The translations under genes were made by a program, and so were the position numbers. The notes under the pieces were generated by a model that saw only the letters and a list, made by a program, of their open reading frames with translations, made no database searches and was not told the origin of the DNA. This document shows, piece by piece, positions 1 to 50,004 of a stretch of 50,004 bases of DNA. Location: assembly GCA_022760735.1 (NCBI GenBank), contig JAKELU010000003.1, positions 35,380-85,383 of the forward strand. Reading direction: 5' to 3'. Numbering within the stretch: position 1 is the stretch's first letter; every line of letters starts with the position of its first letter. Source of the stretch: Firmicutes bacterium FC7 (GTDB lineage Bacteria > Bacillota > Clostridia > Tissierellales > Tissierellaceae).

Positions 1-1
1 G

Positions 2-643
2 CTCAAGGACGAGCTTGAAAAGGATTATTATAAAAAGCTTAGAGAATTTTTAATTAATGAATATAAAACAAGGGTTATATATCCTAATGCATACGATATA
101 TTCAATGCATTACATTTTACAGATTATAAGGATGTAAAGGTAGTTATTTTAGGACAAGACCCCTATCATGGACCAAATCAAGCCCACGGACTTTCTTTTT
201 CAGTAAAACCTAGAGTAAGAATTCCACCATCATTGCTAAATATGTATAAGGAACTACACGATGATTTAGGATGTTATATTCCCAACAATGGCTATCTGGA
301 GAAATGGGCAAGACAAGGAGTATTGCTTTTAAATACTGTTCTTACTGTGAGACAAGGTGAAGCAAATTCACATAAAAATATCGGTTGGGAAAGATTTACT
401 GACCATATAATTGAATTGCTTAATGATAGAGAAGATCCTATAGTATTTATATTATGGGGAAATAATGCCATAAGCAAGCAAGGACTTATCACTAATAGTT
501 GGCACTATATTATTAAATCAGTACATCCGAGTCCTCTCTCTGCATCTAGAGGGTTCTTTGGTTCTAAGCCCTTTTCAAAGACTAATAACTTCTTAAAAAG
601 TATCGGAAAGGAACCAATAGACTGGCAAATCGATAATATATAA
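2..643 (+). CDS. ung: Uracil-DNA glycosylase, family 1 (5' end missing)
   Basis: Removes uracil from DNA in the first step of base-excision repair. The reading frame is open from the left window edge, so the N-terminus lies outside the window; 213 codons are visible against a usual family length of about 220-230, so little is missing. Family 1 signatures are clear: the catalytic water-activating motif [18 protein letters not shown] near the visible start, and the DNA-binding loop [13 protein letters not shown] near the C-terminus. The gene ends 18 bases before the next start, so it may be co-transcribed with the hydrolase downstream. The neighbourhood also holds a DNA-modification/repair radical SAM pair, so this end of the window leans towards DNA maintenance. 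Identification is firm; only the true start cannot be given. Confidence 0.95.
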
Positions 644-661
644 GAGAAGGTGGTGAAATTA

Positions 662-1426
662 ATGGAGTATATCAGTACAATAGAAAGAAATATACTCATA
701 GATGAAATACCAACTTTAGTTTTGACACCTAAAAACAATACTAAATTACATCCTACAGTAATATTATATCATGGATGGGGTTCTAGTATAGAAAGACAAA
801 GGTTTAGAGGATTTATTTTATCAAGTCTTGGATATCAGGTTATAATACCATGTGGTATACATCATGGAAATAGAGAGTCTGTTGATCATACTAAAGCTGA
901 AAATGCTGGAAAATACTTCTGGAAGATTGTATTTAAAAACATTGAAGAGTCAGATAAGGTTATAGATTATGCAGTCAAGAACTTAAACGCAGACCCTAAT
1001 AGAATAGGAGTATGTGGTAACTCTATGGGAGGCTTTACAGCAGCAGGCGTTTTTACCCATAATCCTTTACTTAAGGCTTTGGTAGTATTTAACGGTTCCT
1101 GCAACTGGGATGCATCTAATGAAGGATTTTTGAGAGCACTTGAAATTCCAGAAGACATTAAGGCTCCAAAAGATCTAATGGAAAAGCTCCATACTTATAA
1201 TCCTATGAGGAACCTAGGGCGTATAATAAATAGACCAATATTGATGCTACATGGGGATAGTGACACTTTAGTCGATGTTGGGCCACAAAGAGAATTTTAT
1301 AAAGAAGTAGCACCTAAATACGAAGATTCAGAAAGATTAAAGTTTATAGAGTACCCTAAGCTAAATCACTTTGTAACTACAAATATGATGGAAGAGGCCG
1401 CAATATGGTTTGATAAATTTCTTTAG
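662..1426 (+). CDS. Alpha/beta hydrolase, prolyl-oligopeptidase-like
   Basis: A cytoplasmic serine hydrolase of the alpha/beta fold, 254 residues. Visible elements are an oxyanion-hole-like YHGWGSS segment near residue 40, the nucleophile elbow GNSMGG in the middle, an acid candidate in HGDSDTLVD, and a histidine in LNHFVT close to the C-terminus, giving a full Ser-Asp-His triad. No signal peptide is present. The ATG at 662 is preferred over an in-frame GTG at 650 because the Shine-Dalgarno-like GAAGGTGG lies at the right distance for it. The family includes esterases and S9-type acylaminoacyl peptidases; substrate cannot be told from sequence. It sits between ung and a glutamine-amidotransferase-like hydrolase. 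Confidence 0.85.
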   Translation: MEYISTIERNILIDEIPTLVLTPKNNTKLHPTVILYHGWGSSIERQRFRGFILSSLGYQVIIPCGIHHGNRESVDHTKAENAGKYFWKIVFKNIEESDKVIDYAVKNLNADPNRIGVCGNSMGGFTAAGVFTHNPLLKALVVFNGSCNWDASNEGFLRALEIPEDIKAPKDLMEKLHTYNPMRNLGRIINRPILMLHGDSDTLVDVGPQREFYKEVAPKYEDSERLKFIEYPKLNHFVTTNMMEEAAIWFDKFL

Positions 1427-1447
1427 TCAATAGGAAGGGGTGCTTCT

Positions 1448-2155
1448 TTGAAACCAGTCATAGGCATAACTTGTTCTAATGATAGTTCATATGGGAGAAA
1501 TACTAATTTAATTAACTATACTTATGTAAATGCTGTATTCAAATCAGGAGGAACACCGGTGATCATTCCAATTATTAAGGATGAGAGAGATGCAGAAGCC
1601 TATTTAGATATATTAGATGGAATAATCTTTTCAGGTGGTGGAGATGTATCACCTTTGTACTTTAATGAGGAACCAGTTAAAGAAGTTGAATGTATAGATT
1701 TTGATAGAGATGCAAGTGAAATAACCCTTTTTAACAAGGCTTATGAAAAGGGAATTCCGATATTTGGCATATGTAGAGGTGCACAGCTTCTAAACATCGC
1801 CCTTAGTGGAGACATATATCAAGACATCTATACTCAAGTGCAAAATGTGCACGGCCATACTTGTGGTCAAAACGTTCAAGAAGGATATCATACTATTAAC
1901 ATTATAGAAGATAGTATAATGTATGAAATATTTAAAAAGGATAAGCTTGTAGTCAACTCTCAGCACCATCAAGCAATAAGAAAACTTGGAAAGAATCTAA
2001 GAGTAACTGCAAGATCAAAGGATGGCATAATAGAGGCTATAGAAGCAACAGATGATAAGTTTATCCTTGGAGTACAATTTCATCCAGAGGCTATGGCAAT
2101 GAAATATGATGAGTTTTTAAATCCTTTTAAATATTTTATAGAAAGATGTAAATAA
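1448..2155 (+). CDS. Gamma-glutamyl-gamma-aminobutyrate hydrolase-like (peptidase C26)
   Basis: Class I glutamine-amidotransferase-fold hydrolase of the PuuD/peptidase C26 family, 235 residues. The nucleophile elbow FGICRGAQLLN (Cys), and the HPEA segment with the catalytic His-Glu pair near residue 210, make a complete Cys-His-Glu triad. FSGGGDVSPLYF in the first third is typical of this family rather than of synthetase-linked amidotransferase domains. The family hydrolyses gamma-glutamyl bonds of compounds such as gamma-glutamyl-GABA; the actual substrate is not certain. Translation starts at TTG 1448, which is supported by GGAAGGGG seven bases upstream; no ATG lies near. The gene follows the hydrolase by 21 bases, so the two are probably co-transcribed. 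Confidence 0.87.
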   Translation: MKPVIGITCSNDSSYGRNTNLINYTYVNAVFKSGGTPVIIPIIKDERDAEAYLDILDGIIFSGGGDVSPLYFNEEPVKEVECIDFDRDASEITLFNKAYEKGIPIFGICRGAQLLNIALSGDIYQDIYTQVQNVHGHTCGQNVQEGYHTINIIEDSIMYEIFKKDKLVVNSQHHQAIRKLGKNLRVTARSKDGIIEAIEATDDKFILGVQFHPEAMAMKYDEFLNPFKYFIERCK

Positions 2156-2161
2156 AAAACT

Positions 2162-2175
2162 CAAACATATGTTTG
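2162..2175. promoter_or_regulatory. LexA (SOS) box candidate
   Basis: CAAACATATGTTTG is a perfect dyad, extended by one further base pair on each side (2161-2176). It matches the Firmicute LexA/DinR consensus CGAACRNRYGTTYG at every position but one (A for G at position 2). It overlaps the -35 hexamer of the promoter at 2173-2201, the place where a repressor would block transcription. The downstream genes belong to a DNA repair/modification module, which suits SOS control. Binding is inferred. Confidence 0.6.
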
Positions 2176-2201
2176 ATAAAGTGCAAATAAAGTGGTATAA
2201 T
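2173..2201 (+). promoter_or_regulatory. Sigma-A promoter of the radical SAM pair
   Basis: TTGATA (2173-2178), a 17-base spacer, and a perfect TATAAT (2196-2201). The predicted transcription start is around 2208, 25 bases before the ATG at 2233. The -35 element overlaps the LexA-like dyad. Confidence 0.7.
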
Positions 2202-2203
2202 AA

Positions 2204-2224
2204 CCCCAAGAAAAATTCTTGGGG
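2204..2224 (+). terminator. Hairpin followed by T run, just before the radical SAM start
   Basis: CCCCAAGAA (2204-2212) pairs fully with TTCTTGGGG (2216-2224) around an AAA loop and is followed by TGTTTTT. It would end transcripts arriving from the upstream hydrolase genes. Its 3' arm also carries the only good Shine-Dalgarno-like sequence (GGGG) for the ATG at 2233. Transcripts from the local promoter would begin inside the 5' arm and so would probably escape the hairpin. Confidence 0.6.
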
Positions 2225-2232
2225 TGTTTTTA

Positions 2233-3510
2233 ATGGAAGTTTTAGACAAGTTAAAGGTATTGGCAGATGCAGCTAAGTATGACGTATCCTGTTCATCTAG
2301 TGGAAGCAATAGAAGCAATAAAAAAGGAGGACTTGGAAATGCTAGTCCTGCAGGTATATGTCATACTTGGACCGACGACGGAAGATGTATTTCTTTGCTT
2401 AAGATACTTATGACAAATTATTGTATCTATGATTGTATTTATTGTGTAAATAGATCTTCCAATGACTTACTACGTGCAGCCTTTACCCCAGATGAAATAG
2501 TAGATATTACAATTAATTTTTATAAGAGAAATTATATAGAAGGCTTGTTTTTAAGCTCCGCAGTTTATAAATCTCCAAATTATACAATGGAGATGATTTA
2601 TCAGGTAGTAAGAAAGTTAAGAGAGGTTGAAAACTTCAATGGGTACATTCATGTAAAAGCAATTCCAGGAGCAGATCAAGAAATTGTTGAAAGAGTTGGA
2701 CATCTTGTGGATAGAATGAGTGTAAATATTGAATTACCCACAGAGGAAAGCCTAAAGCTTTTAGCTCCGCAGAAGACTAAGGAAAAAATATTAAAGCCAA
2801 TGAGTCTAATAAAGAATTCCATAATTAGAAATTTGGAGGAAAGAAAGAAATTTAGATCTAGTCCAAAGTTTGTACCAGCTGGACAGACTACTCAGTTAAT
2901 AATTGGTGCTACACCAGATAGTGACTTAAAAATACTTCGATTAACAGAAGGATTATATAAAGGATACAACTTAAAGAGGGTCTATTACTCAGCATTTGTT
3001 CCAGTATCTAATAGTCCTAAGCTTCCTGCTTTAAAATATCCACCACTAATAAGAGAGAACAGACTTTATCAAGCGGACTGGTTATTGAGATTCTATGGCT
3101 TTGAAGCTAAGGAACTATTAGATGAAGAAAGACCGGATTTTGATCTAAACTTAGATCCTAAATGTGACTGGGCTCTTAGAAATATTCATCTATTTCCAAT
3201 TGAGATAAACAAGGCTGATTACAATATGCTTCTAAGAGTTCCTGGAATAGGAGTAACTTCAGCTAGGAGAATAATACAAGCACGTAAATTTTCTTCTCTT
3301 ACCTTTGATGATTTAAAGAAGCTTGGAATAGTAGTAAAAAGAGCCCAATACTTTATAACTTGTAATGGCAAACATTACGGGATTAAGAGTATGAATGATG
3401 AGTTAATTAGAAGTAAGATAATAGATAAAACTTCATTGAGTGAGGGAGCTATTCAGTTATCCATGTTTGATAATCATCATTCTAATCAAATTGGAGGTCT
3501 ACTAACATGA
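2233..3510 (+). CDS. Putative DNA modification/repair radical SAM protein (TIGR03916 type)
   Basis: A 425-residue radical SAM protein. The cluster motif is CIYDCIYC around residue 60 (CxxxCxxC), after an N-terminal stretch containing GNASPAGICHTW that is typical of this family. Near the C-terminus a helix-hairpin-helix, LLRVPGIGVTSARRI, suggests DNA binding. This architecture matches the uncharacterised family named putative DNA modification/repair radical SAM protein, which almost always pairs with the protein encoded next (they overlap by four bases, ATGA). The ATG at 2233 is chosen over GTG 2224, which lies inside the upstream hairpin. A LexA-like dyad on the promoter -35 suggests induction by DNA damage. 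The reaction is unknown; the repair role is inferred from family, HhH and regulation. Confidence 0.88.
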   Translation: MEVLDKLKVLADAAKYDVSCSSSGSNRSNKKGGLGNASPAGICHTWTDDGRCISLLKILMTNYCIYDCIYCVNRSSNDLLRAAFTPDEIVDITINFYKRNYIEGLFLSSAVYKSPNYTMEMIYQVVRKLREVENFNGYIHVKAIPGADQEIVERVGHLVDRMSVNIELPTEESLKLLAPQKTKEKILKPMSLIKNSIIRNLEERKKFRSSPKFVPAGQTTQLIIGATPDSDLKILRLTEGLYKGYNLKRVYYSAFVPVSNSPKLPALKYPPLIRENRLYQADWLLRFYGFEAKELLDEERPDFDLNLDPKCDWALRNIHLFPIEINKADYNMLLRVPGIGVTSARRIIQARKFSSLTFDDLKKLGIVVKRAQYFITCNGKHYGIKSMNDELIRSKIIDKTSLSEGAIQLSMFDNHHSNQIGGLLT

Positions 3511-4241
3511 TTTACTATGTATATGACGGAACATTTGATGGTCTTTTAACTTGTATTTATGAAGCCTTTTATAGACGTGAGAATCCTGATGATATAGTTC
3601 CAATGGACAAATTAGAAGAAAACTTTCTCATTCAAAAGCTTTTTATAAATACAGATACAGAAAAATCTGCGAAGGTTTATAGAACCATTGAGGAGAAGAT
3701 ATCGGTAGAATCCTTGAAAAGGGTTTTTTATGCATATCTTTCTGAGCTTCCTAAGAGTGGAAGAAATATATTAAAATACCTAAGATTAGGTTTCAAGATA
3801 GGTAGAAGTATTGATGATAATCTAGCCAACGATGTTGTACGGACAATTGATAAGATCAGCAACAAAGTTACGCGAGAAAAACATCTATTTTTAGGGATAT
3901 TAAGGTTTAAGATGTTGGAGAATGATATTCTATATGCAGCATTGGAGCCAGAATATAATATAGTAGGATTACTAGCCCCTCATTTTTCAAATAGAATGAG
4001 CAATGAAAACTGGATTATACATGATGTTAAAAGAAATGTAGCTGCCTTTTATAATAAAAAGGAATGGGTAATTAGAGATTTTACAATAGAAGATAGGCTA
4101 GTGCTTCATGAAGATGAAGAGGAATATGAAGAGATGTGGCAAGCATATTATAAACACATGGCAATTGAAAGTAGAAAAAATCTTAGATTAAAAAAGAATA
4201 ATATGCCTATGAAGTATTGGAAACACTTAGTAGAGATTTAA
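3507..4241 (+). CDS. Partner of the radical SAM protein, DUF4130/TIGR03915 family
   Basis: A 244-residue soluble protein. The opening IYYVYDGTFDGLLTCIYEAF and the central EKHLFLGILRFK are typical of the TIGR03915/DUF4130 family, described as a probable DNA metabolism protein. In many Proteobacteria the homologous domain is fused to UdgX, a uracil-DNA-binding protein, and elsewhere it is encoded next to the radical SAM partner as here. Its ATG overlaps the stop of the upstream gene and has GGAGGT nine bases upstream, so the two are translationally coupled. The C-terminus is basic (RKNLRLKKNN), which could touch nucleic acid. No catalytic motif is recognised and no reaction can be assigned. Confidence 0.85.
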   Translation: MIYYVYDGTFDGLLTCIYEAFYRRENPDDIVPMDKLEENFLIQKLFINTDTEKSAKVYRTIEEKISVESLKRVFYAYLSELPKSGRNILKYLRLGFKIGRSIDDNLANDVVRTIDKISNKVTREKHLFLGILRFKMLENDILYAALEPEYNIVGLLAPHFSNRMSNENWIIHDVKRNVAAFYNKKEWVIRDFTIEDRLVLHEDEEEYEEMWQAYYKHMAIESRKNLRLKKNNMPMKYWKHLVEI

Positions 4242-4288
4242 TTTTAAAACATTGTTTAAAAATAAACAAAAATAGATAGACAAATAAA

Positions 4289-4543
4289 TTATAATCTGCT
4301 AAGATAATAAAAAAATATAAAATTTACAATTAAAATAATTGGCAGTCCAATATAAAATTTGGGTGTTTTAGTCTTGTGCCTGAAAATTTTCATTCCTAAG
4401 ATTTCTCCAAGACTGCCACCAATTAAGGCAAAAAACAATAGTTTTGACTCAGATATTCTCCACTGACGGTTTTTTGCTTTTTGTTTGTCTACAAAGAATA
4501 ATATAAATGAAATTACATTGATTAGTAGTATATATAAAAACAT
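4289..4543 (-). CDS. DUF1294 family small membrane protein
   Basis: An 84-residue protein with about three hydrophobic segments, at the N-terminus (FLYILLINVISFILFFVD), around ALIGGSLGEILGM, and at the C-terminus (IGLPIILIVNFIFFYYL). The DKQKAKNRQWRISE segment and GGSLGE motif are characteristic of DUF1294. The function of the family is unknown. The start at 4543 is chosen because AGGAGG lies ten bases upstream of it; a longer frame from 4570 would place that ribosome site inside the coding region. It is convergent with the radical SAM partner gene and divergent from the formate dehydrogenase operon. Confidence 0.8.
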   Translation of the reverse strand: MFLYILLINVISFILFFVDKQKAKNRQWRISESKLLFFALIGGSLGEILGMKIFRHKTKTPKFYIGLPIILIVNFIFFYYLSRL

Positions 4544-4591
4544 TGTTATAAGGCCTCCTGGACTTATCATTGTTATATATTTATCAGGTTG

Positions 4592-4618
4592 TTGACACCA
4601 TATTCTATATAGTATAAC
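4592..4618 (+). promoter_or_regulatory. Possible promoter of the formate dehydrogenase operon
   Basis: A perfect -35 hexamer TTGACA (4592-4597) is followed after 15 bases by TATAAC (4613-4618). The spacer is short for sigma-A. It leaves a leader of about 110 bases before the NuoE-like gene at 4736. The 165-base region around it holds no gene. Confidence 0.4.
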
Positions 4619-4735
4619 ATAATTATAATATTATATGTTACCTTATTTTAAAGAATATGAATAGAAATGTATAATTGTGAAAACGTTCTGGTTGGCTTAG
4701 TTATATAGTTTAAGAACATAATAAGGAGGAGAAAA

Positions 4736-5230
4736 ATGGAGTTCAAATTTGATGTTGAAAAGAATAAGGACAATATTGAAAAATTCAAGTTGTTCATTGA
4801 AGAGCATAAGGACATGCCTGGTGCATTGATGCCAGTTCTTCAAGAAGCACAAAATATATTTGGATATTTACCTTTAGAAATTCTTCAGATGATTTCTAGA
4901 AAATTAAACATACCAATGTCTGAAATATATGGAGTTGCAACCTTTTATGCTCAGTTCTCATTCATTCCTAAGGGAAAATATATTATTAGCGTTTGTTTAG
5001 GTACAGCCTGTTATGTAAAAGGAGCGCAACAAATATTAGAAGAAATTGAGGCTCAACTTGGAATCAAGGCTGGTTATACAACACCTGATTTATTGTTCTC
5101 TATAAATTCATGTAGGTGTGTAGGAGATTGTAGTAAGGCTCCAGTTATCCTTGTAAATGAAGATGTTTATCCTAAGGTAACAAAGGATGAAGTGAAAGAG
5201 ATCTTAGATAAGTATAGAAGTGAGGTGTAA
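4736..5230 (+). CDS. NuoE-like [2Fe-2S] subunit of NAD-dependent formate dehydrogenase (HylC/HydC-like)
   Basis: A 164-residue thioredoxin-like [2Fe-2S] protein of the NuoE/24-kDa family. The four cluster cysteines are seen in CLGTACYVKGA and NSCRCVGDC. The N-terminal helical part contains PLEILQMISRKLNIPMSEIYGV, the normal NuoE lead-in to the thioredoxin fold. It is the first gene of an operon with NuoF-like, NuoG-like and selenocysteine formate dehydrogenase subunits, where it would pass electrons between NAD(H), ferredoxin and formate. A strong AAGGAGG lies eight bases before the ATG. Length is normal for the family. HydC of hydrogenases is similar, but no [FeFe]-hydrogenase gene is in the window. 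Confidence 0.9.
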   Translation: MEFKFDVEKNKDNIEKFKLFIEEHKDMPGALMPVLQEAQNIFGYLPLEILQMISRKLNIPMSEIYGVATFYAQFSFIPKGKYIISVCLGTACYVKGAQQILEEIEAQLGIKAGYTTPDLLFSINSCRCVGDCSKAPVILVNEDVYPKVTKDEVKEILDKYRSEV

Positions 5231-5233
5231 GCT

Positions 5234-6823
5234 TTGATAACAGTTGAAAGATTAAGAGAAATCAAGGAAAAACAAAGACCTATACTAGAGGCTAGACTTA
5301 AGGAAAAGGATATTGCAACTATAAATGAGGATGGCTCTATTGTATTAAAGGGAGAATACTATGAGAGACAAGTTAGAATTGCTTTAAAAAACTGTGGAAT
5401 AATCGACCCATATAATATTGAAGATTACATAGCAGTGGATGGTTATTCTGCTTTAGCAGATATATTGATGAATAAGAGCCGTCAAGAAATAATTGATGAT
5501 ATGAAAGCATCAAACCTTAGAGGTAGAGGTGGCGCAGGTTTTCCAACAGGTAGAAAGTGGGAAGAAGCCTTTAAGTATGATGCAGATCAGAAATATATGA
5601 TTTGTAATGCTGATGAGGGAGATCCTGGTGCTTTTATGGACAGGTCTATACTAGAAAATGACCCTCATGCTGTACTTGAAGGAATGGCTATAGGTGGATA
5701 TGCAGTAGGTGCGAGCAAAGGTTTTATCTATGTAAGAGCAGAGTATCCTTTAGCAGTTAAGACATTAAGGGTTGCTATAGAGCAAGCTAGAGAACTTGGT
5801 ATACTAGGAAATAATATCTTCGGTACTGACTTTAGCTTTGATATTGAGCTTAGACTAGGTTCTGGAGCTTTTGTGTGCGGTGAGGGGACAGCCCTTATTG
5901 AATCCATTGAAGGTAAACGTGGAATGCCAAGAACAAAAGTATTTAGAACTGCCCATAAAGGTTTATGGCAAAAACCTACTATTATTAATAATGTAGAAAC
6001 TTATGCAAATGTACCAGTTATATTCCAAAAAGGTGTAGATTGGTTTAGAAGCATAGGTACTGAAAAATCACCTGGTACAAAGGTATTTGCACTAGTAGGT
6101 AAGGTGGAAAATGCAGGTTTAGTTGAGGTACCTATGGGTATGCCACTTAGAGAAATTGTATACGATATTGGTGGCGGAGTCCAAGATGGTAAAAAGTTTA
6201 AAGCAGTTCAGACTGGAGGCCCATCAGGTGGATGTATTCCAGCAGATTTAATTGATACACCTGTAGACTTTGAATCCTTAGACAAAATAGGTTCAATAAT
6301 GGGTTCAGGCGGAATGGTCGTAATGGACGAAGAAACCTGTATGGTTGATATTGCAAGGTTTTTCTTAGATTTTACCGTAGAAGAATCCTGCGGAAAATGT
6401 GTTCCTTGTAGAGAAGGAACAAAGCGTATGCTTGAAATATTAGAAAATATAGTTGCTGGAAAAGGAGAAGAAGGAGATATTGAAAAACTTGAAAGACTCT
6501 CAGATACAATTAGCTCTGCTTCTCTTTGTGGATTAGGACAGACAGCAGCAAATCCTGTTGTTACGACTATAAAATATTTTAGGGACGAATATGAAGCCCA
6601 TATAAAAGAAAAAAAATGTCCTGCAGGTTCCTGCCAAGCATTAGTACAATACTTCATTACAGAAAAATGTATAGGCTGTGGAGCGTGTGCTAGAGCTTGT
6701 CCAGTTGGATGTATCTCAGGAGATAAAAAGGAAAGACATGTAATTGATCAAGATAGATGTATAAAATGTGGAGCATGTATGGAAGCATGTCCTCCAAAAG
6801 TAAGTGCAGTAGTGAGAAGATAG
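5234..6823 (+). CDS. NuoF-like FMN/NADH-binding flavoprotein subunit (HylB-like)
   Basis: A 529-residue NuoF homologue that would hold FMN and exchange electrons with NAD(H). Glycine-rich GRGGAGFPTGRKW near residue 98 and NADEGDPGAFMDR bind NADH and FMN. SCGKCVPCREGTKR supplies three ligands of a [4Fe-4S] cluster and a later Cys the fourth. A C-terminal extension adds two ferredoxin clusters (CIGCGACARACPVG and CIKCGACMEACPP). The N-terminal 90 residues lack the thioredoxin-like [2Fe-2S] domain of longer HydB proteins. Translation starts at TTG 5234, with GAGGTG at correct spacing, three bases after the upstream stop. NuoF proteins with extra ferredoxin domains are typical of electron-bifurcating hydrogenases and formate dehydrogenases; bifurcation here is inferred. 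Confidence 0.92.
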   Translation: MITVERLREIKEKQRPILEARLKEKDIATINEDGSIVLKGEYYERQVRIALKNCGIIDPYNIEDYIAVDGYSALADILMNKSRQEIIDDMKASNLRGRGGAGFPTGRKWEEAFKYDADQKYMICNADEGDPGAFMDRSILENDPHAVLEGMAIGGYAVGASKGFIYVRAEYPLAVKTLRVAIEQARELGILGNNIFGTDFSFDIELRLGSGAFVCGEGTALIESIEGKRGMPRTKVFRTAHKGLWQKPTIINNVETYANVPVIFQKGVDWFRSIGTEKSPGTKVFALVGKVENAGLVEVPMGMPLREIVYDIGGGVQDGKKFKAVQTGGPSGGCIPADLIDTPVDFESLDKIGSIMGSGGMVVMDEETCMVDIARFFLDFTVEESCGKCVPCREGTKRMLEILENIVAGKGEEGDIEKLERLSDTISSASLCGLGQTAANPVVTTIKYFRDEYEAHIKEKKCPAGSCQALVQYFITEKCIGCGACARACPVGCISGDKKERHVIDQDRCIKCGACMEACPPKVSAVVRR

Positions 6824-6839
6824 CATAGGAGGTAATAAG

Positions 6840-7793
6840 ATGGCTAATGTAAGATTAACAATTGATGGTCAAATGGTTACAGTACCTAGCGATACATCAA
6901 TTATAGAAGCGGCAAAAATGATTGATATTGAAATACCTGCCCTTTGCTATGATCCAAATCTTGAAGTAGTTTCAGCATGTAGGCTATGTATAGTCGAAAT
7001 AGAGGGCAGCAAAAAATTACAAACAGCATGCTCTACTAGAGTTAAGGAAGGAATGGTTGTTCATACTCATTCTGAAAAAGTAGTGGAGGCTAGAAAGGAT
7101 ATCCTTCAGCTATTATTGGACAGCCATCCAAATGATTGTCTTACTTGTCAAAAGGCTGGAGAGTGCCTTTTACAAAAATATGCATATGAATATGGATTGA
7201 AATTCCGTGAGCATGATGGGGCTATGAGACCACAGCTTTTAGATACCTCTAGTCCATACATTCTAAAGGATAATGCTAAATGTATTCTGTGTGGAAAATG
7301 TGTAAGAACTTGCTATGAGGTAAGTGAGAGACAAGTATTGTATTTTGCAGATAGAGGGTATGGTACAAAGATTGTATGCGATGCAGATCAAACTCTTGAA
7401 GAATCTAGTTGTGTATCATGTAATAGATGCGTTACTGTATGCCCAGTTGGAGCCTTAATTGATAAAAGAGTTATGGGAAAAATTAGAGCTTGGGAAGGAA
7501 GTTCAAAAGTAGTAAACTGTAAGGTTTGCCAATATGGCTGTGAATTTGAAGTGAAATCAAATGGCAAGGAGAATGTTGCAGTTGTGGCAAAGCCTCCAGC
7601 AAATGGACGTCCTTTATGCTTAAAAGGAAGACTTACGACTGAATTGTTATATGTAGACAAGCCAGAAGATCCATATAGAAAAGTGGACGGGAAATTTGAA
7701 AAAACAACCTGGGCTAAAGCTCTATCATTGGTTGATATAATGGAAAAGGTTGAAAAATTAGATTCTGTAAATGATGAAATAGGAGAGAAGTAA
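6840..7793 (+). CDS. NuoG-like iron-sulfur subunit, formate dehydrogenase N-terminal half without catalytic domain (HylA-like)
   Basis: A 317-residue electron-transfer protein carrying, in order: a [2Fe-2S] ferredoxin domain (ALCYDPN, SACRLC), the His-Cys cluster of NuoG (HPNDCLTCQKAGEC), two [4Fe-4S] clusters (CILCGKCVRTC, CVSCNRCVTVCPVG), then a last four-cysteine region (CKVCQYGCEF to LCLKGR) like the [4Fe-4S] domain that opens molybdopterin enzymes. It stops just where the Mo/W-binding domain would begin. It is clearly related to the first 310 residues of the next gene product. The frame is clean and has its own AGGAGG site, so this looks like a real subunit rather than a broken gene. It probably bridges the flavoprotein and the catalytic subunit. 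Confidence 0.87.
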   Translation: MANVRLTIDGQMVTVPSDTSIIEAAKMIDIEIPALCYDPNLEVVSACRLCIVEIEGSKKLQTACSTRVKEGMVVHTHSEKVVEARKDILQLLLDSHPNDCLTCQKAGECLLQKYAYEYGLKFREHDGAMRPQLLDTSSPYILKDNAKCILCGKCVRTCYEVSERQVLYFADRGYGTKIVCDADQTLEESSCVSCNRCVTVCPVGALIDKRVMGKIRAWEGSSKVVNCKVCQYGCEFEVKSNGKENVAVVAKPPANGRPLCLKGRLTTELLYVDKPEDPYRKVDGKFEKTTWAKALSLVDIMEKVEKLDSVNDEIGEK

Positions 7794-7795
7794 TA

Positions 7796-10465
7796 ATGAA
7801 TATTATCATAAATGGTATTCAATATGAGGTAGAAAAAGGTATTACCATATTAGAGGCATGTAGAAAGGCAGGAATAGATATTCCTACCCTTTGCCATGAT
7901 GATAGACTAGAACCATCCTCTTCCTGTAGAATGTGCCTCGTTGAAATTGAAGGGTCAAAGAAGCTAGTAACATCATGTAGCACATTAGTAAAGGAAAATA
8001 TGGTGGTATATACTCATAGCGCTAGAGTTATGGAAGCCAGAAAGGAAGTATTAGATTTACTTGTATCAAATCATCCTATGGAGTGCTTAACCTGCGCCAA
8101 ATCAGGTAAATGTAAATTGCAGGACTATTGCTATGAATATGGAATAACAGAAGCTAGTTATAAGGGAGCAAGAAGAAAGCCTAAGATTGATACTTCTAAT
8201 CCTTTCTATGATTATGATGCAAGCAAATGTATATTATGTGGCTTATGTATAAGGGTATGTGATGAGCTTCAAGGTACATCCGCAATTGGTTTTGAAAATA
8301 GAGGCTTTGATGTTGTAGTTACAACTCCTTTTAATGAAGGACTGGTAAATTCAAAATGCGTTTCCTGTGGAAACTGTGTATCCGTATGTCCAGTAGGGGC
8401 TTTAACACCTAAGAAACAGACCTACAGACATTGGGAAACTAAGAAGGTAAGAACTACCTGCTCCTATTGTGGTGTAGGATGTCAAATGGATTTAGTTGTT
8501 AAAGAAAACAGGGTAGTAGGGGTAGAGCCTGCTAATGTTGTTCCTAATGACGGTTTACTATGCGTTAAAGGAAAGTTTGCCTATAAGTTCATAAATCACC
8601 CTGATAGATTAAAAACACCATTAATAAAGAGAAATGGCAAGTTTGAAGAAGCTTCTTGGGATGAAGCATATAGATATATAAGAAGAAAGGTAAATGAAAT
8701 AAAGGAAGAAAATGGTCCTGATGCATTTGCAGGTTTAACATCTGCAAGATGTACTAATGAGGAAAACTATTTATTCCAAAAATTATTTAGGGCAGTGATT
8801 GGAACTAATAACGTTGATCACTGTGCACGACTCTGACATTCCTCTACAGTTGCAGGTCTTGCAACAACATTAGGTAGTGGAGCTATGACAAATAGCATAG
8901 GGGAAATTGTAAATACAGATGCAATGTTTGTAATTGGATCAAATACTACGGAAAATCACCCAGTTATAGCTACAAAGATGAAACAAGCTGTAAGAAGAGG
9001 TGCAAAGCTGATTGTAGCTGATCCAAGAAGAATAGAATTAGCAGATTATGCTGATGTTTACCTTCAATTAAAACCTGGTACAAATATTGCTCTACTAAAC
9101 AGTATGATGAACGTAATTCTTGAAAAAGGATTATATGATAAGAAGTTCATAGAAGAAAAATGCGAAAACTTTGAGGAGTTAGTAAAGGTAGTTAAGGAAT
9201 ATACCCCTGAAAGAGCAGCAGAAATCTGTGGAGTTAAGGCTGAGGATATAATCAAGGCTGCAACTATCTACGGTGAAGCAGAGAAGGCTGGAATATATTA
9301 TACAATGGGTATCACCCAGCATACTACAGGAACTAATGGAGTAATGAGTGTTTCAAATCTTGCTCTATTATGTGGTAATGTAGGTAAAGAAAGTGCAGGG
9401 GTTAATCCATTAAGAGGTCAGAACAACGTTCAAGGTGCATGTGATATGGGTGGTCTTCCTGGAGATTTACCTGGATATCAAAAGGTATTTAAGCCTGAAG
9501 TAATTGAGAAGTTTGAGAAAGCTTGGAATACTAAGCTATCATCAAAGGTAGGACTTACTATTCCAGAGATAATGGATGGTGCCGCTGATGGTAGTATTAA
9601 ATTCCTATATATTATGGGAGAAAACCCTATGGTTTCAGACCCTGATATTAACCATGTAAAGCATGCTCTAGAAAATGTTGACTTTTTAGTAGTTCAGGAT
9701 ATATTTATGACTGAAACTGCAGAGTTCGCAGATGTAATTCTACCAGCCGCATCCTTTGCTGAGAAAGATGGTACTTTCTCAAATACAGAAAGAAGAGTTC
9801 AAAGGGTAAGGAAGGCAATAGACCCAGTTGGAGAATCTAAACCTGACTGGAAGATAATTATGGAACTGATGAACTATCTAGGATACAGTAAGAAGTATCT
9901 ACATCCGTCAGATATAATGGATGAAATAGCATCTGTAACACCTTCCTATGCTGGGATTAGTTATGATAGATTGGAAGATGGCGGTATTCAATGGCCTTGT
10001 TTAGATAAAGACCATTCAGGTACAAAATATCTACACAAGGGAAATATAGCAAGAGGAAAGGGCTTGTTTATGCCTTCTGATTACGCAGAGAGTGCAGAAA
10101 CGCCTGATAGGGAATACCCATATCTATTAACAACAGGAAGGATTCTATATCATTATCATACAAGAACCATGACTGGAAAAGTAGATGGTATAAACAAATT
10201 AGCACCATCTTCATATGTGGAGATAAATGAAGAAACTGCTAATAGGCTAGGAATATCTGATGGTGATAGAGTAAGAATAGCATCAAGAAGAGGAGAAATA
10301 GAAACCACTGCTAAAATCACAGAAATCATAGATGATGGAGTGTTATTTATGCCATTCCATTTTGCAGATGGAGCAGCAAATTATTTAACAAACCCTGCAA
10401 GGGATCCAATAGCAAAGATTTCTGAGTTGAAAGTGGCAGCCGTAAAGATTGAGAAGGTGTGTTAA
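7796..10465 (+). CDS. fdhF: Formate dehydrogenase catalytic subunit, selenocysteine-containing, W/Mo-bis-PGD
   Basis: Oxidises formate to CO2 or, in acetogen-like metabolism, reduces CO2. The reading frame runs through an in-frame TGA at 8834-8836, giving 889 residues with selenocysteine at 347. The flanking residues HCARL-U-HSSTVAGL are the exact active-site context of formate dehydrogenases, and a SECIS-like hairpin follows. The N-terminal 240 residues hold NuoG-like clusters ([2Fe-2S], CLTCAKSGKC, CILCGLCIRVC, CVSCGNCVSVCPVG), then CSYCGVGC for the [4Fe-4S] of the catalytic domain. Further on are GENPMVSDPD and the C-terminal cofactor-binding TTGRILYHYHTRTMTG. Start is ATG 7796 with AGGAG upstream, two bases after the previous stop. 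The neighbouring tungstate transporter suggests tungsten at the active site. Automated tools would split this gene at the TGA. Confidence 0.96.
8834..8865 (+). promoter_or_regulatory. Selenocysteine codon with bacterial SECIS hairpin
   Basis: TGA at 8834-8836 is followed 12 bases later by GTTGCA (8849-8854), loop GGTCT (8855-8859) and TGCAAC (8860-8865), a perfect six-pair stem. The GGTCT loop is the same as the apical loop of the Escherichia coli fdhF SECIS bound by SelB, and its distance from the UGA is right. The hairpin lies within coding sequence. Confidence 0.9.
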
Positions 10466-10466
10466 T

Positions 10467-10955
10467 ATGTTTACAGTAGGAATAATTACATCAAGTGATA
10501 AGGGCTCAAAGGGTGAAAGAGAAGATTTATCAGGAAAAGTAATAAATGAAATTGTTACTACCAAAGGATACAAAGTAGTAAGACAGGTAATAGTTCCTGA
10601 TGAGGAAGAAGAGCTAATAAAAGAAATGAAATACATGGCAGATGAATTAAATGTTGATTTGATTCTTACAACTGGAGGAACAGGCTTTAGCAAAAGGGAT
10701 GTAACTCCTGAGGCAAGTATGAAGGTATTTACTAGGGTGGCTAATGGAATTGCTGAGGCTATTAGATACAATAACCTTAGCATTACACCAAGAGCCATGC
10801 TATCTAGAGCAGTTTCTGGTATTAGAAATAATACTCTTATAGTGAATTTACCAGGTAGTCCAAAGGCTGTAAGGGAGTCTTTAGACTATGCCTTAGATAG
10901 TATCCATCATGGACTTGAGATACTGACTGGTAGGGCAAATGAGTGTGCAAGATAG
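10467..10955 (+). CDS. mog: Molybdopterin adenylyltransferase, MogA/MoaB family
   Basis: Adenylates molybdopterin before metal insertion. The 162-residue protein has the MPT-binding TTGGTGFSKRDVTPEA in the middle and the NLPGSPKAVRE segment near the C-terminus, both standard for MogA/MoaB. The ATG at 10467 is preferred to an in-frame ATG at 10449 because the latter lies inside fdhF and GAGAAGG sits eight bases before 10467. It begins one base after the fdhF stop and overlaps no more than the end of the mobA leader, so it belongs to the same operon. MoaB-type and MogA-type members cannot be separated by eye. Confidence 0.9.
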   Translation: MFTVGIITSSDKGSKGEREDLSGKVINEIVTTKGYKVVRQVIVPDEEEELIKEMKYMADELNVDLILTTGGTGFSKRDVTPEASMKVFTRVANGIAEAIRYNNLSITPRAMLSRAVSGIRNNTLIVNLPGSPKAVRESLDYALDSIHHGLEILTGRANECAR

Positions 10956-10963
10956 GTGGTTAT

Positions 10964-11569
10964 ATGAATAAATTTGGTACCGCGATTATCCTAGCAGGCG
11001 GTAAGAGTAGCAGAATGGGCTTTGACAAACAGTTATTAGTAATTGATAGAAGAAGATTAATGGATAGTTTAATTCAGAAACTTAATAAGGAGTTTGACGA
11101 TATTATTATCGTAACAAACAGACCTGAACTATATATTGGGCTATCCCATAAGATTACTAAAGATATTTTAAAGGATAAGGGGCCTCTTGGAGGAATTCAT
11201 GCAGGCCTAAAGCTATCCTCAAGTAAATATGCCTTCGTTGTTGCTTGTGATATGCCAAATATAAATATGGATTATATTAGATTTATGAAGGGAAGGCTAG
11301 TAGAGCCAAGTTCATACGGATGTGTTACGGAATTTGGTGAATGGATAGAGCCATTTAGCAGCTTCTATTCAATTGACTTGATTGCTCATATTGAAGAATA
11401 TTTAAAAAGCAACAGAAGATCTATAAATGGATTAATCAAGAATCTAGAGATAACATATATTACAGAAGATGATGCTAGAAGATTTAGTCCTAATTGGGAT
11501 ATGTTCTTAAATCTTAATACAAGAGAAGATTTAAATAATTATCTCAATATAGGGGGATGGAGTAGGTAA
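10964..11569 (+). CDS. mobA: Molybdenum cofactor guanylyltransferase
   Basis: Attaches GMP to molybdopterin to build the bis-MGD form that formate dehydrogenases need. The 201-residue protein opens with the nucleotidyltransferase signature ILAGGKSSRMGFDKQLL, and contains GPLGGIHAGL and VACDMPNI, the latter with the metal-binding Asp. The ATG at 10964 (MNKFGTA) is chosen over an in-frame ATG at 10943 inside mog; AGGTGG lies at correct spacing. Its presence next to fdhF fits the requirement of this enzyme for a dinucleotide cofactor. Confidence 0.93.
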   Translation: MNKFGTAIILAGGKSSRMGFDKQLLVIDRRRLMDSLIQKLNKEFDDIIIVTNRPELYIGLSHKITKDILKDKGPLGGIHAGLKLSSSKYAFVVACDMPNINMDYIRFMKGRLVEPSSYGCVTEFGEWIEPFSSFYSIDLIAHIEEYLKSNRRSINGLIKNLEITYITEDDARRFSPNWDMFLNLNTREDLNNYLNIGGWSR

Positions 11570-11570
11570 T

Positions 11571-12353
11571 ATGGATATAACTAAAAGATATAACATATTG
11601 AAAATTAAAGGGGATTATTCAGAACAAGTGGAGGACTTGGTTATCAATGAATATCCCTTTACTATATTTATAGATGATGAAGAATTAATTACTCTTCTTT
11701 GTACCCCGAGGTCACTAAAGGAACTTGCATTAGGTTTTTTGTATTCAGAAAGCTATATAGATAACATGGATGCTATAGATAGAATTCAATTAGATGAGGA
11801 AAAGGGTAGGATATATATTTATCTAAAATATCGTAAAATACTAAATGAAAAATTAGTAGGCAAAAGGACCATAACCTCAGGCTGTGGCAAAGGTACCGTC
11901 TTTTATAATGTTTTGGATTCTTTTAAGTCAAAGAAAGTCCAGAAATCGTTAACATTAGATGTAGATAATGTGATACAATTAAGTAAAGAGTTTAACCGTA
12001 AATCGGAGCTTTTTCTAAATACTGGTGGTGTACATAGTTGTGCTCTTTGCCAAAAAGATAAAATTATATATTTTGAAGAGGATATTGGAAGGCATAATGC
12101 TTTAGATAAAATTTTAGGTAAGGCTTTTATAGAAGGCATTGATTTATCAGATAAACTGGTTATAACTAGTGGTAGAATTTCCTCAGAAATGCTTATAAAA
12201 ACAGCTAAAAGAGGAATACCAGCAATAATCTCACGTTCGGCTCCTACTAGTCTGGCTATAGATATGGCTAGAGAGTTAAATATATCATTGATAGGATTTG
12301 CAAGAGGCGAAAAAATGAATATTTACACAAATTTTCCGAGCTTAAACTTCTAA
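11571..12353 (+). CDS. fdhD: Formate dehydrogenase sulfurtransferase FdhD
   Basis: FdhD carries sulfur from a cysteine desulfurase to the metal cofactor of formate dehydrogenase, an essential step for activity. The 260-residue protein has the family core TGGVHSCALC and FEEDIGRHNALDKILG, and SGRISSEMLIKTAKRG near the C-terminus. The loop that carries two sulfur-transfer cysteines (CxxC) in E. coli reads TSGCGKG here, with only one cysteine; a second pair, CALC, is found in the conserved region further on. It follows mobA by one base. Family assignment is safe; the active cysteine arrangement is unusual by comparison with the E. coli protein. Confidence 0.92.
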   Translation: MDITKRYNILKIKGDYSEQVEDLVINEYPFTIFIDDEELITLLCTPRSLKELALGFLYSESYIDNMDAIDRIQLDEEKGRIYIYLKYRKILNEKLVGKRTITSGCGKGTVFYNVLDSFKSKKVQKSLTLDVDNVIQLSKEFNRKSELFLNTGGVHSCALCQKDKIIYFEEDIGRHNALDKILGKAFIEGIDLSDKLVITSGRISSEMLIKTAKRGIPAIISRSAPTSLAIDMARELNISLIGFARGEKMNIYTNFPSLNF

Positions 12354-12354
12354 G

Positions 12355-12460
12355 GTCAAGAACTATGAAGCTAAGCCTATAGGTAAAAGGAGAAATCCTA
12401 TTGCCTCCCGTTATTGGAAAGGAAGATATTTACAGCCTTCCTTTAGGCTGATTTTTTTTA
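12355..12460 (+). promoter_or_regulatory. Moco/Tuco-riboswitch-like leader of the tungstate transporter
   Basis: The fdhD-tupA gap folds into a compact RNA. An outer helix pairs AGCCTA (12374-12379) with TAGGCT (12444-12449). Inside is hairpin one: GGTAA (12382-12386) with TTGCC (12401-12405), and AGGA (12388-12391) with TCCT (12396-12399), capped by a GAAA tetraloop. Hairpin two pairs AAAGGAAG (12418-12425) with CTTCCTTT (12437-12444). The segments GGT, GCCTCCC and GGAAAGGAAG resemble my recollection of the Moco RNA motif (Rfam RF01055). Placement between a formate dehydrogenase factor and tungstate uptake genes suits a molybdenum- or tungsten-cofactor sensor. Family assignment was not tested by a covariance search. 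Confidence 0.6.
12433..12459 (+). terminator. Intrinsic terminator, possibly riboswitch-controlled
   Basis: CAGCCT (12433-12438) pairs with AGGCTG (12445-12450) around TCCTTT and is followed by A and eight T. Its arms overlap the 3' strands of the outer helix and of hairpin two in the riboswitch-like leader, so the folds exclude each other, as expected of an attenuation switch ahead of tupA. Confidence 0.75.
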
Positions 12461-12489
12461 CTTATTATAATTTTAAGGAGAGTGGTATT

Positions 12490-13314
12490 ATGAAAAAAGT
12501 ATTTTTAACAGTATTAAGCCTTTTACTAGTTCTATCAATGTTAGTTGGATGTACAAAAGCTAATAAAGAGCCTATAATTCTTTCTACAACAACAAGTACT
12601 CAGGACTCAGGTTTACTTGACTTTTTACTTCCAATATTCACTGAGGATACTGGAATTGAGGTAAAAACCGTCGCAGTAGGTACAGGTAAGGCACTACAAA
12701 TGGGTAGAGATGGTGAAGCAGATATACTATTAGTACATGCAAAATCAGACGAGCTAACATTTGTTGATGAAGGACATGGTACTGAAAGACATGATGTAAT
12801 GTACAACGACTATATTTTAGTTGGTCCAGCTGATGATACATTAGGATTAAAAGCTCAATTTCCAAATGATATAGTTGGAGGACTTAAGGCAATATCAGAA
12901 AATGGAGCAATTTTTGTCTCTCGTGGTGATGATTCTGGTACACATAAGAAAGAATTATCAATATGGAAAGTAGCAGAAATTGAACCTAAAGGAGATTGGT
13001 ATTTATCAGCGGGAGCTGGCATGGGAGAAGTACTTAGAATCGCCAGTGAAAAACAAGGTTATACCATATCAGATAGGGCTACATATCTTTCTCAAAAGGA
13101 TAATTTAGATTTAGAGATAATAATTGAAGGGGATAATAATTTATTTAATCAATATGGAATTATCCCTGTTAATCCAGATAAAAATGACAATATAAATCAT
13201 GAAGGTGCTATGGAATTTATGAATTGGATGATTTCAGAAAAGGGACAAGCACTTATAAAAGAATTTGGTGTTGAAGAATTCGGTCAATCGCTTTTCACAC
13301 CAAATGCTAATTAA
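12490..13314 (+). CDS. tupA: Tungstate ABC transporter substrate-binding lipoprotein
   Basis: Captures tungstate outside the cell and hands it to TupB. The 274-residue protein starts with a lipoprotein signal peptide ending in lipobox LVGC (Cys about residue 21), followed by the TupA signature STTTSTQDSGLLD that binds the oxyanion. SRGDDSGTHKKEL is a second family motif. AAGGAGAGTGG lies upstream of ATG 12490. It is the first gene after the riboswitch-like leader and is separated from tupB by a stable hairpin. TupA proteins prefer tungstate to molybdate; homologous ModA and PstS proteins lack this TTTSTQDSG pattern, so tungstate is the best call. Confidence 0.92.
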   Translation: MKKVFLTVLSLLLVLSMLVGCTKANKEPIILSTTTSTQDSGLLDFLLPIFTEDTGIEVKTVAVGTGKALQMGRDGEADILLVHAKSDELTFVDEGHGTERHDVMYNDYILVGPADDTLGLKAQFPNDIVGGLKAISENGAIFVSRGDDSGTHKKELSIWKVAEIEPKGDWYLSAGAGMGEVLRIASEKQGYTISDRATYLSQKDNLDLEIIIEGDNNLFNQYGIIPVNPDKNDNINHEGAMEFMNWMISEKGQALIKEFGVEEFGQSLFTPNAN

Positions 13315-13342
13315 CAATTCATACCTTTCAAAATTATATATG

Positions 13343-13361
13343 GGACGACCAATGGTCGTCC
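13343..13361 (+). repeat. Intercistronic hairpin between tupA and tupB
   Basis: GGACGACC (13343-13350) and GGTCGTCC (13354-13361) form a perfect eight-pair, GC-rich stem with an AAT loop in otherwise very AT-rich DNA. No T run follows, so it is not a standard terminator. It may protect the tupA message end and allow more TupA than TupBC. Confidence 0.65.
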
Positions 13362-13399
13362 TAATTACTAATTAATGGTAAAATAAATGTTAGAATGTC

Positions 13400-13432
13400 A
13401 ATTGTGAACTGTAAAATGTAAATTGTGAATTA
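13400..13432 (+). repeat. AT-rich short direct repeat, AATTGTGAA type
   Basis: AATTGTGAA occurs at 13400-13408 and 13421-13429. The 16-base string TGTAAATTGTGAATTA (13417-13432) recurs exactly at 27419-27434 in another intergenic region. It looks like a dispersed AT-rich intergenic repeat; no function can be assigned. Confidence 0.5.
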
Positions 13433-13446
13433 AAGAAGGTGTTTCT

Positions 13447-14136
13447 ATGGACTACATATTTCAGGGCTTTATTGAAGCTCTTAAACTTCTAATCTCATTT
13501 GATCCAGAGGTCTTTAAGATAATCATTTTGTCATTATTCGTATCTACAACAGCTACTATTCTTGCCTCATTAATATTTATACCAATAGGGATTTATCTTG
13601 GCTTGAAGAAGTTCAGAGGTAAGAGAATAATCTCAAGGATTATTTATACATCTATGAGTGTTCCTTCTGTTATTGTTGGACTTGTTGTTGCCATATTACT
13701 ATCAAGAAGAGGACCTCTAGGACATCTCGACATTATGTATACGCCTAAAGCTATGATAATTGCACAGACACTTCTAGTAATCCCCTTAATACTTGGACTG
13801 ACATATAATCTTGCAAAGAATAGAGGAACGATAATTGAAAAAGTGGCATTTACCCTTGGTGGTAATTCAATTGATTCAATAATATTAATTATTAGGGAAT
13901 TGAAAGTTGATATATTGGTGAATGTTGCTACATCATTTTCAAGAGCTATTTCTGAAGTTGGAGCAGTAATGATAGTCGGTGGAAATATTAAAGGACATAC
14001 GAGAGTAATTACTACAACAATATCAATGATGAATTCAATGGGAGATTATCCAATGGCAATTGCCCTGGGAATAATTCTTCTCATTATATCATTTGGAATC
14101 AATAGCTTTATATATTCCTACAGTCAGGAGGATTAA
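13447..14136 (+). CDS. tupB: Tungstate ABC transporter permease
   Basis: The membrane channel of the tungstate importer, 229 residues with about five hydrophobic segments. The cytoplasmic EAA-type loop for contact with the ATPase is seen as ATSFSRAISEVGAVMIVGGN. Hydrophobic stretches include IIILSLFVSTTATILASLIF near the N-terminus and MAIALGIILLIISFGINSF at the C-terminus. AGAAGGTG lies before ATG 13447. The gene is 132 bases after tupA, and its stop is one base before the start of tupC. The size and loop match TupB rather than longer ModB fusions. Confidence 0.92.
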   Translation: MDYIFQGFIEALKLLISFDPEVFKIIILSLFVSTTATILASLIFIPIGIYLGLKKFRGKRIISRIIYTSMSVPSVIVGLVVAILLSRRGPLGHLDIMYTPKAMIIAQTLLVIPLILGLTYNLAKNRGTIIEKVAFTLGGNSIDSIILIIRELKVDILVNVATSFSRAISEVGAVMIVGGNIKGHTRVITTTISMMNSMGDYPMAIALGIILLIISFGINSFIYSYSQED

Positions 14137-14137
14137 A

Positions 14138-14770
14138 ATGGAGCTTTATATAGAAAATTTACATAAGAAATATGATGATAAAACTATACTTGATATCCCT
14201 AGATTAAAGATACAAGAAGGAAAAATAACTGGTATAACTGGTTTGAATGGGTCAGGGAAAAGCACACTTTTGAATATTATAGGTGGAATAGATAAGGAAT
14301 TTGAAGGTAGTATTAGATACAACGGTAAATTACTTAACAAAGAAATCGCTACAAATATGACTTATGTATTTCAAAAACCATATCTATTTAGAAGAAAGGT
14401 TTATGATAACATAGCTTATCCATTAAAACTAAGAAAGGTGAATAAAGATAGGATTGAAAAAGCAGTGCAGGAAATATTAGAGAGGTTGGAAATAACTGAT
14501 TTAGTCAATAAAAAAGGACACAAATTGTCCGGAGGAGAAAGTCAAAAGGTAGCCTTAGCAAGAGCTTTAATATTTGAACCAAAGCTGTTATTACTAGATG
14601 AACCAACATCAAATATCGATCCAGAGTCAATAAAGGTTTTAGAAAGAGAAATTGTTAGATTTAATAAGGAAACAAATGGAACAGTTCTTATTGTAACCCA
14701 TAATCTTAATCAGGCTAAAAGAATATGTGATGATATAATTTACCTTAGCTTTGGAAGGGTGGGAAATTAG
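14138..14770 (+). CDS. tupC: Tungstate ABC transporter ATP-binding protein
   Basis: ATPase that powers tungstate import, 210 residues. Walker A GLNGSGKST, ABC signature LSGGESQKVALARAL and Walker B LLLLDEPTS with the H-loop histidine in VTHNLNQAK are all intact. ATG 14138 is chosen because AGGAGG lies eight bases before it; a longer frame from 14093 would start inside tupB. There is no C-terminal TOBE-type regulatory domain, unlike ModC proteins, which is normal for TupC. The stop overlaps the GTG start of moeA by one base. Confidence 0.93.
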   Translation: MELYIENLHKKYDDKTILDIPRLKIQEGKITGITGLNGSGKSTLLNIIGGIDKEFEGSIRYNGKLLNKEIATNMTYVFQKPYLFRRKVYDNIAYPLKLRKVNKDRIEKAVQEILERLEITDLVNKKGHKLSGGESQKVALARALIFEPKLLLLDEPTSNIDPESIKVLEREIVRFNKETNGTVLIVTHNLNQAKRICDDIIYLSFGRVGN

Positions 14771-15996
14771 TGGATTTTTTTAATGTAATAACTATAGATG
14801 AGGCAAATGAAATAATAGGTAAGCACTTCTCCAATTATGAGTTTGAAATTGAAGAAGTTAATATATTAAAGGCAACTAATAGAATCTTAGCGGAGAATAT
14901 TGTATCAGAAATTGATGTGCCAGAGTTCAACCGTTCAACTGTAGATGGCTATAGTATTATAGCTGAAGACAGTCATGGGGCAACGGCTTCTATTCCAAGC
15001 ATGTTGTCGCTAATAGGTGAAGTTAGGATGGGAGAAAGGCCTAAAGCAGATATAGTTAGTGGTCAAGCAATTTATACTCCAACAGGAGGGATGCTTCCTC
15101 TAAGTGCAACTGGAGTAATTATGATTGAAAATACAGAGTTAATAGATGATGAAACTCTATTATTATATAAACCAATATCCAAAGGTGAAAATATTATTTT
15201 CAAGGGAGATGATATTAAAAAAGGAGAGATAGCCCTTAAGAAGGGGAGAAAGCTTAATCCTGAGGCTATTGGAGTTTTAGCAAGTCTTGGGATTTTTAAG
15301 GTAAAAGTATATAGAAAGCCTAGATTTTATATAATTTCAACTGGTGATGAAATAATTGATATAGGTGAAGAACTGACTTTTGGTAAGGTTAGAGATATAA
15401 ATTCCTATGCGTTATATGCTTTAATAGAAAAATTAGACTGTGAAGTTGTAGGAAGAAATATTGTAAAGGATGATTATGAACTCTTAAAAACAGAAGTTGA
15501 AAAGGGGATTAAATTAGCAGATATAGTATTACTTTCAGGAGGAAGTTCAGTTGGTACAAGGGATTATACAGATAGGGTCATTGATTCCTTTGAAGGTAAA
15601 GGTGTGCTAATTCATGGACTAGCCATTAAACCAGGAAAGCCAACTATTGTTGGAGAAGGCAATGGTAAGCTTATTATAGGCCTACCAGGTCACCCGGTTT
15701 CATCAATAGTTGTATTTAAAGCTATAGTTGAAGAATATATAAGAAGGAAGTTAGGTAATAATGAAATATTACCTCAAGTTAAGGCAATAACTGAATACAA
15801 TTTTCCATCATCTCCAGGAAAGACAACTTATCATATGGTAAGATTGCGACAGGAAGGCAGTACATATTATGCAACTCCAACCTTTGGGAAATCAGGAATG
15901 ATATCCTTATTATCTGAGTCACAGGGATATATTGTCATAAAGGAGCATGAAGAAGGAATAAATAAGGGAGAAGAGAGAGTTGTGTACTTATTATGA
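14770..15996 (+). CDS. moeA: Molybdopterin molybdenumtransferase MoeA
   Basis: Inserts molybdate or tungstate into adenylated molybdopterin. The 408-residue protein has the MoeA N-terminal part with VPEFNRSTVDGYSI, the MPT-binding domain with STGDEIIDIGEEL and LSGGSSVGTRDYT, and IIGLPGHPVSSIVVFKAI before the C-terminal barrel domain. The start is GTG 14770, overlapping the tupC stop as TAGTG, so translation is probably coupled. A second MoeA-like gene follows directly. With tungstate as the likely imported metal, one of the two may serve tungsten insertion; which one cannot be told. Confidence 0.93.
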   Translation: MDFFNVITIDEANEIIGKHFSNYEFEIEEVNILKATNRILAENIVSEIDVPEFNRSTVDGYSIIAEDSHGATASIPSMLSLIGEVRMGERPKADIVSGQAIYTPTGGMLPLSATGVIMIENTELIDDETLLLYKPISKGENIIFKGDDIKKGEIALKKGRKLNPEAIGVLASLGIFKVKVYRKPRFYIISTGDEIIDIGEELTFGKVRDINSYALYALIEKLDCEVVGRNIVKDDYELLKTEVEKGIKLADIVLLSGGSSVGTRDYTDRVIDSFEGKGVLIHGLAIKPGKPTIVGEGNGKLIIGLPGHPVSSIVVFKAIVEEYIRRKLGNNEILPQVKAITEYNFPSSPGKTTYHMVRLRQEGSTYYATPTFGKSGMISLLSESQGYIVIKEHEEGINKGEERVVYLL

Positions 15997-16057
15997 GATG
16001 GGCAGAATTGACCTACTATCGGAAGAATCTCGGGTTTGAATTTGGGAGGAGGATTTT

Positions 16058-17944
16058 ATGGATAGGAATACATATATAGATAATATTGATGTGGAGACAG
16101 CTAAGGAGAAATACTTTGACAAAATAAAAACAAAACTGTATTATGAAGAAGTAAAAGTTAGTGATTCTTTAAATAGAATTACATTTGAACCTATATATGC
16201 AAGAATTTCATCTCCAAATTATAATGCGGCAGCAATGGATGGAATAGCTGTAATATCTAAGAATACAGACAAAGCATCAGAGAACAATCCACTAACCTTA
16301 GAAATTAACAAGGATTGTATATACGTAAATACTGGCAATCAAATAATGGACCCATATGATGCTGTAATCATGATTGAAGATGTTATTCAGCTTGGTGAAG
16401 GAAAGGTCCAAATACTTAAAGCTGCATACCCTTGGCAACATATAAGGCAAATAGGAGAGGATATAGTTGCAACGGAGATGATAATTCCATCCAACCATAA
16501 AATCAGACCGATTGACTTAGGCGCACTCATTTCTGGTGGTATTGAAACCTTAAAAGTATATAAAAAGCCTAGAGTAGGAATTTTGCCAACTGGATCTGAA
16601 ATAGTAGAGGATATAAGTGAGATTAGAGATGGAAAAATCATAGACTCCAATTCAAGAGTATTCGAAGGCATGATAAAAGAATTAGGAGCAATACCAAATA
16701 GATATGCACCCCAGATAGATGATTATAATTTACTTAAAGAAAGTATCTTAAAAGGCGTTGAGGAGAACGATATTCTTCTAATAAACGCTGGCTCATCTGC
16801 AGGAACTAAGGATTTTACAGTAAATCTAATAAGAGAGCTAGGAGAAGTTGTTATACATGGTATTGCGATGAAGCCTGGGAAACCAACTATACTAGGAATT
16901 ATAAATAACAAACCTGTTATAGGTATACCTGGGTATCCTGTCTCTGCATTTTTAGTTATGGATACATTTGTTAAACCTTTAATTCAAAAGTATATTGGTA
17001 TAGAGGAAGTTGAACCTGAGTACATTAAAGCTCAGTTATCACGAAGAATAGTTTCATCATTAAAACATAAGGAATTAGTAAGGGTTAACCTAGGCTATGT
17101 TAATGAAAAGCTTATAGCTACACCTCTTTCTAGTGGAGCAGGTGTAAGCATGTCATTGGTCAAGGCTGATGGAATCGCAATAATTCCAAGAAATACTGAA
17201 GGTATGGAAGCTGGTCAAATGATAGATGTAGAGCTTTTAAAACCCATAAATAGCATTAAAAAATCCTTGGTATCCATAGGAAGTCACGATTTAATCATGG
17301 ATGTTATTGGGGACATGCTAAAATTAACCTCTAGCCATGTTGGAAGCCTTGGGGGTATAATGGCAATAAAAAGAGGTGAATGCCATATAGCACCAATCCA
17401 TCTTTTAGATATGGATACTGGAGAATATAATATTAGCTATGTTAAGAAATACTTTCCAAATAAGAGAATGGCTCTCATAAAAGGAGTCCAAAGACAACAA
17501 GGCTTTATTGTAAAAAAGGGCAACCCAATGAAGATAAAGGACTTTAAGGATTTACTTAGAAGTGATATAGTATACGTTAATAGACAAAGAGGTGCTGGTA
17601 CAAGGGTACTGTTAGACTATCATCTTGGTATAAATCATATTGATTCATCTCAGATAAGAGGATATCAAAGAGAGTTAAATACTCATATGGCAGTTGCCAC
17701 AGCAGTTGCTACAGGTTCTGCATCCACCGGTTTAGGTATTTATTCAGCTGCTAAGGCAATGAATTTAGATTTCATAAAAGTTGCATATGAGGATTATGAC
17801 TTCCTTGTAACCTTTGACCTATTAGAAGATGATAGAATAAAGAAATTTATAGATGTTATTAAATCGGATAAATTTAGAGATATCCTGCAATCTCTAGGTG
17901 GGTATGGATTTAAGAATACTGGAGAGATAATTATAATAGATTGA
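16058..17944 (+). CDS. MoeA-like protein fused to a periplasmic-binding-protein-like domain
   Basis: A 628-residue fusion. Residues 1-410 are a second MoeA homologue: NYNAAAMDGIAV in the N-terminal part, LPTGSEIVEDISEI and NAGSSAGTKDFT in the MPT-binding domain, and IGIPGYPVSAFLVMD before the C-terminal domain. Residues from about 415 form a PBP-like domain (Pfam PBP_like type) with SHVGSLGGIMAI, NRQRGAGTRVLLDYHLG and ATGSASTGLGIY, resembling oxyanion-binding proteins but with no signal peptide, so it is cytoplasmic. Such fusions are known in Clostridia and archaea. It could sense or deliver the metal oxyanion to the MoeA part; that is an inference. GGGAGGAGG lies before ATG 16058. Confidence 0.9.
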   Translation: MDRNTYIDNIDVETAKEKYFDKIKTKLYYEEVKVSDSLNRITFEPIYARISSPNYNAAAMDGIAVISKNTDKASENNPLTLEINKDCIYVNTGNQIMDPYDAVIMIEDVIQLGEGKVQILKAAYPWQHIRQIGEDIVATEMIIPSNHKIRPIDLGALISGGIETLKVYKKPRVGILPTGSEIVEDISEIRDGKIIDSNSRVFEGMIKELGAIPNRYAPQIDDYNLLKESILKGVEENDILLINAGSSAGTKDFTVNLIRELGEVVIHGIAMKPGKPTILGIINNKPVIGIPGYPVSAFLVMDTFVKPLIQKYIGIEEVEPEYIKAQLSRRIVSSLKHKELVRVNLGYVNEKLIATPLSSGAGVSMSLVKADGIAIIPRNTEGMEAGQMIDVELLKPINSIKKSLVSIGSHDLIMDVIGDMLKLTSSHVGSLGGIMAIKRGECHIAPIHLLDMDTGEYNISYVKKYFPNKRMALIKGVQRQQGFIVKKGNPMKIKDFKDLLRSDIVYVNRQRGAGTRVLLDYHLGINHIDSSQIRGYQRELNTHMAVATAVATGSASTGLGIYSAAKAMNLDFIKVAYEDYDFLVTFDLLEDDRIKKFIDVIKSDKFRDILQSLGGYGFKNTGEIIIID

Positions 17945-17954
17945 TGGTGAAAAT

Positions 17955-18911
17955 ATGAAAGACTCCTTTGGAAGAGAGATTAATTACCTTAGAATCTCGT
18001 TAACTGATAGATGCAATCTAAGATGTGAATATTGTATGCCTGAGAAGGGTGTAGACAAGCTTCAACATGAAGACATTTTAACTTTAGAGGACATGTTTGA
18101 GCTAGTTAAAGTATTTGTTGAATTAGGAATAAATAAGATTAGATTAACTGGTGGAGAACCTCTAGTAAGGCTTGGTGTTGTAGATTTTATATCTAAAATA
18201 TCAAATCTAAATGGTATTAAGGAAATAACCATGACTACAAATGGAGTCTTATTAAAGGATTATGCACAGGAATTAAAGAAGGCTGGATTAAATAGGATAA
18301 ATATTAGTTTGGATACCTTGGACAAGGATAAATATAAGGAAATTACTAGGGGTGGGGATCTTTATAAGGTTCTAGATGGGATAGAAGCTGCTAGGGAAGC
18401 TGGACTTACACCAATAAAGATAAATACAGTATTGATTGGTGGTTTTAATGAGGATGAGATTCCTAAAATGGTCAATTTAACTAGGGAACATAATATGGAT
18501 GTAAGGTTTATTGAGCTTATGCCTATAGGTGAAGCGGCAGCTTTTGCAAGTCATAAATTTATTCCAAATAGCAAGGTTTTAGAATCAGTAAAGGTGCTTA
18601 AAAGAGTAGAGAACGAAGACAAATCATCTCCTGCAACATATTTTAAATTACCTGATGGTAAGGGCAAGGTTGGAATTATAAATCCAATTTCTTGTAAGTT
18701 CTGTTCAAATTGTAATAGAGTTAGGCTTACATCAACAGGAAAACTTAAGCTATGCCTTCATTCTAATAGGGAAATTGACTTAAGAAAACCACTAAAAAAT
18801 AAAGAGGATATTAAAACAATTATAAGTGATGCAATACTTTCAAAAGAAGAGGAACATCACTTGGAAGATAAGAAATATATAACCCGAAATATGAATCAGA
18901 TAGGGGGATAA
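17955..18911 (+). CDS. moaA: GTP 3',8-cyclase MoaA
   Basis: Radical SAM enzyme that starts molybdopterin synthesis from GTP. The 318-residue protein has the SAM cluster motif CNLRCEYCMPE near residue 23, TGGEPLVR, and the second, C-terminal cluster motif CKFCSNCNRVRLTSTGKLKLC that holds the GTP-binding [4Fe-4S]. The C-terminus ends in Gly-Gly, the dipeptide known to be needed for MoaA catalysis. The start at ATG 17955 has GATGGTGA upstream. It is followed one base later by the moaC fusion. Confidence 0.96.
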   Translation: MKDSFGREINYLRISLTDRCNLRCEYCMPEKGVDKLQHEDILTLEDMFELVKVFVELGINKIRLTGGEPLVRLGVVDFISKISNLNGIKEITMTTNGVLLKDYAQELKKAGLNRINISLDTLDKDKYKEITRGGDLYKVLDGIEAAREAGLTPIKINTVLIGGFNEDEIPKMVNLTREHNMDVRFIELMPIGEAAAFASHKFIPNSKVLESVKVLKRVENEDKSSPATYFKLPDGKGKVGIINPISCKFCSNCNRVRLTSTGKLKLCLHSNREIDLRKPLKNKEDIKTIISDAILSKEEEHHLEDKKYITRNMNQIGG

Positions 18912-18912
18912 G

Positions 18913-19821
18913 ATGGCAGACTTTACACATTTTAACCAAGAAGGTAGAGCGCATATGGTAGAAGTTGGAGACAAAGATATCACTAAGAGAACTGCTGTTG
19001 CAACAGGAAGAATTAGAATGAAGCCCGAAACTATTGAGATGATAAAACAAGGCCAGATGAAAAAGGGTGATGTTTTAGCTGTTTCACAAGTTGCGGGTAT
19101 CATGGGTGCTAAAAAAACTAGTGATATTATACCAATGTGTCATAATATATTTTTAACAGGTGCAAATATAAGATTTAATATACAAGAAGATTATATAGAG
19201 TTGGAAGCCGAAGTGAAAACAACTGGTAAGACAGGGGTAGAAATGGAAGCCCTTACAGCTGCTTCAATCGCTTGCCTTACAATATATGATATGTGCAAAG
19301 CAGTTGACAAGGATATGATAATCGAGGATATAAAGCTAATAAAGAAAACTGGTGGGAAGTCAGGTGATTATGTGAGAGGTAAAAAATTAGGCAAGGTATT
19401 ATCTGTTAATATTTCAGAGAAAAAAGGTGTAGTTAAAGAGCCTATTAAGGAAGGCAAATTCATAGAAAATTTTGGTTTAGAAAATGACGCTCATAGTGGA
19501 GATTGGCATAGACAAGTAAGCTTGCTTGGAGTAGAGAGCTTTAACAAGATGAGGGATATGGGAATAGAAAATTTAAAGTTTGGAGATTTTGCTGAAAATA
19601 TTACAACAGAAGGCATAATTCTATATGAACTTCCAATCGGTACTAAATTAGCTATTGGCGAAACATTACATGAGGTAACACAGATAGGTAAAGAGTGTCA
19701 CACAGGCTGTGCTATATCTAAGACCGTAGGTAAATGTGTTATGCCGAAGGAAGGTATATTTACTAAGGTACTAAAAGGTGGAGTAATTAAAGAGGGAGAC
19801 ACAATAGAAGTATTAGAGTAG
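18913..19821 (+). CDS. moaC: MoaC-MOSC fusion protein
   Basis: A 302-residue two-domain protein. Residues 1-155 are MoaC, the cyclic pyranopterin monophosphate synthase acting after MoaA: DITKRTAVATG, IPMCHNIFLTG and the catalytic-region TGVEMEALTAAS are present. Residues 160-302 form a MOSC domain, with ENDAHSGDWHRQVSLLG, FAENITTEGI and the cysteine-bearing IGKECHTGC that resembles the sulfur-carrying motif of bacterial MOSC proteins. Fusing synthase and MOSC suggests a link between pterin formation and later sulfur handling or cofactor transfer, but the role of the MOSC part is not known. It is the last gene of the island and is followed immediately by a terminator. Confidence 0.93.
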   Translation: MADFTHFNQEGRAHMVEVGDKDITKRTAVATGRIRMKPETIEMIKQGQMKKGDVLAVSQVAGIMGAKKTSDIIPMCHNIFLTGANIRFNIQEDYIELEAEVKTTGKTGVEMEALTAASIACLTIYDMCKAVDKDMIIEDIKLIKKTGGKSGDYVRGKKLGKVLSVNISEKKGVVKEPIKEGKFIENFGLENDAHSGDWHRQVSLLGVESFNKMRDMGIENLKFGDFAENITTEGIILYELPIGTKLAIGETLHEVTQIGKECHTGCAISKTVGKCVMPKEGIFTKVLKGGVIKEGDTIEVLE

Positions 19822-19850
19822 AAAGTAGTGAGTTACCACTACTTTCTTTT
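19821..19850 (+). terminator. Intrinsic terminator at the end of the cofactor island
   Basis: GAAAGTAGTG (19821-19830) pairs perfectly with CACTACTTTC (19837-19846) around AGTTAC and is followed by TTTT. Its first base is the last base of the moaC-MOSC stop codon. Confidence 0.85.
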
Positions 19851-20042
19851 AATATAATAGTTCTTTGAAGCCTTAAGGTTTACTTTAGCTCCTTTTGATG
19901 ATAAAATATAGTTGCTTGATATTTTAGTGACAATATTATACAGATAAAACTGTGAATGAAAAAGTTGCAAAATAATATTATATTACAGACAACGTTTTCT
20001 AGGAAGTATTGGATATTTTACTACTAGCATGAGAGGGGAGAT

Positions 20043-20132
20043 GTGGTTAAAGTAGACAAGCTTTACACAAGAAGATGGATTAATCAAGAAGTAATTAAGG
20101 ATGGAGGTATTATATGGATTATTCAAAACTAA
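20043..20132 (+). CDS. Possible 29-residue leader ORF overlapping the malic enzyme start
   Basis: GTG at 20043, preceded by GAGGGGAG at suitable spacing, opens a 29-codon frame that ends at TAA 20130-20132, overlapping the first codons of the malic enzyme gene in another frame. The peptide is basic at first and Trp/Ile-rich at the end. It resembles nothing I recognise. It may couple translation to the downstream gene, or may be chance. The remaining 220 bases of the 19851-20113 gap hold no gene that I can see. Confidence 0.25.
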   Translation: MVKVDKLYTRRWINQEVIKDGGIIWIIQN

Positions 20133-21286
20133 GTCTAGAGATGCATGAAAAAAATAAAGGAAAAATAGAAGTTATTTCAAAGGTAAAGATAGAGAATAAA
20201 GATGATTTATCAACTGCCTATACACCAGGAGTTGCTGAACCTTGTAGAGAAATTCATAAGGATAAAACAAATGCCTATAGATATACATCAAAGGGTAATT
20301 TAATAGGGGTTATTACAGATGGCTCAGCTGTATTGGGTCTTGGAAACATTGGCGGAATTGCTGGAATGCCAGTAATGGAAGGTAAGGCAATCCTATTTAA
20401 AGAGTTTGGTAACGTGGATGCTGTACCAATAATTTTAGATACACAGGATACAGATGAAATAGTAAAAACAATAATAAATATAGCACCTACATTTGGTGGT
20501 ATAAATCTTGAAGATATAGCAGCTCCAAAATGTATAGAAATAGAAAATAGATTAAAAGAAGCGTTAGATATACCAGTTTTCCATGATGACCAACATGGAA
20601 CAGCAATTGTTGTAACTGCTGCTATAATCAATGCTTTAAGAGTAGTAAATAAGAAAGTAGAAGATGTTAAAGTTGTAATTAACGGAAGTGGTGCGGCAGG
20701 TAGTGCTATTCTTAAGATGCTTAGAGCTATAAATATAACTAATATTTTAATTTGTGATAGTAAGGGAATAATTTATAGAGGAAATCCAAATAACAACTGG
20801 TTTAAAGATGAATTGGCTGAAATATCAAATAAAGATAATATACAAGGAACATTAAAGGATGCTATAGTAGGAGCAGATATATTTATAGGAGTATCTAAAG
20901 GAAATGTACTAACTGAGGAAATGGTTAGTACAATGAATAGTGACTCCATAGTATTGGCTATGGCTAATCCTATACCTGAAATATTCCCAGAAGAAGCTAA
21001 AAAAGCAGGAGCTAGAGTAGTAGGAACAGGAAGATCAGATTTTCCAAATCAAATTAACAATCTATTAGCATTCCCAGGAGTTTTCAGAGGAGCTTTAGAT
21101 GCAAGAGCTAGTGAGATAAATTATGAAATGAATATAGCTGCTGCATATGCAATTGCAAATATGGTTAAAGATGATGAGTTATCTGAAGAATATATTATTC
21201 CTAGTGCATTGAATAAGGACGTTGCTATAAATGTGGCAAAAGCTGTAGAAAAGGCTGCAAGAGAAACTGGAGTGGCTAGAGTATAA
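20114..21286 (+). CDS. NAD(P)-dependent malic enzyme
   Basis: Decarboxylates malate to pyruvate with reduction of NAD(P). The 390-residue length fits the short bacterial form (about 390-400 residues) without the phosphotransacetylase-like extension. Conserved segments are STAYTPGVAEPCREI, GNIGGIAGMPVMEGKA, the metal-site DDQHGTAIVV, the nucleotide-binding GSGAAGSAIL and FPNQINNLLAFPGVFRGALDARA. GGAGG lies nine bases before ATG 20114. It stands alone between two terminators. It can feed pyruvate from malate made in citrate or amino-acid fermentation; cofactor preference cannot be read with certainty. Confidence 0.95.
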   Translation: MDYSKLSLEMHEKNKGKIEVISKVKIENKDDLSTAYTPGVAEPCREIHKDKTNAYRYTSKGNLIGVITDGSAVLGLGNIGGIAGMPVMEGKAILFKEFGNVDAVPIILDTQDTDEIVKTIINIAPTFGGINLEDIAAPKCIEIENRLKEALDIPVFHDDQHGTAIVVTAAIINALRVVNKKVEDVKVVINGSGAAGSAILKMLRAINITNILICDSKGIIYRGNPNNNWFKDELAEISNKDNIQGTLKDAIVGADIFIGVSKGNVLTEEMVSTMNSDSIVLAMANPIPEIFPEEAKKAGARVVGTGRSDFPNQINNLLAFPGVFRGALDARASEINYEMNIAAAYAIANMVKDDELSEEYIIPSALNKDVAINVAKAVEKAARETGVARV

Positions 21287-21295
21287 TATGTAAAA

Positions 21296-21327
21296 AAATC
21301 TCCGCTTGGGATACTAAGCGGAGATTT
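21296..21327 (-). terminator. Terminator shared by malic enzyme and acetyltransferase genes
   Basis: AAATCTCCGCTT (21296-21307) pairs perfectly with AAGCGGAGATTT (21316-21327). On the minus strand a run of seven T follows, so it is strongest for the acetyltransferase, whose stop codon lies in the loop/stem edge. On the plus strand only a weak T tract follows. Confidence 0.8.
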
Positions 21328-22066
21328 CTGTTACATCATCTGCAAATTTAATGTAATTCAATTGTTTAGTTTCTTTTGATAACTCATATCCAATATATCC
21401 ATTATCTATTAGAGTTTTTTGTAAGTCTATATTTGTCCATTTGGATGTAACCATATCAATTGGATTTGATAAGATTCTTTCTAGATCATTATGGAGAACA
21501 AATCTCCAAGTTCCGTCGCTTCCATCTTCAGATTTACCATATTTCTTTTTTAGTGCTTTAATTTTCAATCCGTTTTTCATTACGTTATATAAACTGTAAA
21601 AATTATAAGGGGACACAGTACATAATAAATGTCTATAGCCTTCTTTTCTAACTAACTTTGATGCAATCTGAAGAGTCAAATCCTGAAGACCATTGCCCCT
21701 ATAGATAGGGTCTACAACTGTAGTTTCTAAGTGAATTACCTTCTTCAGCTGTTCATGAGGTATACCTATATCTAATCCTAAGTTGTGATTTCTAATTCCA
21801 GGAATGGATATATATCTATAAGCAATTAATCTGTCCTTACTATTTAAAACACCAATAATTTTTCCACCGTTTTTTATTTCATGATACATATCATCATAGG
21901 AGTCAACATATAAGATATCTTTATTATTCAATTCTTCATAAACTTTATGTTCAAGCTCTACAACCTCATTTAATCTATCTATGCCTAATAATTTTATGGA
22001 GCATTCTTCAAATTCTACCCTATCTTCGATCTTCTTTTTCAACAAGCAATCCTTATTCAAAATCAT
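21314..22066 (-). CDS. GNAT family N-acetyltransferase
   Basis: A 250-residue protein with the acetyl-CoA-binding motif A of GNAT enzymes, seen as TTVVDPIYRGNGLQDLTLQIA, followed by YRHLLCTVSPYNFYSL. The N-terminal 60 residues form an extra segment before the GNAT core. Substrate is unknown. The start at 22066 is chosen over a longer frame from 22108 because AAAGGAGGA sits just upstream of it and the promoter's predicted start would cut the longer form. It has its own strong promoter with a dyad at the transcription start, suggesting specific regulation. Confidence 0.85.
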   Translation of the reverse strand: MILNKDCLLKKKIEDRVEFEECSIKLLGIDRLNEVVELEHKVYEELNNKDILYVDSYDDMYHEIKNGGKIIGVLNSKDRLIAYRYISIPGIRNHNLGLDIGIPHEQLKKVIHLETTVVDPIYRGNGLQDLTLQIASKLVRKEGYRHLLCTVSPYNFYSLYNVMKNGLKIKALKKKYGKSEDGSDGTWRFVLHNDLERILSNPIDMVTSKWTNIDLQKTLIDNGYIGYELSKETKQLNYIKFADDVTEISA

Positions 22067-22101
22067 ATATGTCCTCCTTTCCTTGCAATTAAAAGTAACA
22101 A

Positions 22102-22127
22102 CTTGCAACCTATATTAAAGTTGCAAG
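22102..22127 (-). promoter_or_regulatory. Dyad CTTGCAAC/GTTGCAAG at the acetyltransferase transcription start
   Basis: CTTGCAAC (22102-22109) and GTTGCAAG (22120-22127) form a perfect inverted repeat with a 10-base spacer; a further CTTGCAA lies at 22082-22088. It falls at about +1 to +26 of the promoter at 22131-22160, fitting a repressor operator or a 5' mRNA hairpin. Confidence 0.5.
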
Positions 22128-22130
22128 ATA

Positions 22131-22160
22131 ATTATAACCCAATGGAAATATTTATGTCAA
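22131..22160 (-). promoter_or_regulatory. Sigma-A promoter of the acetyltransferase gene
   Basis: On the minus strand, a perfect TTGACA (22160-22155), an 18-base spacer and a perfect TATAAT (22136-22131). The coding start at 22066 is about 60 bases downstream. Confidence 0.8.
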
Positions 22161-22195
22161 TAACCAAATTATTTAAAATCAAAATAAATACTTAC

Positions 22196-22235
22196 AAAAA
22201 ACCCCTTAGTTTTCAATTAAACTAAGGGGTTTTTT
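22196..22235 (-). terminator. Intrinsic terminator after oligoendopeptidase F (bidirectional shape)
   Basis: AAAAAACCCCTTAGTTT (22196-22212) pairs with AAACTAAGGGGTTTTTT (22219-22235) around TCAATT. The T run on the minus strand ends the peptidase message. On the plus strand the same stem also ends in T. Confidence 0.85.
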
Positions 22236-22255
22236 GAAATCAGAAATATTGTAGA

Positions 22256-24025
22256 TTATTTTGAGGTAATTTGTAAGAATTTTTCTATATCATCTTCAAT
22301 AAGTTTTAGAGAACTTTTGAAGAAATCAGGGTTTTGTATGTCTATATTCATTCTTGCAGCAACATCTATGATGTTGTTCTTTCCTGTGGCTTCCAACAAT
22401 TCATCGTATTCTCTAACGAATTCCTCTCCACTTTTTAAGTACTTAGCGTATAATCCTTTAGCAAATAACAAACCAAAGGCATAAGGGAAGTTATAGAAGT
22501 TGCGTCCTGCAGAATAGTAGTGGCTCTTATTAATCCACATATATGGATGCAAGATATCATGGTCCAGTCCATTACCATATGCCGTTTTTTGGGCTTTAAG
22601 CATAAGTTCCTTAAGTTCATTTACTGAAAGTGGATGGTCTTTTCTTCTTTCAAATACTTCTGATTCAAACAAGAACCTACTGTAAATATCAACAATAACT
22701 TGACCTGCATCTGAAATTGATGCCTCTAAAATTCCTATTGCTTCATCATCTGAAGCTTCTTTTAATGCTGCATTTATAACGATTGTTTCACAAAATATGG
22801 ATGCAGTCTCAGCAATAGGCATTGGATATCTACTATTTAATATAGAAGCATTTTTTAGATTGTGTCCGTGGTAACCATGGCCTAGTTCATGGGCTAATGT
22901 TGTCATATTAGAAAAACTACCATTAAAGTTTGCCATTACTCTACTTTCTCCAATTGGATGAATATTGGAGCAAAAAGCTCCACCTCTTTTGCCTTCTCTA
23001 GGCTCTACATCTAGCCAATTTTTCTCGTAAGCATTTTTTGCAAAGTTAGCCAATTTATCACTGAAACTTCTGAAGTTATCAATCACAAACTTCGTAGCTT
23101 CTTCATAAGTAAAAGTTCTACCAACTTTACCAATAGGTGCAAACAAGTCATAAAAAGGCAGACCATTTTTATGACCTAGGATTTCAGCCTTTCTTCTATA
23201 ATACTTATGGAATACTGGTAAATATTCTTTAATAGCTGTAAACATAGAATCTAGAGTTTCCTTATTCATTCTAGATTGTATTAAAACCTCTTCTAATGGG
23301 GAGCTATATCCTCTTAGCTCAGTTATTGTTAGGACCTCTCCTTTTATACCGTTCAGTGCTGCAGCAGAAGCTTCTTCAATTTTCTTATAGGATTCAATCT
23401 CAGCTTCATAAGCAGTTTTTCTTATTTCAGGCTCCGGGCTATAAGCTAGGTTTCTTACAGTTGGCAGCGGTAGTTTTTTATCTTCACCATTTAATTTAAT
23501 ATCAACTAATAAATTTGATGTTAACTTGTTTTGTAAATTAGTCCATGCTGTTGAACCTGTATTTCTTAACTTAGAGATTAGAACTTCTTCTTTTTCACTC
23601 AACATATATTTAGAATATGTTTTAATCTCTTCAAGATAGAATTTATGCTCCTTTAAGAGTTCTGATTGGCTAATAATTTCATCTAGATTTTGAACATCTT
23701 TTATAAAACTTTCAAATTTGACACTGGGCTTTGTTCGTTCTGAACCGATCATTGATAATTTGCTTAAATATTTCAAAGCATCTTCGTTGTTAGCATCTAC
23801 ACTTGAAACTAAAGCAGCATATGTACCTAATTTAGTACTAAGTGTTGCAAGCGATTTAGAATAATTTATGTATTCCTCTATTTTAGCAGTAGTATCCTCA
23901 TAACTATTTAATCTTGAATCAGCCCATTCATTAAATTCTTTTATTAGTTCTTCATATTTTCTAATATCTTCAATATACTCCTTAGAATCAAAGGAAGTAT
24001 ATAGTTCATTCAGACTCCATCTCAT
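22256..24025 (-). CDS. pepF: Oligoendopeptidase F, M3B family
   Basis: Cytoplasmic zinc metallopeptidase that cuts short peptides, 589 residues. The zinc motif HELGH is at residues 379-383, within TLAHELGHGYHGH, and the downstream glutamate region IAETASIFCET supplies the third ligand. GGAFCSNIHP and DILHPYMWINKSHYYS are further family segments. ATG 24025 is chosen over a frame from 24043 because GGAAGGTGGG lies at the proper distance. The gene is alone between a terminator and a divergent lipoprotein gene, which fits amino-acid-fermenting metabolism. Confidence 0.95.
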   Translation of the reverse strand: MRWSLNELYTSFDSKEYIEDIRKYEELIKEFNEWADSRLNSYEDTTAKIEEYINYSKSLATLSTKLGTYAALVSSVDANNEDALKYLSKLSMIGSERTKPSVKFESFIKDVQNLDEIISQSELLKEHKFYLEEIKTYSKYMLSEKEEVLISKLRNTGSTAWTNLQNKLTSNLLVDIKLNGEDKKLPLPTVRNLAYSPEPEIRKTAYEAEIESYKKIEEASAAALNGIKGEVLTITELRGYSSPLEEVLIQSRMNKETLDSMFTAIKEYLPVFHKYYRRKAEILGHKNGLPFYDLFAPIGKVGRTFTYEEATKFVIDNFRSFSDKLANFAKNAYEKNWLDVEPREGKRGGAFCSNIHPIGESRVMANFNGSFSNMTTLAHELGHGYHGHNLKNASILNSRYPMPIAETASIFCETIVINAALKEASDDEAIGILEASISDAGQVIVDIYSRFLFESEVFERRKDHPLSVNELKELMLKAQKTAYGNGLDHDILHPYMWINKSHYYSAGRNFYNFPYAFGLLFAKGLYAKYLKSGEEFVREYDELLEATGKNNIIDVAARMNIDIQNPDFFKSSLKLIEDDIEKFLQITSK

Positions 24026-24186
24026 AATATCCCACCTTCCCAATATAATTAATTAGATACCCTAAAGGTATTATATCATAATGATAGTATACCCATAAGT
24101 ATTATGTAATTATAGGAAATTTATATTATGAAATGGTAATAATATTATACTAGAGTATATTTTAACCATAGAAAGGAGAAAGGGTT

Positions 24187-25209
24187 ATGAAAGAAGCAAA
24201 ATTAAAAATTCTAGTTGTAGTTATTATAATTTCAATTTTATTTGGCGGATGTGCTAAATTTACAAATAGTAGTAATGCCGAAGCAATTAATTTTATAAAT
24301 AATTTCAACACTTCGTATAGTACATGGATTTGGGATGAGTCATTCCATATAGACAGCCCAGTAAATTTTTTGGATTTTAAAGAAGTATACATAAATACAG
24401 GTAATTCAAAAGCTTATGATAATGAAAGAGCTGTAAAGGCAGTTCCGGAAAAATACGAAGACTTTATAAAAACTTTAAATGAAGAGTGTATAAAGGTTCA
24501 TGCATTATTTGGTGAGTCAAAGTGGGCATTAGATGAAGATTTTTGTAAACAGTTTGATGTATATTATTATAGATATTTTGAAGATCTTTTAGAACATGTC
24601 AAACTTATATTAGATTTTAATAAAGAAAGGGAGCATAAATTCGATGCAATACACCTTGATATCGAACCACACACTATTCCAGATGAAAAAAGAATTACTG
24701 ATGAAGAAAAGAATCCAAAATTATGGGATAGAGTAGAATTAAGAAATGACTTATTAACATCTTATGTAAGAAATTTAGAAAAAATAAAAAATCAAATAGA
24801 TAAGCATAATGAAGAAAATCAAGATGATTTAAAGCTTGTAGTTGATATTCCTTGGTGGTATATAAATGAGGAGCTTATAGTAGATGGTGTAAATGTAGTA
24901 AGAAAACTTGCTAATATAGTTGATGAAATAGTTGTTATGAACTATACAAATAAAAGTAATGAATTTTTAAATCACGGGAAGCAATTTTTAGATAATACTC
25001 AGGAATATAAAATACCTATAAGAATGGCTATGGAATTTGATCCAGAGCAAACTGGTGTAAGTTTATGTATATTTAGCGAAGAAGAATTAAAACATTATAT
25101 AAATACTGGCTTAGAAGAATTTAAGAAGTATGATGCATTTAAAGGTTTAGCAATACACGATTATAAAACCTTTATAAACTACAAAAATGAAAAGCTTTTA
25201 TACGAGTGA
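24187..25209 (+). CDS. Lipoprotein with glycoside-hydrolase-like TIM-barrel motif
   Basis: A 340-residue exported protein. The N-terminus has Lys-rich start, a hydrophobic core and the lipobox ILFGGC, so it is probably anchored to the outer face of the membrane. In the middle, HKFDAIHLDIEPHTIPD resembles the strand-4 catalytic motif of GH18-like barrels (DGxxxDxE), and IVDEIVVMNYTN resembles the later barrel strand with a conserved MxY. No catalytic assignment is safe, since the two acid positions are not in the exact chitinase pattern. AAAGGAG lies before ATG 24187. I do not recognise a named family; a cell-wall or polysaccharide role is only a suggestion. Confidence 0.65.
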   Translation: MKEAKLKILVVVIIISILFGGCAKFTNSSNAEAINFINNFNTSYSTWIWDESFHIDSPVNFLDFKEVYINTGNSKAYDNERAVKAVPEKYEDFIKTLNEECIKVHALFGESKWALDEDFCKQFDVYYYRYFEDLLEHVKLILDFNKEREHKFDAIHLDIEPHTIPDEKRITDEEKNPKLWDRVELRNDLLTSYVRNLEKIKNQIDKHNEENQDDLKLVVDIPWWYINEELIVDGVNVVRKLANIVDEIVVMNYTNKSNEFLNHGKQFLDNTQEYKIPIRMAMEFDPEQTGVSLCIFSEEELKHYINTGLEEFKKYDAFKGLAIHDYKTFINYKNEKLLYE

Positions 25210-25264
25210 TTATATTACTTAAGATTTATTAAAATTGGGTAACCATATTATGGGAGTGAGTAAC

Positions 25265-25711
25265 ATGAAAAAGAAATATAATAAGCCCTCAAGAGAAGAA
25301 TTAATTGAGAAGTTAAAACCTATTGAATATAAAGTAACCCAGGAAAATGCAACTGAAAGACCTTTCACACATGAATATAATGAAAACTTTGAAGATGGTA
25401 TATATGTAGACATTGTATCTGGAGAACCTTTATTTTCAAGCAAGGATAAATTTAATGCAGGTTGTGGCTGGCCTAGCTTTACTAAACCTATAGAAGATAA
25501 TATAGTTCAAAAAAGGGATTTATCACATGGAATGATTAGGACTGAAGTAAGGAGTAAATATGGTGATTCACATTTAGGTCATGTATTTCCAGATGGGCCT
25601 AAGGATAAAGGTGGATTAAGATATTGTATCAACGGAGCAGCATTAAGATTTATCAAGAAGGAAGACTTAGTAAAAGAAGGATATGGAGAATACTTGAAGT
25701 TGTTTGATTAG
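25265..25711 (+). CDS. msrB: Peptide methionine (R)-S-oxide reductase
   Basis: Repairs oxidised methionine (R form) in proteins. The 148-residue protein has [25 protein letters not shown] and the catalytic cysteine in [11 protein letters not shown]. The two CxxC pairs that bind structural zinc in many MsrB proteins are absent (the places read IVSGE and RSKYGDS), so this is the zinc-free form. ATG 25265 is chosen over an upstream in-frame ATG at 25235, as GGGAGTGAG precedes it. The catalytic residue is Cys, not selenocysteine, although the organism uses Sec elsewhere. No msrA neighbour is seen. Confidence 0.94.
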
Positions 25712-25727
25712 TGGGATAAAATGTAAC

Positions 25728-25765
25728 AACCATGTCCCACTGCATTAGGCATGTGGGACATGGTT
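25728..25765. terminator. Long-stem hairpin between convergent msrB and ABC-F genes
   Basis: AACCATGTCCCAC (25728-25740) pairs perfectly over 13 bases with GTGGGACATGGTT (25753-25765). T runs are weak on both sides. Its position between two convergent stops supports a terminator function for msrB. Confidence 0.6.
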
Positions 25766-25780
25766 TCTGTCCCTTTGTTC

Positions 25781-27334
25781 TTAAATCTTAGTTGACCAGC
25801 TTTCACAATTCCAAATTTCTGTTGCTACATCATTATAAAAGTCAGGTTCATGGGATATCAATAATATTCCACCTTTAAAATCTTTTAAGGCTCTTTTTAA
25901 TTCTTCTTTAGCATCCACATCTAGGTGGTTAGTAGGCTCATCAAGTAATAGTATGTTAGTTTCTTTATTCATAATCTTACATAGTCTAACCTTTGCCTGC
26001 TCTCCACCGCTTAGGACCATTACCTTAGATTCAATATGATCAGTTGTAAGACCACATTTAGCTAAGGCAGCTCTGATTTCAAACTGATTCCAGCTAGGGA
26101 ATTCATTCCACATTTCTTCGATGCATGTATTTTCATTTTTTTCCTTAGCTTCCTGTTCAAAATATCCAATAAGAAGATTTTCACCTAGTTCAACTTCGCC
26201 AGAATATGGCTTAATTAACCCTAATATTGATTTTAACAATGTAGTTTTTCCTATACCATTTGCGCCAACTAGTGCAATTCTTTGTCCTCTTTCCATTCTT
26301 AGATTCAATGGTTTAGAGAGTGGTTCCTCATATCCGATAACTAAATCCTTAGTTTCAAAAATCAACCTTCCGGAAGTACGACCTTCTTTAAAATCAAATT
26401 CGGGCTTTGGTTTTTCACGTGTAAGTTCAATAAGGTCCATTTTATCTAACTTCTTTTGTCTAGACATAGCCATGTTTCTAGTAGCTACCCTAGCCTTATT
26501 TCTAGCTATAAAGTCTTCTAATTCAGCAATTTCCTGTTGTTGTCTTTTATAGGCTGCTTCAAGCTGTGCCTTTTTAGCTTCATATACCTTTAGGAAGTTA
26601 TCATAATCTCCAACATAACGATTCAATTCCTTGTCCTCAACATGATAAATTAAATTTACGACACTGTTCAAGAAAGGAATGTCGTGAGAAATTAGGATAA
26701 ATGCATTCTCATATTCCTGAAGATACCTTTGAAGCCATATAATATGTTGTTCATCAAGATAGTTAGTAGGCTCATCTAGCATTAAGATATCGGGCTTTTC
26801 TAATAGTAACTTAGCTAGTAGTACCTTGGTTCTTTGTCCACCACTTAAGTCATTAACATCTCTATCAAGGCCGATTTCATCAAGACCTAGACCTCTAGCT
26901 GTTTCATCAATTTTAGCATCAATTATATAAAAGTCATTATGGTCTAAAATATCTTGAATAGTACCAACTTCTTCTAGAAGAAGAGTTAATTCATCTTCAC
27001 TGACCTCTCCCATTTTCATATACATATCCTGCATTTCTTGTTCAAGGTCAAATAGGTATTTGAATGCATCCCTTAAAACATCTCGTATAGTCTTACCTTT
27101 TTCTAAAACAGCATGTTGATCAAGATATCCAACTCTAACTCTTTTTGACCATTCAATTTGTCCTTCATCTGGCTCCAGCTTGCCAGTAATTATATTCATA
27201 AAGGAGGATTTGCCCTCCCCATTTGCTCCAATTAATCCAACGTGTTCTCCTTTAAGTAGCCTAAAGGAAACATTATTTAATATTTCTCTTCCACCATAAC
27301 TATGACTTAAATTTGTTACGGTTAATATGCTCAT
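25781..27334 (-). CDS. ABC-F family ATPase (YdiF/YkpA-like)
   Basis: A soluble protein of 517 residues with two ABC domains and no membrane segment. Domain 1 has Walker A GANGEGKSS, signature LSGGQRTKVLL and Walker B MLDEPTNYLD. A charged linker of about 80 residues (KAQLEAAYKRQQQEIAELED) precedes domain 2, with GANGIGKTT, LSGGEQAKVRL and LLLDEPTNHLD. ABC-F proteins act on the ribosome, in translation factor or antibiotic-protection roles; which one cannot be told, since no resistance-type linker signature is recognised. The start at 27334 is preferred over 27364 because GAGAGG lies just upstream. Confidence 0.92.
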   Translation of the reverse strand: MSILTVTNLSHSYGGREILNNVSFRLLKGEHVGLIGANGEGKSSFMNIITGKLEPDEGQIEWSKRVRVGYLDQHAVLEKGKTIRDVLRDAFKYLFDLEQEMQDMYMKMGEVSEDELTLLLEEVGTIQDILDHNDFYIIDAKIDETARGLGLDEIGLDRDVNDLSGGQRTKVLLAKLLLEKPDILMLDEPTNYLDEQHIIWLQRYLQEYENAFILISHDIPFLNSVVNLIYHVEDKELNRYVGDYDNFLKVYEAKKAQLEAAYKRQQQEIAELEDFIARNKARVATRNMAMSRQKKLDKMDLIELTREKPKPEFDFKEGRTSGRLIFETKDLVIGYEEPLSKPLNLRMERGQRIALVGANGIGKTTLLKSILGLIKPYSGEVELGENLLIGYFEQEAKEKNENTCIEEMWNEFPSWNQFEIRAALAKCGLTTDHIESKVMVLSGGEQAKVRLCKIMNKETNILLLDEPTNHLDVDAKEELKRALKDFKGGILLISHEPDFYNDVATEIWNCESWSTKI

Positions 27335-27418
27335 TTCAAAACCTCTCTTCAAATTATAATTCATACTTTTTCAGTATAATTTATCTAATTTTAAATATAC
27401 AAAATGCACAGACACAAT

Positions 27419-27434
27419 TGTAAATTGTGAATTA
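27419..27434 (+). repeat. Second copy of the AT-rich 16-base repeat
   Basis: TGTAAATTGTGAATTA is identical to 13417-13432. It lies in the 284-base gap between the ABC-F gene and the DUF4342 gene. Apart from this repeat and the promoter at 27561-27588, I see nothing else in that gap. Confidence 0.5.
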
Positions 27435-27560
27435 TCTTTTATATCTTAACTATATTTTGATTAAATATCAATACTAAATATAAATGTGTACTAATAAATT
27501 TATTTGGTATAATAAGGTAAAGTAAAGTCTATTTTTAATCGAATTTTAATCTTTCTTAAA

Positions 27561-27588
27561 TTGATTTTAAAGCTTCCGCTACTATAAT
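27561..27588 (+). promoter_or_regulatory. Sigma-A promoter of the DUF4342/two-component operon
   Basis: TTGATT (27561-27566), 16-base spacer, perfect TATAAT (27583-27588), about 24 bases before a GGGAGG ribosome site. Confidence 0.65.
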
Positions 27589-27618
27589 GTAATCAATAAA
27601 TAGTGGGAGGTATGTGTT

Positions 27619-28179
27619 ATGGTTACTTTACAACAAGTAGAAGAATTAAGGAAATATGCAAATATTACATTTAATGAAGCAAAAGAGGCTTTAGAGGAGA
27701 CTAATGGTGATATTCTTGAAGCTATAATAAATCTTGAAAAGAATGGCAGAATTAAACCGCCTAAGAATGAAGGATATTATTGTTCAAAGGATTCATATGA
27801 AGATAGCCATAATGATAGCAATATAGATAATATCCAACCAGAATTTTATGATGATTCCACCACATCCTTTTATGAAATCTTGAATAAAGTTATTTCCTTT
27901 ATAAAAAAACTATTTGCTAAAGGAAATAGGAACAACTTTGAAGTCATCAAGGATGGAAAAAGGATAATGTCAATTCCAGTTACAATTTTAGTAGTTTTAG
28001 TAGTATTTACTTTTTGGATTACAATTCCGACTATGATAATAGGATTGTTCTTGGGGTATAAATATGCATTTAATGGTCCTGAATTGGGGAAGGAGAAAGT
28101 TAATCGTGCCATGGACTCAGTATCCAATGCAGCTGAAAATTTAAAGAAAGAATTTAAGGGTGATAAAACACATGACTAA
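27619..28179 (+). CDS. UBA-like/DUF4342 membrane protein
   Basis: A 186-residue protein. Residues 1-45 look like a UBA/EF-Ts N-terminal helical domain (ITFNEAKEALEETNGDILEAIINLEK). A low-complexity Asp/Ser-rich stretch follows, then a DUF4342-like region with FEVIKDGKRIMSIPV leading into one or two hydrophobic segments (LVVLVVFTFWITIPTMIIGLFLG). The C-terminus is charged and amphipathic. The function of the family is unknown. GGGAGG precedes ATG 27619, and the stop overlaps the response regulator start by eight bases, so this gene is co-translated with a two-component system and may be its accessory or target. Confidence 0.75.
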   Translation: MVTLQQVEELRKYANITFNEAKEALEETNGDILEAIINLEKNGRIKPPKNEGYYCSKDSYEDSHNDSNIDNIQPEFYDDSTTSFYEILNKVISFIKKLFAKGNRNNFEVIKDGKRIMSIPVTILVVLVVFTFWITIPTMIIGLFLGYKYAFNGPELGKEKVNRAMDSVSNAAENLKKEFKGDKTHD

Positions 28180-28855
28180 AATTCTTATAATTGAGGATGA
28201 AGAAAAACTAGCTCGTTTCCTAGAACTAGAACTTATGCATGAAGGATATGAAGTAGAAAAGTCATTTGATGGAAGAACTGGACTGGAGCTAGTCATGTCC
28301 AGTTCCTTCGATCTTGTATTATTGGATATTATGCTTCCAGGTTTAAATGGCATAGAAGTTCTAAGGAGAATAAGGCAGTCATCGGATGTACCCGTAATAT
28401 TACTTACTGCAAGAGATGCTGTCGTTGACAAAGTGACTGGCCTTGATAGTGGTGCTGATGATTATATTACAAAACCCTTTGCCATAGAAGAGCTATTGGC
28501 AAGAATTAGAGCTGTTTTAAGAAAAAGTGAAACAAGTAATGAGAACCACCATAAAGACATAATAGTATTTGGAGCTTTAACCCTAAATACTAAGAGTAGA
28601 GAGGTTTATATAAATGAAAAATTAATATATTTGACAAAGAAAGAATTTGATTTATTGCAACTTCTATTAGAAAATAAAAATATTGTCTTGAGCCGTGAAA
28701 CAATATTAGAACGTATTTGGGGATATGATTTTTCTGGAGGAACAAATGCTGTAGATGTATATATTAGGTATCTTCGTGCTAAGCTTGAAGAACCATTTGG
28801 AATAAAGATTTTCCATACTGTTAGAGGAGTGGGGTATGTAATTAAAGATGAGTAA
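28172..28855 (+). CDS. OmpR/PhoB-family response regulator
   Basis: A 227-residue transcription regulator. The receiver domain has acidic pocket residues E8-D9, phospho-acceptor Asp52 in LLDIMLPG, the Thr in LLTAR and Lys in YITKPF. The C-terminal winged helix ends with GGTNAVDVYIRYLRAKL and TVRGVGYVIK, typical of the OmpR group. ATG 28172 (MTKILIIED) is chosen over 28160 because AAGGGTGA precedes it. It overlaps the kinase gene (ATGAGTAA). Its regulon cannot be deduced, but the upstream DUF4342 gene is an obvious candidate. Confidence 0.93.
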   Translation: MTKILIIEDEEKLARFLELELMHEGYEVEKSFDGRTGLELVMSSSFDLVLLDIMLPGLNGIEVLRRIRQSSDVPVILLTARDAVVDKVTGLDSGADDYITKPFAIEELLARIRAVLRKSETSNENHHKDIIVFGALTLNTKSREVYINEKLIYLTKKEFDLLQLLLENKNIVLSRETILERIWGYDFSGGTNAVDVYIRYLRAKLEEPFGIKIFHTVRGVGYVIKDE

Positions 28856-30320
28856 TAATAAGGATATAAATTCAACTAGCTTTTCTAATAAAATACGTTC
28901 ATCCCTTGTACTTAAACTCAATTTGGAAATGATGTTTAGGCTATTATCTGGTTTTTTTGCAATTAATATCCTTATTTTGCTAATGGGCGTTTCTATGATT
29001 TTATGGAAAACGGAAATAGAAGTTCAAGAAGTAATAGAAATTTTGACCACCACTACGAACAATAAAAATCCTTTCTCCTTTAAGGAAAAAGGATATAAAA
29101 TATTAAAAGAGGAAGCAGCTAGAGGAATTATCTTACCAGAATTTATACAAGATTATCTTCCAGTTGAGATTAAAAACTCAAAGAGAAGTATTTTTATTAA
29201 TCAAATTGAGGAAAATAGTAGATTATCTGATAAGATAGAATCCATAAACTATTCTGTAGGCTTTCCAATAAATAAATCATATTATCAGGTTATATATGGA
29301 ATTGGGCTTGATTTGATAGTTCTCATAAGACTTTTGACTATTTTACTCATATTTGAAGTAATTATACTTTTAAAAAATATAGGAAAAGGTCAAAGAATAA
29401 TAAGGAAAACCCTAAAACCTTTAGCAGAGTTGGCTGAAACAGCAAAAAACCTTAATGCTGCTCAATCCTATGATGGAAAAAACCTCATAGATTTAGCCGG
29501 AGAAATTAGCAACATAGATGCTAGTAGACTAGACAAACGTATATCTATTGATAGCACCCAAGATGAACTTAAAGCTTTAGCAGCAGCTATAAATCAGATG
29601 TTAAATCGAATTAATAATTCCTATCAATCACAAGTGAGATTTGTTTCAGATGCGTCTCATGAACTTAGAACTCCAATATCCGTTATCCAAGGGTATATAA
29701 ACCTACTTGATAGATGGGGTAAGGAAGATAAAAAAACCCTACAGGAATCCATTGATGCAATTAAAACTGAAATTGAAAATATGAAGGATTTAGTAGAAAA
29801 ATTACTGTTCCTTGCAAGGGGAGACAATGAAACCATCGTGCTTCATAAAGAATTATTCGATTCTTGCGAAGTGTTAGAAGAAATCATTAAAGAAACACAG
29901 ATGATTGATTCAGGTCATGAGTTTAAAATGGATGTTGGTATTCCTGCATATGTAGAAGCAGATAGACAGCTTTTTAAGCAAGCTATTAGAATTTTAGTTG
30001 ATAATAGCATAAAGTATACGCCAACTGGAAAACAAATTGTTTTAAAGGTAGAAAGAGAACAAGGGAAAGTTAAAATTGTTGTTCAGGATAATGGAATAGG
30101 AATAGATCCCGATGACCTTCCTAGAATATTTGATAGATTCTATCGTTCAGATGAATCTAGGGCTCGTAAGAGTGGAGGATCTGGTTTAGGCTTATCTATT
30201 GCTAAATGGATAGTAGAACGGCATGGTGCATATTTTGAAATACTAAGTAGAGTTAATATTGGTACTCGTATAACTATTGTATTTCCTGAGGCAGTTAATA
30301 CATCTCAAATAGATAATTAG
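28848..30320 (+). CDS. Sensor histidine kinase
   Basis: A membrane kinase of 490 residues. A first membrane segment lies near residues 33-52 (LSGFFAINILILLMGVSMIL), then about 100 extracytoplasmic residues with no recognised sensor domain, and a second membrane segment near 155-175. A HAMP-like region (LKPLAELAETAKNL) follows. The phospho-acceptor is His271 in DASHELRTPISVIQGY. The ATPase domain has the N box DNSIKYT, GIGI, and G2 box GGSGLGLSI. Start ATG 28848 overlaps the response regulator stop, so the two are translated together. The signal is unknown. Confidence 0.93.
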   Translation: MSNNKDINSTSFSNKIRSSLVLKLNLEMMFRLLSGFFAINILILLMGVSMILWKTEIEVQEVIEILTTTTNNKNPFSFKEKGYKILKEEAARGIILPEFIQDYLPVEIKNSKRSIFINQIEENSRLSDKIESINYSVGFPINKSYYQVIYGIGLDLIVLIRLLTILLIFEVIILLKNIGKGQRIIRKTLKPLAELAETAKNLNAAQSYDGKNLIDLAGEISNIDASRLDKRISIDSTQDELKALAAAINQMLNRINNSYQSQVRFVSDASHELRTPISVIQGYINLLDRWGKEDKKTLQESIDAIKTEIENMKDLVEKLLFLARGDNETIVLHKELFDSCEVLEEIIKETQMIDSGHEFKMDVGIPAYVEADRQLFKQAIRILVDNSIKYTPTGKQIVLKVEREQGKVKIVVQDNGIGIDPDDLPRIFDRFYRSDESRARKSGGSGLGLSIAKWIVERHGAYFEILSRVNIGTRITIVFPEAVNTSQIDN

Positions 30321-30322
30321 TT

Positions 30323-30359
30323 AAAAGAAAGCAATATTTAAATCATTGTTTTCTTTTTT
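30323..30359 (+). terminator. Intrinsic terminator after the two-component system
   Basis: AAAAGAAAGCAAT (30323-30335) pairs, with one G-U, to ATTGTTTTCTTTT (30345-30357) and runs into T residues. Confidence 0.75.
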
Positions 30360-30417
30360 GTTTTGGTTAAATATTAATATTAAGTAAACAATAATATTTA
30401 ATAAAAATAGAATTAGC

Positions 30418-30446
30418 TTGCTATTATTTGGTATTTCAGATATACT
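30418..30446 (+). promoter_or_regulatory. Promoter of the DEAD-box helicase gene
   Basis: TTGCTA (30418-30423), 17-base spacer, TATACT (30441-30446). The helicase ATG lies 36 bases downstream, with AGGAGG 13 bases before it, a rather long spacing. Confidence 0.55.
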
Positions 30447-30481
30447 AATTGAGTTAAGTATGAGGAGGACGATTTAATTTA

Positions 30482-32128
30482 ATGGAAAAAATAAGATTTG
30501 AAGAGCTTAATTTATCAGAGGAAATACAAAAAGGAATTAAGGAAATGGGTTTCGAGGAGATGTCACCCATTCAAAGCAAGGCAATACCAGTATTATTGGA
30601 AGGAAGAGATGTTATAGGACAGGCGCAAACGGGAACTGGAAAAACTGCTTCCTTTGGAATACCAATATTAGAAATGACAGATCCAAAGGACAAATCAATT
30701 CAGGCTTTGGTACTTTGTCCTACAAGAGAATTATCAATACAAGTAGCTGAGGAAATAAGTAATCTAGGAAAGTTTAAAAAAGGAATCAAAGTATTACCAG
30801 TATATGGTGGCCAGCCTATTGAAAGACAATTAAGAGCACTAAAAACAGGAGTGCAAATAGTAATAGGTACACCTGGTAGAGTTATTGATCATATAAAAAG
30901 AAAAACCATAAAAACTGATAATATCAGGATGATGGTTCTTGATGAAGCGGATGAAATGTTTGACATGGGATTTAGAGATGATATAGAGTTAGTAATGAAT
31001 ACTTTGCCTGATGAAAGACAGACTATCTTTTTCTCAGCTACTATGGAAAAGGAAATAATGAAATTTGCATCAAGATATCAAACTGATCCTGAATACATTA
31101 AAGTAGTTCATAAAGAGCTTACGGCACCTAAGGTGGATCAGGCCTATTTTGAATTAAAGGAACACATGAAAACTGAAATTCTAAGTAGGTTAATAGATAT
31201 TTATAATCCAAAGCTGACTATTGTATTCTGTAATACTAAAAAGAAAGTTGATGAGCTTACTAGTGAATTGCTAGGTAGAGGATATTTCGCTGATGGTTTG
31301 CATGGTGATTTGAAGCAGACACAGAGAGATACAGTAATGAATAAGTTTAGAAATGGTACAATAGAAATACTTGTAGCAACTGATGTAGCTGCTAGAGGTA
31401 TTGATGTAGATGATGTTGACTTGGTTATAAACTATGATATGCCTCAAGATGAGGAATACTATGTACACAGAATTGGTAGAACTGCAAGAGCTGGTAGAGA
31501 AGGTAGAGCATTTAGCTTTGTTGCAGGAAGAGACATATATAAACTTAAGGACATACAGAAATATACTAAGACCAAGATAGAAAGAAAAGACTTACCAACC
31601 TTAAAGGATATAGAAAATAGATATACTATAAATTTATTAGAAAAAATAAGAACCGAAATTGAAAAAGGTGAACTATCTAAATATATTAGTATGATAGATG
31701 GCTTGTTACAGGAGGATTTTACATCCTTAGATATAGCAGCAGCTTTATTAAAGCTTTACATGAAAGAGAACAGGCTTGAAGGTCATGAAGAACTGGATAT
31801 GGTAGACTACGGTAAGAAAATGAAGTCAAAAGACATTGGAGATATAAAAGAAGAAGGCAAATCTAAAGGACGTTCTTCAAAGGCTAGAACTAGACTTCAT
31901 ATTAATATAGGTAGCAGAAAAGGTGTTAGCCCAAGACATATATTATCTGCCTTGATTCAGGAGTCAAATATAAATAAAAATCATGTTGGGGATATTGATG
32001 TATACGATAAATTTTCATTTGTTGAGGTCGATAAGAAATTTGCAGATGAAGTTTTGGCTAGCTTAAACAACAAGAGAATAAAGGGCGTAAAAGTAAAGGT
32101 AGAAAAAGCAAACCCTAAGAAAAAATAA
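30482..32128 (+). CDS. DEAD-box ATP-dependent RNA helicase (DeaD/CshA-like)
   Basis: An RNA helicase of 548 residues. All core motifs are seen: Q motif SPIQSKAIP, motif I AQTGTGKT, Ia PTRELSIQ, II VLDEADEMFDMG, III FSATM, V ATDVAARGID and VI HRIGRTARAGREG. The C-terminal part contains a DbpA-type RNA-binding domain (RLHINIGSRKGVSPRHIL to VKVEKA), which is typical of DeaD/DbpA/CshA proteins and directs them to structured RNA such as rRNA. Single gene between a promoter and a terminator. Roles in ribosome assembly or cold response are usual in the family. Confidence 0.94.
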   Translation: MEKIRFEELNLSEEIQKGIKEMGFEEMSPIQSKAIPVLLEGRDVIGQAQTGTGKTASFGIPILEMTDPKDKSIQALVLCPTRELSIQVAEEISNLGKFKKGIKVLPVYGGQPIERQLRALKTGVQIVIGTPGRVIDHIKRKTIKTDNIRMMVLDEADEMFDMGFRDDIELVMNTLPDERQTIFFSATMEKEIMKFASRYQTDPEYIKVVHKELTAPKVDQAYFELKEHMKTEILSRLIDIYNPKLTIVFCNTKKKVDELTSELLGRGYFADGLHGDLKQTQRDTVMNKFRNGTIEILVATDVAARGIDVDDVDLVINYDMPQDEEYYVHRIGRTARAGREGRAFSFVAGRDIYKLKDIQKYTKTKIERKDLPTLKDIENRYTINLLEKIRTEIEKGELSKYISMIDGLLQEDFTSLDIAAALLKLYMKENRLEGHEELDMVDYGKKMKSKDIGDIKEEGKSKGRSSKARTRLHINIGSRKGVSPRHILSALIQESNINKNHVGDIDVYDKFSFVEVDKKFADEVLASLNNKRIKGVKVKVEKANPKKK

Positions 32129-32160
32129 AGTTGGAGAGGTATTCTCCAACTTTATTTTTT
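32127..32160 (+). terminator. Intrinsic terminator after the helicase gene
   Basis: AAAGTTGGAGA (32127-32137) pairs perfectly with TCTCCAACTTT (32143-32153) around GGTAT and is followed by ATTTTTT. Its first bases are in the stop codon. Confidence 0.9.
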
Positions 32161-32186
32161 GACTAGAAATGAAAAATCACATCTCG

Positions 32187-32246
32187 TTGACTATCATATC
32201 AAAATTATGATAACATAATGCTATAAAAAAAGGTAATATTATCATA
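32187..32246 (+). promoter_or_regulatory. Operator-like repeats upstream of the antitoxin-like gene
   Basis: TATCATA (32192-32198) and TATGATA (32206-32212) form an inverted repeat with a 7-base spacer, next to a TTGACT -35-like hexamer (32187-32192). A third TATCATA occurs at 32240-32246. Phd-family antitoxins often repress their own promoter through such dyads; binding here is inferred. Confidence 0.4.
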
Positions 32247-32298
32247 AAATGTTAACATTAAGTTAATATTTAATTTATATAATAATAGAGGTGAAAAG

Positions 32299-32526
32299 AT
32301 GCCACATATTCGTCCGATTTCCGATTTGAGAAATCACTTTACAGATATTGCTAAGATTGTTGATGAAACAAAAGAACCAGTATTCTTAACTAAAAATGGT
32401 TATGGGGTAATGGTCGTTATGAGTATTGATGCTTATGAAGAAAAGATGTTTGAAAGTGAACATTATCATAAGTTGAATCAAGAACTTGAGGAAGCTTCCA
32501 ATCAAAATAAAGAGAATGATGAATAA
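32299..32526 (+). CDS. Phd/YefM-family antitoxin-like protein, without adjacent toxin
   Basis: A 75-residue protein. The N-terminal HIRPISDLRNHFTDIAKIVDE and the VFLTKNGYGVMVVMSIDAYE stretch are the standard DNA-binding fold of Phd/YefM antitoxins, and the acidic, flexible C-terminus (residues 50-75) is where such proteins wrap their toxin. A RelE/ParE or Doc toxin gene is normally the next gene; here the next frame is the ATP synthase atpI gene, after a hairpin. It may be an orphan regulator or have its partner elsewhere. AGAGGTGA precedes ATG 32299. Confidence 0.8.
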   Translation: MPHIRPISDLRNHFTDIAKIVDETKEPVFLTKNGYGVMVVMSIDAYEEKMFESEHYHKLNQELEEASNQNKENDE

Positions 32527-32529
32527 GTC

Positions 32530-32554
32530 CATTAGGAGTAATATTCTCCTAATG
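32530..32554 (+). terminator. Hairpin after the antitoxin-like gene
   Basis: CATTAGGAG (32530-32538) pairs perfectly with CTCCTAATG (32546-32554) around TAATATT. Only a mixed AAACTTTATTT tract follows, so termination may be partial before the ATP synthase operon. Confidence 0.5.
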
Positions 32555-32594
32555 AAACTTTATTTAGATTTATTCTATAAGTAGGAGTGATCCT

Positions 32595-32948
32595 TTGAAC
32601 TTAAAGATAATAAGAGTTGTTGTTATTTGTAGTCTTATTATTTTGGGATTTATTGCATTTCTTTTTGAGAATCCCAAACCTATTATATTAGGTTATATAT
32701 TAGGTACTTCTATAAGTATATTATCTTTCAATCTAATTAATAATTCCGCTATTAAACTAATTACGATGGAACCATCAATGGCAAAACGTCGTACATATTT
32801 CAATTTTTTATCCAGGTTTTTGATTTATTTTATAGTCTTAAGTATAGCTGCTATTGCGGACTATCTTAATCTACTTGCAACATTTATAGGACTGACAATG
32901 GTAAAAAGTGCAATATATATATTGATTAGAATAGATAAGGATTTCTAA
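32595..32948 (+). CDS. atpI: ATP synthase protein I-like
   Basis: A 117-residue membrane protein with about four hydrophobic segments: VVVICSLIILGFIAFLF, a second at IILGYILGTSISILSF, FLIYFIVLSIAAIADY and a C-terminal one. Size, topology and first position in the ATP synthase operon match AtpI, which helps to assemble the c ring. Sequence conservation in this family is low, so the call rests largely on position. Translation starts at TTG 32595, with AGGAGTGA upstream; no ATG is near. Confidence 0.75.
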   Translation: MNLKIIRVVVICSLIILGFIAFLFENPKPIILGYILGTSISILSFNLINNSAIKLITMEPSMAKRRTYFNFLSRFLIYFIVLSIAAIADYLNLLATFIGLTMVKSAIYILIRIDKDF

Positions 32949-32970
32949 TATACTGTAAGGAGTTGTTGCA

Positions 32971-33633
32971 ATGCGTATTGGTATAAACGGAAAAGAGATA
33001 ATAATTCCAGAGACAATCTTAAACAGCATACTTGTAATAACCTTATTATCAATATTGGCAATAGTAGTAAACTATAAAATTAAGAAGGAAAAGGTAGATA
33101 AAGCTCCTTCTAACTTTATAAATTTATTTGAAATTCTAGTTGAGTTTGTAGATGGAATGATAAGAAGCAATATGGGGGAAAACGGTTTGAGTCTTGCTCC
33201 ATTTGTTGCCACAATAATTACTTATTTAGCCCTAAGCAATATATTAGGAATTGTAGGTCTTACACCACCTACAACTGACATAAGCGTTACTTTGACTCTC
33301 GCTATCATGGTATTCTTCATGGTTCAATATACAAGGATTAAAAGTAATGGTGGATTTATTGGATACTTTAAGAGTTTTACTAGACCGATAAGTATAATAA
33401 CTCCAATAAATATTATATCTGATCTTGCTAACCCAATATCAATGGCTTTCCGTTTATTTGGAAACATGATGAGTGGTACATTGATAGTAGCACTATTACA
33501 TGGAACATTAGGTTATTTCTCACCTTTAATAACAACACCACTTCATTTATATTTTGACTTATTTACAGGTTTATTGCAGGCTTATATTTTCATTATCTTA
33601 ACAATGATATTTATAGATGAAGCTAAAGCTTAA
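32971..33633 (+). CDS. atpB: ATP synthase F0 subunit a
   Basis: The stator channel subunit, 220 residues with five or six membrane segments. The essential arginine is seen in ISMAFRLFGNMMSG in the fourth main helix, and FTGLLQAYIFIILTMIFI forms the last helix. Length is on the short side of the family, as in many Clostridia. AAGGAGTTG precedes ATG 32971. Together with subunit c it defines the ion path; the c-subunit residues suggest Na+. Confidence 0.95.
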   Translation: MRIGINGKEIIIPETILNSILVITLLSILAIVVNYKIKKEKVDKAPSNFINLFEILVEFVDGMIRSNMGENGLSLAPFVATIITYLALSNILGIVGLTPPTTDISVTLTLAIMVFFMVQYTRIKSNGGFIGYFKSFTRPISIITPINIISDLANPISMAFRLFGNMMSGTLIVALLHGTLGYFSPLITTPLHLYFDLFTGLLQAYIFIILTMIFIDEAKA

Positions 33634-33654
33634 TAATGAAAGGGGGACCATAAT

Positions 33655-33924
33655 ATGTTACAAGGTATATCAAGTGAAGCATTTATATTAGGATGTTCAG
33701 CAATAGGGGCTAGTATTGCAATCTTAGCAGGAAGTTTAGGCGCATTAGGTCAAGGTATTGCAACAGGAAAAGCCTGTGAAGCAGTAGGGAGACAACCGGA
33801 AGCTTCTGCGGAAATTACTAGGACAATGGTTTTAGGTCAAGCAATAACAGAGACTAACTCTATATATGGTTTGGTAATTGCTATCATATTACTTTTTGTA
33901 CAACCTCTATTAGCAGGGCTATAA
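33655..33924 (+). CDS. atpE: ATP synthase F0 subunit c, Na+-type signature
   Basis: An 89-residue hairpin protein that forms the rotor ring. Helix 1 has the packing motif GALGQGIATG, the loop is RQPEA, and helix 2 carries the ion carboxylate Glu66. Gln33, Glu66, Thr67 and Tyr71 correspond to Gln32, Glu65, Ser66 and Tyr70, residues of the Na+ site in the Ilyobacter tartaricus c ring, with Thr as the common alternative to Ser. This predicts Na+ rather than H+ coupling. GGGGGA precedes ATG 33655. The gene is followed by a strong hairpin before atpF, which may raise its expression over its neighbours. Confidence 0.95.
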   Translation: MLQGISSEAFILGCSAIGASIAILAGSLGALGQGIATGKACEAVGRQPEASAEITRTMVLGQAITETNSIYGLVIAIILLFVQPLLAGL

Positions 33925-33929
33925 AAAAT

Positions 33930-33960
33930 AATTGTGGAATATCATGTATATTCCACAATT
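33930..33960 (+). repeat. Intercistronic hairpin between atpE and atpF
   Basis: AATTGTGGAATAT (33930-33942) pairs perfectly over 13 bases with ATATTCCACAATT (33948-33960) around CATGT. It begins five bases after the atpE stop and ends just before the TGGAGGTG ribosome site of atpF. No T run follows, so transcription can continue. It may stabilise the atpE message or lower atpF expression. Confidence 0.75.
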
Positions 33961-33975
33961 CTGGAGGTGTTTTAT

Positions 33976-34488
33976 ATGGATTTTAATATTAATGTTATAC
34001 CAGATTTACAGAGTATGGTAATTACTGCTATCACTTTGTTGATCTTATATTTGATTTATAAGAAATTCCTATATCTTCCTGTATCTATGTATTTGCAGGA
34101 AAGAAGAAATTATATTCAATCTGAAATTAGTGAAGCAAAAAGTTTAAAGGAACAAGCAATAATGTTAAAGCAAGATCAAGAAGCTTATTTAAATAATGTT
34201 CAACGTCAAGGCCAAGAAATAATAGAAAATGCCAGAAAATTCAGTGAAGAAATGAGGGCAAATATCATAGCCGAGGCTAAGAAGGAAGCTAGAGAAATTA
34301 TTTTAAAGGCTGAAATGGATATAGAAAGACAAAAGAAAGCAGCCCTTGAGGAAATTAAAATTCAATCTATAGATATGGCGATTTTAATTGCTTCTAAGAT
34401 TATGGAGGAACAAATAAACCTTGATAAACAAGAGTTTCTTATTGATAAATTTATTAATGAGGTAGGAACATCAGAATGGCTAAGTTAA
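33976..34488 (+). CDS. atpF: ATP synthase F0 subunit b
   Basis: The peripheral stalk subunit, 170 residues: one N-terminal membrane helix (LQSMVITAITLLILYLIYKK) then a long charged coiled coil rich in Glu, Lys and Ala (ENARKFSEEMRANIIAEAKK). ATG 33976 (MDFNINVIP) is chosen over a longer frame from 33934 because the TGGAGGTG site lies between the two and the longer form would start in the hairpin. It overlaps the atpH start by 13 bases. Confidence 0.93.
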   Translation: MDFNINVIPDLQSMVITAITLLILYLIYKKFLYLPVSMYLQERRNYIQSEISEAKSLKEQAIMLKQDQEAYLNNVQRQGQEIIENARKFSEEMRANIIAEAKKEAREIILKAEMDIERQKKAALEEIKIQSIDMAILIASKIMEEQINLDKQEFLIDKFINEVGTSEWLS

Positions 34489-34976
34489 ATGAAAAGAAAG
34501 ATATCTCTTTGATAAATGATTTCTCAATAGTTGATGCTAGTCTTGAGCTTTTTAAAACAGAAGATTCACAAAAGGAATTAGAACTTGTTAAGGAAATTTT
34601 AGAGAAGGAAACTAAATTCGTTGAACTACTGACAAGTCCTGACATTAGAGAAGATGAAAAGAGGAATTTAATTAATAGTACCTTTAAAAATAATGTATCA
34701 GAGCCAATGTTAAGGTTGTTGAAAAAGATATTTCTTAAATATACAGATGTTGTAACGGTAACAGCTATAACAGCTGTACCAATGAAGGGAGAAGCTCAGG
34801 CAAGGCTTAAGGATACATTAAGCAAGAAGCTTGATAAAGATATAATAATCATTAATGAAGTAGATTCAACTATTATAGGTGGAGTTCTTTTGAAGGTTGG
34901 AGATAAAATTATTGATGGAACTATAGCCAATGAGCTAAATTCCATAAGAAAAACCTTAAAAGAGGTATCATTATAG
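34476..34976 (+). CDS. atpH: ATP synthase F1 subunit delta
   Basis: Links the F1 head to the peripheral stalk, 166 residues. The C-terminal segment IGGVLLKVGDKIIDGTIANEL is the best conserved part of the family and is clear here. The N-terminal region is the expected helical domain. The start at 34476 lies inside the end of atpF, so the two are translationally coupled. Length is close to the family norm of about 175. Confidence 0.92.
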   Translation: MAKLNEKKDISLINDFSIVDASLELFKTEDSQKELELVKEILEKETKFVELLTSPDIREDEKRNLINSTFKNNVSEPMLRLLKKIFLKYTDVVTVTAITAVPMKGEAQARLKDTLSKKLDKDIIIINEVDSTIIGGVLLKVGDKIIDGTIANELNSIRKTLKEVSL

Positions 34977-34993
34977 GAAGCTGAGGTTAGAAG

Positions 34994-36505
34994 ATGTCTT
35001 TTAAATCTAGTGATATAAGTTTATTAATAAAAGAACAAATAAAAAAATATGAAAAAAATATTGGGTTAGTAGATACTGGAACTGTAATTCGAGTGGGGGA
35101 TGGTATTGCCCAAATTGAAGGCTTAGATGCTTGTATGGCTGGAGAGCTCATAGAATTCCCGGGAGGAATCTATGGGATGGCATTAAACCTAGAGCTTGAA
35201 AGTGTTAGCTGTGTGCTTTTGGGTGATGATAGAAATATTAAAGAAGGAGATACTGTAAAGAAGACTGGTAGAATAGTAGAAGTTCCAGTTGGAGAAGAAC
35301 TAATTGGGAGAGTAGTGAATTCCCTAGGCCAGCCTATTGATGGGAAAGGTGATATCAATGCAAGAAAATTTAGGCCAATAGAGAATGCAGCACCTGGTAT
35401 AAATGACAGAAAATCTGTACATGAGCCTCTACAAACTGGAATAAAGGCAATTGATTCCATGTTTCCAATAGGGAGAGGGCAAAGAGAGTTGATTATTGGA
35501 GATAGGCAAACAGGAAAGACTGCTATTGCTATTGATACAATAATAAATCAAAAAAAACAAGATGTAATATGTATTTATGTTGCCATAGGGCAAAAGAGAT
35601 CAACTGTTGCTCAATTAGTTGAGGTATTAAAACAGCACGAAGCAATGGATTATACCATTGTAGTTTCCTCTACTGCTAGTGAATCACCTGCTTTACAATA
35701 TATAGCACCATATGCAGGAGTTACTATGGCAGAGGAATTTATGTACAAGGGTAAAGATGTATTAATTATATACGATGATTTATCAAAGCATGCTGTTGCA
35801 TATAGAACATTGTCTTTGTTACTTAGAAGAGCACCAGGTAGGGAAGCATATCCTGGAGATGTATTCTACTTGCACTCGAGACTGTTGGAAAGAGCAGCAA
35901 AGTTAAATGAAGAACATGGTGGTGGTTCAATAACAGCTCTACCAATTATTGAAACCTTAGATGGAGATATATCAGCTTATATCCCAACAAATGTTATATC
36001 AATAACTGATGGCCAGATTTTCCTAGAAACTGACTTGTTTTTTGAAGGGCAGAGACCTGCCATAAATACAGGACTTTCTGTATCGAGAGTTGGAAGTTCT
36101 GCTCAGATAAAAGCTATGAAAAAAGTTGCAGGTAGACTAAAGTTAGACCTTGCACAGTATAGGGAGTTGGCAGCATTTGCTCAATTTGGTTCTGAATTAG
36201 ATAAGGATACTAGGGAAAGACTTGATCAAGGTGAAAGGATTATGGAAATCCTAAAGCAACCTCAATACTCAACTATGAATGTAGAATATCAAGTAATCAT
36301 ACTTTATGCTGTTATAAATAAATATCTATTGGATATACCCGTAAATATGGTAAGGAAATTTGAAAAAGAATTTATAAAGTTTGTTGAGGGGAATTTTCCA
36401 GATATATTGTTTAGTATAAGAGAAACGAAGGATTTAACTGAGGGAACAGAAGAAAAATTGGTATTAGCCATAAAAGAATTCAAAAAACTATTTAGCTTTA
36501 CCTAA
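34994..36505 (+). CDS. atpA: ATP synthase F1 subunit alpha
   Basis: Non-catalytic nucleotide-binding head subunit, 503 residues, normal length. The P-loop is [11 protein letters not shown], followed by [17 protein letters not shown]; the alpha-specific signature [17 protein letters not shown] is present, with the conserved arginine that reaches the catalytic site in SVSR. GAGG lies before ATG 34994. It sits 17 bases after atpH. Confidence 0.97.
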
Positions 36506-36522
36506 AGTAAGGCGGTGAAAAT

Positions 36523-38785
<2,263 letters not shown>

Positions 38786-38790
38786 TAAAT

Positions 38791-39204
38791 ATGAGTTTAT
38801 TCCATCTGAATATAGTTACTCCTGAAAGACAATTTTTCTCTGAAGATGTTTCTAAAGTTATTGTCAGAGGAGTTGAAGGGGAATTAGCAATACTAAAGAA
38901 TAAGTCCCCTATAATCACACCATTAAAAATGGGGATAATTAAGATTTACCATGAAGATAAAGTTCTAATAGCTGCAATAGATGATGGCTATATTAGTGTA
39001 GAAGACAATTATGCAATTGTAGTTACTAAAAGTGCAGAATGGCCGTATGAAATAGATTTAGAGGAAGCCTTAGAAGAAAAGAGGAAAGCTGAAGAAGCCC
39101 TATCTAGGGATCATGGTGTAGATGTAGTACAAGCTCAAACAGCTTTAAGGCGAGCAATAAATAGAATAGAAGTGTCAGAACTTCATAAAAAGATAGACCA
39201 GTAA
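38791..39204 (+). CDS. atpC: ATP synthase F1 subunit epsilon
   Basis: Regulatory subunit bound to the shaft, 137 residues: an N-terminal beta-sandwich (HLNIVTPERQFFSEDV, GVEGELAILKNKSPIITPL) and two C-terminal helices (ALEEKRKAEEALSR; AQTALRRAINRIEVS). ATG 38791 is chosen over GTG 38782, because the ribosome site GTGGAG at the end of atpD would overlap the latter. It is the last gene of the operon and a terminator follows. Confidence 0.94.
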   Translation: MSLFHLNIVTPERQFFSEDVSKVIVRGVEGELAILKNKSPIITPLKMGIIKIYHEDKVLIAAIDDGYISVEDNYAIVVTKSAEWPYEIDLEEALEEKRKAEEALSRDHGVDVVQAQTALRRAINRIEVSELHKKIDQ

Positions 39205-39253
39205 AATTAAATATACTATACTTTTTAAAGTAATTCTAAACTATATATAATAT

Positions 39254-39290
39254 AAAAGGCAATCATTATAAAATGACTGCCTTTTATTGC
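39254..39290 (+). terminator. Intrinsic terminator of the ATP synthase operon
   Basis: AAAAGGCA (39254-39261) pairs with TGCCTTTT (39278-39285), with further pairing of ATCATT and AATGA inside. The 3' arm ends in T residues, and a looser T-rich tract follows. It lies about 50 bases after atpC. Confidence 0.75.
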
Positions 39291-39355
39291 TATTTTTAGC
39301 TTAATTGTTATTTTAAGAAAAGTGTATCGTTCATAATAAAATTTTAACCAAAATA

Positions 39356-39985
39356 TCACGCCCTTGATTTTCTCTTTAAAGCGTCTCTTAATCTGCTTTC
39401 TTCTCTTGTCCTTATTCTTTTGAAATTTGGAATATGCTTATACATACTTTGCAATGCTATAAAAATTGCAATTAATACACAAGCAGTACCAAAACCAAGA
39501 TAAATAGTAGCAATTATAAAGAAAGTGACTAAAGCCATAGTTCCCAAGGCGATATAATCAGTAGCGAATGTTATAATTAATATTATTAAAAATCCTATAA
39601 TTCCAACTCTATAGTCTATACCAAATAACATGCCCAAAGTAGATGCTGTACCTTTTCCGCCTTTAAACTGCATGAAAAATGGATAGTTATGTCCTAGAAT
39701 AACTCCAGCACCGTTCAGATATAAGCTAAACATATTATCTTCTAAAAAGGCGATCTTGATAAAATATCTTATAATTAACAATGAAACAATTGCCTTTAGT
39801 ATATCAAGAAGCGCAACTGCAACTCCCATCTTCCAACCAAAAGCACTAACGGTGTTAGAAGCTCCTGCGTTTCCAAAACCAAGTGTTCTTATATCAACTT
39901 TTTTAATGCCCTTGCTAAGAAAATAGGACCATTGTAAGCATCCCATTAAATATCCAATGACTAAAACAAGAAGCAATTTATACAC
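39356..39985 (-). CDS. plsY: Glycerol-3-phosphate acyltransferase PlsY
   Basis: Membrane enzyme that moves an acyl group from acyl-phosphate to glycerol-3-phosphate, the first step of phospholipid synthesis. The 209-residue protein has five to six membrane segments. The three family motifs are visible: GFGNAGASNTVSAFGWK (with Asn), GHNYPFFMQFKGGKGTAS, and a later VTFFIIAT region. The N-terminal motif GCLQWSYFLSK differs from the usual G-S-I-P-xG start, so it may be a second, divergent copy. Translation begins at GTG 39985 with TGGAGGTGA upstream. The C-terminus is basic. Confidence 0.87.
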   Translation of the reverse strand: MYKLLLVLVIGYLMGCLQWSYFLSKGIKKVDIRTLGFGNAGASNTVSAFGWKMGVAVALLDILKAIVSLLIIRYFIKIAFLEDNMFSLYLNGAGVILGHNYPFFMQFKGGKGTASTLGMLFGIDYRVGIIGFLIILIITFATDYIALGTMALVTFFIIATIYLGFGTACVLIAIFIALQSMYKHIPNFKRIRTREESRLRDALKRKSRA

Positions 39986-40082
39986 TTTTTCACCTCCAAT
40001 AAATTAAGTTCTATAATTTAACTGAATTATTAAAATACATGCTTAATTATATGACAATAGATTAATGTTGTAAACTAAAAAA

Positions 40083-40103
40083 GCAGCAACCCGCTGCCTT
40101 TTT
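40083..40103 (-). terminator. Terminator of the lipoprotein gene
   Basis: On the minus strand, GGCAGC pairs with GCTGC around GGGTT and a run of six T follows. It lies just beyond the stop codon at 40102. Confidence 0.75.
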
Positions 40104-40656
40104 AGTATCCGTAGGAGGTCTTTATTAGATTAACATTTCCTGAGACTTCATAAGGTATTCTTTTTATAAAACTTTCTCTATCTAAGTCATATCGATATAC
40201 TGTAAGTGTTAAACTTGCAGTTCTTCCATCAACAGTTGCAATATGAAAGTCGTCATCTACGGTATATATAAAGAAATCTATATTTCCTAATTGAACATAA
40301 TCGTCTAATAAAACATAATCCTTATCAGTATCATGGACGATAAATATCCAGTTTTGCCCATCATCCCAGGCAATTTCGCCATCGGGACCTCTTCCTGCAT
40401 CAGTATACATAGCAATTCTCTCTTGATTGCCATCTTTATCGAAGTCAAAATAATATTCATCTAGTAAAGTTAAATTTTCAGTATCAACTTTATCTGATGA
40501 AGTAATTTCAACTTCCTCAATCTGATCATTATCCTTACCATTTTGCATAGGTTGATCAATAGGTTTTGGTTCTTCAATTGGATCTTGATCTTTTGTACAC
40601 CCAATTGAAATAATTAATAAGCTTGTTATAAGTGTATATAATATTAATTTTTTCAT
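40102..40656 (-). CDS. Predicted lipoprotein of unknown function
   Basis: A 184-residue exported protein: Lys-Lys start, hydrophobic core and lipobox ISIGC with the lipid-bearing cysteine at about residue 20. An acidic, Pro-rich tether follows (DPIEEPKPIDQP), then a beta-rich domain with EYYFDFDKDGNQERIAMYTD, which resembles a repeat-type beta-propeller or VCBS/FG-GAP-like calcium loop (DFDKDGNQE). I recognise no specific family. AAGGAG precedes ATG 40656. It stands alone. Confidence 0.75.
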   Translation of the reverse strand: MKKLILYTLITSLLIISIGCTKDQDPIEEPKPIDQPMQNGKDNDQIEEVEITSSDKVDTENLTLLDEYYFDFDKDGNQERIAMYTDAGRGPDGEIAWDDGQNWIFIVHDTDKDYVLLDDYVQLGNIDFFIYTVDDDFHIATVDGRTASLTLTVYRYDLDRESFIKRIPYEVSGNVNLIKTSYGY

Positions 40657-40752
40657 TTCCTATTCTCCTTAAATATATTATATCATTTATTCTTGCCAAC
40701 AAGTTAAGGAATAGTTACAATGTAAAAAATTTCTAATAATATTTTTAAATTT

Positions 40753-40766
40753 TTGATTTAGGTCAA
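40753..40766. promoter_or_regulatory. FNR-box-like site
   Basis: TTGATTTAGGTCAA matches the FNR consensus TTGAT-N4-ATCAA at nine of ten positions; the wider dyad TTTGA-N6-TCAAA spans 40752-40767. It lies about 106 bases upstream of the likely transcription start. Confidence 0.5.
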
Positions 40767-40858
40767 AGATTATAAATTTTAATAGCCATATAATTTAATT
40801 AAGCTTAATAAATGAAACAGCTAATGACAAGAATAGTTTATGTGAGATTAATGTATAA

Positions 40859-40873
40859 TTTGAACCATTCAAA
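40859..40873. promoter_or_regulatory. Palindrome abutting the -10 of the regulator promoter
   Basis: TTTGAA-CCA-TTCAAA is a perfect dyad directly after TATAAT (40854-40859), covering the predicted transcription start. A protein bound there would block initiation, so autorepression is possible. Confidence 0.45.
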
Positions 40874-41016
40874 AATACATGAAAAATGCAGAAATATTTA
40901 CAGTTCAGAGAATTAAATTTAAATATCTGGGTAAAGAAATAGTATATGATTAAGCAATTTATCGATGAATAATATTTTGTTAGTTATTCAGAGGCAGATT
41001 AAAATGGGGGTATAAA

Positions 41017-41700
41017 ATGAGCTGTAGTGAAAATTGTTCACATCATTCTGATAAGAATTGTATTGAAATAGTTCCGATCTTTAGTAATCTTACATTTGAT
41101 GAGATGATGGAGGTTGCCTCTATTACAACATCTAGGACATATGAAAAGGGAGAATTTGTGTATACCCAAGGGGATGTAGGAGAGAAACTTTATGTAATCC
41201 ATAAGGGAAGAGTAAAGATTACCAGAATTAGCTCAAATGGTAAAGAACAAGTTATTAGAGTCGTTGGTCCTGGAGAATTCATGGGAGAGCTTTCTCTATT
41301 TAGTTCATTACCAATGACAGATAATGGTGAAGTTCTTGAAAAAACTAGCCTTTGTATAATAGAAGGCAAAGAATTAAAAAAGATTATGATTAAGTATCCA
41401 ACAATTGCATTTAAGGTAATGGAGGAGCTTAGTCAAAGATTGGAAAGAGCGGAAAATTTAATAGAAGATATAAACTTACACTCAGTTGAAACAAGATTAG
41501 CCCAAGGTCTAATAAAGATGGCAAATAAAAATAATGAAGTAATTTTAAATATGACAAAAGGTGATTTTGCCTCCCAATTGGGAATGAGTCAGGAAACACT
41601 AAGTAGAAAACTTAGCTCATTTCAGGAGCAGGGGCTTATAAAGCAGGTAGGTAATAGAAAAATAGTATTACTAGACTTAGAAGGTCTGGAGACAATATAA
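41017..41700 (+). CDS. CRP/FNR-family regulator with FNR-like cysteines
   Basis: A 227-residue regulator. The cyclic-nucleotide-type barrel is at about residues 20-130 (EKGEFVYTQGDVGEKLYVIHKG, GEFMGELSLF), followed by a long dimer helix and a winged helix-turn-helix. Cys3, Cys7 and Cys15 near the N-terminus plus Cys113 resemble the four [4Fe-4S] ligands of E. coli FNR (20, 23, 29, 122) in order and distance. The recognition helix reads SQETLSRKL, keeping the Glu, Ser and Arg with which FNR reads TTGAT. It heads an operon with hemerythrin and flavodiiron genes, so it likely senses oxygen or NO. Fe-S binding is inferred. Confidence 0.88.
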   Translation: MSCSENCSHHSDKNCIEIVPIFSNLTFDEMMEVASITTSRTYEKGEFVYTQGDVGEKLYVIHKGRVKITRISSNGKEQVIRVVGPGEFMGELSLFSSLPMTDNGEVLEKTSLCIIEGKELKKIMIKYPTIAFKVMEELSQRLERAENLIEDINLHSVETRLAQGLIKMANKNNEVILNMTKGDFASQLGMSQETLSRKLSSFQEQGLIKQVGNRKIVLLDLEGLETI

Positions 41701-41728
41701 GAACAAAAGATTTTTGGAGGTGATGAGT

Positions 41729-42283
41729 TTGGAATCTATTAAGATAATGGTTGAAGAGCATGCTAATGTTAGACGTATGCTAAAAGTTATCAGAAGAATA
41801 TGTTATAGAGTACTTACTGAAGGTGATTATGACATAGATGATTTTACAAGAATTATAGATTTTGTTAGAACTTATACTGACAAACTACATCATGGCAAGG
41901 AGGAGGATATTCTCTTTAAAACCATGGAGGAAGAACTTGAAAGGTTAGCAAAATCAGGAGCAATTAAAGGTATGTACATTGAACATGACAACGGACGTTT
42001 ATACATGGCTAATCTTGAAAAGGGAGTTGCAAAGTTTAAGGAAGGCGATGATGAGGCTAGACTTGATATAATAGCAAATTCCATATGCTATGCAGATTTA
42101 CTAGACAGACATATAGAAAAAGAAAATACAGCGATGTATAACTTTGCAGAAAGAATGCTATCAAATGAAAGTAAGGAATTTATTGAGAATGAAGCTAAGA
42201 AGATAGATGAACAAGCTAATAAGGATGGCATACAGGAAAAATATCTAAATCTTCTAAGTGAACTAGAGAAAAAGTATTGCTAA
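41729..42283 (+). CDS. Hemerythrin-like (HHE) domain protein
   Basis: A 184-residue all-helical protein binding a non-haem di-iron centre. Candidate ligands are His in VEEHANVRR, the His pair and Glu in KLHHGKEEDI, His-Asp in YIEHDNGR and His-Glu in LDRHIEKENTA, as in the HHE family. The best ribosome site, TGGAGGTGATG, fits TTG 41729 at eight bases; ATG 41723 would be only two bases from it and TTG 41714 overlaps it, so TTG 41729 is chosen. The gene lies between the FNR-like regulator and the flavodiiron protein. Oxygen or NO binding, or iron-sulfur repair, are the likely roles. Confidence 0.88.
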   Translation: MESIKIMVEEHANVRRMLKVIRRICYRVLTEGDYDIDDFTRIIDFVRTYTDKLHHGKEEDILFKTMEEELERLAKSGAIKGMYIEHDNGRLYMANLEKGVAKFKEGDDEARLDIIANSICYADLLDRHIEKENTAMYNFAERMLSNESKEFIENEAKKIDEQANKDGIQEKYLNLLSELEKKYC

Positions 42284-42307
42284 ATTTCATTTTAAGGAGG
42301 AGTTTAA

Positions 42308-43495
42308 ATGAGCTTTAAATTAACTGATAAGGTAACATGGGTAGGAAAGATTGACTGGGAGTTAAGAACATTCCACGGAGAAGAATATTCAACTGATAGA
42401 GGTTCATCCTATAATTCATATTTAATAAGAGATAAGAAGACTGTTTTGATTGATACAGTTTGGATTCCATTTGCAGAGGAATTCGTTGAAAATTTAAAGA
42501 AAGAAATTGACTTGAATGAAATCGACTATATAATTGCACAACATAGTGAGGTTGACCACAGTGGTGCTTTACCATTACTTATGAAGGAAATACCAAATAC
42601 ACCAATTTACTGCACAGCTAACGGTGCTAAAATATTAAAAGGACATTATCATGAGGATTGGAACTTTGTAGAAGTTAAAACTGGAGATACATTGGATATA
42701 GGTGAATCTACTTTAACATTCGTTGAAGCAAGAATGCTTCACTGGCCTGACAGTATGATGACATATATGAGTGGAGATAACATATTGTTCAGTAACGATG
42801 CATTTGGTCAACATCTTGCTTCTGAACAAATGTTTAATGACCTAGTAGATCAAGCAGAACTATATCAAGAAAGTATTAAGTACTATGCTAATATACTTAC
42901 ACCATTCAGCCCATTAGTAACTAAGAAAATTGAAGAGGTTTTAAGCTTTAATCTTCCATTAAATATGATAGCAACTTCTCATGGAATTATATGGAGAGAT
43001 AATCCTGTTCAAGCAGTAGAAAATTACTTGAAATGGGCAAATGACTATCAAGAAAATCAAATAACAATAGTTTATGACACTATGTGGAATGGTACAAGAA
43101 GAATGGCAGAAGCTATAGCTGAGGGAATAAAATCAGTAGATAAAGATGTAGTTGTTAAACTATATAATGCTGCAAAGACTGATAAAAATGATATAATCAC
43201 AGAATTATTTAAATCAAAGGCATTTCTATTCGGTAGCGCAACAGTTAATAAGAGCATAATGCATGCTACATCAGGTATATTAGAAATGATTAGAGGAATT
43301 GGATTCAAGAAAAAGAAGGCAGCAGCATTTGGGGCATATGGATGGTCAGGTGAAAATGTAGCTATATTAGAAGAAAAACTAAAAGCAGCTAAAATTGAGA
43401 TTGTTCAGGACGGACTAAAAGTTTTATGGAATCCTGATGAAGATGCCATGGAAGCTTGCAGAGAATTCGGAAAGAGCTTCGTAGAAAAACTATAA
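42308..43495 (+). CDS. Flavodiiron protein, class A (oxygen/NO reductase)
   Basis: Reduces O2 to water, or NO to N2O, protecting anaerobes. The 395-residue protein has an N-terminal beta-lactamase-like di-iron domain with HSEVDHSGALP (H-x-E-x-D-H), the later metal ligands in MLHWPDSMMTY and SNDAFGQH, and a histidine in TSHGIIWR. From about residue 255 a flavodoxin domain follows, with the FMN loop TMWNGTRRMAEAI. No rubredoxin domain is attached, so this is class A. AAGGAGGAG precedes ATG 42308. Last gene of the regulator-hemerythrin operon. Confidence 0.95.
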   Translation: MSFKLTDKVTWVGKIDWELRTFHGEEYSTDRGSSYNSYLIRDKKTVLIDTVWIPFAEEFVENLKKEIDLNEIDYIIAQHSEVDHSGALPLLMKEIPNTPIYCTANGAKILKGHYHEDWNFVEVKTGDTLDIGESTLTFVEARMLHWPDSMMTYMSGDNILFSNDAFGQHLASEQMFNDLVDQAELYQESIKYYANILTPFSPLVTKKIEEVLSFNLPLNMIATSHGIIWRDNPVQAVENYLKWANDYQENQITIVYDTMWNGTRRMAEAIAEGIKSVDKDVVVKLYNAAKTDKNDIITELFKSKAFLFGSATVNKSIMHATSGILEMIRGIGFKKKKAAAFGAYGWSGENVAILEEKLKAAKIEIVQDGLKVLWNPDEDAMEACREFGKSFVEKL

Positions 43496-43573
43496 TAAAT
43501 CAATGGTAGTTAGATAATGTGGTAAAATTAGTTTAACCATCTCCTAATGTAGATAAATTTATCGGAATCAAAT

Positions 43574-43623
43574 AAAAAGACCATGAAGGTTTATTCTTTG
43601 AATATAATCTTCATGGTCTTTTT
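43574..43623 (+). terminator. Intrinsic terminator after the flavodiiron gene
   Basis: AAAAAGACCATGAAG (43574-43588) pairs perfectly over 15 bases with CTTCATGGTCTTTTT (43609-43623); the loop is 20 bases. It ends in T residues. Confidence 0.85.
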
Positions 43624-43655
43624 ATTATTCGTAGCAATTATCAAAATATTTTTTA

Positions 43656-43684
43656 TTGAACTTGCTTTATCTAGAGATTATAAT
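43656..43684 (+). promoter_or_regulatory. Sigma-A promoter of the AbrB-like gene
   Basis: TTGAAC (43656-43661), a 17-base spacer and a perfect TATAAT (43679-43684), about 38 bases before the ATG at 43722. Confidence 0.75.
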
Positions 43685-43721
43685 ACTATGTTATAGACAA
43701 ATTTAATAAGGAATTGATAAA

Positions 43722-44768
43722 ATGCATAATTTCATGATTACATTAATAATCGGAGCCTTAATTGGCTTTGTGTTTTTTAAGCTGAAAGTTCCTGGTGGTA
43801 TGATGGTAGGAGCTATTGTAGGAGTTGCTATCTTTAACATAATCACAGGTAATGCATACATTCCTGTGGAAGGTAAGATAACTGCACAAATTATAGCAGG
43901 TGCATTTATCGGATCTGGACTAGAAAAAAGTGATTTAATAAGGCTAAAGAACATTATGCGACCAACAATGACCATTTTAATATCATTATTATTACTTAAT
44001 ATAACTATGGGATTTATAATTTATTACATTAGTCCATTGGATTTAATAACATCCTTTATGTGTGCAATACCCGGTGGCATGAGCGATATACCAATAATAA
44101 GTGAAGAGTTGGGGGCTGATTCAGCTAAGGTTGCAGCAATGCAATTTATCAGAATGGTATTTGGAATAGGTATCATGCCTACAATGATTGCTAAATTATC
44201 AAATGCAAGATTATTTAAGGGTGAGCTTGAGAGCCAAGAAAGTTATTCTAGAAAAGTAACAAAATCGGATAATAAGAAGGATATAGTGTTTACTGTATTA
44301 GTAGCCTCAAATTTTGGTATTATAGGAAGGATTCTAGATATTCCTTCAGGAACCTTAGTCTTTTCAATGCTAGGAGTTATTGGATTAAAATTAATTACTG
44401 GTAAGGCTTATTTACCTAGATGGTTTAAACGATTAGCTCAGATGTTATCAGGAACTTATGTAGGGAGCGGAATATTTTATAGTGATGTATTGGAGATGAA
44501 ATACCTACTGATACCTGCAGTAATACTGATTTTGGGCTATGTAATAACCTGTATATTAGTGGGAACTTTTATCCATAAAAAGTTCAATATGCCAATAAAG
44601 GATGGGATGCTTGCATGTACACCTGCTGGAGCTTCTGATATGGCCTTGATAGCGGCGGACATTGGTGTTGAGAGTGCAGATATAATAGTAATACAGGTCA
44701 TTAGATTAGTAGTTGTTGTTTCATTATTTCCACAGATAGCTAGATTAATAGTTGGAATCTTAAGTTAA
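43722..44768 (+). CDS. AbrB family membrane protein (PF05145 type)
   Basis: A 348-residue membrane protein with about nine or ten hydrophobic segments. It is an internal duplication: GAFIGSGLEKSDL in the first half matches GTYVGSGIFYSDV in the second, and IPGGMSDIPIISEELG matches TPAGASDMALIAADIG. This is typical of the membrane AbrB family (annotated as putative ammonia monooxygenase or transporter), which is not related to the transition-state regulator AbrB. The substrate is unknown. The promoter upstream and the terminator downstream make it a single-gene unit, next to citrate-related genes. Confidence 0.85.
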   Translation: MHNFMITLIIGALIGFVFFKLKVPGGMMVGAIVGVAIFNIITGNAYIPVEGKITAQIIAGAFIGSGLEKSDLIRLKNIMRPTMTILISLLLLNITMGFIIYYISPLDLITSFMCAIPGGMSDIPIISEELGADSAKVAAMQFIRMVFGIGIMPTMIAKLSNARLFKGELESQESYSRKVTKSDNKKDIVFTVLVASNFGIIGRILDIPSGTLVFSMLGVIGLKLITGKAYLPRWFKRLAQMLSGTYVGSGIFYSDVLEMKYLLIPAVILILGYVITCILVGTFIHKKFNMPIKDGMLACTPAGASDMALIAADIGVESADIIVIQVIRLVVVVSLFPQIARLIVGILS

Positions 44769-44782
44769 TACTTCATTCAAGC

Positions 44783-44822
44783 AAAAACAGTAAATATTCA
44801 ATTTCGAATTATTACTGTTTTT
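44783..44822 (+). terminator. Intrinsic terminator after the AbrB-like gene
   Basis: AAAAACAGTAA (44783-44793) pairs with TTACTGTTTTT (44812-44822) and runs into further T. The remaining 140 bases before citG show no other feature. Confidence 0.75.
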
Positions 44823-44964
44823 TGTTTTGCTAAATATTTATAAAATATTAGGATTAGTATGGAATAGGGAAGGAAGAGTTATTGACGTAATCAGACAAGT
44901 AAAATAAAATAAGAGTAAACAGATGATGTGTGAAAACGGCAATTTCTTCCGATAATTTAATGAA

Positions 44965-45852
44965 ATGAGTGAAAAAATGAACAATATTGAATTTTGCATT
45001 TATGTAAGCAAATTAGCAACAAAATCCCTTTTATATGAGGTATCTGCAGGTCCTAAGCCTGGTTTGGTAGATAGATTTAACTCCGGTGCTCATAAGGATA
45101 TGGATTTTTTTACTTTTTTGGACAGTAGTATATCATTAATTGATTATTTCTATAAATGTACAATGGCTGGAATTGAATTCAAAGAAGATGATTATAGATT
45201 ATTGTTAAAAAAAATTAGACCTATTGGAATTGATGCTGAAAGGAGTATGTTTGAAGCTACCAAAGGAGTAAATACTCATAAAGGACTAGTGTTTTCTCTG
45301 GGAATAATATGTGCAGCAAGTGGGTATTTATATAAAGCAAATGAAAAGGTTTATCAAGCTTCACTGGATATTTGTAATTTAGTTAAATTAATAGGTAAGG
45401 ATCTAACTAAGGAATTAGATGAAGTAGGTGATAAAGAAACACTTACATATGGGGAAAGACTTTACTTGAAATACGGTGTAAAAGGAATTCGTGGAGAAGT
45501 TGAATCTGGATTTGAAACTGTACTTAAGTATTCATTACCTGTATTAAGTGACTTAATAAAAAAGCAAATACATATTAATGATATATTAGTACAAACCTTG
45601 TTGCATCTTATGGCAAAATCAGAAGATAGTAACGTCTTAGGCAGACATGATATGAAAACACTTGATTTCGTAAAAGAAAAGGCTATTGCTGCATTAAACC
45701 ATGGAGGATATCTAACTCCCCACGGGAAAGTATTTGTTTATGAAATGGATAAATATTTTATAGACAAAAATATTAGTCCAGGTGGATCTGCAGACCTTTT
45801 AGCAGTAACAATTATGCTATATATGCTAGAGCATGGTGATAAGCTAAGTTAA
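44965..45852 (+). CDS. citG: Triphosphoribosyl-dephospho-CoA synthase CitG
   Basis: Makes the precursor of the prosthetic group of citrate lyase (or malonate decarboxylase) acyl carrier protein from ATP and dephospho-CoA. The 295-residue protein has the family signatures VSAGPKPGLVDRFNSGAHKD, GIDAERSMFEATKGVNTHKG, and a C-terminal SPGGSADLLAVT. Two starts are possible: ATG 44965 lacks a clear ribosome site, while ATG 44977 has GAGTGA five bases upstream; the longer form is reported. No citX, citrate lyase or malonate decarboxylase gene is in the window, but a citrate transporter lies nearby, so citrate lyase is the likely client. Confidence 0.92.
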   Translation: MSEKMNNIEFCIYVSKLATKSLLYEVSAGPKPGLVDRFNSGAHKDMDFFTFLDSSISLIDYFYKCTMAGIEFKEDDYRLLLKKIRPIGIDAERSMFEATKGVNTHKGLVFSLGIICAASGYLYKANEKVYQASLDICNLVKLIGKDLTKELDEVGDKETLTYGERLYLKYGVKGIRGEVESGFETVLKYSLPVLSDLIKKQIHINDILVQTLLHLMAKSEDSNVLGRHDMKTLDFVKEKAIAALNHGGYLTPHGKVFVYEMDKYFIDKNISPGGSADLLAVTIMLYMLEHGDKLS

Positions 45853-45897
45853 ATATTGAAGTAAAGACACTTTTACTTATTAAAAGGGGTTGTAATA

Positions 45898-46596
45898 ATG
45901 AAAGATTACATTAATGAAGTAATAAAATTAACTGATCTAACACAAAATAAACCAATTAATGAGATAGTATATGAAGGTCTAAGAACTGCAATAATTAAAG
46001 GAATCATACCTGTAGGAGAAAGAATTAAAGAGACGGAGTACTCAGAAAGAATGAACATAAGCCGTACTCCGATTCGTGAGGCCTTAAAACGAATCGAAGA
46101 TGAAGGATTGGTTGAATACATACCAAATGTCGGTGTTATAGTTAAGAAAGTATCTAAAGAAGATGTAGAGGAAATATTCAAGATTAGAATTGCCTTAGAA
46201 ACTCTAGCCACTAAAAATGCTATGGAGATTATGACAGAAAAAGAATTTGAACAGATGTATCAGCTCCTAGTTAAAACAGAAGAAGCAAATTCACGCAATG
46301 AGGTTGATAGAGTAATAGATTTGTTTACGGATTTTAACGATATGATATATAGGTTTAGTAGAATGCCTCGTCTTGAGCACATAGTTAATCGATTAAGGGA
46401 TTATCTAAAGCGATTTAGAGATATATCCTTAACAAGTCAAGCTCGAAGGAAAAAAGCGCTTGAGGAACATTGGATAATATATAATATTATGAAAGAGAAA
46501 AATTATGATGTATTACCATTGATTATAAGTAATCATTTGGACTATGCTAAATCCTATATCATTCAGGAAATAGAAAAAATTGAAAAAGAGCAATAA
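45898..46596 (+). CDS. GntR-family regulator, FCD subgroup
   Basis: A 232-residue transcription regulator. The N-terminal winged helix contains IVYEGLRTAIIKGIIPVGERI and the recognition helix NISRTPIREALKRIEDEGLV, typical of GntR. The C-terminal all-helical FCD domain starts near residue 90 (EEIFKIRIALETLATKNAM); likely metal/ligand residues are the Asp in DFNDMIYR and histidines in EEHWIIYN and SNHLDYAKS. FCD regulators often bind organic acids such as citrate or malonate. It is convergent with the citrate transporter halves and may control them or citG. AAAAGGGG precedes ATG 45898. Confidence 0.9.
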   Translation: MKDYINEVIKLTDLTQNKPINEIVYEGLRTAIIKGIIPVGERIKETEYSERMNISRTPIREALKRIEDEGLVEYIPNVGVIVKKVSKEDVEEIFKIRIALETLATKNAMEIMTEKEFEQMYQLLVKTEEANSRNEVDRVIDLFTDFNDMIYRFSRMPRLEHIVNRLRDYLKRFRDISLTSQARRKKALEEHWIIYNIMKEKNYDVLPLIISNHLDYAKSYIIQEIEKIEKEQ

Positions 46597-46627
46597 AAAA
46601 TTCCCTTTTCATATAAGGGAATTTTTT
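46595..46627. terminator. Bidirectional terminator between GntR and transporter genes
   Basis: AAAAAATTCCCTT (46595-46607) pairs perfectly with AAGGGAATTTTTT (46615-46627) around TTCATAT. It has T runs in both directions and serves both convergent genes. Confidence 0.9.
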
Positions 46628-46635
46628 ATTTTCTA

Positions 46636-47226
46636 TTATTTAAATAGTGGAACTGCGCCTGTTATTGCAGCAGCTGCAATGAATATAATGAATATTCCTG
46701 TTGCCCATTTTGCTGATTCTTTTTGCCATTCTCCCATATCAAGACCTGTAAGGTTTAGTAATAGGTAGATAAATGCAACTAATGGACTTAGTAAGTGGTA
46801 TGCTTGTCCTAATAGTGATGCTATACCAAGTTCTAATGGTGTAAATCCATATTGAGCACCAGCTTCAGCTAAAACTGGAAGAACTCCATAGTAGAATGCA
46901 TCATTAGATAGGAAGAATGTACCTGGTGCAGAAAGTATTGCAACAATTAATCCCCAGAATCTACCGAAGCTTTCAGGAATTATATGAGCTAAACTAAGTG
47001 CTAGAGCATCAGACATTCCTGATTCAGTGAATAGTCCCATAAAGATACCCGCTCCAAGCACAAGGATTACTACCTGTACTGCATCTCCAGCGTTGTCTTG
47101 AATTCTATTCTTTTGGTCTTTTAATTTATCATAATTTATAACTAGCGCCAATGCTGTTCCAAGTAGGAATAGGAATACAGATGGGAAAGTTCCTAACATT
47201 AACATAGCTATTAAAGCAATAGTCAT
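46636..47226 (-). CDS. CitMHS citrate transporter, C-terminal half (separate frame)
   Basis: A 196-residue membrane protein with about five segments, matching the second half of CitMHS metal-citrate symporters, which are normally one chain of about 430-470 residues. SNDAFYYGVLPVLAEAGA, with the Phe/Tyr-rich membrane motif, and LLSPLVAFIYLLLNL are typical. Its ATG at 47226 overlaps the stop of the upstream half by one base (TAATG) and no clear ribosome site is seen, so expression would need coupled re-initiation, or a -1 shift producing a full-length fusion. Whether the split is natural, a mutation or a sequencing error cannot be told. Confidence 0.8.
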   Translation of the reverse strand: MTIALIAMLMLGTFPSVFLFLLGTALALVINYDKLKDQKNRIQDNAGDAVQVVILVLGAGIFMGLFTESGMSDALALSLAHIIPESFGRFWGLIVAILSAPGTFFLSNDAFYYGVLPVLAEAGAQYGFTPLELGIASLLGQAYHLLSPLVAFIYLLLNLTGLDMGEWQKESAKWATGIFIIFIAAAAITGAVPLFK

Positions 47227-48005
47227 TATAGCATTGATCCATACTTTTTTGGTCTTCTAAGTGCTAATTCTTCAGGATCTTTAACAGTAGTTAAATCCTC
47301 TATTTCCGCATCAGTTAAAGTTTGAATTCCTAGTCTCTTTCTTTCTTTTAATCCTAAGTAATATGCAACACCAAGCATAAAAATTATGGAAGCAATCATA
47401 CCAGGAACTAAAGCCACAAGTATAGCTTGTTCGTCTACACCTAGTACTGAAATTACACGTGCTGTAGGACCACCCCATGGAAGTAAATTCATTATAGTGT
47501 TCATAAGTATTGTTACTACACCAAGATTCATGATTTTAATTCCAAGTTTTTTATATATAGGTAAGAATGCTGTACAAACTATCAAGGTAGTAGTTGTACC
47601 ATCGCCATTAAGGGATACTGATGCTGCAACTACAGCCGTTGCAATTATAACCTTTAATGGGTCGCCTTTTGCAAATTGAATCATTTTCTTTGTAACAGGA
47701 TCAAATAATCCAGCATTCAACATTATAGCAAAGTAAAGAATTGCGAATAATAACATAACTGCTGTTGTGGAAGTTTTCTTAATTCCTGCTACCGCCCAAT
47801 CACCAAGAATTAAAATCTGATCAATAAGGGTTGGGTTAGCTATTTCCTTTAATTCAGATACTTGCTCGGTATATAACCCTAAGAAGGCTCCTATCGCAGT
47901 AAACGCTAAAGGAATTAAAATTAGTGCTGAAAATGGTGTTAATTTTTTACGCATAATTAGGATCATGAATACAATAATCATGGCCCAGGATAAAAATGTT
48001 AACAT
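47226..48005 (-). CDS. CitMHS citrate transporter, N-terminal half (separate frame)
   Basis: A 259-residue membrane protein with about six segments, matching the first half of CitMHS proteins, which import divalent-metal citrate. SVSLNGDGTTTTLIVCTAFL and NLLPWGGPTARV are the strongest family motifs. The chain ends at RRPKKYGSML in the cytoplasmic middle loop, where the single-chain family members continue into the next helix. ATG 48005 is chosen over 48041 because GAGGAGTGAG precedes it. It has its own promoter upstream on the minus strand. Together with the second half, 455 residues are encoded, about the size of a complete transporter. Confidence 0.82.
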   Translation of the reverse strand: MLTFLSWAMIIVFMILIMRKKLTPFSALILIPLAFTAIGAFLGLYTEQVSELKEIANPTLIDQILILGDWAVAGIKKTSTTAVMLLFAILYFAIMLNAGLFDPVTKKMIQFAKGDPLKVIIATAVVAASVSLNGDGTTTTLIVCTAFLPIYKKLGIKIMNLGVVTILMNTIMNLLPWGGPTARVISVLGVDEQAILVALVPGMIASIIFMLGVAYYLGLKERKRLGIQTLTDAEIEDLTTVKDPEELALRRPKKYGSML

Positions 48006-48041
48006 TTTCTCACTCCTCATAAAATTTTTTTGATTATCCAA

Positions 48042-48070
48042 AGTATAAATTAAAAAAACGCTCTCAACAA
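48042..48070 (-). promoter_or_regulatory. Promoter of the CitMHS transporter
   Basis: On the minus strand TTGTTG (48070-48065), a 17-base spacer and TATACT (48047-48042), about 37 bases before the ATG at 48005. Confidence 0.6.
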
Positions 48071-48090
48071 TAGTTTTACTGGTAAAAGAA

Positions 48091-48105
48091 CACTAAAAAA
48101 ACAGT
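48091..48105 (+). repeat. Poly-A-centred repeat, copy 1
   Basis: CACTAAAAAAACAGT. Differs from copy 2 only by exchanged C and G in the two flanking CANT blocks. Lies about 20 bases upstream of the -35 of the transporter promoter. Confidence 0.6.
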
Positions 48106-48154
48106 GATTAAAACACAGTTTTTAAAGTGCTTATTTTTTATGCCCTAAAAAAGA

Positions 48155-48169
48155 CAGTAAAAAAACACT
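48155..48169 (+). repeat. Poly-A-centred repeat, copy 2
   Basis: CAGTAAAAAAACACT, starting 64 bases after copy 1. It covers the -35 region of the plus-strand promoter whose TATAAT is at 48190-48195. Possible regulator site shared by the two divergent operons. Confidence 0.6.
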
Positions 48170-48189
48170 AAAGTTCGCACTATGTAATC

Positions 48190-48195
48190 TATAAT
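48190..48195 (+). promoter_or_regulatory. -10 element of the decarboxylase operon
   Basis: Perfect TATAAT with no recognisable -35 at 16-18 bases; repeat copy 2 occupies that position. This pattern suits an activator-dependent promoter. The leader to the ATG at 48290 would be about 90 bases. Confidence 0.45.
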
Positions 48196-48289
48196 AATTA
48201 TTGTGTAAAGAGGAATATCTATTCATAGAGTTGTTAAGCCAGGGGAGGAGGAACACCAAAATAGATCAATAAATGAATGGAGGTAAGTT

Positions 48290-48646
48290 ATGGGGTTTTT
48301 TGATATTTTCAGAAAGAAAGCTGAGCCTAAAGTCCAAGAAGCTGAAAATAAAAGTCTAAATATAAATACAAACTCTGATCCAAAGCATAATTTGGATGTG
48401 GATATGACTTTAGAAGTGAATGAAGAGGAAAAAGAACTTGTATCAGTAATAGCATCAGCTATTGCATCCGGAGATAATCCAGATTCATCCTTTAGATTAA
48501 AAAGCATTAAAAGAATAGATGTTGACAAGGAAATAGCAGCTGCAATTGTGGCTGCAGTAGCAGCAGGGGACAATCCTAATGCAAGCTTTAGATTAAGAAG
48601 TATCAAAGAAATTAGTAAAAATAAAAATAGAAAGAGGGTTAAATAA
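48290..48646 (+). CDS. Small subunit of Na+-pumping decarboxylase with duplicated epsilon-type motif
   Basis: A 118-residue soluble, charged protein. Residues 48-75 and 80-107 are two copies of a 28-residue unit, each an Ala/Ile/Val-rich helix, then GDNP and SFRLKSIKR or SFRLRSIKE. This unit resembles the C-terminal part of the delta subunit and the epsilon subunit of methylmalonyl-CoA decarboxylase, and OadG, which hold the complex together. The usual N-terminal membrane anchor of delta/OadG is missing; the N-terminus is FFDIFRKK followed by an acidic linker. GGAGG precedes ATG 48290, and the stop overlaps the next start (TAATG). Assignment rests on motif and operon position. Confidence 0.72.
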   Translation: MGFFDIFRKKAEPKVQEAENKSLNINTNSDPKHNLDVDMTLEVNEEEKELVSVIASAIASGDNPDSSFRLKSIKRIDVDKEIAAAIVAAVAAGDNPNASFRLRSIKEISKNKNRKRVK

Positions 48647-49056
48647 TGCTTAGAAAATTTCGTATTTCAGTTAATGGTAAAGAATATGTAGTTGAAATGG
48701 AGGAATTAGGAGTATCAAATCAACCAGTAGCACCAGTAGCTCAGACTCCAATAGTTCAACAGACACCAGCTCCACAATCAGCACCTCAAGTAGCTCCAGC
48801 ACCTCAAGCAGCACAACCTGCTCCAGTTCAAGCTAATGGTCCTGGAGTTAATGTAGAAGCACCAATGCCAGGAAACATAATAGATATTTTAGTAAAAGTA
48901 GGAGATGTAGTTGAAGCACAACAAACAGTAGCTATATTGGAAGCCATGAAAATGGAAAATGAATTAGTTGCACCTCAAGCTGGAACAGTTACAGCAGTTC
49001 ATGTGATTAAAGGAACAGCTGTTGATGTAGGTGAAGTTTTAATTACTATTTCATAA
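48646..49056 (+). CDS. Biotin carboxyl carrier subunit of a Na+-pumping decarboxylase
   Basis: A 136-residue protein carrying biotin on Lys102 in the motif EAMKMEN. It has a short N-terminal domain (FRISVNGKEYVVEMEE), a flexible Pro/Ala/Gln-rich linker at residues 25-65, and the biotinyl domain (APMPGNIIDILVKVGD). This layout is that of the gamma subunit of methylmalonyl-CoA decarboxylase and of glutaconyl-CoA decarboxylase carriers. The carrier moves the carboxyl group from the carboxyltransferase subunit to the membrane beta subunit encoded next. Its start overlaps the upstream stop by one base. Confidence 0.92.
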   Translation: MLRKFRISVNGKEYVVEMEELGVSNQPVAPVAQTPIVQQTPAPQSAPQVAPAPQAAQPAPVQANGPGVNVEAPMPGNIIDILVKVGDVVEAQQTVAILEAMKMENELVAPQAGTVTAVHVIKGTAVDVGEVLITIS

Positions 49057-49072
49057 TTTTGGAGGGATTTAA

Positions 49073-50004
49073 TTGACACAGTTATTAGAAGGTATATTAT
49101 CTGTTACAGCAGGACAGCTGATTATGATGGGTCTTGGAGCCTTGTTAATATATTTAGGTATAAAAAAGGAATACGAACCAACCTTGCTTATTCCTATGGG
49201 ATTAGGGGCAATTTTAGTTAATTTTCCTAACTCAGGTTTGGTTACTCAAGCAGGAAGTGAAACAATAGGGGTATTAAATATTTTGTTTGATATTGGTATA
49301 GCAACAGAGTTATTTCCTTTGCTAATCTTTATTGGAATTGGGGCAATGATAGACTTTGGTCCACTTCTACAAAATCCATTTATGCTTCTATTTGGTGCAG
49401 CAGCCCAATTCGGAATATTTTTTACAATTATGGTAGCAGTACTATTTGGTTTCAACATAACACAAGCTGCTTCAATCGGTATAATCGGTGCAGCAGATGG
49501 TCCTACATCTATATTCGTAGCAAACCAATTGGCCCCTGAACTGTTAGGACCAATAACAATAGCAGCATATTCATATATGGCATTAGTTCCAATCATTCAA
49601 CCATTTGCAATTAAGCTTGTAACAACTAAAAAAGAAAGAGCTATCAGAATGACATATAAGGCATCTGAAGTATCAAGAATGACAAAGATCTTATTCCCAA
49701 TAATAATTATCATAGTTGCAGGATTTATTTCACCAGCTTCATTACCATTAGTAGGGTTCTTAATGTTTGGTAATCTATTAAGAGAATGTGGAGTATTGGA
49801 CAGACTAAGTCAATCAGCACAAAATGAGTTAGTAAACCTAGTATCAATCCTATTAGGACTAACAATATCTTTAAAAATGACAGCAGAAGCATTCTTAAGA
49901 CTAGAAACTCTAATGATTATAGCCTTTGGTTTATTAGCATTCATAATGGATACTGTAGGTGGAGTATTATTTGCTAAATTCCTTAACTTATTCCGTAAAA
50001 AAAA
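49073..50004 (+). CDS. Na+-transporting carboxybiotin decarboxylase beta subunit (3' end outside window)
   Basis: The membrane subunit that decarboxylates carboxybiotin and pumps Na+ outwards (OadB/MmdB/GcdB family). Of the usual 370-400 residues, 310 are visible, with no stop before the window edge. IGAADGPTSIFVANQLAP holds the Asp in the Na+ path, and ELFPLLIFIGIGAMIDFGPL and GFLMFGNLLRECGVLDRLS are strong family motifs. The start is TTG 49073, with GGAGGG seven bases upstream. The substrate (oxaloacetate, methylmalonyl-CoA, malonyl or glutaconyl-CoA) depends on the carboxyltransferase subunit, which is not in the window; nearby citrate genes favour oxaloacetate. Confidence 0.94.
   Translation, partial: MTQLLEGILSVTAGQLIMMGLGALLIYLGIKKEYEPTLLIPMGLGAILVNFPNSGLVTQAGSETIGVLNILFDIGIATELFPLLIFIGIGAMIDFGPLLQNPFMLLFGAAAQFGIFFTIMVAVLFGFNITQAASIGIIGAADGPTSIFVANQLAPELLGPITIAAYSYMALVPIIQPFAIKLVTTKKERAIRMTYKASEVSRMTKILFPIIIIIVAGFISPASLPLVGFLMFGNLLRECGVLDRLSQSAQNELVNLVSILLGLTISLKMTAEAFLRLETLMIIAFGLLAFIMDTVGGVLFAKFLNLFRKK

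Follow-up and report, generated by a model that had tools for sequence, protein, structure and literature searches.

A predicted P3-lacking Moco/Tuco riboswitch whose 5′ half is the coding end of fdhD

Moco RNAs (Rfam family RF01055) are an established riboswitch class in which the stems P1, P2, P4 and P5 are combined with a conserved core, P4 carrying a GAAA loop and P2 a tetraloop receptor; transport and cofactor genes lie downstream, and terminators serve as expression platforms (Regulski et al. 2008, PMC2408646, main text). According to the same text, 58 of 176 Moco RNAs are devoid of P3, and 17 of the 19 organisms with such P3-lacking ('Tuco') RNAs possess genes for tungsten-cofactor metabolism. 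It also reports that deletion of P3 from the Escherichia coli Moco RNA disrupted control, and it presents the tungsten specificity of the P3-lacking RNAs as the authors' hypothesis, drawn from association only. A riboswitch can also be interlocked with the translation of another reading frame, as in the B12 riboswitch of Mycobacterium tuberculosis ppe2, where, in the passages of PMC11260477 that describe it, the switch acts on translation of an upstream ORF (uORF) on which ppe2 depends by termination-reinitiation.

The element described here shares with the Moco RNAs these stems, the core, the type of downstream gene and a terminator platform, and with the Tuco subtype both the deletion of P3 and the tungstate-uptake-like genes that follow; no structural difference from Tuco was seen. 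What distinguishes it from RF01055 is that half of the aptamer is coding sequence. Unlike the ppe2 system, it contains the end of a full-length enzyme gene within the aptamer and uses a terminator as its platform. A word search of the main text of PMC2408646 returns neither 'fdhD' nor 'overlap', and the overlap is not described in passages of PMC11260477, PMC9943018, PMC3519856, PMC5651825 and PMC13390414. The class is already known; for a conserved overlap of riboswitch and fdhD, in which a tertiary-contact bulge also serves a full-size enzyme gene as its stop codon, we found no account in the open-licence literature searched or in the main text of the founding paper.

Architecture and genomic setting of the riboswitch

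The window, that is, the whole stretch of 50,004 nucleotides of Firmicutes bacterium FC7 that was analysed, contains RF01055 as the sole Rfam family at the gathering threshold. The match spans positions 12322-12440 of the plus strand and the whole model (1-135), and scores 74.5 bits (E value 2.8e-16) where the gathering score is 36. The initial annotation had suggested a Moco/Tuco-like RNA from position 12355 onwards and proposed a covariance-model search as its test. The class is borne out by this match, far above the gathering score, and by conservation in orthologues, while the start has to be moved upstream, since the Rfam limits begin at 12322 and the main helix has its first P1 base at 12332.

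The main paired core extends from 12332 to 12426. The 5′ strand of P1 (UUUUCC, 12332-12337) pairs with 12421-12426, and is followed in the Rfam structure by the 5′ strand of P2 (12340-12350); both strands lie within fdhD codons. The trinucleotide UAA at 12351-12353 serves both as the fdhD stop codon and as the bulge left unpaired in the tetraloop receptor of P2 (CUAAG), and CTAA is invariant in 35 of 35 alignment rows. P4 with its GAAA tetraloop (12381-12406) corresponds to the GNRA-capped hairpin already recognised in the initial annotation, and the conserved segments singled out there, GCCUCCC and GGAAAGG, are likewise confirmed. P5 (CC/GG, 12407-12417) is placed by the Rfam alignment in the conserved GCCUCCC...UUGG segment, and the conserved core GGAAAGGAAG spans 12416-12425. 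There is no P3 stem, the P3 columns being deleted in the alignment. Downstream, the intrinsic terminator CAGCCU-UCCUUU-AGGCUG (hairpin 12433-12450) and the T run ATTTTTTTTA extend over 12433-12460, in line with the overlapping terminator reported earlier in front of the tungstate-uptake genes, and only one of 200 shuffled sequences folds as well as the leader (z -2.83). A terminator also follows the aptamer in 34 of 36 orthologous leaders; the terminator finder overlooked two of them (L117, L149), and the hairpins it picked are doubtful in some others (L100, L140, L141).

From these features the element is predicted to be an RF01055 Moco/Tuco riboswitch. Its ligand would be the tungsten (or molybdenum) cofactor, an assignment in which Tuco itself stands for a correlation (PMC2408646, main text). 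The genome holds a second, weak RF01055 match (C1:120400-120510, or L092 4001-4111) that scores 36.6 bits against the gathering score of 36. It sits between a MoaD-like gene and a pair of ferredoxin-type and aldehyde ferredoxin oxidoreductase genes, and by preceding the latter it resembles Tuco.

The genes on either side, all on the plus strand, belong to the synthesis, use and transport of molybdenum and tungsten cofactors. Upstream, fdhD (formate dehydrogenase accessory sulfurtransferase, 11571-12353), whose frame and stop were read directly, matches PF02634 (E 1.6e-83) and TIGR00129 (216.6 bits, cut-off 140.9). The first gene downstream encodes a tupA-like tungstate-binding protein (12490-13314; PF12849), for which the top NCBIfam model, NF041772 TupA, stays below its cut-off (242.6 bits versus 400). 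It is followed at 13447-14770 by a tupB-like permease, above the cut-off of NF038017 (210.3 bits versus 100) and below that of NF041773 TupB (177.5 bits versus 320), together with an ABC ATPase called from its reading frame alone and termed tupC by position; the tup-like genes thus score below the equivalog cut-offs. Two moeA-type genes and moaA complete the series (14770-18911). TIGR00177 exceeds its cut-off in both moeA-type genes, NF011068 in the second only, and TIGR02666 MoaA exceeds its cut-off as well. The two moeA-type genes stand in tandem (14770-17944), the second being longer with an extra C-terminal part (NF011068). The genes fdhF-mogA-mobA-fdhD, the riboswitch and tupABC-moeA-moeA-moaA are probably transcribed as one polycistronic mRNA. 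Within fdhF, an in-frame TGA at 8834-8836 (context VDHCARL-U-HSS) very probably encodes selenocysteine, because the frame with the TGA read through gives a formate dehydrogenase of 889 residues.

Register, sequence constraint and history of the fdhD overlap

The conserved overlap with fdhD was absent from the initial annotation. The last codons of the gene, AAT TTT CCG AGC TTA AAC TTC TAA, provide in turn P1, the junction CCGAGC, P2 and the bulge of the receptor, and UUUCCGAGC is translated as Phe-Pro-Ser within the end of FdhD. A survey of the order (60 genomes, namely the organism's own and 59 relatives, at least 36 of them with RF01055 under stricter filters) yielded 62 matches, that is, 61 among the matches listed plus the second copy of the genome itself; these counts are lower bounds because the stricter filters omitted that weak second copy. 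A recognised fdhD-like gene lies within 400 nt upstream of 21 of the 62, and in 20 of these its stop falls at +32 of the Rfam start. For 19 the gene is directly upstream with the stop exactly at +32; the twentieth (L040) is cut by the contig end and is a clear FdhD fragment. The exception (L045) is an FdhD-like gene of 31% identity that ends 246 nt upstream of the aptamer.

An exact pattern scan of 84,980 species genomes, which misses variants of the pattern, identified 28 loci. In 23 of them FdhD ends in the aptamer, two have an aptamer but lack FdhD within the stretch fetched (L132, L146), and three are archaeal matches without FdhD (Methanovirga; L125, L129, L135), which were left out. The merged set comprises 35 distinct aligned aptamers, 33 of them with fdhD, three of these genes being contig-end fragments. 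In 32 of the 33 distinct pairs the receptor UAA is the in-frame fdhD stop; in the remaining one, from Peptoclostridium litorale (L138 1991-2100), a UAG stands directly after CCG-AGC, inside P2, and the aptamer is kept. Further carriers include Tepidibacter formicigenes, Sporosalibacterium faouarense, Thermohalobacter berrensis and [Clostridium] ultunense, and the overlap is retained where FdhD is only 40-43% identical to that of the window (L138, L141).

The overlap is not a general habit of Moco riboswitches, an idea we rejected on two grounds. For the other 41 of the 62 order matches, no visible upstream frame (at least 60 codons, within 400 nt) reaches more than 6 nt into the Rfam limits. 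At the level of the phylum (398 genomes, at least 220 with RF01055 under strict filters), 90 matches from 90 genomes were examined, comprising 30 fetched loci and 60 picked by eye, one per genome, among the best-scoring matches listed; in none of these 90 does a convincing gene extend 10 nt or more into the aptamer. Three frames of only 82-86 codons (L182, L191, L223) do end 32 to 117 nt inside, and we regard them as spurious by their length. At least three of the 90 follow fdhD (L167, L204 and L224, the last two from one genus); in these the gene stops 149, 43 and 41 nt short of the aptamer.

The shared sequence is constrained as RNA. Across the 35 aligned aptamers the Rfam structure is paired in 84.3% of cells versus 77.6 in shuffles, and its covariation score, computed on a structure lacking one P2-tip pair, is 0.296. 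Shuffles average 0.172, none of the 500 reaching the observed value, and slid structures give 0.062-0.176; the pairing expected in orthologous leaders by the earlier proposal is therefore conserved. P4 is paired in 93.7% of cells, with changes on both sides in seven of 11 pairs. For P2, whose 5′ strand is coding, changes on both sides affect eight of 10 pairs and 75.1% of cells are paired, the middle and distal pairs fitting less well, with the P2-tip helix at 41.9%. P1 is paired in 98.6% of cells and has one-sided changes only.

Constraint at the nucleotide level is visible in the choice of codons in 29 overlapping genes (leaving aside L116, L138 and the short fragments L119, L124, L147 and L149). 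At the overlap site, Pro is CCG in 26 of 26 cases versus eight of 140 for Pro elsewhere in these genes (p 5e-33), Ser is AGC in 24 of 29 versus 63 of 555 (p 1e-18), and Phe is TTT in 28 of 28; these p values treat the genes as independent, and overstate that independence because the genes are related. Among 117 other testable codon columns there is none that reaches the homogeneity of the Pro and Ser columns, and the Tyr column close by shows less homogeneity than would be expected.

FdhD proteins with and without an aptamer were also compared. Thirty FdhD loci were fetched, 29 of them reaching the C-terminus, and 17 of these end in an aptamer while 12 have none. Among the 12, all except the longer L120 end 7-9 residues after a conserved NIY/NVY motif, versus eight residues where the aptamer is present; the end point is similar and the residues differ, which implies that the aptamer lies on the usual C-terminal codons of FdhD. 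One gene without an aptamer (L106, genome G039) retains Phe-Pro-Thr-Leu in ordinary codons and has apparently lost the aptamer.

Traces in the opposite direction are also found. Three of 42 aptamers without an overlapping fdhD (L043, L061, L078) have FdhD-tail-like codons in place, where the background rate would give 0.13. What remains of the coding sequence for the FdhD tail is present in L061 (G013), L043 (G034) and L078/L146 (G020), and fdhD is located elsewhere in those genomes; G013 has an intact fdhD about 6 kb upstream of the aptamer, and its sister in the tree, G019, keeps the overlap (100/100 support). A separate arrangement is seen in L132 (about 1250-1700, JAAZMG010000113.1), where tandem Moco/Tuco-type aptamers, each with its own terminator, precede a tupA-like lipoprotein gene. 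No FdhD occurs in that stretch, and both aptamers read NxYxxFPSLxF.

Mapped on an FdhD tree from which the fragments L119, L124, L147 and L149 were left out, the overlap needs seven changes of state versus 12.8 for shuffled labels, also when L116, a chance CGAG, is relabelled as non-overlapping. This fits one gain and several losses but does not prove a single origin, given that the tail columns were retained for the tree and 13 of its forks are open. The overlap is most likely an old one that has become locked in, since undoing it would need a simultaneous change of reading frame and aptamer.

Switching, and what the overlap may mean

Two mutually exclusive folds are predicted for the leader, as had been noted previously, and both are energetically plausible. 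In the first, the core takes part in the junction and in the 3′ strand of P1; in the second it is the 5′ strand of an antiterminator (12418-12444), in which AAAGGAAG (12418-12425) forms eight Watson-Crick pairs with CUUCCUUU (12437-12444), worth -7.0 kcal/mol alone. The minimum-energy fold of the full leader contains aptamer P1 together with the terminator at -36.7 kcal/mol; forcing the antiterminator gives -32.5 kcal/mol and breaks both. For an RNA that ends at 12444, before the 3′ arm of the terminator, the canonical P1 fold has -27.1 and the full antiterminator -28.7 kcal/mol, the free minimum of -29.1 kcal/mol combining a shifted P1 with a shortened antiterminator; ligand contributions are excluded from all of these values.

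That P1 and the terminator coexist while the antiterminator breaks both points to ligand-dependent termination, as expected for an uptake operon, and the cofactor should switch uptake off, a direction read from these models. With little ligand the antiterminator would be favoured first: the core would pair with the 5′ side of the terminator, disrupting P1 and the terminator, and transcription would continue. With plentiful cofactor the aptamer would bind, P1 would hold GGAAGA and the terminator at 12433-12450 would form, so that the upstream formate dehydrogenase genes would be made while tungstate uptake and cofactor synthesis would not.

Much of this layout recurs in relatives. Complementarity of 6 nt or more between the core and the 5′ side of the terminator occurs in 27 of 34 leaders with a 10-nt core and in 30 of 34 with a longer core, compared with 2.4 of 34 in shuffles. 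When cores are set against terminators from other species, 79% of the cross pairs still match, which makes the antiterminator a shared motif; species-specific covariation of core and terminator was not found among the 34 leaders with this cross-species control. The free minimum-energy fold lacks the terminator in four of the 34 leaders and P1 in six.

The opposite logic, an ON switch in which binding would form an outer helix that keeps the terminator from folding, had been drawn in the initial annotation, and a fold of 12355-12460 alone does contain such a helix. That segment is, however, short of the conserved 5′ half of the aptamer, the RF01055 P1 (12332-12337/12421-12426) is compatible with the terminator, and the product would be expected to repress the uptake genes. 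The helix in question appears to be 12374-12379/12444-12449, which belongs to the minimum-energy fold of 12355-12460, without the 5′ strands of P1 and P2; it encloses the antiterminator, goes with it and is not P1. The inverted logic arose because the leader was cut at the fdhD stop, losing both 5′ strands, and we rejected it on the full-leader folds, leaving it a very slim chance. More generally, a leader trimmed at an upstream stop codon can lose half an aptamer and mimic inverted logic.

As to the overlap itself, the reading that it is an artefact, with fdhD truly ending upstream of the aptamer, is next to impossible: we found no point in its favour, 33 distinct genes are open into the aptamer, with their stop lying 5 to 8 residues beyond the conserved NIY and two more, and the aptamer-free FdhDs end at much the same distance. 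It is probable that this is an ordinary riboswitch whose overlap was frozen by accident from a single ancestral arrangement and has no regulatory meaning. The want of a convincing overlap in the 90 phylum matches, taken from the best-scoring listed, agrees with such an accident, as do the pattern of gain and losses on the tree and the survival of the aptamer after the loss of fdhD. The exact register in 32 of 33 pairs sits less easily with it, and so does the moved stop of P. litorale, which, with the aptamer intact, implies that the register is not strictly forced.

An alternative that we consider rather unlikely gives the overlap a function. A ribosome finishing fdhD would cover the 5′ strands of P1 and P2, the aptamer would fold only after its departure, and translation of fdhD would favour read-through into the tup genes; translation would then be a second input beside the cofactor, and selection for this gating would keep the overlap. 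Ribosome-mediated attenuation is known from the trp and tna leaders, and the likeness is that the position of a ribosome could choose between two RNA folds; the difference is that the element of the window has no leader peptide, and gating by fdhD translation is a model.

When the region covered by a ribosome on the fdhD stop, which we take to be roughly 12336-12366, is blocked, the fold of the window's leader flips from terminator to antiterminator (-27.1). Of the 34 leaders, 30 have the terminator in their minimum-energy fold when free, 28 with a control block on the first 13 nt and 19 with the ribosome on the stop, and the persistence of the overlap in FdhDs as divergent as those of L138 and L141 points the same way. 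However, those 19 leaders retain the terminator when blocked, footprint and timing are assumed values, and lock-in explains the persistence too. Moreover, aptamers whose fdhD is gone or elsewhere still exceed the gathering score (L043 76.4, L061 68.2, L078 56.7 bits), which implies that translation over the aptamer is dispensable. The blocked folds are suggestive only. A dual-function aptamer, in which the sequence of the cofactor pocket is also translated and a ribosome terminating at the receptor UAA gates folding, seems to us a shade more doubtful still.

We are confident in the preferred reading as a whole, namely a P3-lacking Moco/Tuco OFF switch between fdhD and the tup genes, with a coding 5′ half and an old, locked-in overlap. 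The overlap provides a natural setting, with natural separations of gene and aptamer as controls, for asking whether a translating ribosome can gate an aptamer. If the dual-function aptamer were true, tungstate uptake would be set by the level of the cofactor together with the translation of a formate dehydrogenase maturation gene.
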